A DNA stretch of 43,188 nucleotides from a virus. The stretch lies in IMG/VR virus record IMGVR_UViG_3300030107_003117, positions 1-43,188 of that record, one strand, 5' to 3'. The position numbers and the translations under genes were made by a program. Below the pieces are notes generated by a model. The model saw only the letters and a list, made by a program, of their open reading frames with translations. It was not told the origin of the DNA and did not search any database. This document shows, piece by piece, positions 1-43,188 of this stretch (the stretch's first letter is position 1; the number at the start of each line of letters is the position of its first letter).

Positions 1-115
1 AATATTGAATATCATTTAATTCTGGAATTGTAGTGTATAATGTTTCTACAATATTTCCATCTTCATTTTTGAAGTTATCATTGAAGTTTAATTCCATTTC
101 ATATTTATTTTCCAT
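1..115 (-). CDS. Leftward gene, N-terminal fragment (cut by window edge)
   Basis: Reading the minus strand from an ATG at 115-113 gives 38 uninterrupted codons, beginning MENKYEMELNFNDNF and continuing acidic and hydrophilic to the edge. The ATG follows an A/T-rich stretch like those before the rightward genes, and the intact frame to base 1 supports a real start. I do not recognise the family. The gene points away from the late genes and so probably begins the other transcription unit (early or replication genes) beyond this window. Too little is visible for a function; the main doubt is that a 38-codon fragment in AT-rich DNA can be open by chance. Confidence 0.6.
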   Translation of the reverse strand, partial: MENKYEMELNFNDNFKNEDGNIVETLYTTIPELNDIQY

Positions 116-211
116 AATTTTATTTATTTTATTGTTATTATTATTATTATTATTTATATTATTATCCACTTTAATATGTATTTACATTGTATTATAGTAT
201 ATTATTAAATA

Positions 212-219
212 CAAATTTA
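212..219 (-). promoter_or_regulatory. Candidate Bacteroidetes -7 box (TAAATTTG) for the leftward gene
   Basis: On the minus strand the sequence TAAATTTG matches the Bacteroidetes primary-sigma -7 consensus TAnnTTTG exactly, about 100 bases upstream of the leftward ATG. I see no clear TTG -33 element at the expected distance upstream, so the promoter is only partly supported. Exact 8-base matches with two free positions also arise by chance in AT-rich DNA. Confidence 0.35.
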
Positions 220-257
220 GGTTTATTAGAATAATAATTGTAAGAGATATTATTAAA

Positions 258-353
258 GGTAAGTTTAATAAAGTTTTTGTATAGTTTAGGGTTATTTATT
301 TTAGTATATTTAATATTGTTTAAATAAATATAATTTTTGTTGGTAAGTTTAAT
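258..353 (+). repeat. Two direct copies of GGTAAGTTTAAT
   Basis: The 12-base sequence GGTAAGTTTAAT occurs at 258-269 and again at 342-353, 84 bases apart (eight helical turns). Both copies sit in the A/T-rich half of the divergent region, close to T-runs ending in TTTTTGT. They could be a repeated operator or a phage promoter element; two copies alone prove nothing. Confidence 0.45.
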
Positions 354-414
354 TGTGTTCATAGTTTTTTTATTATATTATCCATTGGGTAATGTATTTA
401 GTTTGTATGTAAGT

Positions 415-473
415 GGGATGAGGATGGGAATGAGATAGGATGAGGATGAGATGGATGGGATGGGATGAGGATG
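415..473 (+). repeat. Iteron-like GGATGAGGATG repeats
   Basis: The core GGATGAGGATG is found three times, at 416-426, 438-448 and 463-473, with start-to-start spacing of 22 and 25 bases. Further GGATGGG units fill the gaps. Regularly spaced direct repeats of this size beside an A/T-rich stretch resemble initiator-binding iterons, but they could equally be a simple-sequence expansion or a terminase recognition region. Confidence 0.6.
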
Positions 474-594
474 AAAGAAATAGTTAGTAGACATGGAAGG
501 ATAGAATAGATTATGGATGGGGATAGGGGGGAGGGGTAAATGGATAAAAATGGGGATGATGAGGTAGGGCCAGGTTGAGGGAATGGATTTCCCA

Positions 595-622
595 GGGGGG
601 AGGGGGTGGGGAGGGGAGGGGG
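595..622 (+). promoter_or_regulatory. G-quadruplex-forming G-run cluster
   Basis: Five consecutive G-runs of 6, 5, 4, 4 and 5 bases (595-600, 602-606, 608-611, 613-616, 618-622) are separated by single A or T bases. Any four fulfil the classical quadruplex rule with one-base loops, the most stable parallel topology. The cluster is followed by CCCC at 633-636, able to pair with the last G-run across a 10-base loop, and by seven T at 652-658. It lies just upstream of the first late gene, on the non-template strand for rightward transcription. This composition is exceptional in such AT-rich DNA. Confidence 0.85.
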
Positions 623-771
623 CAACACTACACCCCAAAATTTGTAATAACTTTTTTTAGTGACATAAGCCTATTAATAAGAATAGAGTAACTACCTAAT
701 GTCACACTTCGCTTAAATAATAAAATAAACATGTAACTATTAACTTATTAGTTAACTATAAAAATAAAGAA

Positions 772-1122
772 ATGGCATTTAAAATGAACTACAAAAAAGG
801 TAAGGGCTTCCCTTTTAAGACATCACCTACAAAAGCCTATAAAGATATGGACAAATACTCTGATGAGGATGATGCTGTAAAGTTTGGAAGTACGGAAGGT
901 GCGTCTACTTCAGGATCTTTACCAAAGAACCCGTTGAAACAAGAAATGGGAATCTTAGATAAATTATTAACTTTTGACAAAGCGCTATCTAGTTGGGATG
1001 GACCTTTTGGGGATGTTAAATTAATGGATGAGTACGAAAGATTGAAAGGGCACAAGCGTAGAAAAATGAGACAAGAAAAAAGAAAAAGAGAAAGAGCTGA
1101 AGATATGGCTAATAACAAATAA
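772..1122 (+). CDS. Small charged phage protein with xFKMN N-terminus and PLKQ motif
   Basis: First gene of the rightward unit; 116 aa with an A-rich leader ending AAATAAAGAA before ATG. It begins MAFKMNYKKGKGFPFKTSPTK, has NPLKQ near residue 54 and ends in a very basic Arg/Lys segment (about residues 92-110, KGHKRRKMRQEKRKRER). The family is not recognised. The N-terminus resembles that of the next two genes and of small proteins further right, which suggests a shared short signal rather than a shared fold. The basic tail could bind nucleic acid or an acidic partner. Likely a minor virion or assembly protein by position; function unknown. Confidence 0.8.
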   Translation: MAFKMNYKKGKGFPFKTSPTKAYKDMDKYSDEDDAVKFGSTEGASTSGSLPKNPLKQEMGILDKLLTFDKALSSWDGPFGDVKLMDEYERLKGHKRRKMRQEKRKRERAEDMANNK

Positions 1123-1132
1123 AAGTAAAACT

Positions 1133-1690
1133 ATGGCATTCAAAATGAAGGGAAACCCATATAAAATGGGTACACATAAAACAGCTGCTTATATGAAATC
1201 CTCACCTAACAAGCTTGTCGGTGGTCTTTATAAAGATGAAGGTGGTTCAGAAAGAGAGCAAATATCTCGTGAAGAGTACGATATGATCGATTCAATAAAA
1301 AAAGAAAGAATAGAACGAGCTAATGAATTACGAGATAAAATAAATAACACGCAGGATAGAGATGAAAAACTTCTTTTACAAAATGAGTTAGATCAAGTTT
1401 CTAGAGAAATGCAGGATAACATTATTCTAGAAACTACGGGTTATGAGATGTTTGATGATGTTAGTAATGAAGAAGATGCTAAAAACAAACTATCAGATAT
1501 GTTGGGTATGGATTATGATGCTTGGAGCGAAACTATGGATTGGAAAAAGGTTCCACCTAATTTAAGGGAAGACTTTAAAGAACTAAGAAACAGCATGGAG
1601 TATGAGAAAGGTCTTTATGCTGAAGGCGAAACAACCAAACAACAGGAGTTAGATAAGATAATACGAGAAGAAAACGAGGACTTAAACTAA
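1133..1690 (+). CDS. Acidic helical phage protein with MAFKMKG N-terminus
   Basis: 185 aa, starting 10 bases after the previous stop behind the leader AAAAGTAAAACT. It begins MAFKMKGNPYKMGTHKTAAYMKSSPNKL and then becomes strongly acidic and helical (residues 37-105, rich in E, K, D and R, likely coiled coil). No enzyme motif is visible. The first bases are nearly identical to those of the gene at 772 (ATGGCATTyAAAATGAA), so the two starts may share an origin while the bodies differ. The SPNK tetrapeptide recurs in the protein at 5775. Unknown; a minor virion or scaffold-like component is possible. Confidence 0.8.
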   Translation: MAFKMKGNPYKMGTHKTAAYMKSSPNKLVGGLYKDEGGSEREQISREEYDMIDSIKKERIERANELRDKINNTQDRDEKLLLQNELDQVSREMQDNIILETTGYEMFDDVSNEEDAKNKLSDMLGMDYDAWSETMDWKKVPPNLREDFKELRNSMEYEKGLYAEGETTKQQELDKIIREENEDLN

Positions 1691-1695
1691 AAACT

Positions 1696-2328
1696 ATGGC
1701 AAGAAAAGCAAAAGGTAAATTCAAAATGAAAGGGCATACACTGCCTGGTATAAATCAAAGATCAGAAACCTCTAACATGAAAGACGGTAAGTCTCCATCA
1801 TCTGCTTTTCAACAAAAAACCACTGTAGATGCTTCTGATTGGGATGCTGGTGACATAAAAAGTTACATCGATCAAAATATGCCAACTAGCGCTTATGACG
1901 GACCTAAAGAAGGTTGGGGCTACGCAACAAGGATGATATTAGATAAACTCAAAAAGAGAAAGCTTAAAAAAGAACAAGAAAGAGAGGATGAAAGAATAAG
2001 GAAGGAAGATGAGTTAGAGAACATGATTGATGAAACTAAAGAAAATCAAGAGCTTTTAGATGCTGATATGCCTACAATTGAAGACCCACTTGACAAGTAT
2101 GTAAATGAAAATAGATCTGAATTACCAGTAATGGATTTACCACCTATGCCAGATGAAGAATTTGTTGATGCTGACGAGGTATCTAAACCATATGAAGTTC
2201 AACGAGGTGATACGTTAAGTGAAATAGCAGCCGCTAACAATATGACGTTAGATGAATTAATCGATAAGAATCCAGAATATAGAGATGATCCTGATCATGT
2301 ATTGACTGGAGCGACATTAAACTTATAG
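1696..2328 (+). CDS. LysM-domain protein with KFKMKG N-terminus
   Basis: 210 aa. After a basic start (MARKAKGKFKMKG) and SPSSAF near residue 35, the middle is acidic and helical with a Lys/Glu/Arg stretch at about 86-120. Residues 166-210 form a C-terminal LysM: YEVQRGDTLSEIAAANNMTL, then a DELIDKNPEY helix and a closing GATLNL strand. LysM binds N-acetylglucosamine in peptidoglycan, so the protein probably contacts the cell wall, either from the virion during entry or around lysis. There is no catalytic domain and no signal peptide. It is the last of three small proteins with similar N-termini and precedes groEL by one small gene. Confidence 0.85.
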   Translation: MARKAKGKFKMKGHTLPGINQRSETSNMKDGKSPSSAFQQKTTVDASDWDAGDIKSYIDQNMPTSAYDGPKEGWGYATRMILDKLKKRKLKKEQEREDERIRKEDELENMIDETKENQELLDADMPTIEDPLDKYVNENRSELPVMDLPPMPDEEFVDADEVSKPYEVQRGDTLSEIAAANNMTLDELIDKNPEYRDDPDHVLTGATLNL

Positions 2329-2341
2329 GGAGAACCCTATA
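2324..2341 (+). promoter_or_regulatory. Perfect 7-bp hairpin over the LysM stop codon
   Basis: TATAGGG-AGAA-CCCTATA forms a perfect stem with a four-base loop and includes the stop codon of the LysM gene. No T-run follows, so it is not a standard intrinsic terminator. It may protect the upstream mRNA end, weaken read-through or mark a processing point. The left arm plus loop reads TATAGGGAGA, like the T7 promoter initiation region, but the T7 specificity region is absent. Confidence 0.5.
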
Positions 2342-2372
2342 CCAATAAATATTAACCAAAAATAAAACCAAA

Positions 2373-2663
2373 ATGACTTATTTATACTATAAGACCAGTA
2401 CGATAACTGGCAACCAAAAACCGAATGAAAAAACTATTGATCAGTGGAAACATCTTGCAGAAAAGAAAAACTGGAGGATCACTCAACTACCAAATGGTTT
2501 TTACCAAACAGAGTGCTCAAACCCTGAAAATGAGGAATGGTACGCTGTTACACGTAGAGAAACAATTGAAGGTGCTGAAATAGCAATAAATGGAAGCATA
2601 GAGCATTTTTCTAAGAAATTAGAAGCTGTACAAGGCCCGAAAGTTATAAAAACGTTTAAGTAG
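2373..2663 (+). CDS. Conserved-looking small protein, function unknown
   Basis: 96 aa with the leader AAAATAAAACCAAA before ATG. The sequence is compact and well mixed (MTYLYYKTSTITGNQKPNEK..., aromatic-rich, one likely helix at 21-31 and strands around 40-60), more like a small globular domain than the charged proteins before it. No motif I recognise, no signal peptide and no membrane segment. It stands between the LysM gene and groEL and ends 22 bases before groEL, so it is probably co-transcribed with the chaperonin pair. Function unknown. Confidence 0.75.
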   Translation: MTYLYYKTSTITGNQKPNEKTIDQWKHLAEKKNWRITQLPNGFYQTECSNPENEEWYAVTRRETIEGAEIAINGSIEHFSKKLEAVQGPKVIKTFK

Positions 2664-2670
2664 AACACAA

Positions 2671-2685
2671 ATTAAATTAAATTAA
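2671..2685 (+). promoter_or_regulatory. A/T-rich translation leader of groEL
   Basis: The bases just before the groEL ATG are a triple ATTAA repeat with no Shine-Dalgarno sequence. Very similar leaders precede the genes at 6559, 8364, 15793, 27838 and 30194. Bacteroidetes ribosomes use little anti-Shine-Dalgarno pairing and favour A-rich, unstructured leaders, so this is a likely strong initiation region. Confidence 0.55.
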
Positions 2686-4251
2686 ATGGAATACAATCTA
2701 CCTAGCGAGATTGTCAAAGATCTTAACTTTGGCGATAGCGCTAAAAAAAGAATTATAAAAGGCGTAGATAAACTAGCTCAAGCAGTTAAGTCTACCCTAG
2801 GAGCATCAGGTAAATGTGTAATTTACGAAGACGCTCGAGGGAAACCGGTAATCACAAAAGACGGAGTAACCGTAGCAGAATCGGTTGTCTTGTTTGATCC
2901 GGTTGAAAATATGGGAGCTACGCTTATTAAAGAAGCGGCTAGAAACACAGTGAGAGAAGCTGGTGATGGTACAACCACAGCAACTGTTCTCGCTGAAGCC
3001 CTTATTAAAGAAGTAAATAACTGTAAAAAAGATATAACTATTAGAGAAATTAAGGAAGGTATAAGTTCTGGCCTTGATAAAGTAAATGATTATCTCAATA
3101 GTGTAAAAATAGATGTAGAAGGAGATATGCTGCGTAACGTTTCTTCTATTAGCTGTAACAACGATGCTATGTTAGGAGGTATTATATCCGAAGCATATGA
3201 AAAAGTTGGTAAAGACGGCGTAGTTTTAATGGAAAGTTCTGATACTGAGAATACTTATGTAGATATTGTAGACGGTGTACAAGTAGAATGTGGTATAACA
3301 TCACCACATTTTATTACTGATACAGAAAAACAAAGATCAGTTTTAGAAAATCCATTAATTTTAATAGTAGCATCGGAAATACCTAACATTAGAAAGATAC
3401 AAAACATCCTAGAGTTTGTAATAAAGCAAAACCGATCTTTACTTATAGTTGCTCAAGTTAGTCAACAGGTAAAATCGGCGCTTTTAATGAACAAAGTTAA
3501 AGGAAACATCAAAGTAAATATAATAGACTTACCAGGTTTTGGTCCTACTAAACAAGATACTATAAAAGATTTAGCGATTTTAACCGGAGCAGAAGTAATA
3601 AATGAAGAATTAGGTGATGATTTAGATGGAATATCGCTAGATATACTAGGGGAAGTTGAAAAAGTAGTTACTGATAGTAAAAATACGGTAATAACATTAG
3701 AAGGTATAGCACCAAAAGTCTCAGAACGTATAGAAGAGGTTAGAAAACTACATAAAAAAGAGAAAAACGGTTATATAAAAAAGAAAATAGAACAAAGATT
3801 AGCTATGCTTTCCGGTTCTGTAGGAATTGTAAGAGTTGGTGCGGATTCAAAAGTAGAGTTAAAAGAAAAGAAAGATAGAGTTGAGGACGCGATATACGCT
3901 ACAAAAGCGGCTTTGAAAGAAGGTATCGTCCCAGGTGGTGGTATAGCACTACTCAATGCTGCTCAAAGCATAAAACAAGAAAATGTTGGAGAAGAAATAC
4001 TATTAGAATCTATAAAAGCACCTTTTGAAACTATATTAGACAACGCTGGTTTTACACAGGTAGGTCCTAGACCTTCAAAAGGAATAGGTATAGACGTTGT
4101 TACAGGAAAAGAAGTCAACATGATCGAAAAGGGAATTATAGATCCAGTTCTTGTAACTAAAACAGCTTTAAAAAACGCAGTGTCCGTTGTTAATACTATT
4201 ATATCTGCTGATTGTGTAATTTCAAATATTAGAATAGATGAAGGCAGTTAA
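2686..4251 (+). CDS. groEL: Phage-encoded chaperonin GroEL
   Basis: 521 aa, a full group I chaperonin (about 540-550 aa in bacteria). The ATP-site residues are present: ITKDGVTVA (D59), GDGTTTATVLAEAL (D94, T96-T98), RVEDAIYATKAA (D401), VPGGGIALLNA and GIIDPVLVTKTAL (D486). The equatorial, intermediate and apical segments are all there in order. The C-terminus ends in RIDEGS, without the Gly-Gly-Met tail of most bacterial GroELs. The protein should form ring complexes that fold client proteins in the infected cell, most plausibly capsid or tail proteins, and should hydrolyse ATP. groES overlaps its 3' end by 14 bases, so the pair is translationally linked. The divergent sequence suggests long residence in phage rather than recent capture. 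Confidence 0.97.
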   Translation: MEYNLPSEIVKDLNFGDSAKKRIIKGVDKLAQAVKSTLGASGKCVIYEDARGKPVITKDGVTVAESVVLFDPVENMGATLIKEAARNTVREAGDGTTTATVLAEALIKEVNNCKKDITIREIKEGISSGLDKVNDYLNSVKIDVEGDMLRNVSSISCNNDAMLGGIISEAYEKVGKDGVVLMESSDTENTYVDIVDGVQVECGITSPHFITDTEKQRSVLENPLILIVASEIPNIRKIQNILEFVIKQNRSLLIVAQVSQQVKSALLMNKVKGNIKVNIIDLPGFGPTKQDTIKDLAILTGAEVINEELGDDLDGISLDILGEVEKVVTDSKNTVITLEGIAPKVSERIEEVRKLHKKEKNGYIKKKIEQRLAMLSGSVGIVRVGADSKVELKEKKDRVEDAIYATKAALKEGIVPGGGIALLNAAQSIKQENVGEEILLESIKAPFETILDNAGFTQVGPRPSKGIGIDVVTGKEVNMIEKGIIDPVLVTKTALKNAVSVVNTIISADCVISNIRIDEGS

Positions 4252-4495
4252 TCACTATATTATAATAGACATGATAAAAAACGAACCTGTTAAAGTAGGT
4301 GGACTGATTCTTACAGAAAAAACAGATGAGGACAATAGGTATTTAAAAGCTAAGGTAGTATCAATAGGTAATCTTGTTGAGGGGATAAAAGAAGGTGATA
4401 CTATACATTATGATAAACATGCTGGACACGGAATCCAGCATAAAGATAAATTTTACGGCGTTATAAAGCAACAAGATGTCGTACTTATAGATTAG
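4238..4495 (+). CDS. groES: Phage-encoded co-chaperonin GroES
   Basis: 85 aa, somewhat shorter than the roughly 95-aa bacterial GroES. It shows the GroES beta-barrel pattern: MKAVNHYIIIDMI first strand, the mobile-loop hydrophobic triad in GGLIL (21-25), then KAKVVSIGNL, the turn EGDTIHYDKHAGHG and the last strands GVIKQQDVVLID. It caps GroEL to close the folding chamber. The start lies within the last codons of groEL in another frame, the usual groE pairing although the bacterial order is mostly groES first. Reversed order and overlap are features of this phage operon. The short form probably lacks or reduces the roof hairpin. Confidence 0.93.
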   Translation: MKAVNHYIIIDMIKNEPVKVGGLILTEKTDEDNRYLKAKVVSIGNLVEGIKEGDTIHYDKHAGHGIQHKDKFYGVIKQQDVVLID

Positions 4496-4571
4496 ACCTA
4501 AACCACAAACAATAAACCCAAAACTTAAAACATAAAATTAACCTAATTATTAACAAAAAAAACAAATCAAA
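4496..4571 (+). promoter_or_regulatory. A-rich untranslated leader before the 112-aa gene
   Basis: A 76-base gap is large for this packed region. It is almost free of G, rich in A, C and AAAC/AAAA blocks, with no hairpin and no TAnnTTTG match. It looks like an unstructured leader that favours strong translation and may contain a phage-specific promoter that I cannot recognise. Confidence 0.35.
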
Positions 4572-4910
4572 ATGACTGATCCAATTTTAATTTTTATTGA
4601 CGCTGCTGATGACGCTGCTGCTTACCCAGCATCAAGAATGTATGGTATGACTGTAGCTGGTGACGGTGCTTTAAAAATGCAATTTGAAAGTTCAATAGGA
4701 AGTGGTGGTACTGATGGAGCTTCTAGTGACATTATTACTTTGACTATTACTGCTGATAAAGAACTAGTTGTATTCAAAGCTATTGCTGAGGCTATCGAAG
4801 GCGCTAAAAGAAATGCTAAAAACAAAGGGCACATTACAATTTGTGATGATGTAAACTCTGTGTTTGCTCACCCTAACATTTTAAGTTGTACTTTAACTAT
4901 TGATTCATAA
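4572..4910 (+). CDS. Small probable structural protein
   Basis: 112 aa, acidic, Ala/Gly/Asp/Ile/Thr-rich with alternating strands: LIFIDAADDAAAYPASRMYGMTVAGDGALKM, then DIITLTITADKELVVFKAIAEAIEGAK and a last strand TLTIDS. No cysteine pair, signal peptide or enzyme motif. The codon choice and A-rich leader resemble those of the major capsid gene, which fits an abundant product such as a decoration or minor capsid protein. That role is inferred from composition and context; I do not recognise the family with certainty. Confidence 0.75.
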   Translation: MTDPILIFIDAADDAAAYPASRMYGMTVAGDGALKMQFESSIGSGGTDGASSDIITLTITADKELVVFKAIAEAIEGAKRNAKNKGHITICDDVNSVFAHPNILSCTLTIDS

Positions 4911-4913
4911 TAG

Positions 4914-5354
4914 TTGAGACTAACCGCGCAAGATCTGCGTGAAATGAATATCCTTAAGTATTACAGGCTCACAAGAAAGTGGGCTTGTAAGACTTACGGA
5001 TTAACAGATGCAGATTTAGAATTATTAATTTATTTAGATTGTAAAGGAAGATTTACACGACAAGAGTTTATAGATGGTACTTACACTATGAGTTGGGATA
5101 AGAACCGTTGGGAAAAACTAAAAAGATTAGGTTGGATAGAAACCTGGAGACACAGAAATAGAACGACAATTAAATACTCTATATTCAAAACTTCGTTCAA
5201 ATGTTCTCAATTAATAAGTAGAATATATAGAATACTTTTAGGTGAAGAAGATTTACCTACTTCAGAAAGAAGTGTTTTTTACAATAACAAATCATACACA
5301 GATAAGGTTTTTAATAAATCAATAAATGATATGATAAAAGATAAAGATAGATAA
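4914..5354 (+). CDS. Winged-helix (MarR-like) protein
   Basis: 146 aa from a TTG start three bases after the previous stop; an internal ATG at residue 12 is an alternative. Residues about 24-100 fit a winged helix: YGLTDADLELLIYLDCKGRFTRQEFIDG, the recognition-helix region SWDKNRWEKLKRLGWIE, and a wing WRHRNRTTIKYSI. MarR-like folds bind DNA as dimers or act as protein-protein modules. Its place amid late genes suggests a late regulator or a repurposed virion or packaging protein. The C-terminal 45 residues are hydrophilic. The fold is fairly secure; the DNA target is not known. Confidence 0.8.
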   Translation: MRLTAQDLREMNILKYYRLTRKWACKTYGLTDADLELLIYLDCKGRFTRQEFIDGTYTMSWDKNRWEKLKRLGWIETWRHRNRTTIKYSIFKTSFKCSQLISRIYRILLGEEDLPTSERSVFYNNKSYTDKVFNKSINDMIKDKDR

Positions 5355-5355
5355 T

Positions 5356-5763
5356 ATGGGTAAATTCAAATTAAAACCACCATTTCCAGGAAAAGGAAAA
5401 TTTAAGCCACATGCCTACGATCCTTATGGTAATGGGAATGATTTTGAAATTATTAGAAAAAATTTAGAACCTGGTGTAGCTGGTGAAGCAAATAACGATA
5501 ATACTATATATGTAGATGTTAATATACCAGAAGATAGTATACAAGAAAAAGAAGTTGTTGCTCACGAGGGACAACATATGAAAGATATGAAAGATGGTAT
5601 ACTAGGTTATGGTGATGATTGGATAAAGTGGAGAGGGAAAAAATACAAAAGAGAAAATGGTATGATCTTTTACAACGGAAAATGGTTAGAAGAAGGTTAT
5701 AAGGATTTTCCTTGGGAGAAGAGAGCTTATAAAGCAGGTGATAACGCTAAACAAGAAAATTAA
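5356..5763 (+). CDS. Small HExxH putative metalloprotease
   Basis: 135 aa. It begins MGKFKLKPPFPGKGKFKPHA, the basic signature shared by other small proteins here, then EANNDNTIYVDVNIPED leads into VVAHEGQHMKD with zinc-ligand pattern H70-E71-x-x-H74. A conserved-looking DFPWEKRAY at 118-125 may provide the third ligand (Glu121). This is the layout of a minimal zincin, and the strand just before the HExxH helix is expected for the family. It could process virion proteins or act at the cell envelope during entry or lysis. No signal peptide. Activity is inferred from the motif alone. Confidence 0.78.
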   Translation: MGKFKLKPPFPGKGKFKPHAYDPYGNGNDFEIIRKNLEPGVAGEANNDNTIYVDVNIPEDSIQEKEVVAHEGQHMKDMKDGILGYGDDWIKWRGKKYKRENGMIFYNGKWLEEGYKDFPWEKRAYKAGDNAKQEN

Positions 5764-5774
5764 AAAATAAAAAT

Positions 5775-6542
5775 ATGGCAGGAGACAAACATGCAATAAA
5801 AAATATGAAGTACTGGAAACAAAAAAATAATATTCCAGGAATAGAAATGTTTGAAAAATCAGGACTAGTAGATGGTAAAGCTGGTTCTTCAGCTTTTCAA
5901 ATGGAAACACCAAGTCCTAATAAGAATATATTTAAAAACTTTTTACAAGGTAAAGGAGCTTTTAGTATCATTAATCCAGTTGGAGCTGCTATTAACAAAG
6001 TAACAGGTGCAATAAGAAATCGCAACAACCCTACTAATCAATCATTATCTCAAGGACAAAACCAAGTGGTACAACCTAACGTTGTAGATGCTATGGGAGC
6101 TATGGGAGCTATGGGTGGTATGGGAGGAGGTGTTGGTAATATGGTTCCAACGCAGCCAGATGTTGATCAACAAAATCTTAATGTTGGATCATCAATGGGA
6201 AGTGGTTTTCTAATGAAAGGTGATTCTATATCTAATAACTACGGTGTTGGAAATATATTAGAAGGTGAACTTGGACCTTTAGAGCAAGAGATGCCAGAGG
6301 AAAACATGGAAGAACAAAACACTGATATAAAAGGGATTGTACCTGGACAGTATCTAGAAAAAACAAAAGATGGTTGGATGATGGTTGAAGAGGCTAGTGG
6401 AGAAAAGATAATGTTTACTGATCCTAAAAAAATTATAGAAAACAACCTGTTGGAAGATGGAGAGTTACCTCAAGATTTAGATTTTCAATATAATTCTAAA
6501 AATGAGATTGTTGGTATAAACGTTCCAGAAACAGGTGAGTAA
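5775..6542 (+). CDS. Phage protein with Gly-Met repeat, function unknown
   Basis: 255 aa. The N-terminal 60 residues carry SSAFQMETPSPNKN, related to the SSAFQ and SPNK pieces of the proteins at 1696 and 1133. Residues 60-82 are weakly hydrophobic. A Gln/Asn-rich linker leads to AMGAMGAMGGMGGG (106-119), encoded by tandem ATGGGAGCT-type units. The C-terminal part is acidic with a compact beta segment (GQYLEKTKDGWMMVEEASGEKIMF). No enzyme motif. The flexible centre and position suggest a minor virion or adaptor protein; the Gly-Met tract recalls the GroEL tail missing from this phage's GroEL, but I treat that as coincidence until tested. Confidence 0.78.
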   Translation: MAGDKHAIKNMKYWKQKNNIPGIEMFEKSGLVDGKAGSSAFQMETPSPNKNIFKNFLQGKGAFSIINPVGAAINKVTGAIRNRNNPTNQSLSQGQNQVVQPNVVDAMGAMGAMGGMGGGVGNMVPTQPDVDQQNLNVGSSMGSGFLMKGDSISNNYGVGNILEGELGPLEQEMPEENMEEQNTDIKGIVPGQYLEKTKDGWMMVEEASGEKIMFTDPKKIIENNLLEDGELPQDLDFQYNSKNEIVGINVPETGE

Positions 6543-6558
6543 AAATAAAAATTAAATT

Positions 6559-6951
6559 ATGAACATATTAGGAAAAATATTTTCAGGTGGGGCTACAGAT
6601 TTAGTTAAAAGTGTAGGTGGCGTTATAGATAACTTACACACTTCTAAAGAAGAGAAGCTAGAGGCTGAAAACAAAATAAAAGATATGATAATGGGTTACG
6701 AAGCTGAAATGCAAAAGCAAGTAACTGAAAGATGGGGCATGGATATGAAGTCCGATTCTTGGTTATCAAAAAATATAAGACCATTAGTTTTAATGTTCTT
6801 AGTAATATCTACAGTATTAATGATATTTATCGATGCTGGAGCTATTGCTTTTGAAGTTAAAGATACATGGGTAGACTTATTACAATTAGTATTAATAACA
6901 GTGATCGGTGCTTATTTTGGCGGTAGATCACTAGAAAAAGTAAAAAAATAA
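6559..6951 (+). CDS. Holin, GTA 3TM-type
   Basis: 130 aa. An amphipathic N-terminal part and charged helix (29-60) precede SWLSKNIRPLVLMFLVISTVLMIFID (membrane segment about 74-92) and WVDLLQLVLITVIGAYFGGRSLEKVKK (second segment about 104-120). The pattern of W-x-x-K/R-N-I-R-P, two hydrophobic helices and AYFGGRS-x-EK is that of the GTA_holin_3TM family found in gene-transfer agents and many phages. It would open the inner membrane for endolysin release. The leader is AAATAAAAATTAAATT. No endolysin gene adjoins it; one may lie outside the window. Confidence 0.88.
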   Translation: MNILGKIFSGGATDLVKSVGGVIDNLHTSKEEKLEAENKIKDMIMGYEAEMQKQVTERWGMDMKSDSWLSKNIRPLVLMFLVISTVLMIFIDAGAIAFEVKDTWVDLLQLVLITVIGAYFGGRSLEKVKK

Positions 6952-6955
6952 AACT

Positions 6956-7372
6956 ATGGGAATGAACTCAACAGATACAGCGTATAACTTTGGTATGTTT
7001 GGATCTACATTTTTAAAAGGTGACGGTGCTAAATTATTATTAACGGCGTCTACAGCAAAATATCATGTATGTGCTATAACTATGATTACAGATGTTACTT
7101 TTCAAGCTTTAGAATCTATTGATGGTGGTGTTAATATGGGTATGGGTGACACTGCTTTTGTAGGAACAGAAACGTTAGCTATAGACAGTCATTGGAACGC
7201 AGCTGCAGCAGATACAACAGCTGAAACTAACGAAGATGCTGATCCAATAACAACCGACGATGTGTTTCCAAAAGGTATAACGATATACGGTATGTGGGAT
7301 AATGTAGAATTAAATTCTGGATCTTGTGTTGTTTATGTAGCTCCAAGACCGGATTATAGAGATAGAGCATAA
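6956..7372 (+). CDS. Small probable virion protein
   Basis: 138 aa, Gly/Ala/Thr/Asp-rich with beta-strand alternation and few charges: TAYNFGMFGSTFLKGDGAKL, YHVCAITMITDVTFQALE, then DDVFPKGITIYGMWDNVELNSGSCVVYVAPRPDY. The closing strand pattern PKGITIYGMW...SGSCVVYV suggests a compact beta domain such as a decoration or tail-surface protein. The stop overlaps the start of the following LamG gene by one base (TAATG), so the two are probably translated together. Family not firmly recognised. Confidence 0.75.
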   Translation: MGMNSTDTAYNFGMFGSTFLKGDGAKLLLTASTAKYHVCAITMITDVTFQALESIDGGVNMGMGDTAFVGTETLAIDSHWNAAAADTTAETNEDADPITTDDVFPKGITIYGMWDNVELNSGSCVVYVAPRPDYRDRA

Positions 7373-8109
7373 TGTTAGGATTAGGAGCGAGCATTTCCCC
7401 AGTAATAACAAATATGCACAATCAAGGGTCTCTTACTCTTGATGGTACCGATCAATATGTTAATATTGATAATCTAGCTAGTAGCTTTAATGGAAATTTG
7501 TTTTCATTTTCTGGATGGTTTAAAGTTCCGACAACATCAGCATCACTAACTATGTTTAAGATTATAGTTGGCACGGATACTAATAATCAAATGTTATGTC
7601 AATATCATGCTGGTGGTAATGAAATAAGAGCTAATCATAAATTTGGAGGTGCTGCTGACGTTTTAAACCAAGGAAGCAATAGTATAGAAAATGATGGAAA
7701 TTGGCATCACGTAGTGTTTATATTAGACAAAACCGGAACTGATAAATCCTTTTTATATATAGATAATAGTCTTAAAGAAGAAATATCTGGAACAGGTACT
7801 TTATCAGGAAGTTTTAGTAAGATGTCTATAGGCAACAACACTGCTACTGGAGGTTATTATAAAGGCAATATAGATGAATGTGCTTTTTGGACTAGAGCTA
7901 TAACAACCGCTGAGATTGCTAAAATTTATAATGCCGGATTAGCAGCAGGTGGTGGATATGGTATAGATTTAGTGGGACAAATGGGTACTAACTTAATAGG
8001 ATATTATAGGTTTGAAGAAAAAACAGGTTCAGTTGCTATAAACACAGCTAATCCAGGTACTGATGGTACTTATGTTAATTCTCCTAGTATAAGCTCCGTA
8101 ACATCTTAA
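7372..8109 (+). CDS. LamG/concanavalin A-like domain protein
   Basis: 245 aa. One jelly-roll lectin-like domain covers about residues 18-215: GSLTLDGTDQYVNID, FSFSGWFKVP, the hallmark NDGNWHHVVFILDKTG (W111-H112-H113), FLYIDNSLKEEISG, MSIGNN...GYYKGNIDECAFWTRAITTAEIAKIYNAG, and a final LIGYYRFEEKTGS strand pair. Such domains bind carbohydrate or act as exposed decoration in virions. No signal peptide, so virion-associated rather than secreted. A role in adsorption to host polysaccharide is plausible but unproven. Confidence 0.87.
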   Translation: MLGLGASISPVITNMHNQGSLTLDGTDQYVNIDNLASSFNGNLFSFSGWFKVPTTSASLTMFKIIVGTDTNNQMLCQYHAGGNEIRANHKFGGAADVLNQGSNSIENDGNWHHVVFILDKTGTDKSFLYIDNSLKEEISGTGTLSGSFSKMSIGNNTATGGYYKGNIDECAFWTRAITTAEIAKIYNAGLAAGGGYGIDLVGQMGTNLIGYYRFEEKTGSVAINTANPGTDGTYVNSPSISSVTS

Positions 8110-8114
8110 AAAAA

Positions 8115-8336
8115 ATGAAATACGTAATAATAAATTCTAGTGAAGTAGCAAGTGTAGATTTTTCTAAAGTACTACAAACGTCTGCTAATACATTAAGATA
8201 TTCTTTAGATAATAGTAAAGCTCTATTAAAATATGATGGTAATCAGCCTGATTTTTTAAATGGGAAAACAGAATACAACTATGAAGACATAATGGAGATA
8301 TTATGTGGTTCCGAATGGTACGAAGAAGAGAGTTAA
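8115..8336 (+). CDS. Small hypothetical protein
   Basis: 73 aa starting 5 bases after the LamG gene with AAAAAA before ATG. The sequence (MKYVIINSSEVASVDFSKVL...RYSLDNSKALLKYDG...) reads as a small alpha/beta domain with an acidic end (CGSEWYEEES). It has no recognisable motif. Tight spacing and ordinary codon use make it a likely real gene. It could be a chaperone or accessory factor for the LamG protein before it, but only adjacency supports this. Confidence 0.7.
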   Translation: MKYVIINSSEVASVDFSKVLQTSANTLRYSLDNSKALLKYDGNQPDFLNGKTEYNYEDIMEILCGSEWYEEES

Positions 8337-8363
8337 AATAATAATTAAATTAAATTAAATAAA

Positions 8364-8627
8364 ATGGCAAAAAGAAAAACACCAAAGGTTAAAAAGCCTT
8401 TAAAAATTAATAATGAAGAATTAAATTCACTACAAGGTTTGATAAATAATATCAATAGACAACATTTAGCTGTAGGACAGTTAGAATCACAAAAACATAA
8501 CACACTACATGCTTTAGCTAAATTAAATGAAGATCTAATGGTTATAAGAGAGTCTTTTAAGTCTAATTATGGTACATATGATATTAATATATCTGACGGA
8601 ACAATAAATTATAATGAAACTAATTAG
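8364..8627 (+). CDS. Small coiled-coil protein
   Basis: 87 aa with a basic N-terminus (MAKRKTPKVKKPLKINN) followed by a helical stretch at about 18-70 with heptad-like Leu/Ile spacing (LNSLQGLINNINRQHLAVGQLE...LHALAKLNEDLMVI), then a short beta end. Leader TTAAATTAAATTAAATAAA. It resembles small coiled-coil accessory proteins common in phage late operons. Its last 14 bases overlap the next gene. Function unknown. Confidence 0.75.
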   Translation: MAKRKTPKVKKPLKINNEELNSLQGLINNINRQHLAVGQLESQKHNTLHALAKLNEDLMVIRESFKSNYGTYDINISDGTINYNETN

Positions 8628-8835
8628 AAAAATTACAATAGGTAAAGACTACAAAAATGATGCTATGCATTATTCTGTTGGTCAAGAAGTATATGGAGGA
8701 CATACTATATGCGATATAATAGAAGAAGAAAATAAATTTTCTATTTATATTAGAAAAGGTAAAGAAGTTTTACCATGGAAAGACTTTAATAAAAACATGG
8801 CTATATCAGTAGAGTATAACTTAGAATATTCATAA
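8614..8835 (+). CDS. Small hypothetical beta-rich protein
   Basis: 73 aa, overlapping the previous gene by 14 bases in another frame. The sequence MKLIRKITIGKDYKNDAMHYSVGQEVYGGHTICDIIEEENKFSIYIRKGKEVLPW shows alternating strands and turns like a small SH3-type barrel: a VGQEV turn, a following strand and K-F-S-I-Y-I. No family assigned. The tight overlap on one side and single-base gap on the other place it firmly inside the operon. Confidence 0.72.
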   Translation: MKLIRKITIGKDYKNDAMHYSVGQEVYGGHTICDIIEEENKFSIYIRKGKEVLPWKDFNKNMAISVEYNLEYS

Positions 8836-8836
8836 T

Positions 8837-9094
8837 ATGGGTAAATTTAAATTACGTAAACCAAATCCAAAAGGAGAAGATACGATTTCTTTGCATTCTA
8901 TAGAAGGATACAAAAAAGACTCTCCAGACAAAAATAATGAAATAAACGTTATTCATAGTAGCACTATAACTATGGAAGATGTCCCTCACGATGTGTTAGC
9001 TTTAGATATAGAATCGGGTAAGTCTAAAGTAATGAAGAAGGGTAGTGGTATACATAAATTTCCTGGTGATATAATAATTGAAACACGTATATAA
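8837..9094 (+). CDS. Small protein with MGKFKL N-terminus
   Basis: 85 aa. It begins MGKFKLRKPNPKG, nearly the same first six codons as the metalloprotease-like gene at 5356 (ATGGGTAAATTyAAATTA), and has DSPDKN near residue 28, another variant of the S-P-x-K pattern. The rest (INVIHSSTITMEDVPHDVLALDIESGKSKVMKKG) is a small mixed domain without a catalytic motif. It ends directly at the GTG start of the next gene. The shared N-terminus is the most notable feature; function unknown. Confidence 0.75.
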   Translation: MGKFKLRKPNPKGEDTISLHSIEGYKKDSPDKNNEINVIHSSTITMEDVPHDVLALDIESGKSKVMKKGSGIHKFPGDIIIETRI

Positions 9095-9676
9095 GTGAAA
9101 GCACCATTTGATTTTGTTGTAGAACCAAAAGGAAATAGATACAATAATACCACTAAAGTTGGTGATAAAGATCTTATATTAAACACGGAAATCTATAATC
9201 ACGAGTTTGTAAATAGAGAAGCTATTGTTAGATCTATACCCACTGCATTTAAAACAGATATAAAAAAAGGTGATACGGTTATCGTCCATCATAACGTGTT
9301 CAGACGTTGGCATGATGTTAAAGGTAGAGAAAAAAATAGTAGGAGTTACTTTAATGAAAATACTTATCTTATAAAAGAAAATCAAATATTCTTATATAAA
9401 AGAAATGAAAATTGGAAAGCTCCTAAAGGTTACTGCTTTGTACAACCTATAAAACAGCAAGACCAATTTCATTTAAATTTAGAACAAAAATGTGTTGGTA
9501 TAGTTAGATACACAGATGGAGAGTTTAAAAAAGAAGAACTTGTTGGTTTTACACCTTTCTCTGAATATGAGTTTGTTATAGACGGTAAACGTTTATATAG
9601 AGTTATGAATAAATTTATTACAATTAAATATGAATATCAAGGAAACGAAGAGGCTTATAATCCAAGCTGGGCATAA
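9095..9676 (+). CDS. Putative tandem GroES-like (chaperonin-10 fold) protein
   Basis: 193 aa from a GTG start directly after the previous stop. Residues 4-105 read like a GroES barrel: FDFVVEPKGN first strand, a loop with GDKDLIL where GroES has its GGIVL mobile loop, EAIVRSIPTAFKTDIKKGDTVIVHHNVF matching the strand-turn VLAVG...VKVGDIVIF, and YLIKENQIFLYK. Residues 111-180 repeat the theme: GYCFVQPI, QKCVGIVRYT, KEELVGFTPFSEYEFVIDGKRLYRVMNKFITIKY. A double GroES layout is known from chloroplast Cpn20/21. It may work with the phage or host GroEL on head proteins, as T4 gp31 does. The fold is inferred from pattern only. Its 3' end overlaps the next gene by 47 bases. Confidence 0.6.
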   Translation: MKAPFDFVVEPKGNRYNNTTKVGDKDLILNTEIYNHEFVNREAIVRSIPTAFKTDIKKGDTVIVHHNVFRRWHDVKGREKNSRSYFNENTYLIKENQIFLYKRNENWKAPKGYCFVQPIKQQDQFHLNLEQKCVGIVRYTDGEFKKEELVGFTPFSEYEFVIDGKRLYRVMNKFITIKYEYQGNEEAYNPSWA

Positions 9677-9908
9677 AGCAGTTGAAGAATTAATCAACGT
9701 TGCAAAAGAAAAAATAATAACTAACACAGAAGACGATGTTTCTGCTGACAGATTAAAAAATGCCGCAGCTACTAAAAAACTAGCTATATTTGATGCGTTT
9801 GAAATATTGAATAGAGTTCAAGAAGAAGAAAATTTATTAAATAACAAACCTAAAGAAGAAAATCAAAACACAACTTTTAGAGGTTTTGCAGAGGGTAGAT
9901 CAAAATGA
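9630..9908 (+). CDS. Possible terminase small subunit
   Basis: 92 aa, all helical and charged: MNIKETKRLIIQAGHKAVEELINVAKEKI, then DDVSADRLKNAAATKKLAIFDAFEILNRVQEEENLL and a disordered end. It sits directly before the terminase large subunit and overlaps it by four bases (ATGA), the usual place of the small subunit, which recognises the packaging site. The size is small for the family and no helix-turn-helix is obvious, so the assignment rests mainly on position. It also overlaps the preceding gene by 47 bases, and the internal ATG is the only sensible start. Confidence 0.55.
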   Translation: MNIKETKRLIIQAGHKAVEELINVAKEKIITNTEDDVSADRLKNAAATKKLAIFDAFEILNRVQEEENLLNNKPKEENQNTTFRGFAEGRSK

Positions 9909-12136
9909 GTTACGAACAAACCTTAGTTAAAATAATAGAGCCAGTTAGAATAAACACTCTTAAAAGATTAAATAAATCTAAAAAGTGGAAATATGGCTAT
10001 AATGAAGAACATGATATTATAGTTATATCTAAAACAGGTGAAATTGGAACTGTGTTGGAAATTCAAAGTCTTAAAATAGCGTTACCTAAACAACCTAAAG
10101 AAATATATAGTAGAAATAAAGATATAGAAAAACAATATTGGGAAAAATTTGAGTATCCAAAAGAGTTAAGTAGATTAAAGAGTATTTTTGATTGGAGATC
10201 TTATCCAGAAGAATTAAAGTCGCAGTGGTTTGATTATATTGACGAGGAGTTTAAGAGAAGAGATGAAGGTTTTTGGTTTATGAATAATGGTAATCCAATA
10301 TATTTAACAGGTACACACTATATGTATTTACAATGGAGTAAGATCGATGTTGGAGCTCCAGATTTTAGAGAAGCAAATAGATTGTTTTTTATATTTTGGG
10401 AAGCTTGCAAAGCAGATAAAAGATGTTATGGAATGTGCTACCTTAAAAATCGTAGATCTGGTTTTTCTTTCATGTCGTCTGCAGAAACAGTTAATTTAGC
10501 TACATTAGCAAGTGATAGTAGATATGGTATACTATCTAAAACAGGTAATGACGCTAAGAAAATGTTTACAGACAAAGTAGTACCAATTAGCATAAATTAT
10601 CCGTTCTTCTTTAAACCAATTCAAGATGGTATGGATAGACCTAAGTCTGAGTTAGCTTATAGAGTACCAGCTAGTAAGTTTACAAGAAAAAAAATGACAA
10701 CTACAGACAACGTAGAAAGTATGGCGGGTTTAGATACAACTATTGATTGGAAAAATACAGGTGACAATAGTTATGATGGAGAGAAACTTAATTTATTAGT
10801 ACACGATGAAAGTGGTAAATGGGAAAGACCTGATAATATATTAAATAATTGGAGGGTTACAAAAACGTGTTTAAGATTAGGTAGTAGAATAGTTGGTAAA
10901 TGTATGATGGGTTCAACATCAAACGCTTTAGACAAAGGAGGTGGTAATTTCAAAAAATTATATAATAATTCAGATGTAACTCAAAGAAACAAGAATGGAC
11001 AAACAAAATCTGGTTTATACTCTTTGTTTATTCCAATGGAGTGGAATTACGAGGGATTTATAGATGTTTATGGAAATCCAGTTTTTGACACACCAGAGCA
11101 AGAAGCTATAGATCCGCACGGAGAGCCAATATATCATGGAATTATAGAACATTGGGACAATGAAGCTGAAGGATTAAAAGACGATCAAGATGCTTTAAAT
11201 GAATTTTATAGACAATTTCCAAGAACAGAAGAACATGCTTTTAGAGATGAAACTAGAAATAGTATATTTAACTTAGTTAGAATATATGATCAAATAGATT
11301 ACAACGAAGGTATAGGTAAATCTTCAGTTATATCAACGGGTAATTTTCAGTGGGCTAACGGTGTTAAAGATACTCAAGTTATATTTTACCCAGACCAAAA
11401 AGGAAGATTTAAAATTAGTTGGGTTCCACCAAATCATATACAAAACAGAATTGTTATAAAAAATGGTATTAGATATCCGGGTAACGAACACATGGGAGCT
11501 TTTGGTTGTGATAGTTACGATATATCTGGAACTGTAGACGGTAGAGGTTCAAATGGTTCTTTACATGGCTTAACTAAGTTTAGTATGGAAGAAGCTCCAC
11601 CTAGTCAATTTTTCTTAGAATATATAGCTAGACCTCAAACAGCTGAAATATTTTTTGAAGACGTTTTAATGGCTTTAGTTTTTTATGGTATGCCTATGCT
11701 TGCAGAAAATAATAAACCTAGGTTATTATATTATTTAAGAAGAAGAGGTTATAGAGGATATTCTATGAATAGACCAGATAAAATTTGGAATAAACTATCT
11801 GTAACAGAAAAAGAAATAGGTGGTATACCTAATTCAAGTGAAGATATAAAACAAGCTCACGCCGCAGCTATAGAAATGTATATACAACAATACGTAGGAG
11901 ATATAGGTAATGGAAATTATGGTAACATGTATTTTAATAGTACATTAAATGATTGGGCTAAGTTTGATATAACTAAAAGAACTAAATTTGATGCTTCTAT
12001 TAGTTCAGGATTAGCAATAATGGCTTGTAATAGACATTTGTATGTGCCAAATGCAAAAATAGAAAAACAATCCATAAGTTTAAACGTAGGACGTTATCAA
12101 AACAAAGGTAACATATCAAGATTAATTAAAGAATAA
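9905..12136 (+). CDS. terL: Terminase large subunit
   Basis: 743 aa, the DNA-packaging motor. The N-terminal ATPase shows a divergent P-loop at LKNRRSGFSFM (180-190, lacking the usual GK[ST]) and a Walker B strand LNLLVHDESGKW with D301-E302. The C-terminal nuclease begins at MGAFGCDSYDISGTVDGRG, where D536 fits the first metal-binding Asp of the RNase H-like fold. An unusual N-terminal extension of about 100 residues precedes GNPIYLTGTHYMYLQW. The protein cuts concatemers and drives DNA into the prohead through the portal encoded two bases downstream. The modified Walker A is also seen in large terminases of other phage groups, so loss of activity need not be assumed. Confidence 0.92.
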   Translation: MSYEQTLVKIIEPVRINTLKRLNKSKKWKYGYNEEHDIIVISKTGEIGTVLEIQSLKIALPKQPKEIYSRNKDIEKQYWEKFEYPKELSRLKSIFDWRSYPEELKSQWFDYIDEEFKRRDEGFWFMNNGNPIYLTGTHYMYLQWSKIDVGAPDFREANRLFFIFWEACKADKRCYGMCYLKNRRSGFSFMSSAETVNLATLASDSRYGILSKTGNDAKKMFTDKVVPISINYPFFFKPIQDGMDRPKSELAYRVPASKFTRKKMTTTDNVESMAGLDTTIDWKNTGDNSYDGEKLNLLVHDESGKWERPDNILNNWRVTKTCLRLGSRIVGKCMMGSTSNALDKGGGNFKKLYNNSDVTQRNKNGQTKSGLYSLFIPMEWNYEGFIDVYGNPVFDTPEQEAIDPHGEPIYHGIIEHWDNEAEGLKDDQDALNEFYRQFPRTEEHAFRDETRNSIFNLVRIYDQIDYNEGIGKSSVISTGNFQWANGVKDTQVIFYPDQKGRFKISWVPPNHIQNRIVIKNGIRYPGNEHMGAFGCDSYDISGTVDGRGSNGSLHGLTKFSMEEAPPSQFFLEYIARPQTAEIFFEDVLMALVFYGMPMLAENNKPRLLYYLRRRGYRGYSMNRPDKIWNKLSVTEKEIGGIPNSSEDIKQAHAAAIEMYIQQYVGDIGNGNYGNMYFNSTLNDWAKFDITKRTKFDASISSGLAIMACNRHLYVPNAKIEKQSISLNVGRYQNKGNISRLIKE

Positions 12137-12137
12137 T

Positions 12138-14549
12138 ATGAGAAGAAATACAAACTTCCCAAGTCAAATAGTTAGTGATAAGGAAAAACTTAGTAAAGAG
12201 TACGGTTTAAAAGTAGCTCAAGCTATAGAGAATGAGTGGTTTAACGACTCTGGATATAGTAATAATAGATATAATAGTAGATATTTAACAGATACTAATA
12301 ACTTCCATAGATTACGTTTGTATGCTAGAGGAGAACAATCAATACAAAAATATAAAGATGAATTATCTATTAATGGTGATTTATCTTATCTAAATTTAGA
12401 TTGGAAACCAGTACCTATTATACCTAAGTTTGTAGATATAGTTGTTAATGGTATGACAGAAAGACTTTTTAATGTAAAAGCTTATTCACAAGATCCTTTT
12501 GGAGTAGAAAAAAGAACACAATACATGGAGTCTATAATGAGAGATATGGAAGCGAGAGAGTTTAATGACATGGCTCAAAATTTGATGAATATGGATCTTT
12601 ATGAAAACGATAAAGAAACTTTACCAGAAAATGAGGACGAACTAGCATTACACATGCAACTAACTTATAAGCAAGCGGTAGAAATAGCAGAAGAACAAGC
12701 TATTGAAGTTTTATTGCAGGGTAATAATTATGATCTTATAAAGAAAAGATTATATTATGATCTAACAGTTTTAGGTATTGCCGCTGTAAAAACGTGTTTT
12801 AACACTTCTGAAGGTGTTACTGTAGATTACGTTGATCCATCTAACTTAATATATTCTTATACAGAATCTCCTTATTTTGATGATATATATTATGTTGGTG
12901 AAGTAAAGGAAATTCCAATAAACGAACTTGTAAAGCAATTTCCTAATTTAACAGAAAAAGACTTAGAAGATATAGAGAAAAATAATTATAAAGGAAGAAC
13001 TAGAGCTGGAAGACAAAAACCTTATGATCAAGATAAAAATAAAGTAACCGTTCTTTATTTTAATTATAAAACTTATATGAACGAGGTTTATAAAATGAAA
13101 GAAACTGGAACTGGAGGAACAAGAGCTATAGAAAAAGATGATATGTTTAATCCAGAAGATAATGAAAATTTTACTAAAGAATCTAGAAAAATAGAATGTT
13201 TATATGAAGGTGCTATACTATTGGGTACTGATAAGTTGTTAAAATGGCAAAAAGCTAGAAACATGATACGTCCTAAGAGTGATTTTACTAAAGTAAAAAT
13301 GAATTATTCTATAGTTGCTCCTAGAATGTATAATGGAAGAATAGAATCTTTAGTTAGTAGAATAACTGGTTTTGCGGATATGATTCAACTTACGCATTTA
13401 AAACTACAACAAGTAATGTCTAGAATGGTTCCAGATGGTATTTATTTAGATGCTGATGGACTTGCGGAAATAGATTTAGGTAATGGAACAAATTATAATC
13501 CACAAGAAGCTTTAAATATGTTTTTTCAAACTGGTAGTATTATTGGTAGAAGTTTTACAGCTGATGGTGATCAAAATCCAGGTAAAATACCTATACAAGA
13601 AATACCTACTGGTGGAGGTCAAAAAATGCAAAGTTTAATTGGAACATATAATTATTATTTGCAAATGATTAGAGATACTACAGGATTAAATGAAGCTAGA
13701 GATGGTAGTATGCCAGACGAAAGATCTTTAGTTGGGGTACAGAAAATGGCAGCAGCTAATTCTAACACAGCAACAAGACATATATTAAACGCTGGATTAT
13801 TTGTCACGGCAGAAGTATGTGAAGCGTTATCTTTAAGAATATCTGATATTATAGAATACTCACCAACAAAAGACGCTTTTATACAAGCTATAGGAGCTCA
13901 TAACGTTGCTACCCTTGAGGAAATGTCACAATTACATTTATATGATTTTGGTATATTCTTAGATTTAGAACCAGATGAAGAACAACAACAATTATTAGAA
14001 AACAATATACAAGTAGCATTGTCACAACAAACTATAGATCTAGAAGATGCAATAGATGTTAGAGAAATTAGAAATGTTAAATTAGCTAATCAATTGTTGA
14101 AATTAAGAAGAAAGAAAAAACAACAAAGAGATCAACAGATAGCGCAAGAGAACATGAAGGCTCAAGCAGACGCAAACGCTCAACAACAACAAGCGGCTGC
14201 AGCTGCAGAAGCTCAAAAGCAACAAGCTTTAGTTCAGTCACAAATACAGATAGAACAAGCAAAAGGACAAGTTAAAAATCAAACGCTTCAATTAGAAGCC
14301 GAAGTTAAAAAGTCTTTAATGGATCACGAGTTTGAATTAAATATGAAGTTAAAAAAGATGGATGTTCAGGCTAATAAAGAAAAAGATAATTTAAAAGAAA
14401 ATAGATCAGATAGAAGACAATCTTTAGGAGCTAAACAGCAGGAAAGATTAATCAACAAAAGAGAAAAGCAAAAAACAAAACCATTTGAATCCGCAGGTAA
14501 CGATGTTATAGGTGGAGGAATGAGATTAGGCGCATTTGAACCTAAGTAA
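12138..14549 (+). CDS. Portal protein
   Basis: 803 aa directly after terminase. The core has typical portal features: an N-terminal region with NWKPVPI-like residues (LNLDWKPVPIIPKFVDIVVNGM), a stem/crown region with many helices, and KMAAANSNTATRHILNAGLF followed by DIIEYSP. The C-terminal 150 residues form a long Gln/Ala/Lys-rich coiled coil (about 655-760), as in the long portal barrels of podoviruses. Twelve copies would form the head vertex through which DNA enters and leaves. Size, order (terminase, portal, scaffold, capsid) and domain pattern together make the call good although no single motif decides it. Confidence 0.88.
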   Translation: MRRNTNFPSQIVSDKEKLSKEYGLKVAQAIENEWFNDSGYSNNRYNSRYLTDTNNFHRLRLYARGEQSIQKYKDELSINGDLSYLNLDWKPVPIIPKFVDIVVNGMTERLFNVKAYSQDPFGVEKRTQYMESIMRDMEAREFNDMAQNLMNMDLYENDKETLPENEDELALHMQLTYKQAVEIAEEQAIEVLLQGNNYDLIKKRLYYDLTVLGIAAVKTCFNTSEGVTVDYVDPSNLIYSYTESPYFDDIYYVGEVKEIPINELVKQFPNLTEKDLEDIEKNNYKGRTRAGRQKPYDQDKNKVTVLYFNYKTYMNEVYKMKETGTGGTRAIEKDDMFNPEDNENFTKESRKIECLYEGAILLGTDKLLKWQKARNMIRPKSDFTKVKMNYSIVAPRMYNGRIESLVSRITGFADMIQLTHLKLQQVMSRMVPDGIYLDADGLAEIDLGNGTNYNPQEALNMFFQTGSIIGRSFTADGDQNPGKIPIQEIPTGGGQKMQSLIGTYNYYLQMIRDTTGLNEARDGSMPDERSLVGVQKMAAANSNTATRHILNAGLFVTAEVCEALSLRISDIIEYSPTKDAFIQAIGAHNVATLEEMSQLHLYDFGIFLDLEPDEEQQQLLENNIQVALSQQTIDLEDAIDVREIRNVKLANQLLKLRRKKKQQRDQQIAQENMKAQADANAQQQQAAAAAEAQKQQALVQSQIQIEQAKGQVKNQTLQLEAEVKKSLMDHEFELNMKLKKMDVQANKEKDNLKENRSDRRQSLGAKQQERLINKREKQKTKPFESAGNDVIGGGMRLGAFEPK

Positions 14550-14582
14550 CAAACAATTTTATTAATTATATAATATTTTATT

Positions 14583-15773
14583 ATGGAAGAAAAAAAAGAA
14601 GAACCTATTGTAGATGATGCAGTAGAAAAATTAAAAATTAAAAAACCTAAAAAGAAAAAATTTAAAGAAACTTCAGAACCTGTGAAAGTTGATTTAAAAG
14701 AACTTAAAGAAAAAGCTGAAGAAATAATTAAGGTAGATTTATCTAAATCAGCTGAAGAAATTAAAGTTCCAGAAAAACCAGTAGAAGAAATTAAAGAAGA
14801 GGTAGTTGAGGTAGAAAAAGACAAAGAAGAAGAAACACCTATTGTAGAAGAAATTACTAGTGAAGAAATTGTAGAAGAAAAAGTAGAAGAAAAAATAGAA
14901 CCTACACCTATTCAACAAGAAATCAAGCAACCTGAAAAAATTAATTTACCAGAGAATGTAGAAAAGCTTGTTAACTTTATGAAAGAAACTGGTGGTGATA
15001 TAAATGACTACGTTAGATTAAATAGAGATTACGGAAAAATGGACAACCATACTCTATTAAAAGAATATTACAAAACAACTAAACCTCACTTATCTTCAGA
15101 AGAAGTAGATTTTTTAATGGAAGATCAATTTTCTTATGATGAAGATACTAGTGACGAAAAAGAAATAAAAAGAAAAAAATTAGCGTTAAAAGAGCAAGTT
15201 GCCAACGCTAAAACTCAATTGGAAGAGTTAAAATCCAAACACTATCAAGATATTAAACTAGGAAGTAAGTTGACAAAAGAGCAGCAGAAAGCAGTTGAAT
15301 TTTTTGATAGGTATACAAAAGAGTCGGAAGATTATGAAAAATCGCAAGAACAAGCTAAATCAGCATTTTTAAATAAAACTGATAATGTTTTTAATAATAA
15401 ATTCAAAGGTTTTGAATACAATGTTGGAGACAAAAGGTTTAGATTTAACGTAAAGAATATTGATAAAGTAAAAAATGAACAAAGTGATATTAGTAATTTT
15501 GTCAAAAAGTTTTTGAACAAAGATAATGTTATGGAGGACGCTAGTGGATACCACAAGGCTTTATACACAGCGATGAACTCTGATGCTATTGCAAAACACT
15601 TTTATGAACAAGGTAAAGCTGATGCTTTAAAAGATAGCATAGCTAAATCTAAAAACATTGATATGAATCCACGTCAACAACATAGTGGTGAGATCAATGT
15701 AGGTGGTACTAAGTTTAGAGTGTTGGGTGATAACACTTCTGATTATAAATTCAAAATTAAAAGGAAAAAATAA
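14583..15773 (+). CDS. Scaffold-like assembly protein
   Basis: 396 aa. Residues 1-118 are almost only Glu, Lys, Val, Ile and Pro in repeated EE-I/V-K patterns and are likely disordered. A predicted helical centre (DVNKLVNFMKETGGDINDYV-like, about 122-185) and a coiled coil near 195-260 follow, then a C-terminal segment ending KFKIKRKK. High charge, coiled coil and the position between portal and major capsid are typical of scaffolding proteins that guide prohead assembly and then leave. No protease domain is evident here or nearby, so the scaffold may be released intact. Leader TATAATATTTTATT. Confidence 0.8.
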   Translation: MEEKKEEPIVDDAVEKLKIKKPKKKKFKETSEPVKVDLKELKEKAEEIIKVDLSKSAEEIKVPEKPVEEIKEEVVEVEKDKEEETPIVEEITSEEIVEEKVEEKIEPTPIQQEIKQPEKINLPENVEKLVNFMKETGGDINDYVRLNRDYGKMDNHTLLKEYYKTTKPHLSSEEVDFLMEDQFSYDEDTSDEKEIKRKKLALKEQVANAKTQLEELKSKHYQDIKLGSKLTKEQQKAVEFFDRYTKESEDYEKSQEQAKSAFLNKTDNVFNNKFKGFEYNVGDKRFRFNVKNIDKVKNEQSDISNFVKKFLNKDNVMEDASGYHKALYTAMNSDAIAKHFYEQGKADALKDSIAKSKNIDMNPRQQHSGEINVGGTKFRVLGDNTSDYKFKIKRKK

Positions 15774-15792
15774 CAATTAAAAATTAAAAATT
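15774..15792 (+). promoter_or_regulatory. Translation leader of the major capsid gene
   Basis: The 19 bases before the capsid ATG consist of repeated TTAAAAA/ATT blocks and contain no G and a single C. This unstructured A/T leader without Shine-Dalgarno sequence is the pattern expected for strong initiation in Bacteroidetes, and suits the most abundant phage protein. Confidence 0.5.
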
Positions 15793-17295
15793 ATGGCAAT
15801 TACAGCAGGAACGTTGTTGAACAAGGTGCCTTCACCACAACAACAAACACTCTCAAGCAACTATATTGACTTCGCAGGAGGTTCAACAGGTTGGGAGCAA
15901 CAATATTTACCAGATCTAATGGAGAAAGAAGCTGAAGTTTTCGGACCGAGAACTATTTCAGGTTTCTTATCACAAGTTGGAGCTGAAGAATCTATGACAT
16001 CTGATCAAGTAGTTTGGTCTGAGCAGTCAAGATTACACTTATCATACGTTGGAACAGTAGACGCTGACGGTGATACAAATGGTACGTTTACAGTTACTCA
16101 CGATATCGATGGTAGTGGTGATGGTGAAAATGGTTTCGCTGTTGCATCTCATGGTATTAGAACTAACGACATAGTATTAATCGCACAAGCTGGTGTTGTA
16201 GTTAAAGCACTAGTTGTTGAAACTCCAGCTACGGCTGTTGTTACAGTTGAGCCTTATGCTACAGCTGCTTTATCAACTTTATCTGATGGTACAGCTACAT
16301 TATTGGTTGTAGGTTCTGAGTACGGTAAAGGACAAAAATACAGTGACATTACTGGTGCTAATGCTGCTGACAAAAGAACAGCACTAACACCAACTTTCAA
16401 ATCTTACAGCAACAAACCAATCATTATGAAAGATTACTACGAGATCTCTGGATCTGATGCTTCTCAAATTGGTTGGGTTGAAGTTTCTGGTGAAGAAGGT
16501 CAAAATGGTTACTTATGGTACTTGAAAGCTGAAGGTGATACAAGAGCTAGATTTACTGATTACTTAGAGATGAGTATGTTAGAAGCTGAGAAAACAGCTA
16601 CTGCATCTATCATTGGTTTTGGCGCGGATGGTCAAATTAGAGGCGCTGCTGACGCAGGTGCTAATGGTGCTGGTACTGAAGGTTTATTCGCGGCTATTGA
16701 ATCAAGAGGTAATGTTACTTCTGGTATTACTGGAGTTAACGCTGCTACTGATTTAGCTGAGTTTGACGCTATATTAGCTGAGTTTGATAAACAAGGTGCT
16801 ATTGAAGAAAACATGATGTTTGTAAATAGAGCTACTTCTCTAGCTATAGACGATATGTTAGCTTCTATGAATTCTTACGGAGCTGGTGGTACTTCTTACG
16901 GAGTATTTGACAACGAAGAAGATATGGCACTTAATTTAGGTTTCTCTGGTTTCAGACGTGGATCTTATGATTTCTACAAGTCTGACTTTAGATACTTAAA
17001 TGACAAAGCTACTAGAGGTGGTATTAATGACAGAGCGGGTAGTGCAGCTATCAGAGGGGTTATTGTTCCAGCTGGAGTATCTACTGTTTATGATCAATCT
17101 TTAGGTAAAAACCTTAAGAGACCATTCTTACATGTTCGTTACAGAGCATCGCAAACTGATAATAGAAAAATGAAAACTTGGATTACTGGTTCTGTAGGAG
17201 CTACGACTTCTGCTTTAGACGCAATGCAAGTACATTATTTATCTGAGAGATGTTTAGTTACACAAGGTGCTAACAACTTTATGTTAATGAAGTAA
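15793..17295 (+). CDS. Major capsid protein
   Basis: 500 aa, low in Cys, with even codon use and many GCT/GGT codons unlike the AT-biased neighbours, as expected for a very highly expressed gene. It begins MAITAGTLLNKVPSPQQQTL, then GWEQQYLPDLMEKEAEVFGPRTISGFLSQ. A beta-rich insertion at about 90-175 (GTFTVTHDIDG...NDIVLIAQAGVVVKALVVE) probably forms a surface domain. The rest (KPIIMKDYYEISGSDAS..., MMFVNRATSLAIDDMLAS, FLHVRYRASQTDNRKMKTWITGSVG) fits the spine helix and later strands of an HK97-like fold. It follows the scaffold and is closed by a strong terminator. Confidence 0.9.
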   Translation: MAITAGTLLNKVPSPQQQTLSSNYIDFAGGSTGWEQQYLPDLMEKEAEVFGPRTISGFLSQVGAEESMTSDQVVWSEQSRLHLSYVGTVDADGDTNGTFTVTHDIDGSGDGENGFAVASHGIRTNDIVLIAQAGVVVKALVVETPATAVVTVEPYATAALSTLSDGTATLLVVGSEYGKGQKYSDITGANAADKRTALTPTFKSYSNKPIIMKDYYEISGSDASQIGWVEVSGEEGQNGYLWYLKAEGDTRARFTDYLEMSMLEAEKTATASIIGFGADGQIRGAADAGANGAGTEGLFAAIESRGNVTSGITGVNAATDLAEFDAILAEFDKQGAIEENMMFVNRATSLAIDDMLASMNSYGAGGTSYGVFDNEEDMALNLGFSGFRRGSYDFYKSDFRYLNDKATRGGINDRAGSAAIRGVIVPAGVSTVYDQSLGKNLKRPFLHVRYRASQTDNRKMKTWITGSVGATTSALDAMQVHYLSERCLVTQGANNFMLMK

Positions 17296-17308
17296 GCATT
17301 TATATATT

Positions 17309-17360
17309 AAAGAGGAGGGCGGCATACATGTAAACGTTCTCCGTCCTTCTCTTTATTTTT
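17309..17360 (+). terminator. Strong intrinsic terminator after the capsid gene
   Basis: A 14-bp stem (17309-17322 with 17341-17354; two G-T wobbles, otherwise perfect) encloses an 18-base loop and is followed by ATTTTT. The stem contains much of the G+C of the spacer. It ends the packaging/capsid transcript and allows capsid mRNA to accumulate; partial read-through would feed the tail genes. Confidence 0.85.
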
Positions 17361-17384
17361 ATTAATTTTATTATATATTATATT

Positions 17385-18194
17385 ATGGCAAAGAAAAAAG
17401 AAACAAAAAAAGAAAAGGTAGAAGTACCTGTTGTTGAAACACTTGTTGTTGAAGCACCAAAACCTAAAAAAGACACTTGGGAAATAAAAGATAGAATGTA
17501 TTATTTAAAAGGTGGTAAAAAACCGTTGTCTCGAAGTATAAAGTCTGCAAACTTATACTGGTTTGATAAAGAACAAGGTTATGAAAGAGAAATAAAGTAC
17601 TGCGAAAATCAAACAACACCATTTGTTGATGAAATGAAAGGTGATCAAAGACTTTCTCATATAATTTTTAGAACAGGAAGTTTATACGTTCCAAAAGAAA
17701 AGAGTATATTACAAAAATTTCTTTCACTATATCATCCAGATAGAGATGTTATTTTTTATGAAGATAAACCAGTAGCAAGAGCAGAGAATCATTTAGATTG
17801 GTTAGAATTTGAAATCGCAGCAATGAATGCGGCAAACAATCTAGAAATTGACATGATGGAAGCTATTATGCGTGTTGAGATTGGTTCTGAAGTGTCTAAG
17901 ATGAGTTCTAAGGAACTTAAAAGAGATTTACTATTGTTCGCTAAGAAAAGTCCAAAGCTATTCTTAGAGTTAGTGACAGATGAAAATATAGGATTAAGAA
18001 ATACTGCTATTAAAGCATGTGAGTCCCATATTATAGAGTTGTCACAAGATCAAAGAACATTTATGTGGAAAAGTACTGGAAGAAAATTAATGACAGTACC
18101 ATTTGATGAAAATCCTTATTCAGCTTTAGCCGCTTGGTTTAAAACTGACGAAGGTGTTGAGGTTTATTCTCAAGTTGAAAAAAGATTAAAATAA
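17385..18194 (+). CDS. Head-completion region protein, function unknown
   Basis: 269 aa. A Lys/Glu/Val-rich disordered start (residues 1-28) precedes TWEIKDRMYYLKGGKKPLSRSIKSANLYWFDKEQGYEREI, then helical segments including LLLFAKKSPKLFLELVTDENIGLRNTAIKACESHI and a final HMS-like ALAAWFKTDEGVEVY. It lies between capsid and connector genes, so it may be a head-closure or minor head protein. I do not recognise the family. The leader is an A/T-rich stretch right after the terminator, so it needs its own promoter or read-through. Confidence 0.78.
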   Translation: MAKKKETKKEKVEVPVVETLVVEAPKPKKDTWEIKDRMYYLKGGKKPLSRSIKSANLYWFDKEQGYEREIKYCENQTTPFVDEMKGDQRLSHIIFRTGSLYVPKEKSILQKFLSLYHPDRDVIFYEDKPVARAENHLDWLEFEIAAMNAANNLEIDMMEAIMRVEIGSEVSKMSSKELKRDLLLFAKKSPKLFLELVTDENIGLRNTAIKACESHIIELSQDQRTFMWKSTGRKLMTVPFDENPYSALAAWFKTDEGVEVYSQVEKRLK

Positions 18195-18204
18195 TAATCA
18201 CTTT

Positions 18205-18240
18205 GTAGATGCAGTCGCTCTACGGAGCGATTGTAACTAC
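18205..18240 (+). promoter_or_regulatory. RNA hairpin with cUACGg tetraloop
   Basis: CAGTCGCTC at 18212-18220 pairs with GAGCGATTG at 18225-18233 around TACG, giving a C(UACG)G loop of the extra-stable UNCG class. The stem extends outward to GTAG (18205-18208) with CTAC (18237-18240) across one mismatch. No T-run follows, so it is not a classical terminator. It may block ribosomes or exonucleases, or mark an RNase processing point in the intergenic RNA. Confidence 0.7.
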
Positions 18241-18257
18241 GAAATAAAAAAAATATA

Positions 18258-18983
18258 ATGGCAATAAGTATAGATACAGTATATCAAAGAGTTTTAGCGA
18301 TCGCTAATAAAGAACAAAGAGGATATATAACTCCTCAAGAATTTAACCTAATGGCCAACCAAGCTCAATTATCTATATTTGAATCCTACTTTTATGATAA
18401 GAATCAAAGAGAAAGATTAGAGCCAATAAAAAAATCAGATACTGATGAAACTAACTTAACGGTTTTAATAGATACTAAATTATCACCATTTAAAGAAAGT
18501 TTACCAGTAACTAGTGGCCATACATTTCCAACAACAGTAACGGTAAGTAGCATAGCGTATGAAGTTTTTCAATACGGTAGAATATTTTATAACGACCATG
18601 TTTGTCGTAATGTTTCTATAAATGAAGCTGAAAGAATAAAAAGATCTACTAGACATATATTAGACTCTGACCCTATTTGGACAGACAATAGAGTTACAGG
18701 TAGAGATATAGTTGTTTATGCTGGTTCTTCTACAGAAAAAACTTCAAACGTAACGGTAGAATGTTTTAGAGTTCCTAAAACAGTAGAATGGGCATATGTT
18801 ATTGTTAATGATAAAGCATTATATAATAGTAATTTAGCTATAGATTTTGAATTACATAAATCAGAAGAAGATTCTATAGTTTTTAAAATATTAGAATTAT
18901 CTGGAATTATATTAAATAAACCAGGTCTAGTGCAAATAGCAGCACAACAAGAAGCGAAAGAAACACAAACTCAAAAACAGTAA
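18258..18983 (+). CDS. Putative head-tail connector/neck protein
   Basis: 241 aa with the leader AAATAAAAAAAATATA. It begins MAISIDTVYQRVLAIANKEQRGYITPQEFNLMANQAQLSIFESYF, a helical start, followed by mixed strands (SGHTFPTTVTVSSIAYEVFQYGRIFY) and a C-terminal helix rich in Gln. This order, ahead of the tail-tube-like and nozzle-like genes, is where podoviruses encode ring or adaptor proteins between portal and tail. The assignment is by position and general character; I do not see a motif that decides the family. Confidence 0.65.
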   Translation: MAISIDTVYQRVLAIANKEQRGYITPQEFNLMANQAQLSIFESYFYDKNQRERLEPIKKSDTDETNLTVLIDTKLSPFKESLPVTSGHTFPTTVTVSSIAYEVFQYGRIFYNDHVCRNVSINEAERIKRSTRHILDSDPIWTDNRVTGRDIVVYAGSSTEKTSNVTVECFRVPKTVEWAYVIVNDKALYNSNLAIDFELHKSEEDSIVFKILELSGIILNKPGLVQIAAQQEAKETQTQKQ

Positions 18984-18987
18984 ATAA

Positions 18988-19872
18988 ATGGGATTAACAT
19001 ACGTAAACACAAGCACATATTATGATTCTTCGGGTGACCATGGTTCATATCAGTTTTTAAGTTTATTAGATATTATAAACTCTTTTAAGGCTACTTATGT
19101 AGGTAAAGGAAAAATATGTGAGAATGTTACAGATTCAGATATAACATTTTTCGCTACAAGAGGAATGCAAGAATTAAGTTATGATACTTTGAGATCAGAA
19201 AAAGATTGGGAGGTTGTAGTACCAACACAGTTAATAGTTGTAATGCCACATGATTATGTTAATTATGTTAAATTATCGTGGAGCGATTCTTCTGGTATAG
19301 AGCATGTGTTATATCCTACTAGGTTCACGTCTAATCCAGCTGATGAAAGTAATACTATAGATACTTGGGGAGGTTTTGATGCTACTACAAGTGTTGATGA
19401 AAGTTCTACTACTTGGGAAAACTATAAAGCAGGAACCCCAAGTGAACAAAACGACGATTATGAAGATGATACGTACTGGCCTAATAAGGGTGGTAGATAT
19501 GGAATAAGTCCAGAAAACGCTCAAGTTAATGGATCTTTTTATATAGATGAATCTGCTGGTAAATTTCATTTTAGTTCTAATTTAGCGGGTAAAACGTTGG
19601 TATTAAGATATATAAGTGATGGTATGGTTTCTACTGGTGGTAGTTTAGATTTAAATAATACTAAAGTACATAAGTTTGCTGAAGAAGCTATATATAAATA
19701 CATGGCGTATGGTTTATTAAGTGCTAGAACAGATACCAACCCAAATACATTAATGCTACTTAAAAAAGAAAGATTTGCGGAACAAAGAAAAGCAAAGATA
19801 AGATTATCAAATATTAAAATAGAAGAACTTACTCAAATTATGAGAGGTAAGTCTAAATGGATAAAACACTAG
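18988..19872 (+). CDS. Putative tail tubular/neck protein (gp11-like)
   Basis: 294 aa starting 4 bases after the previous stop. ILDIINSFKATYVG leads into DITFFATRGMQELSYDTLRSEKDWEVVVPTQLIVVMPHDYVNYVKLSW, a helix plus beta strands with an aromatic/proline turn typical of ring proteins under the portal. A Thr/Ser/Asp-rich insertion fills 115-160, and a helical end (LMLLKKERFAEQRKAKIRLSNIKIEELTQIMRGKSKW) closes it. Position between the adaptor and nozzle genes matches T7 gp11 and its crAss-like counterparts. Similarity is positional and structural by eye only. Confidence 0.62.
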   Translation: MGLTYVNTSTYYDSSGDHGSYQFLSLLDIINSFKATYVGKGKICENVTDSDITFFATRGMQELSYDTLRSEKDWEVVVPTQLIVVMPHDYVNYVKLSWSDSSGIEHVLYPTRFTSNPADESNTIDTWGGFDATTSVDESSTTWENYKAGTPSEQNDDYEDDTYWPNKGGRYGISPENAQVNGSFYIDESAGKFHFSSNLAGKTLVLRYISDGMVSTGGSLDLNNTKVHKFAEEAIYKYMAYGLLSARTDTNPNTLMLLKKERFAEQRKAKIRLSNIKIEELTQIMRGKSKWIKH

Positions 19873-19875
19873 AGC

Positions 19876-22800
19876 ATGCCGGAAATAAAGAGAACCTTCT
19901 CTGGTAGTAAAATGAATAAGGACATAGACGAAAGACTAGTCCCGAAACAAGAATACAGAGATGCTAATAATATTGAAATAAATACATCTGAAAATGACGA
20001 TGTAGGTACCGTACAAACTTTAATGGGTAACACCGTGTTAACTAGTAAATTTCCTGCGGGAAGTTACTGTGTAGGTTCTATAGCTTCTAAAAAAACAGAC
20101 AAAATATACTGGTTAGTTGCTGGAGAAAAATCAACAACTAATAATGTTACTACTTATAAAGATTACGTTGCTGAATATGATATACAAAATGCTACTTTTA
20201 AATATGTTGTAGTTGATATATATAAAGTAGTAATAACAACAGGTACAATTCAAGGTACCTCTAGCAATAAGTTTTTATACTGTCCTCAAGTTAGTAGCAA
20301 AACGTTTAATAATACAGGTATAAGATTAGATATGGAGGTTCAAGCTCCTAATGCTTTAGCTACTAGTAATATATATGTAACTGATATTGTTTTTGATACT
20401 GATAAATGGAAAATTTACACATCTGAAGGTTTTACAACAGCATCAACTGATACCGTGACTTTTACAGCTGATAGAGTTCTTAATTTTCAATTAGACAAAG
20501 GTACAGGTGAACCAAGGATGATTACAGGTTTAAATGTTTTAGATGGTATGTTGTTTTGGACAGATAATCATTCTGAACCTAAAAAGATAAATATAGAAAG
20601 ATGTATACTTGGTACTGGTGGTGAACAATATCTAGTTGGTGGTAGTAATGCTGGTTATAGTTCAACTACAACAACTAATACATCTGACACTTTCACTGGT
20701 GACACTGATAATTTTCATACAAGGTTAGTTTCAACTAACGACGGTGTCGATCTTCATGTAATAACTACTTTTGATAAAAAGAGAGCTGCTTGGCTAGAAG
20801 AAGAACATATTACGGTTCTTAAAAAAGCTCCTTTAACACCTCCTTATTTAGAAATGTCTAGCACTGATCCCGATAGAAACTCAAATAATGTATATTCTGA
20901 ATTGTTAAACTTTTCCTTTGCTACAACTTCTGGAGGTGTAACAAGTTTATTAACACCAAGTGAAGACGTGTATAGCGCTTCTACAACACCTGGTGGTTTA
21001 ACTTTTAATACAGATGTTGAGTTTAAAGTTGGAGATGTTTTAATATTAACAAATGATTCTACGGCTGATCCAGTAACTTTTACTGAACATGAAATAAGAA
21101 TACGTATAGAAGGTGTACCTTCAGGAACAATGCCTTTAGCTGGTGTTTACAATTGGTCTCTTTTAGCTATTAGCAATACTTTAGGTACTGGATTACAAGA
21201 TTGGACTGTTAGACTAGAACAAAAACCCCCTTTATTTGAATTTAAATTTCCTAGATTTGCCTATAGATATAAATATAAAGATGGTGAATATTCTGTATTT
21301 TCTCCGTTTTCAGAAGTAGCATTTTTACCTGGTGATTTTAATTATGCTCCAAAACAAGGTTATAATCTTGGAATGGTAAATAATTTAAGAAGTTTAAAAA
21401 TAACGGATTTTATAGTTGAAGACTCTTCTAAAGGTAAAGACGTTACAGAAGTTGACATACTATTCAAGAATGAAGATTCTCCAAATATATATACTGTAAA
21501 AACTATAAAAAAATCAGATGACGCTTGGCCATCAACCGCTAAAGGTCGTGGAAGTTATACTATAGAGTCAGAGTTGATTCATGCTGCTTTACCAGAAAAT
21601 CAATTATTGAGATCGTGGGATAACGTACCTAGAAAAGCATTAGCTCAAGAAATAACAGCTAATAGACTTGTATACGGTAATTATTTACAAAATTATAATT
21701 TAATAGACGATAGTAATGCTGAGGTTATTCCTAAAATAGAAGTTAGTTTAGAAAGTACTTTAGGTAGTTTAGCTAAATTTAACGCTGGCGTTTCAGGAGC
21801 AGTAGATTCACCAGCTACACCTAGTAAATCTGTAAAATCTTTACGAACATACCAAGTAGGTGTTGTATATAGAGATTACTTAGGTAGAGAAACACCTGTT
21901 CTAGCTGGTGAAGTTGGAGATAGTACTGTAACGGTAGATAAAGATCAAAGTGTTGCGTTTAATAAACTAAAAGCTAAAGTAATATCAAAACCACCTAGTT
22001 GGGCTCATTCTTGGAAGTTTTTTGTAAAAGAAACATCTAATGAATATTATAACTTAGCAATGGATCGTTGGTACAATGCTGAAGATGGTAATGTTTGGCT
22101 ATCGTTTCCGTCGGCTGAAAGAAATAAGATACAAGAAGATACTTTTTTAATACTTAAAAAACTACATAATAATAACAAAGCTGTAATAGACAATGCTAAG
22201 TACAAGGTTATAGCTATTGAAAATGAAGCGCCAACTTTTATAAAAACAAACACAAAAGTTATTGGTAAACTAGAAAGTGCTACTAATTGGGTTACTTCTA
22301 CTACAGCTGGTTTTCCATTTATAGGTTACGATAGTTTTGTGGTTCAAGGAGCAACAAATTTTTATGAAGCTTTTGGAACAGCTTCCGGTACTGGTGGTTT
22401 AAACAATAATATACTAAATGCTTTGCATAGTGGTTATTTATATGTGAGATTCAAAAGTTCTACAGTTGTAGGTTCTTATTATAATATAGCTAGTATAAAA
22501 GAAACTTCTACAGGTAATATTGAAATTTGGATAGACGGTATATTTAAAGAAGACATGAAGTTTTTAGCTCCACTTCAAACAACCGGAAGTATAATTAGTA
22601 ATTTAGATCTTGAACTTGCTACTAAAATTCCAGAAAACAAACCTGAATTTGATGGTAAGTTTTTTGTAAAAATATATAAAGATTTAGTATTGAAACAAAA
22701 AGTTCTTTCTAAGACAGCTAGTAGTCAAATGAAGGTTGTTACAGCTATGAGTCCTTATTATGTTAATTATAATAACGTTGTAGAGCAAAACAGTTCTCAA

Positions 22801-25371
22801 AACAGTAGTTTAATTAAAGACTTAAAGTTAGATGGATCAAAAAACACTTGGTGGATATATCCTCCTGGAAGTAGTACTGATGCTGCTGTAGGAGCTTTTT
22901 CAGATGGAACCGTTATTTCTGCAACTTCAAACAAAGCTTATAGAAGAGCTGTTAGAGCATGGTGGAAAGCTTTTGGAGCAAATTGGTTTATAGACAGTGC
23001 TATAACAGCAAACGAAGAAGTAGATACCACACCTGGAACTGGGCTTGGTACTTATGGTGCTACTAATGCTGGTCATTTAGGTAGTGGTGATCAAACGGAT
23101 AATAGTTTTATAAACTCTGGCCAACATGGTGTGTATAATAATGGTAAAAATATAGTATTATCTTGGTCAGGATTATATCTACCAGGACAAACTATAGGTG
23201 GTGACGAATTTAATCACGCACCAGGTTCGTTTGGTACTGGTGGAACAGAGCAGTATAATCTTGGTAGTGCAGATTGTCATCCAGATCAAGAAGAGATAGT
23301 TAACCAATTATCTATTGGTACTCAATTTAGATTTGCAGCCGATCCAGATCAATGGGTGTATACTATAAAAGCTGTGAGTAGAATAGAAAATTTACATAAT
23401 TATGATACAAATGATCAATTAGGTGATAAATTTCATTGGGCAGCTAACAAACGTTTAAGATATGATCTTACTGTAGAAAACGAAAACGGTAATGGTATAG
23501 GTATTGATGGGGTTGGATACAACCCTATAGTAGCAGATGTATCTGGTAATTCAGCTTGGACCGTAGCGGATAGTGATACTAATATTACTATAGAATTTGT
23601 AGAGCCATTTAGTGAAGACGATGTTCAGTTTACTAGTGATAATCCGGCTATATGGGAGACAGAACCAAAAGAAGATGTAGGTTTAGATATATATTATGAA
23701 GCAACACAAGCTTATCCTATAGATTTAAATTTTAAAACTAACGAGCAGTTTGTTAAATATGATTCTATAGCAAATAATGAATCTACGGTAGGTACTACAA
23801 ATGCTTGGTCAGGAACGATAAAAGTTACTAGTTGGAGTGATCAAACTGTAACGTTAGATACTGCTCAAAGTGCTACCGCGGGAGATGTAATATCTTTTAC
23901 AGCTCCAGATGGAGGTGTGACTAGATTAGTGGTAGAAACTACTGTTTCTAGTTCTTCTACTATAGATTTTGAAAATACACCTCACGAACAAACTGTTACA
24001 TTACCATTTGCAAATTGTTATTCTTTTCAAAATGGTGTAGAATCAAATAGAATAAGAGATGATTATAATGCCGTGTTTATTAGAAACGGTGTTAAAGCCT
24101 CTACTACTTTAGCAGAGCCTTATGAGGAAGAAAGAAGAGGTAGTGGTTTAATACACTCAGGAGTATACAACTCTACAAGTGGTTTAAACGAATTAAATCA
24201 ATTTGTACAAGCAGAACCTATAACTAAAGATATAAATCCTCGATATGGTAAGATACAAAAGTTATTTAGTAGAAATACTGATTTAGTTACTATATGTGAA
24301 GATAAAACTTTTAAAATATTATCAGATAAAGATGCTTTGTATAATGCTGATGGAAGCACACAGTTATTAGCTAAAAAAGGAGTGTTAGGACAAACAACTG
24401 CTTATGCTGGAGATTATGGAACTCAAAATCCAGAGTCATTTGCTGCTGATAATTATAGATCTTACTTTGCTGACAAAGCTAGAGGATCTGTTTTAAGATT
24501 ATCTATGGATGGTTTAACACCTATATCATCAGCTGGAATGCATGATTGGTTTTCTGATAATTTAAAAATAAATACTACTTCAACAAAGAAAAACTCTGTA
24601 CCTTTAGCTTTAGGTACTTTTGATTCTAAAAAATCATTATATAATTTAACTATAAAGCAAAAAAGCGAAGCTATAAAAGGTGTTAGTTACGAATCTCCAG
24701 CCGATACGTTTTATACGATTAGTTATAGTGAGTCTTCAAAAGGTTGGGTTAGTTTCAAATCCTTTGTACCAGAAAGTGGTTTAAGTATAAACAATGACTA
24801 TTTCACATTTAAAGATGGTGAGTTGTATAAAGAGCATGATAACTCAACTAGAAATAATTTTTACGGAGTGCAGTACACTTCAGATATAACAACAATACTA
24901 AATGATAATCCAGGCTCTGTTAAAAGTTTTAACGCTATAAATTATGAAGGTAGCCAAGCTGCTATTAGTAGAAGCATAGCCACAGGTAACACAACAGACG
25001 CTGCGGGTAACAACGTTAGTCAAGCTGATGGTTTGTACTATAATATGAAAGATAAAGACGGTTGGTCCGTAGAGTCTTTAACTACAAACAAACAAAGTGG
25101 AAGTATAGATGAGTTTATAGAAAAAGAAGGTAAGTGGTTTAATCATATTAAAGGAGCAGCAACTACGTTTACTACATCGGCTTTAGAAAATAATACATTA
25201 GCTATGGATAGTACTAGTCACAACTTAGATCAACATGAGTTTTCTTTACAAGGTCTTGGTATAGCAAGTAATGTTTCTACAGATAGTCTTGGTAATCAAA
25301 AATATACATTTACAGTTGAAAACCATGCTACTGGATCAGATGGTAGCACTTGGGATTCAACACCAGATTAA
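19876..25371 (+). CDS. Giant tail nozzle/stabilisation protein (beta-propeller type)
   Basis: 1831 aa, three bases after the preceding stop. It opens with MPEIKRTFSGSKMNKDIDERLVPKQEYRDANNIEINT, a signature typical of podoviral nozzle/stabilisation proteins, whose propeller blades follow in motifs such as IYWLVAG, GMLFWTDNHSEPKKINIER and SKKSLYNLTIKQ. Several inserted beta domains enlarge it, for example around 1290-1380 (GTIKVTSWSDQTVTLD). Near the end, KIQKLFSRNTDLVTICEDKTFKIL and SFAADNYRSYFADKARGSVLRLSMDGLTPIS resume the propeller pattern. It should form the tail tip that carries fibres and seals the DNA channel. T7 gp12 is about 800 aa, so this is more than twice that. Confidence 0.78.
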   Translation: MPEIKRTFSGSKMNKDIDERLVPKQEYRDANNIEINTSENDDVGTVQTLMGNTVLTSKFPAGSYCVGSIASKKTDKIYWLVAGEKSTTNNVTTYKDYVAEYDIQNATFKYVVVDIYKVVITTGTIQGTSSNKFLYCPQVSSKTFNNTGIRLDMEVQAPNALATSNIYVTDIVFDTDKWKIYTSEGFTTASTDTVTFTADRVLNFQLDKGTGEPRMITGLNVLDGMLFWTDNHSEPKKINIERCILGTGGEQYLVGGSNAGYSSTTTTNTSDTFTGDTDNFHTRLVSTNDGVDLHVITTFDKKRAAWLEEEHITVLKKAPLTPPYLEMSSTDPDRNSNNVYSELLNFSFATTSGGVTSLLTPSEDVYSASTTPGGLTFNTDVEFKVGDVLILTNDSTADPVTFTEHEIRIRIEGVPSGTMPLAGVYNWSLLAISNTLGTGLQDWTVRLEQKPPLFEFKFPRFAYRYKYKDGEYSVFSPFSEVAFLPGDFNYAPKQGYNLGMVNNLRSLKITDFIVEDSSKGKDVTEVDILFKNEDSPNIYTVKTIKKSDDAWPSTAKGRGSYTIESELIHAALPENQLLRSWDNVPRKALAQEITANRLVYGNYLQNYNLIDDSNAEVIPKIEVSLESTLGSLAKFNAGVSGAVDSPATPSKSVKSLRTYQVGVVYRDYLGRETPVLAGEVGDSTVTVDKDQSVAFNKLKAKVISKPPSWAHSWKFFVKETSNEYYNLAMDRWYNAEDGNVWLSFPSAERNKIQEDTFLILKKLHNNNKAVIDNAKYKVIAIENEAPTFIKTNTKVIGKLESATNWVTSTTAGFPFIGYDSFVVQGATNFYEAFGTASGTGGLNNNILNALHSGYLYVRFKSSTVVGSYYNIASIKETSTGNIEIWIDGIFKEDMKFLAPLQTTGSIISNLDLELATKIPENKPEFDGKFFVKIYKDLVLKQKVLSKTASSQMKVVTAMSPYYVNYNNVVEQNSSQNSSLIKDLKLDGSKNTWWIYPPGSSTDAAVGAFSDGTVISATSNKAYRRAVRAWWKAFGANWFIDSAITANEEVDTTPGTGLGTYGATNAGHLGSGDQTDNSFINSGQHGVYNNGKNIVLSWSGLYLPGQTIGGDEFNHAPGSFGTGGTEQYNLGSADCHPDQEEIVNQLSIGTQFRFAADPDQWVYTIKAVSRIENLHNYDTNDQLGDKFHWAANKRLRYDLTVENENGNGIGIDGVGYNPIVADVSGNSAWTVADSDTNITIEFVEPFSEDDVQFTSDNPAIWETEPKEDVGLDIYYEATQAYPIDLNFKTNEQFVKYDSIANNESTVGTTNAWSGTIKVTSWSDQTVTLDTAQSATAGDVISFTAPDGGVTRLVVETTVSSSSTIDFENTPHEQTVTLPFANCYSFQNGVESNRIRDDYNAVFIRNGVKASTTLAEPYEEERRGSGLIHSGVYNSTSGLNELNQFVQAEPITKDINPRYGKIQKLFSRNTDLVTICEDKTFKILSDKDALYNADGSTQLLAKKGVLGQTTAYAGDYGTQNPESFAADNYRSYFADKARGSVLRLSMDGLTPISSAGMHDWFSDNLKINTTSTKKNSVPLALGTFDSKKSLYNLTIKQKSEAIKGVSYESPADTFYTISYSESSKGWVSFKSFVPESGLSINNDYFTFKDGELYKEHDNSTRNNFYGVQYTSDITTILNDNPGSVKSFNAINYEGSQAAISRSIATGNTTDAAGNNVSQADGLYYNMKDKDGWSVESLTTNKQSGSIDEFIEKEGKWFNHIKGAATTFTTSALENNTLAMDSTSHNLDQHEFSLQGLGIASNVSTDSLGNQKYTFTVENHATGSDGSTWDSTPD

Positions 25372-25383
25372 AAAATATATAGT

Positions 25384-27366
25384 ATGGCAAATTGGACAGT
25401 AAACACAGCAACAACAAATCACGCTTCAGGAGATTCTATATCAGCTACTGGAGGTAGTGCTATAACAAAAGTATTAACTATAACACCAAACACTGGTTTT
25501 GTTATTAGTGCTAGTAACTTTAAGATTGGAGGTGGTAGCACAAGTGGAGGTAACGTTTGGACCGGTGGGAATGTTGATTCTGGGGTTTCATCTGTAACTT
25601 TTGCAGACACAGGTACGGCTGGGGCAATTGGCAATACCGTAACCGCAACAGTTGTGTATAGCAATTTTACAATGCCATCTAGTAATAAGGTTTTAAGAAT
25701 AGATATAGATGAAATTGATAGTACAACAGCTATAGATAGATATTTATGCGTTAGATCTCAACACGTTGCTCAAACTAATGAAGACTCTGTAAACAAACAC
25801 ACGGTTACTACTACTAGTGAATCAGGAATAACTCAAACAGATAATTCTTCTGGAATAACAAATGGTATATATGAATACTTACATAGCGGGACAGTTACAG
25901 AAGGACCGTCTTTTCCAGGACATTTAATATTTACTAAAGTGTTTGCTGCTAATACTACTTATGGTTATTATTATGATTCTATACCAACGTTTGTTTTTAA
26001 TAATTCAAGTTATGCTCCGTACTTTGAGATAATTTCTAGTAGCGAAACTTATGATAGCGATAATAATTTAACAGGTGTTACGTTTAAATGTTATTACACA
26101 CCGCCTGTAGGAATTATAGGTTTAGATCCTGATCCAGCATCAACCGCTTCTGGAATGTGTGAGTTAGGACAACAAATAAACTTTAACCATAATATAAGAC
26201 AAATAAAAAACGGAGCACCAGGAGAAAGTAAAGAAATTACGTCTGTACAGACATTAGATACAAATCTATCTGTAGATGGAGAAACAAGAACTATAAGAGT
26301 AGTTGGAGATGTTGGTGCTGAGTACAACTTAAATGTTGCTATAACTGATAATGGTCATACTTATGATTTTACCTCTAATACATTTACCGCTGGGTCAACA
26401 ACTTCATCCGATACAACTATACCTTCTGTAGGTTATAATGATTTTTCAATAGTGTATCCTTCTACTAGTAGCAATGATACTTATGATATAACTATAAGTG
26501 CGTTGCCTAACACAACAACAGCTTCTAACGTACCAACTTCAGCTAACGATCTTAGATTGTTTCAATATATAAACGTTGTAATAACTTTAGGATTAGATGA
26601 TACTTCTAGCAAGTATAATGATGCGGCTTTTCCTACCGCTATAACTTTAACCGGTGTAGCTGGACAAGATTTAGATAAGCCATTAACAAAAGATTTTTCT
26701 TATACAGTAACAGCGGCTTCACTTAACGCTGGAGACAGCGCTATAGATCCACATAGTTCTCCTCTCTTTGAACTAACCTCAGATACATCTATAGTAGTAA
26801 AAACTGATGGTAGTCCTAGTAGTGCTCAATTTGATATAGATTCTACTTCTGGTTTAACAGCTGGAGATTCTATAAATTGGACTGTAGAAAAATTCCCTTT
26901 GTTTGATTCAGAATCAACTGCTGAAATAACCGTAGCAGATGATATTGCTACAGACGGTGGTGGTACACCTAGTTCTAATAATTTAACTGTAGGAATGGTA
27001 GCTACAGCGAGCAACATAAGAAGCAACGTTACTATATTAAGTGTAGAAGATGGAGTGGTATCACTTTCAGACTCTATACAAACAGATACGAATACCCCAA
27101 TATTGTTTACAGCAAGTGGAATAACAATAAGCAGTGTTGATGATGCTAATACTATAACAGCATCTCAAAGTCTGTCTTTATTAACGGATGACTTTAGTTT
27201 AACATTTGGTGGTACAACAGCTGAATCAAACATTTATATAACAAGTGGAGTAGTTACAGATGCTCATCCTAACGTAACTTTAACAGGAACATTAAACGTA
27301 ACCAGTTTTGGTGTTGCTAATTCAAATCCTAAATTAGATATAGAAAAATTAATAACAAGATCATAA
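25384..27366 (+). CDS. Beta-rich structural protein, possible fibre or adhesin
   Basis: 660 aa, dominated by Thr, Ser, Asn, Gly and Val in beta-strand patterns, with almost no Lys/Arg clusters and no signal peptide. Repeated segments such as TPNTGFVISASNFKIGGGST, YNLNVAITDNGHTYDFTSNTF, FDIDSTSGLTAGDSINWTV and LTVGMVATASNIRSNVTILSVEDGVVSLSDSIQTDT look like Ig-like or fibre-shaft domains. Located between the nozzle protein and a small structural gene (stop and next start two bases apart), it is likely a tail appendage that meets the host. No enzyme motif. The exact role remains open. Confidence 0.72.
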   Translation: MANWTVNTATTNHASGDSISATGGSAITKVLTITPNTGFVISASNFKIGGGSTSGGNVWTGGNVDSGVSSVTFADTGTAGAIGNTVTATVVYSNFTMPSSNKVLRIDIDEIDSTTAIDRYLCVRSQHVAQTNEDSVNKHTVTTTSESGITQTDNSSGITNGIYEYLHSGTVTEGPSFPGHLIFTKVFAANTTYGYYYDSIPTFVFNNSSYAPYFEIISSSETYDSDNNLTGVTFKCYYTPPVGIIGLDPDPASTASGMCELGQQINFNHNIRQIKNGAPGESKEITSVQTLDTNLSVDGETRTIRVVGDVGAEYNLNVAITDNGHTYDFTSNTFTAGSTTSSDTTIPSVGYNDFSIVYPSTSSNDTYDITISALPNTTTASNVPTSANDLRLFQYINVVITLGLDDTSSKYNDAAFPTAITLTGVAGQDLDKPLTKDFSYTVTAASLNAGDSAIDPHSSPLFELTSDTSIVVKTDGSPSSAQFDIDSTSGLTAGDSINWTVEKFPLFDSESTAEITVADDIATDGGGTPSSNNLTVGMVATASNIRSNVTILSVEDGVVSLSDSIQTDTNTPILFTASGITISSVDDANTITASQSLSLLTDDFSLTFGGTTAESNIYITSGVVTDAHPNVTLTGTLNVTSFGVANSNPKLDIEKLITRS

Positions 27367-27367
27367 T

Positions 27368-27793
27368 ATGGCATCAATAGCTTTGACATTCCCAAAATTA
27401 AATGCGTCTCTTCAAGTAGGAGATGTACTTTACTATGTACTTACTAATACTTCTAATACTGGTGGTTATTATGACCATGATGATGCTGCTAATTCCCCTA
27501 CGTCTTTTAGATCGTCTTATACTGGTTCTGGAACTACTGAAAACGATTTAATATTAATAGGTACAGTTACAGCTATAAATAAAGCTACAAATGTTGTTAC
27601 CGTTGGTAGTAGTAACTTAACGTCTAATCAAGCTCCAAATACATCAACACATTTTATATTTTTTACTAAAGATAATAAGGTTAATAAATCCACATTATTA
27701 GGTTATTATGCTTCAGTTAAATTAAAAAATGATTCTACAACAGAATCAGAGCTGTTTAGTATAGGTTGCGATTTCTTTGAAAGTAGTAAATAA
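27368..27793 (+). CDS. Small tail-associated protein
   Basis: 141 aa. It begins MASIALTFPKLNASLQVGDVLYYVLTNTSNTGGYYDHDD and ends FIFFTKDNKVNKSTLLGYYASVKLKNDSTTESELFSIGCDFFESSK. The first half is beta-rich with the turn QVGDVLYYV; the end pattern KDNKVN-x-S-x-LLGYYA looks like a conserved surface. It follows the 660-aa structural protein by one base and probably forms part of the same tail structure or serves as its adaptor. I cannot name the family. Confidence 0.75.
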   Translation: MASIALTFPKLNASLQVGDVLYYVLTNTSNTGGYYDHDDAANSPTSFRSSYTGSGTTENDLILIGTVTAINKATNVVTVGSSNLTSNQAPNTSTHFIFFTKDNKVNKSTLLGYYASVKLKNDSTTESELFSIGCDFFESSK

Positions 27794-27837
27794 TTGCTAA
27801 AAAGTGTAACTATATACAATATAATAAATTTAATTAA

Positions 27838-28302
27838 ATGGAAAAAGAAATAACTCTTAGTAAAAGAGAACAAATACAATCTTTACAAGACTTATTGATT
27901 AGCAATGCAGATGGTAAAAATATAGAAGGAAACGGAAAAGAAGTAATACACAGTGATAATTTCCCTTTGAAACACACTTTTGCAGATGGTATTTATATAA
28001 GACAGATGGATATGAAAGCTGGTTCTATAGTTGTCGGAGCGATACATAATCATTTACATGTGTGGTTTTTATTAACTGGTCATTTAGCAGTAGCAACTGA
28101 AGATACTATAGAAGAATTTATAGCACCTTGTTATGTGTTGTCAGAACCTGGTAACAAAAGAGTTATACACGCTATAGAAGATTCTATATTTGTGAACATA
28201 CATAAAAATCCTAAAAACATAAAGGATATAAAAAAATTAGAAGAAGAGATAGTCTCTTTAACATTTAAAGATTATGAAGAATATATTAATAAAAATAAAT
28301 AA
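27838..28302 (+). CDS. Cupin-fold protein
   Basis: 154 aa. Residues 42-125 show the double-stranded beta-helix layout: GIYIRQMDMKAGSIVVGAIHNHLHVWFLLTGHLAVATEDTIEEFIAPCYVLSEPGNKRVIHAIEDSIFVNIHKN. Histidines at 70, 72, 74, 111 and 122 are placed like cupin metal ligands (H-x-H...H). Both ends are helical and charged. Cupins can be small enzymes or simply virion structural domains, and similar phage proteins are often found near tail genes. The 44-base upstream gap has the leader TTTAATTAA and no hairpin. Substrate and activity cannot be told. Confidence 0.8.
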   Translation: MEKEITLSKREQIQSLQDLLISNADGKNIEGNGKEVIHSDNFPLKHTFADGIYIRQMDMKAGSIVVGAIHNHLHVWFLLTGHLAVATEDTIEEFIAPCYVLSEPGNKRVIHAIEDSIFVNIHKNPKNIKDIKKLEEEIVSLTFKDYEEYINKNK

Positions 28303-28305
28303 ATT

Positions 28306-28929
28306 ATGAGTTTTTTAGTAGCAGGAGCGACTGTTGCAGGTGTTGTTACAGTTGGAACAGGTATAGCTGGAGCCATTAGTGGTGCTAGTCAAAAAAGAAA
28401 AGCTAAAAAGGCTAATGAGAAAGCTAGAGCTCAAATGGAAATAGATAAAGAAAGGTACATGAATCTTGACACTAGTAATCCATACTTAAACATGGAGAAC
28501 ACTATGGAAGATTTAACCGTAAATACACAAGCAGCTGATTTTGCAGCTGAACAAAGTCAAGTTGGTATGGCTAATACTTTAAACAATATGAAGCAAGCGG
28601 CTGGTGGTTCTGGAATAGCTGCTTTAGCTCAAGCTTTAGCCAATCAAGGTCAAATAGCAGCACAAAAAGCTTCTGTATCTATAGCTGATCAAGAAATGAG
28701 AAACCAACAAGCAGAAAGAAGAGAAGCTTCTAGTATACAAAATTTAGAAAGAGAAGGAGAAGTTCAGTCAAGAAACATGAAACAAGGTTTAGCCTCTACA
28801 GCTTTAGGACTATCAGCAGCTGATGTAAAACAAACAGCTAGCGATATAAATAAAGCTAATGATCAAATGTGGGGTAGTATAAAAGATATTGGTACTGGTG
28901 TTGGAGATATTTTTGGAGGTATAGGATAA
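28306..28929 (+). CDS. Internal virion protein, T7 gp14-like
   Basis: 207 aa. A Gly/Ala-rich hydrophobic N-terminus (residues 3-27, VAGATVAGVVTVGTGIAGAISG) precedes a basic patch and a long Ala/Gln-rich helix (MANTLNNMKQAAGGSGIAALAQALANQGQIAAQKASVSIADQEMRNQQAERREASSI), ending in Gly-rich IGTGVGDIFGGIG. This matches the gp14 family of small ejected internal core proteins, which insert into the outer membrane and form the first part of the DNA channel. Its position just before two large proteins mirrors the gp14-gp15-gp16 order of T7. Confidence 0.8.
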   Translation: MSFLVAGATVAGVVTVGTGIAGAISGASQKRKAKKANEKARAQMEIDKERYMNLDTSNPYLNMENTMEDLTVNTQAADFAAEQSQVGMANTLNNMKQAAGGSGIAALAQALANQGQIAAQKASVSIADQEMRNQQAERREASSIQNLEREGEVQSRNMKQGLASTALGLSAADVKQTASDINKANDQMWGSIKDIGTGVGDIFGGIG

Positions 28930-28942
28930 AAATAATAAAATC

Positions 28943-30178
28943 ATGAATAAAAAGTCACCGTTAAAACAAGTCAACTATCAAGATAGTTCTGTAGTAAAAA
29001 ACTACGAAGATGCAATAGCCGCTCAAGGTAACATAAAAAGTAATTGGGACTATGTAAGCGATTTAACTACTGATGTGTCAGGAGTTTTTAGAGAACAACA
29101 AGAGTTGAAAAAATTAGAAGAAGAAAGAAAAAAGCTTGAATTAGAAGCTTATGAAGATCAGTTTAGCAAAAACTCTGAAACTATAGCTATGAACGCTGGT
29201 AGTTTAGGTACGGAGTACTATAACCTAGCGTTTTCAGAAGCAGAGCAACTAAAAAAAGAATATCTTGATGCTCAACAAAGAGGAGACAAGCAAAAGATGG
29301 GTGAATTAAAAATGAGATTAAATGGTTTGTCTACAAGTGTTCAATCATTAAAAGAGACATTAAATCTAGCTGCTGAATTAAAAAACGAAAACGAACTATC
29401 AAACGGTAGAACAGATGAAGAAAAAATGATAGCAGCTGTCTGTACAGATCCTACTAATATAGTATATCATGAAGGAGAATGGAAATGGAAAAACCCTAAA
29501 TATAATCCTGAGGTTGAAGGATCTAAAGAGTTTATAACGCAAGATGATTTTAACAATTCGTTAGTAATAAGAGATGATGCGACCTCTGCTTCTTACAGAG
29601 AACACGAGAGCTCTATGAATGAATTAGGGTACAACTATGTTAATGGTGTTGAAGGAGCTGCGGATTTTGATTATGAAAGAATGAAGGTTAAAAATTTAGA
29701 TTGGATAAATCAAGATAATATAATGTCTATAATGCATGATGATTTTAGAGGAACTGGTGATAGTACTACATTTAAGTCTCAAGTACAAGAATATTTAGAC
29801 AGAGCAGGTTATAACGGTTTAGGTATAGACGTAAATAAAGATGGAGTTTATAACGAAGAAGATTACGACTCACCAGCAGATATGAAAATATTACTAAACG
29901 CTATAACTGACAAAGATAGTGATCTATATGATTTTAACACATCGAGAAATATAATCGCTGGATGGTTAACAGATCATCAAAAAAATTCTTTTTATGGAAA
30001 TGCTAATCCAGACTTAGTACCAGTAGCTGGTGAAACTATAGAGCAATTTAGAGCAAAAGGAGGAATTGTTGGAAAGTATTACGGTAGCACTACAAACGGT
30101 ATGACTTACGATCCTGAGCTTGGCGTGTTTATTAGAGAAACAGATGTTGAAACAATAAAGAAAAATTTGGGTTATTAA
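28943..30178 (+). CDS. Probable internal virion/ejected protein with KKSPLKQ start
   Basis: 411 aa, starting 13 bases after the gp14-like gene. The N-terminus MNKKSPLKQ is almost identical to that of the giant protein that follows (MSKKSPLKQ). A long charged helix (residues 48-145, LKKLEEERKKLELEAYEDQF...) precedes an acidic mixed region with GIDVNKDGVYNEEDYD near 293, a segment resembling an EF-hand-type calcium loop or dockerin-like element (D-x-N-x-D-x-x-x-x-E-E-D). No catalytic motif is clear. By position it corresponds to T7 gp15, a tubular core protein. Sixteen bases separate it from the next start. Confidence 0.72.
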   Translation: MNKKSPLKQVNYQDSSVVKNYEDAIAAQGNIKSNWDYVSDLTTDVSGVFREQQELKKLEEERKKLELEAYEDQFSKNSETIAMNAGSLGTEYYNLAFSEAEQLKKEYLDAQQRGDKQKMGELKMRLNGLSTSVQSLKETLNLAAELKNENELSNGRTDEEKMIAAVCTDPTNIVYHEGEWKWKNPKYNPEVEGSKEFITQDDFNNSLVIRDDATSASYREHESSMNELGYNYVNGVEGAADFDYERMKVKNLDWINQDNIMSIMHDDFRGTGDSTTFKSQVQEYLDRAGYNGLGIDVNKDGVYNEEDYDSPADMKILLNAITDKDSDLYDFNTSRNIIAGWLTDHQKNSFYGNANPDLVPVAGETIEQFRAKGGIVGKYYGSTTNGMTYDPELGVFIRETDVETIKKNLGY

Positions 30179-30193
30179 AATCAGAATTAAATT

Positions 30194-33100
30194 ATGAGTA
30201 AAAAATCACCTTTAAAACAAATGTGGAGCGAAACTTTAAAACCACCTAGTATAAAACCTTATCAAGATTTAACCCTTGGTCCTGAAGGTTGGGAGGTTGT
30301 AGATAAAGAATGGTACTTCAGTAAAGAAAACCTTGGGGAACCACCTAAAGCGTCTCAACTATCTGAAGAGCAAGTAGAATCTATAATTAAAAAAATGCTA
30401 GCCCAAGGACATAATCAAGGTACTATTGTTAATGTTATTAATAGTATAAGAAAAGATAAAAACAATGCTTATAATTCTAGAGTAAAGCTTTACAACGAAA
30501 AGTTAGAGAAGTTTAAATCTTCTGAAAAAAAGATAATAGAAAATAAAGTTAATTCATATAGAAAATTAGGTTGGGATGAAGGTAAATTAACTCAACTTTC
30601 AAGTTTATTAACAGAGCAAAAAGAAAAAGGTATTGATTACGAGGGTGATTTTGATATAGAATATGAAAATGAAGATGGTAGAAAAGTATATGAATCTGAA
30701 CTTGATAATAGATTTTTCAAAGGATTTGAGGGTACAATATTTGGATACGACAAAAAAGATGGTAAAATAGTTACATCTACAGAAGCTCAAGATTACATAA
30801 AAGAAAGACTTGAAGAAGTAGAGTACAATAAAGTTACAAATAAGAATTTAAAATGGGAAGAAGAAGCTGTACAAAAAATAATAGAAAATAAAACTAAGAA
30901 CTTAGATTGGGACGGTGGGGAATTTAAAGTTGAGCAATTTGGAATAGGTGACAATGTAAGATTATTATTTACGGACAAAGATGGTGTTAAATATACAGAA
31001 GAAATAAACGTTGACTTTGGAAATGATTTTAATTCTGATGAGGCTACAAGTGCTGTTGATAAAATTAACAAGTTTATAACAAGACATAAGAAATCTAGAT
31101 TTACAACTAAAGACGAGCTAGAATTAGCAAAAGATAACCCTTACTACATTAACAACGAAATGTATTCTCATAATGAAGTTGTTGAGATGTGGAAAGAAAA
31201 TAGAGGTTATACACACGAAGACTTGTATGAAAAAGATGAGCTGGGCAATATTATATTCGATGAAAATGGTATGTCTATACCCAAGAAAAATATAGTTTCT
31301 GATTTTGAAAAATATGTGAAAAGTGTAGCAGATACAGATAGATTAGGTAGAGTAGGTAATTTATCTAATCCATTCTCAAGACAAGATTATGATACTAAAG
31401 CAATACATACAATTAGTGGAGGTTCTGAATTAGCTACTTTAGAACAATTTTGGAATAAAGGAGAAGATGAGGTTGTTACTATTCTAGACAATATGGGTGT
31501 AACAACATATGTGCCAACCGCTGGTTTTGATGATTTAGTTCATTATTCAATAGGAAACATTCAAGGTGAAATAGATTTAGGTACAGATCAAGGAAAACAA
31601 GAGTTAAGAAAAATAGAAGATTACTTATTAAATAGATCTGATGAAGAAGCTGAAAACGATATAATCACAGATACTTTATCAGACCTTGTTAGTAGTACGC
31701 AAAAAAGAGATGATACAGGCAAATGGAAAAAATACAATATGCTTGAGTCTAATAGTGATATTCCATCTTTTATGCTTAAAGAAAATGGAGGTTTTCTTAA
31801 TAATGATGATAATTTATACTATAAGTTAAAAACCACAACAAGAGGGTTTGATCCAATTTATAATGAGATAGGTGAAATAGTGGTTGATCCTAAAAATGCT
31901 CCTAAAAGTTTTACTGAAGAAATAGGTCTTGATGGTATAAATATTAAATACCAAGACAACGAAGAATCTATTGTTCAATTTTATGCTAATATAAATGGTG
32001 AAGATGTTCCGTTAGATATGTCTTTCGCTCAGGGTGTGTTTAGAAAAGAAAATTGGGTTGGAGACGATGCTACTTTTAAAGGAGAAAATATTAATGATTA
32101 TATCGAAAGCTTTCTTGAGACAGGTAAAAAATCTTTTATAGGTGGTGGAGATTCTGATTGGTGGAGAACAGCGCTTGAATATGGAGCTTCTACTTATTTT
32201 TTAGGATCAACACACGCTATATCTTACATCCTTCCATTATCAAACCCCGCTGGAATAACAGCACCAGTTAACGCGTCTCCAAAAAAGATGTTTATAAGAT
32301 CTTTAGTTAGTTCATTACCAGAAAAATCAAGACAGAATGCTCGTAACGTTATAACAGAAAAAGCTTTTCAATATAGAGAAGATATAAAAAACGAGGCTAT
32401 AGATAATATTAAAAATGAATCTGAACTAATTGGTACTGATGATTTCATATTGCAACAAGCTCTTACTAATGGTGGTGAAGCTGTGGATTACTTTTCCAAT
32501 GTGATGGGTAATAATTTTAGCAATTTAGATGATGAAGGTGCTTATAAACATTCTACTAAAACAGGTTTGAATATTGACTTAGTAATATCAAATAGAAACA
32601 GACTGAAGCAATTAGGTTTATCAGAAGAAGGTTTAGAAATGTATGATGAGTATTTTGCTGATGAGTGGGAGCGACCAGGGTTTTTTGATAGAGATAACAA
32701 ATTTTTAGATTTTAAATCATATAGAAAAGAAGGTTGGGAAGAACAAAGACTTAACAAGGTTTTAAATATAGAAGATTTTGTAGAAACTTTAGAGGGCAAT
32801 GATCAGGATTTAGTTGGAGATTTTTTCTATGCTAGAGTAGCAGACAAAGAAGAAGGTATGTCAGACGAAATGTTAGCTAACATAGATCATTGGAATAATT
32901 CGTTAATGAATGTTGATCAAACTTTAATAGCTGTTGAAGAGAACAGATTAATGGAGGGTGATAAAAGAGTTGGTAATTTAAATGGAGGCTCTATAAGTTA
33001 CGGTTCTTTATCAAATATGTATACTTTAGATAAACAGCAAACAAACATCATACAGAGAAATAAAGAAGCTGATTTTGTATACAAACTAAACAATCAAGAT

Positions 33101-36100
33101 TTTACAGCAAGATTCAAACAAATAGGTGAAGATTTACTTGAAGAAGGTTATTATGTTAAAAGAGAAAATAATAATTATTTAGTTGTAGATAAAGATGGTA
33201 ATTTTGAAAATGGCAAGTACCAAGAAAAATTAAACAATCTTAAAACACATGTAGAATTAAATACTAATAATTACGTTAAGCTTAGAGAAGAGACTTTAGA
33301 AGAACTAGGTTCTTTACATAAATTAAAAGGAGGACAAAAAGATCTTCAGCATGTTTCAGATATGGATAATTTTGGATTTTGGGGAACTTTTATTCCTACA
33401 GCAGCAGATAGTTTTGAAAATATGGCTCTTGCTATTCCTATGTTGTTTGGTAGTGATGCTGCTATAAATGCTTATAGTTCAAACCAAAGAGGTTTAGATT
33501 TAATCTTACCTACTAGAATGGATTATTCTGATGCTGTTAAAAATGAATTATTTGGTGAGTTTTATGGTAGAACACTAGGAGAACAAGCAGCTAATATGAC
33601 ACTGGCTGTTGGTAGCGCAGGTATTGGATCTTTAGCTGGTACATCAGCAGCTACTTTAACTACCATACAGAGTATAATGTTTGGTACTCTTGCTGCTGGT
33701 ACAAAAATGGGGGAACTAGAAATAGCTCAAGAAAGAGGTAATTGGGCTTTAGGTGAATTAAGAAAATTAGAAGACTTTAAAGATTTATTACCACCAGAAG
33801 ATTATAAAAAACAAAAAAGATATTTAAATGAAATTGTTCAAGAAAATCATACCACTTACTTACAAAGATTAGGTTCGTCTTTAACTACAGGTTTAATAGA
33901 AGGTGCTGTAATGAAGTTTTTAGGTACAGCTGTAAACGCAAATAGATTTTTTAGAATAGGCGCTCCTGGCTCAGCTATAGATGATGTTGTTAATGCAGCT
34001 GTAAACGGTACTAATAATGCGAGTAGATCTGCCCTTGCAAGATTTAGTCATGGTTTTGTAAACTTTGGTAAAGAAGCGTTAAAAGGAACAGCTGGGGAGG
34101 TTGCAGAAGAAACTTTAATTGAATTTGGTTCTATGCTTGGTGACATGATGTGGTTAGATAAAGACTTTGATGTTTCGCAGTTAGATGACGTGGCTGTTGC
34201 TTCTATATTAACTGGTGGAACAATGAACACTGTTGGTGGAGGACTTTCGTCATTAATGAATGCTGGAAAAACAAACGAATGGGTACAACATGTTAAACCT
34301 TATGTTGAAAAACTATATGATCTTCGAGAAAGGTTAGATAACCTACCTGTAGATGCTACGGCTAGTAGAGACGAAATACATACTCAAATAGCTATGATTG
34401 AAAATAATCTAGATCAACATGGTAAAGGCTTAGCTAATACAATTAGATTGTTAGGCGCTGAAGATATTAAAAAATTAATAGCTTATCAGCAAGTTGGAAA
34501 CTCTTTATTAGCTATGGCAGGTATTAATGCTAGTATGAATGAAGATCAAATAAATAGAACTATAGAAAAATATAAAAAGAAAATAGGTCCTAAAAAAGCT
34601 AAAGAGTTTCAAGCTAATTTAGACGCTGTTTCTCTTGGTAAGAAAAGATTAATTGGTAGTGTTAAGTATGATAAAAATTCTATAGAAAAACTATTTGGAC
34701 AAAGAGGTTTAGAAATTGCTGAAGATTTAAAAGATAATAATGATTTTAACAAAGCTGATTTTAGAGGTAAGGCAGCTATGGTGTCGCAAGTTGTTGAACA
34801 GCAAATGACTGAAAACACTGCTAACAGGATGAGACAAAGTAAATATTTTAGTGATCAAGTAGAAAGAAAAGTTTACGAAGGAAAAACATGGGAACAGTAT
34901 AAAAAAGAAACTGGAAGAAAAAATAGAAAAAGAGCTCAAGAAAACGAACTATATAATATGTATGCTCCTCATGTTCTTATGCAGGCTACTAACTCTAAAA
35001 TGGTATATGATAAAAATATAACAAATGCTTCCGCTATTTTAGGTGAAATAAATATTGAAGATTTAAAAAACAATATAATAACACAAGATCCTAACTTAAG
35101 TAAAAAAGGAAGAAAAAATCAATTGAGAAAGCAGTTGATGGATATGAGAAATGAAGATGGTGATAGACTAGTTACTGATGAAGATATAGGTATGTATCTA
35201 TCTATGTTTGAAAGAGGTGAGTTGCCAGGTCTTTTGATTGGTAATAAATATATAGTTCAAGATAGAGATGCTGCTATGGAGAGATTAAATAGAGGTGATC
35301 TAGTACAAGGAACAGTTATATCACATGAGTTGTCTCACGTTCTGGATAATTTAGCTTTTCAAGGTAAAGATATTAAAGAAACAAGAAAAAACATAAGTAA
35401 TTATTCTGAACACTTATATGATTATATGTCAAGGAATATGCCTGGTTTTCATGATAATGCTATACGTAACTTAAAATTGAATTACGGTCAAGATTTTTTT
35501 GGAAAAAGAGGTTGGAAAGAAAATGTCGACTTTAAAAAACAAAGTGACATGATCAAAGATGAGTACACTAAAAAAATTCAAGATGCTATAGAAGGAAATA
35601 TAGAGTCAATAAATGAATATGGTATTCATAGTATGAGCAATGAGCTTAAAAAACAAATGAACGTAAGAGTAAGCCTTAAAAATCTATATGGTAAATACAA
35701 AGTAAATAGTGGTAAAGACGCTTGGTATTATATGGCTAACTATATAAAAGCCAAAAGAGAAGGTAAGTTATCTAAAGTACAAAAGAAAATGGTTGCTGGT
35801 AAAAAACTACAACCTACGCAAGAAACAGTGGCGTCTAGAATTAAAGTAGAAATCGAACAAGTTATAGGTAAAGATAATAGAAAAAAGCTAGTAGAAAAAG
35901 TAAATGAAACTTATTCTAAAATAATAGATTTACAAAAAGAATTAAATGACCCTAATTTAAATGATATTCAAAAAAGTTCTATAAACCAAAAAATTAATGA
36001 TTTAAAAAGTGAGATAGCAGAACAATATAGACCTATGGCTGAAAAAAGATTTAGTGAAAATCTTGCAACAGCCCCTTCGGTACAACAAAGAGAAAATTTA

Positions 36101-39100
36101 GAAAGAAACTCTTATGATATAGTTACTGAAATCCTTTATGATCCTGGACAACCTAGTAAAAGAGAAGAAGGTAAGATAAATAAGTCTAGATCAGTTTTAG
36201 GTATGATTAACGACTTCCAAATAGAAAGACACAGTTATGGTAACTTAGCTGCTTATATTAATGCTCATTTCAAATGGAGATCGTTAGAAGTTTTTGCAAG
36301 ATATGATACAGTGTTTGAACAACGAGCTGACGATGCTATGGGACAGTTGGAGCAGCTTACAGAAGAAATGGATACAGGTGGAGATACTGGACCAATACAA
36401 TCTGGAGATATACTATTAACTGAGAGATTTTCAGAATTAGAAACAAATCCAATCGTATTAAACAAGATTAATGAAATTAATGAAAACATAGTAAACGAGA
36501 TTACTAATGATCCTGCTTTATACGAAGGTAAAAACTATAAAACACTTAGTGACTTAAATCCATTGCTAACAGTGCAAATGATGATAGGTGATCCTAATTT
36601 AACTTATATAGATGATGGTAGTGCTTTTTGGAAAAGTAAAAAAGGAAAAGCTTTATTAGGTACTTCTGTAGCTGAATCTATAGTTAAAAAACTAACTAAC
36701 AACGATAACTTAAATCAACAAGATGTAAAAGCCTTGCAACGATTTATATTTAAACACAATGATGTTTTGTGGAAAATGTTACCTGAAGGTTTTATGACTA
36801 AAATGGTTAAACAAAAAGACGGTACTGAAGTATCTAGACCTGACAAAGCTACTGGTGTTCAAAATGTTTTATTAGAACCTTTTTATAATAGATCTTCTAA
36901 AAGAGTTGGTAATGGTTATCCACAGTATAAAAAACCTTTAACATCTGTTTCAGCACAAGATTTTTTAGATGTTTTTGGTATTACACCTAGAGGTGAAATG
37001 AATATAATAGGAAAAGAAAGTAATGTTAGTCAAAGAATAAAAGCTTTAATTCAACAAACTGGTAAAACAATTACAAACCAAACTACAAGAAGATATTTAT
37101 TAGACAAAGGTAGTATGGTGGATAAAGCTAGATTAGATTTAGAAAACGGTAAATCTCAAGTTATGTTTAGTAGAGAAATAGCTACTAATTTAGATATTCC
37201 TAATATTAAAGAAAAATATACTAATTTCATTACTTTAGTAAACGATCAATTACCTTGGGACACTTTCACACCTTCTAAAAAGTTTAATAAAGATAAAGAT
37301 CTAAAACAAACTTTAAAAAACTTAATGAAAGAAGCTGATATACCTCTAACTTTACAAAGTAAGTTGTTAAATGAAATGACTAATAATACAGGACAGTTGG
37401 TTAATATGTCTAATATGAAGCGTGTTCGAGATGAATCTGGTATGCAAAAAGAAGAGTACGATAATATAATAATTACAGATATTGTAAACCAGACAAATAA
37501 CGAGTTTTTAAAAAATAGATCACTACAAGAGATTTTAAATACTCCATTTTCTGCATCTGTAACAATGTCTAATCCTGACAATATTGATATAAGTAGAGAA
37601 GATGTTACTAGACAAGTTCAAACTGAGATAAAAAATCAAGGTATAGAGTTAACTGAAGAGGGATGGAATAACGCTATGAAAGATCTTAAGCTATTCGTTG
37701 ATTCTGATGGAAAAAAAGGAAACAACAATATAGTAAACGTTGTGCAATACATATATGATTTAACAGATCAATATGCTAGTATGGGTAGAATACATAACGG
37801 ACTAATAAGTATAACAAAAGAAGGTGGTAACACATTTAATATACAACCTGATAATATTAATCCAGAAGTATCTACAACACCAAGAAAACAAATATTTGAA
37901 GGTATTGGAGACTTTATGTTTTTTGTTAATAGATCTATCATGGGTAACGATGGTAATTTCATAGAGATAATACCTATGAAAAAATCAAACGAAGTTAGAT
38001 CTAGACATAACATAACAAGAGAAAAAACAACTACTAAGTATGGTTGGGGTAGCAAAGAGTTCCAAGCTATGTATCCTGGTTTTACTTCTAAACGTTTAGA
38101 TGAAAGTTCTGAAGCTGTTATGAAAGAAGCTGATATAATAGATGGCATACCTACCTTAGGTAGTTTTTACGAAAAACGACAAGAGCAAGCTTTGTATTTT
38201 AGAGAGCACTTAAAGAAACAAACTAAACATATTTTTGATAGAGCTTTAGATAAAGATGATAGTTTTGGAAAAGCTAATGTTTTTGTATGGTTAATGGGCT
38301 TAGGAAGCGGAATGAAAACAGCTAGTAGAAGAGCAGCACCTGTAGCTGGTATAGCTGATGGTGTGTTTGACGCAAAAAATCCTGGTAAAGATTTAGAATA
38401 TGATCATTTAAAACCTAACCACGTATTAATGCAGAAGCTTGCTAAATTATATATTGATTTATCTAATGGAGAAATAACTATGAATGAGGTTAATACAGAA
38501 TTAGATACTTTCTTTATAGATTACGTTGTTAATATTATCCCTAAAAAAATGGATAATGTAGCTAAAAGATCTGGTGTTCAATCTTTTATGCAGTTAGGAT
38601 ATATAGAAGGAGGAATATTACGAATGGAAGATGGCGCTTACGGTAGACTATATAGTGATAGAACTAAATGGCATGAAGAAATGAGAGCTATAACTTTACT
38701 TGATCCAGCTCTTGAAGGAAAACGTTTTGGAGAAGACTATGTAAAACCTAGTTATGCGAACAAATCAATAGAGCAACACTCTAGAGATATAATAATAGGA
38801 GATGCTGTATTAGCGTCTAGATCAATTAGAGATACTGTAGGTATAAGCGTTTGGGATTTTGATGATACTTTAGCTAAGAGTAAATCTAATATATTATACA
38901 CAACACCAGATGGAAGAACTGGAAAGTTAACAGCTGAAGAATTTGCTAAGGATGGCGCTAGATTATTAGAAGAAGGTTATGTATATGATTTTTCTGAGTT
39001 TAGTCAAGTAATAGATGGTGAGGCTGGACCTTTGTTAGAAAAGTTTAAAAATAGAATTGAAAAATATGGTGTTGAAAATAACTTTATACTAACAGCTAGA

Positions 39101-41683
39101 CCAGTAGATTCTAATATAGCTATACATGAATTTTTAAAGTCGCAAGGAATTAATCTTCCTATAAAAAATATAACTGGACTTGCTAACTCTACAGCTGAAG
39201 CAAAAGCAGAATGGATATTGAAAAAAGTAGAAGAAGGATATAACGATTTTTACTTTGCCGATGATGCTACAGCTAATGTTGAAGCTGTAAAAAATGTTTT
39301 AGAACAAGTTGATGTTAAGTCTAAAGTACAACAAGCTAAAGCACAGTTTAGTAGAGAAATAGAATTTAACATGAATAGCATGTTGGATTTAAACAGAATA
39401 CTAGAGCAAACTAAAGGTGTTGATGTTAATACTCGTTTTTCAGAAGCACAAGCTAAAATAAGAGGTTCTAAAAAAGGGAGGTTCGCGTTTTGGGTTCCTC
39501 CATCTGCTGAGGATTTTAAAGGATTAATTTATAGATTTATTGGTAAAGGTAAAGAAGGAGATGCTCAATTAGCTTTCTTTAAAAAAGCTTTATTTGATCC
39601 TTATGCTAGAGGTTACGAAGGTATTAATGCTACTAGACAAAATCTTAATGATGAGTATAGAATGATTCTAAAAGCTTATCCAAATATTAAAAAGTTGTTA
39701 AAAAGAAAAGTTGAAGGAACTAACTTCACAGTTGCTAATGCTATAAGAGTACATCTTTGGGATAAAAATAATATAGAAATACCTGGGATATCTAAAAGAG
39801 ATTTAAAAACATTAACAGAGTTTGTAAGAACTGATGTTGACTTAACTTCTTTCGCTGATTCATTAGGTATAATATCTAGACAAGAAGAAGGTTACTTAGC
39901 TCCTAATGAATATTGGACTATTGAAAATATACAAAGCGATATTAATAGACTTGTTGGAGAGGTTGGAAGAGAGAAACATTTAGCAGAGTGGAAAGCTAAT
40001 GTAGAAGAAATATTTGGTACGTGGGATAATGGAAGATTGGTTGGACCAAACATGAATAAAATAGAAGCTATATATGGCTCAAGGTTTAGAGAGGCTTTAG
40101 AAGACATCCTTTGGAGAATGGAGTTTGGATCTAATAGAAACCGAGGTAATAATAGGTTGGTAAACGCATTTAATAACTGGGCTAATCAATCAGTTGGTGC
40201 TATCATGTTTTTTAATATGAGATCAGCGTTGTTACAAACTATATCAGCTGTAAACTTTATAAACTGGTCAGATAATAATATGTTAAAAGCGTCTGTAGCG
40301 TTTGCAAATCAACCTCAATTTTGGAGAGACTTCGCTTACATATTTAATTCAGACATGTTAAAGCAAAGAAGAGCTGGTAACCAAAGAGGTATTAACGAAG
40401 CTGAATTAGCAGAGGCTGTTGCTGGTAGTAGTAACAAAGCTAAAGCAGCTATAAGTTGGTTATTAACAAAAGGTTTTTTACCAACTCAAATTGCGGATAG
40501 TTTCGCTATTGCTTCTGGTGGTGCTACTTTTTATAGAAATAGAATAAAAACTTATTTAAAACAAGGTTTTGATCAAAAAACAGCAGAGGAAAAAGCTTGG
40601 AAGGATTTTCAAGAAATAGCAGAAGAAACACAACAGTCTTCAAGACCTGATTTAATATCACAACAACAGGCTTCTCCTCTTGGTAGATATTTACTTGCAT
40701 TTAAGAATACTCCTATGCAGTACGCTAGGTTAATTAAGAAAGCTTGGTTAGATATTGTTAACAATAGAGGGGACTTAAAAACCAATATTAGCAAGATAAT
40801 ATATTATATGGCTATGCAAAACTTTATATTTACAGCTTTACAACAAGCTTTGTTTGCTATGACTGGTGATGAAGAAGAAGAAAAGGAAACTGCTAGATAT
40901 GAAAAGCTAGCAAATGGTATGATAGACTCTATATTAGGTGGTCTTGGTTTAGCGGGTAATGCTGTTATGACTATAAAAAATATGTTATTGGAATATGTTA
41001 AACAAGAGAAAAAAGGTTGGAATGCGGATCATACTTACACTATGTTAAAGATGGCTGGTTTCTCTCCTACCATAGGGTCTAAAATGAGAAAAATATATAA
41101 GGCTATAGAAGAAAGAAAGTACAATCAAGATATAATGGGTGAAATGAGTACTTTTGATATAGATAATCCAATATGGCCTATTATAGGTAATGTAGTATCT
41201 GGAGCTACAAACGTTCCTTTAGATCGTTTATTTAGAAAAATAGATAATGTAGAGGTAGCTATAACTGAAGATATAGAAGCTTGGCAAAGACTTGCTTTAC
41301 TTATGGGTTGGACCAAATGGGAACTTGGTATTGAAGAGCAAGATATCTTAGAAATAGAAGAAGTAGTTAAAACAAAGAAAAAAATAGAGAGGAAAAAGAA
41401 ACAAGAAATAAAAAAAGAGGAAAAGAAAAAAGAATTAAAAAAAGAAAATCAAAGAAAAGAACAAGAGAATAGAGATAAAAACGATGGTGGTTGTATTGCT
41501 ATAAGTAGAAGTGGCAATAGATGTAAAAATGAAGCTGAATCAGGAGGGTACTGTACAATACATGCTAAGGTTGATAAAAGGACAGATGGAAGAAAAACAC
41601 AATGTACTAAGATTAAGTCTAATGGTGAACGGTGTAAAATGAAAACATCTGCTTCTAGTGGTCTATGTTACTACCATGATTAA
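30194..41683 (+). CDS. Giant multidomain virion protein (zincin, HAD-like, tandem zinc knuckles)
   Basis: 3829 aa, about 27% of the window. It begins MSKKSPLKQ. Long helical, charged regions dominate residues 20-640. Hydrophobic Gly/Ala-rich segments occur near 670-695, 1130-1165 and 1335-1352. A zincin motif ISHELSHVLDNL lies at H1711-E1712-x-x-H1715. A HAD-like domain begins VWDFDDTLAKS (D2888, D2890), followed by ILTARP (2965-2970) and YFADDATANVEAVK (D3023, D3024). A helical module (about 3340-3640) contains FNMRSALLQTISAVNFINWSD. The end has two cysteine-histidine units starting at C3767 and C3804. By position it matches T7 gp16 as an ejected core protein, here with protease-like and phosphatase-like parts. 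No DxDGD of a virion RNA polymerase was seen. One intact frame; start supported by the shared N-terminus. Confidence 0.88.
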   Translation: MSKKSPLKQMWSETLKPPSIKPYQDLTLGPEGWEVVDKEWYFSKENLGEPPKASQLSEEQVESIIKKMLAQGHNQGTIVNVINSIRKDKNNAYNSRVKLYNEKLEKFKSSEKKIIENKVNSYRKLGWDEGKLTQLSSLLTEQKEKGIDYEGDFDIEYENEDGRKVYESELDNRFFKGFEGTIFGYDKKDGKIVTSTEAQDYIKERLEEVEYNKVTNKNLKWEEEAVQKIIENKTKNLDWDGGEFKVEQFGIGDNVRLLFTDKDGVKYTEEINVDFGNDFNSDEATSAVDKINKFITRHKKSRFTTKDELELAKDNPYYINNEMYSHNEVVEMWKENRGYTHEDLYEKDELGNIIFDENGMSIPKKNIVSDFEKYVKSVADTDRLGRVGNLSNPFSRQDYDTKAIHTISGGSELATLEQFWNKGEDEVVTILDNMGVTTYVPTAGFDDLVHYSIGNIQGEIDLGTDQGKQELRKIEDYLLNRSDEEAENDIITDTLSDLVSSTQKRDDTGKWKKYNMLESNSDIPSFMLKENGGFLNNDDNLYYKLKTTTRGFDPIYNEIGEIVVDPKNAPKSFTEEIGLDGINIKYQDNEESIVQFYANINGEDVPLDMSFAQGVFRKENWVGDDATFKGENINDYIESFLETGKKSFIGGGDSDWWRTALEYGASTYFLGSTHAISYILPLSNPAGITAPVNASPKKMFIRSLVSSLPEKSRQNARNVITEKAFQYREDIKNEAIDNIKNESELIGTDDFILQQALTNGGEAVDYFSNVMGNNFSNLDDEGAYKHSTKTGLNIDLVISNRNRLKQLGLSEEGLEMYDEYFADEWERPGFFDRDNKFLDFKSYRKEGWEEQRLNKVLNIEDFVETLEGNDQDLVGDFFYARVADKEEGMSDEMLANIDHWNNSLMNVDQTLIAVEENRLMEGDKRVGNLNGGSISYGSLSNMYTLDKQQTNIIQRNKEADFVYKLNNQDFTARFKQIGEDLLEEGYYVKRENNNYLVVDKDGNFENGKYQEKLNNLKTHVELNTNNYVKLREETLEELGSLHKLKGGQKDLQHVSDMDNFGFWGTFIPTAADSFENMALAIPMLFGSDAAINAYSSNQRGLDLILPTRMDYSDAVKNELFGEFYGRTLGEQAANMTLAVGSAGIGSLAGTSAATLTTIQSIMFGTLAAGTKMGELEIAQERGNWALGELRKLEDFKDLLPPEDYKKQKRYLNEIVQENHTTYLQRLGSSLTTGLIEGAVMKFLGTAVNANRFFRIGAPGSAIDDVVNAAVNGTNNASRSALARFSHGFVNFGKEALKGTAGEVAEETLIEFGSMLGDMMWLDKDFDVSQLDDVAVASILTGGTMNTVGGGLSSLMNAGKTNEWVQHVKPYVEKLYDLRERLDNLPVDATASRDEIHTQIAMIENNLDQHGKGLANTIRLLGAEDIKKLIAYQQVGNSLLAMAGINASMNEDQINRTIEKYKKKIGPKKAKEFQANLDAVSLGKKRLIGSVKYDKNSIEKLFGQRGLEIAEDLKDNNDFNKADFRGKAAMVSQVVEQQMTENTANRMRQSKYFSDQVERKVYEGKTWEQYKKETGRKNRKRAQENELYNMYAPHVLMQATNSKMVYDKNITNASAILGEINIEDLKNNIITQDPNLSKKGRKNQLRKQLMDMRNEDGDRLVTDEDIGMYLSMFERGELPGLLIGNKYIVQDRDAAMERLNRGDLVQGTVISHELSHVLDNLAFQGKDIKETRKNISNYSEHLYDYMSRNMPGFHDNAIRNLKLNYGQDFFGKRGWKENVDFKKQSDMIKDEYTKKIQDAIEGNIESINEYGIHSMSNELKKQMNVRVSLKNLYGKYKVNSGKDAWYYMANYIKAKREGKLSKVQKKMVAGKKLQPTQETVASRIKVEIEQVIGKDNRKKLVEKVNETYSKIIDLQKELNDPNLNDIQKSSINQKINDLKSEIAEQYRPMAEKRFSENLATAPSVQQRENLERNSYDIVTEILYDPGQPSKREEGKINKSRSVLGMINDFQIERHSYGNLAAYINAHFKWRSLEVFARYDTVFEQRADDAMGQLEQLTEEMDTGGDTGPIQSGDILLTERFSELETNPIVLNKINEINENIVNEITNDPALYEGKNYKTLSDLNPLLTVQMMIGDPNLTYIDDGSAFWKSKKGKALLGTSVAESIVKKLTNNDNLNQQDVKALQRFIFKHNDVLWKMLPEGFMTKMVKQKDGTEVSRPDKATGVQNVLLEPFYNRSSKRVGNGYPQYKKPLTSVSAQDFLDVFGITPRGEMNIIGKESNVSQRIKALIQQTGKTITNQTTRRYLLDKGSMVDKARLDLENGKSQVMFSREIATNLDIPNIKEKYTNFITLVNDQLPWDTFTPSKKFNKDKDLKQTLKNLMKEADIPLTLQSKLLNEMTNNTGQLVNMSNMKRVRDESGMQKEEYDNIIITDIVNQTNNEFLKNRSLQEILNTPFSASVTMSNPDNIDISREDVTRQVQTEIKNQGIELTEEGWNNAMKDLKLFVDSDGKKGNNNIVNVVQYIYDLTDQYASMGRIHNGLISITKEGGNTFNIQPDNINPEVSTTPRKQIFEGIGDFMFFVNRSIMGNDGNFIEIIPMKKSNEVRSRHNITREKTTTKYGWGSKEFQAMYPGFTSKRLDESSEAVMKEADIIDGIPTLGSFYEKRQEQALYFREHLKKQTKHIFDRALDKDDSFGKANVFVWLMGLGSGMKTASRRAAPVAGIADGVFDAKNPGKDLEYDHLKPNHVLMQKLAKLYIDLSNGEITMNEVNTELDTFFIDYVVNIIPKKMDNVAKRSGVQSFMQLGYIEGGILRMEDGAYGRLYSDRTKWHEEMRAITLLDPALEGKRFGEDYVKPSYANKSIEQHSRDIIIGDAVLASRSIRDTVGISVWDFDDTLAKSKSNILYTTPDGRTGKLTAEEFAKDGARLLEEGYVYDFSEFSQVIDGEAGPLLEKFKNRIEKYGVENNFILTARPVDSNIAIHEFLKSQGINLPIKNITGLANSTAEAKAEWILKKVEEGYNDFYFADDATANVEAVKNVLEQVDVKSKVQQAKAQFSREIEFNMNSMLDLNRILEQTKGVDVNTRFSEAQAKIRGSKKGRFAFWVPPSAEDFKGLIYRFIGKGKEGDAQLAFFKKALFDPYARGYEGINATRQNLNDEYRMILKAYPNIKKLLKRKVEGTNFTVANAIRVHLWDKNNIEIPGISKRDLKTLTEFVRTDVDLTSFADSLGIISRQEEGYLAPNEYWTIENIQSDINRLVGEVGREKHLAEWKANVEEIFGTWDNGRLVGPNMNKIEAIYGSRFREALEDILWRMEFGSNRNRGNNRLVNAFNNWANQSVGAIMFFNMRSALLQTISAVNFINWSDNNMLKASVAFANQPQFWRDFAYIFNSDMLKQRRAGNQRGINEAELAEAVAGSSNKAKAAISWLLTKGFLPTQIADSFAIASGGATFYRNRIKTYLKQGFDQKTAEEKAWKDFQEIAEETQQSSRPDLISQQQASPLGRYLLAFKNTPMQYARLIKKAWLDIVNNRGDLKTNISKIIYYMAMQNFIFTALQQALFAMTGDEEEEKETARYEKLANGMIDSILGGLGLAGNAVMTIKNMLLEYVKQEKKGWNADHTYTMLKMAGFSPTIGSKMRKIYKAIEERKYNQDIMGEMSTFDIDNPIWPIIGNVVSGATNVPLDRLFRKIDNVEVAITEDIEAWQRLALLMGWTKWELGIEEQDILEIEEVVKTKKKIERKKKQEIKKEEKKKELKKENQRKEQENRDKNDGGCIAISRSGNRCKNEAESGGYCTIHAKVDKRTDGRKTQCTKIKSNGERCKMKTSASSGLCYYHD

Positions 41684-41732
41684 ATAAAGCGAAAAACAAG
41701 TAATCTTATAATAATAAAGTATTTAAAAAAAA

Positions 41733-42017
41733 ATGGCAAAAGAATTAAACGAAGACACTGGCTTTAATATAAGTATAAAAACATTAGGTGGTATAGCTGT
41801 TCTTATAGCGTCAATGGTGGGTATGTGGTATAGTTTACAGGCTGAAATAGCAGAGGCAAAAGAACTACCAATAATAGAAATACCAGATCCAGAGATCACA
41901 CGTATGGAATTTGATATGAAAGATCAGATGATACGTCAAACAATTATGACTACTCAAGAAGATGTTAAAGAAATAAAAGAATCAATTGAAAAAATAGAAG
42001 ATAAACTTTTTCAATAA
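41733..42017 (+). CDS. Small membrane-anchored coiled-coil protein
   Basis: 94 aa with leader AAAAAAAA before ATG. One membrane segment (about 16-33, TLGGIAVLIASMVGMWYSL) is followed by IAEAKELPIIEIPDPEITRMEF and a coiled coil to the end (TMTTQEDVKEIKESIEKIEDKLFQ-like). The layout suits an inner-membrane spanin subunit or an anchor protein in the lysis or superinfection block. Two other small membrane genes follow directly. Exact family uncertain. Confidence 0.72.
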   Translation: MAKELNEDTGFNISIKTLGGIAVLIASMVGMWYSLQAEIAEAKELPIIEIPDPEITRMEFDMKDQMIRQTIMTTQEDVKEIKESIEKIEDKLFQ

Positions 42018-42029
42018 AAATCTAATAGA

Positions 42030-42392
42030 ATGAAAAAAATAGACGTTTCATGGAAGGTATTTAGCGTGTATATGTTAATAATATTATTTATGTTAATAGC
42101 TAGCACTGCTAATAGTCAAATAACAGTTAAGCACTTCAACGCTGGTTGGAACGAGGCTAATAGTGCTGATTGGATTATGTCGTTAAAAGATTGTAATACT
42201 AAAGAATATGTTGATATAGTTAAACAACCAGAAGCACAAAAAAAATATAAAATAGCAGTTGTACCAACAATTATAATATTTAAAGACGGAGAAGAAGTTG
42301 CTAGATTTCAAGCTGATTTATCATTTAAAATGGTAGCAACAAAAGAAGAAGTGCAAGAAGAAATAGATGAACAATTAATGAGTGATTTCTAA
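42030..42392 (+). CDS. Membrane-anchored thioredoxin-fold protein without CxxC
   Basis: 120 aa. A signal-anchor (residues 11-28, FSVYMLIILFMLIASTAN) precedes a thioredoxin core: ITVKHFNAGWNEANSADW, the helix KEYVDIVKQPEAQKKYKI, the cis-proline strand VVPTIIIFKDGEEVARFQAD (P79), and a C-terminal helix. Where active thioredoxins have WCxxC this protein has W40-N-E-A-N44, so it cannot do dithiol exchange. It probably acts as a binding or scaffold protein facing the periplasm. The stop overlaps the next start (TAATG), so translation is coupled to the small two-helix protein. Confidence 0.8.
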   Translation: MKKIDVSWKVFSVYMLIILFMLIASTANSQITVKHFNAGWNEANSADWIMSLKDCNTKEYVDIVKQPEAQKKYKIAVVPTIIIFKDGEEVARFQADLSFKMVATKEEVQEEIDEQLMSDF

Positions 42393-42607
42393 TGTGGGAT
42401 TTATTTAAAGATAAAAACGAGATTAATGAAAAAAATGTAATTGGTTTTGCTTCTTTTGTTCTTATGGTCATGTTCGCTATCACGGACTTGGTAACAGGTT
42501 TTTGTGGTCAAGAGCTTGTAATAAACAATACAATATATAATTCCTTTGTTATTATAACATTAGGATGCTTCGGGATTAGTTCCTTTGAAAAAATTAAAAA
42601 ACAATGA
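42392..42607 (+). CDS. Small two-helix membrane protein, holin-like
   Basis: 71 aa. Two membrane segments (about 16-36, VIGFASFVLMVMFAITDLVTG, and 45-63, TIYNSFVIITLGCFGISSF) are linked by a short loop, with a charged N-terminus (MWDLFKDKNEINEKN) and end (EKIKKQ). Size and topology fit a class II holin or antiholin and could act with, or against, the GTA-type holin at 6559. The start overlaps the previous stop by one base, and the end overlaps the next start by four bases (ATGA). Confidence 0.75.
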   Translation: MWDLFKDKNEINEKNVIGFASFVLMVMFAITDLVTGFCGQELVINNTIYNSFVIITLGCFGISSFEKIKKQ

Positions 42608-43188
42608 AAAAAATATTATTTATATTATTATTACCTTTAATAAGTTTTAGTCAGAATATAAACACTTTTCCATGGATACACAACTTTGAAAATGCAATGC
42701 CATTACAAGAAGAGGTATTTGATAATGGTGATTGGTGGTTACACCAAGGTCCGACAAGTTCTTTTAATACCGGTCCACAAGGTGATCATACAACAGGTAA
42801 TGGGATATATTATTACACAGAAGCTTCTGGTCAAGGTTATCCAAATAAAACATTTATAACATATACACCAACTTTTGATATATCTACGACTCCTGGTAAA
42901 GTACTATCGTTCTGGTATCATATGTATGGAGCCGCTATGGGCGATTTAGAGATAGGTATTTTAACAAATGGTAGTTATATACCTATTGATACAATATCTG
43001 GCAACCAGGGTGATATATGGAAATTTGCATATTATCCACTTCCTGCAGACAGCGTATTTCAAATAGCTTTCAAAGCTACCACTGGAACTAGTTTTACTAG
43101 TGATATATGTATTGATGATATAATGATTAGTGATCCGTTTAACTTTGTTTATGGATGTACTGATTCTGTATCTCCAAACTATGACTCT
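42604..43188 (+). CDS. Secreted MAM-domain protein, N-terminal part (runs off edge)
   Basis: Starts at ATG 42604, overlapping the previous stop by four bases, and stays open for 195 codons to the window end. Residues 1-17 form a signal peptide (MKKILFILLLPLISFSQ). Residues about 24-180 fit a MAM/jelly-roll adhesion domain: WIHNFENAMPLQEEVFDNGDWWLHQG, YTPTFDISTTPGKVLSFWYHMYGAAMGDLEIGI, IWKFAYYPLPADSVFQIAFKATTG and ICIDDIMI. It then begins YGCTDSVSPNYDS, the start of a GCTD-x-NY repeat common in secreted Bacteroidetes proteins. It would leave the cytoplasm, perhaps for surface attachment or decoration; likely of host origin. The C-terminus is not visible. Confidence 0.82.
   Translation, partial: MKKILFILLLPLISFSQNINTFPWIHNFENAMPLQEEVFDNGDWWLHQGPTSSFNTGPQGDHTTGNGIYYYTEASGQGYPNKTFITYTPTFDISTTPGKVLSFWYHMYGAAMGDLEIGILTNGSYIPIDTISGNQGDIWKFAYYPLPADSVFQIAFKATTGTSFTSDICIDDIMISDPFNFVYGCTDSVSPNYDS

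What the first reader, a model, noticed from the sequence alone, without database searches (positions are those of the whole stretch)
595..622. Five-run, single-base-loop G-quadruplex in an AT-rich phage intergenic region
G-runs of 6, 5, 4, 4 and 5 separated by single A/T bases meet the strictest quadruplex rule and would be extremely stable as DNA or RNA. The location, on the non-template strand just before the first late gene and between divergent genes, parallels the human mitochondrial CSB II region, where a G-run cluster stops transcription and primes replication through an RNA-DNA hybrid. A transcription-linked replication start or an early/late switch is therefore possible (inference).
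Basis: partly seen in the sequence, partly recalled or inferred. Interest (0 to 1): 0.85.

Follow-up and report, generated by a model that had tools for sequence, protein, structure and literature searches.

The report
G-run insert in phage late-promoter element
The guanine cluster is real and very likely able to fold into a quadruplex, but related marine phages show that it is only one version of a fast-changing insert inside a conserved 127-base control element, probably the switch-on site for the phage's late genes, rather than a conserved mitochondria-like replication start.

Summary
The G-cluster at 595-622 (runs 6,5,4,4,5; one-base loops) is confirmed and is the only such motif in the window. 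It lies in a larger conserved element, window 523-649, found in at least 78 distinct copies among uncultivated marine relatives of Flavobacteriia phages, one per genome where whole contigs were scanned, between leftward and rightward gene arms. Its parts keep fixed spacing without indels: A-tracts, a GC block, a TTTT box, a purine-rich insert, GGGGCAACACTnTACCCC, and WATATTTRTAAY, which resembles the Bacteroidetes -7 box. Conservation ends about 100 bases before the first rightward gene. I read it as the late promoter with its upstream regulatory region (inferred; no start site mapped). The quadruplex is not conserved: 21 of 68 copies have one on the G strand, none on the other, with at least 7 gains or losses on the GroEL tree. 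It still exceeds shuffled expectation (9), and 11 contigs start within 80 bases of it (1.2 expected), as if G-runs hinder polymerases or assembly. The mitochondrial CSB II analogy is weak: the cluster sits before, not after, the likely start site, and no upstream rightward promoter or strand-specific mutation gradient was found.

The parts
595..622 (+). G-run cluster (6,5,4,4,5), potential G-quadruplex; fills the variable insert of the element
411..622 (+). noncoding G-rich, C-poor tract between the leftward promoter and the late element
523..649 (+). conserved 127-bp fixed-spacing element (putative late promoter with upstream region)
   Evidence: 68 ungapped copies, nhmmer model, window copy printed
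563..573 (+). GC block of the element (positions -70 to -60)
588..591 (+). T box (TTTT in most relatives, TTTC here; positions -45 to -42)
   Evidence: T in 67 of 68 copies at -44
618..636 (+). GGGGGCAACACTACACCCC block
637..648 (+). AAAATTTGTAAT, the window's version of WATATTTRTAAY, like the Bacteroidetes -7 box TAnnTTTG; putative promoter core, start site expected about 650-660
   Evidence: TAnnTTTG as Bacteroidetes promoter: PMC10309648
660..705 (+). hairpin GTGACAT...ATGTCAC at the expected 5' end of the late transcript
   Evidence: 39 of 78 relatives; two compensated outer pairs
374..407 (-). leftward promoter-like motif TACAAACTAAATACATTACCCAATGGATAATATA
   Evidence: consensus from 407 sites; window copies
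158..191 (-). second, weaker copy of the leftward promoter-like motif
192..362 (-). leftward 56-aa ORF, first of the leftward arm
772..1122 (+). first ORF of the rightward (structural) arm, 116 aa

Best explanation
The G-cluster is the lineage-specific filling of a fixed-length, purine-rich insert inside a conserved 127-bp promoter-type DNA element that starts transcription of the ~50-kb late arm. Likely working: RNA polymerase, helped by a phage factor (the relatives' leftward arm encodes a sigma-70-like protein and an HTH protein), binds WATATTTRTAAY as -7 box and GGGGCAACACTnTACCCC in place of a normal -33 box; upstream A-tracts, GC block and T box serve as a wrapped or activator-bound region. 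The G-run insert is upstream DNA; any quadruplex would form on the non-template strand and modulate, not define, the promoter. Shown: conservation, fixed spacing, position, orientation, lability of the G-cluster. Inferred: promoter function, start site, the factors, any effect of the quadruplex.
For: Seventy-eight distinct copies, one per genome in whole contigs scanned, at the divergence of the two arms. In 68 copies the parts align without a gap over 127 bases, and conservation stops at +16, about 100 bases before the first gene. The end block matches TAnnTTTG-type promoters. No base-pairing covariation above column shuffles, so DNA rather than structured RNA; no Rfam family. A different, repeated promoter-like motif marks the leftward arm (7-14 per genome). 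Sigma70_r2 at 5.8e-6 and r4 at 1.8e-4 in the leftward arm of a relative, with relatives in 116 viral stretches; where both were seen the element faces away from it (24 loci). G4 motif in 21 of 68 inserts against 9 expected from dinucleotide shuffles, never on the other strand; labile on the GroEL tree.
Against: No transcript data. No -33 TTG box. The window's -7 box is AAnnTTTG, not TAnnTTTG. Helical phasing of A-tracts is suggestive only (9 to 59 of 500 permutations as high in the upstream half, several profiles tried). The copies used were picked by their right-hand block, so its conservation is partly built in (the left half was not used for picking). The sigma-like gene is not in the window itself; it is seen in relatives.
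Confidence: 0.6

Rival explanations
1. The element is the phage's replication origin: an initiator binds the fixed-spacing boxes, the AT-rich WATATTTRTAAY end melts, and the purine-rich insert helps keep one strand open.
For: One copy per genome at the divergence of both arms; GC skew changes sign there in three long contigs; forks leaving it would run with transcription on both arms.
Against: Skew follows gene strand and would do so without an origin; no iterons or initiator boxes recognised; block layout and end next to a gene start suit a promoter better.
Confidence: 0.18
2. CSB II-like: a rightward transcript crosses the G-rich tract, halts at the quadruplex and primes replication through an R-loop.
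For: G-rich, C-poor non-template strand; strong predicted G4.
Against: Many relatives lack the G-cluster; no rightward promoter found left of the cluster; no C-loss gradient at fourfold sites; cluster lies upstream of the likely start.
Confidence: 0.06
3. The element is a packaging or terminus site, and contigs begin there because genomes end there.
For: Eleven contigs start within 80 bases left of the CCCC block, 1.2 expected; a 61.6-kb contig starts in the G-cluster and ends in the leftward arm.
Against: Break points scatter over 9-73 bases; near-identical elements are crossed by other contigs (L122 for L024, L040 for L046); most visible breaks lie in or beside G-runs, as sequencing or assembly drop-out would give.
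Confidence: 0.08
4. Within the best explanation, the quadruplex itself has no function: G-rich inserts drift under a weak demand for purines and now and then reach G4 form (this can be true together with the promoter or origin reading).
For: Rapid gain and loss; fixed length but free sequence of the insert.
Against: More G4 motifs than dinucleotide shuffles allow (21 against 9, at most 16), though copies are not independent; always the same strand.
Confidence: 0.5

Closest known systems
Bacteroidetes housekeeping promoters (TAnnTTTG -7 box; PMC10309648)
   Same: WATATTTRTAAY contains TAnnTTTR at a fixed place before the first gene
   Different: no -33 TTG box; a GGGGCAACACTnTACCCC block and a >100-bp fixed upstream region instead
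Human mitochondrial CSB II (PMC8780183)
   Same: G-runs broken by single bases on the non-template strand, near a gene and replication control region
   Different: CSB II is transcribed and stops transcription; here the cluster is upstream of the likely start, is not conserved, and has no shown transcript across it
Activator- or phage-sigma-dependent late promoters of tailed phages (such as T4 late promoters; from general knowledge)
   Same: AT-rich core without a normal upstream box, next to the late arm, and a phage sigma-like gene in the other arm of relatives
   Different: one copy per genome, long fixed upstream region with a variable insert
Cellulophaga, Maribacter and Flavobacterium phages with related terminase and portal (Pachyviridae phi13:2, Panino, Elemovirus; Manatee Spring genome)
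   Same: related terminase, portal and structural genes
   Different: element and G4 motifs absent in the stretches scanned of four of them; no homologue of the sigma-like gene in the phage collection

Membership tests
Potential G-quadruplex | four or more G-runs of at least 3 with loops of 1-7 | tested here: met
   five runs of 4-6, loops of 1
Potential G-quadruplex | folds in K+ and stops polymerases | not testable with these tools
   only indirect: contig starts pile up at the element
CSB II-like element | G-cluster is transcribed, on the non-template strand, downstream of a promoter | tested here: inconclusive
   no rightward promoter-like motif found left of it (searched only for the clade's own motifs); likely start lies to its right; no transcript data
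CSB II-like element | conserved G-cluster at the same place in relatives | tested here: not met
   (21 of 68)
CSB II-like element | RNA-DNA hybrid primes replication | not testable with these tools
   needs infected cells
Bacteroidetes-type promoter | -7 box TAnnTTTG | tested here: inconclusive
   WATATTTRTAAY in relatives; AAAATTTG in the window
Bacteroidetes-type promoter | -33 TTG box about 19-20 bases upstream | tested here: not met
   purines at that place
Structured RNA leader | compensatory base changes in stems | tested here: not met
   best 4-bp stem Z 2.9, shuffled maximum 2.8 on average; no Rfam match
Crassvirales-related tailed phages | muzzle, terminase and portal homologues | tested here: met
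   crAss_MUZ_C 3.1e-8, phrog_6681 and phrog_6547; formal taxonomy not tested

The most novel reading that the evidence does not exclude
The purine insert is a rapidly evolving specificity module of a late promoter, and in some lineages a DNA quadruplex on the non-template strand between divergent early and late promoters acts as the switch element (keeping the late promoter open or insulating it), a role that arose several times independently.
Probability: 0.15. Interest if true: 0.75.

Novelty: new variant of a known kind. Interest (0 to 1): 0.45.

Why it matters
It replaces one odd G-cluster with a testable control element shared by a large, uncultivated group of marine phages: where late transcription probably starts, which phage factor may drive it, and which part changes fast. 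It also gives a practical warning that contigs of these phages tend to break at this point, so genomes look linear or incomplete there. If the quadruplex matters, it would be a rare natural case of repeated gain of a DNA quadruplex at a phage promoter.

Tried and rejected
Deamination or R-loop mutational gradient: C on the + strand falls towards the element from the left, but fourfold sites show none, so it reflects gene content and intergenic share. Structured RNA: no consensus fold on the alignment, no covariation, no Rfam family. Physical genome end: scattered break points. G-cluster as clade-wide feature: absent in many relatives. Element in isolates: not found in the stretches scanned of four genomes, which do not cover those genomes whole. 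Giant 3829-aa protein as RNA polymerase: no match in Pfam, PHROGs or solved structures that says so. A literature search found no description of this element or of late promoters in this clade (open-licence papers only). A scan of bacterial genomes for the phage GroEL gave only stray MAG contigs, so no host assignment.

Full report
What was checked. The sequence at 595-622 is as described: five G-runs of 6, 5, 4, 4 and 5 with single-base loops. It is the only motif of its strength in the window, and shuffles do not reproduce it. It ends a noncoding, G-rich, C-poor tract (411-622). Left of it is a leftward 56-aa ORF (192-362) with a promoter-like motif at 374-407; right of it the rightward arm begins at 772. 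The C-poor stretch 192-362 is coding, so it should not be counted as part of a noncoding feature.

What the window is. It is an IMG/VR virus record of 43,188 bases. Terminase, portal and structural proteins match Cellulophaga, Maribacter and Flavobacterium phages and a Manatee Spring genome, and a muzzle protein domain links it to Crassvirales-type virions. It carries its own GroEL and GroES. GroEL led to 80 related viral contigs with 72-84% identical GroEL.

The larger element. In nearly all relatives that reach far enough upstream, the same noncoding element lies between the leftward and rightward arms. A pattern scan added 51 stretches, giving 78 distinct copies. Sixty-eight copies align without any gap over 127 bases. 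From left to right, counted from the CCCC block: A-tracts near -107, -98, -86 and -77; a GC block at -70 to -60; an AT-rich stretch; TTTT at -45 to -42; a purine-rich insert; GGGGCAACACTnTACYCC; and WATATTTRTAAY at +4 to +15. Conservation fades after +16. The left half was not used to pick the copies, so its alignment is independent support; the right block was used, which inflates its conservation. A-tract phasing near 10.5-11 bases is suggestive, not firm.

The G-cluster is a variable filling. The insert is G-rich in many relatives, a dyad such as CTGGGTACCAG or ATTGATAATCAAT in others, or AT-rich. A G4 motif occurs in 21 of 68 copies on the + strand and in none on the - strand; dinucleotide shuffles of the same inserts give 9 on average and 16 at most. 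On the GroEL tree 11 carriers need 11 changes, at least 7 forced by well-supported branches, with no clustering. So the motif comes and goes quickly but more often than composition alone predicts. The copies are related, so the shuffle test overstates independence.

Contig breaks. Of contigs anchored at GroEL, 11 start within 80 bases left of the CCCC block, against 1.2 expected if starts were even (binomial 1.4e-8). Most visible starts lie in or right beside G-runs, at different bases, and near-identical elements are crossed elsewhere. One 61,584-base contig starts inside its G-cluster and ends in the leftward arm. Drop-out in sequencing or assembly at G-runs explains this best; it is indirect evidence that these runs hinder polymerases, not proof.

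Function. One copy per genome in the whole contigs scanned, facing the ~50-kb rightward arm, with a promoter-like right end, a stop of conservation about 100 bases before the first gene, and in half the relatives a hairpin right after it: this is the layout of a promoter with a long upstream region. The leftward arm carries another, repeated motif, TACAAACTAAATACGA-N9-GATAATATA. That arm in relatives encodes a sigma-70-like protein, an HTH protein and a primase-helicase, the first of which has relatives in 116 viral stretches and points away from the element where both are seen. 'Early' and 'late' are inferred from gene content.

Why not CSB II. The published CSB II acts through its transcript (PMC8780183). 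Here the cluster lies upstream of the likely start site, no rightward promoter of the clade's known motifs lies to its left, the cluster is not conserved, and fourfold sites carry no trace of long single-strand exposure. The idea is not excluded experimentally, only unsupported.

Limits. No transcript, replication or read data were available. Isolates with this element are unknown here; four isolate or reference genomes were scanned only in part, and the phage collection holds no homologue of the sigma-like protein. Searches for prior description covered open-licence papers only.

Noticed in passing
window 660-705: Hairpin GTGACAT...ATGTCAC in the late leader of 39 of 78 relatives; outer stem has two compensated pairs, inner stem is not supported; a copy also lies at G004 (reverse strand) 12542.
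   Followed up: partly
window 374-407 and 158-191, minus strand; 407 sites in relatives: Repeated leftward promoter-like motif TACAAACTAAATACGA-N9-GATAATATA, 7-14 copies per genome in the leftward arm.
   Followed up: partly
G003 66824-67582 (L144/L153), G004 63535-64290: Sigma-70-like protein (regions 2 and 4) with relatives in at least 116 viral stretches, no homologue in the phage collection.
   Followed up: partly
window 30194-41683: ORF of 3829 aa, no clear match in Pfam, PHROGs or solved structures except a short DUF5763 match near its C-terminus.
   Followed up: partly
L042, L043, L070, L107, L110, L130 at about -36 to -22 of the element: Insert carries a perfect dyad (CTGGGTACCAG or ATTGATAATCAAT), like a dimer binding site, where other lineages carry G-runs.
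   Followed up: no
window 411-560; L002, L016: Long GGATG/GGGAT-like purine tract left of the element, seen only in some relatives.
   Followed up: no
window 2686-4495: Phage-encoded GroEL and GroES pair close to the start of the rightward arm.
   Followed up: no
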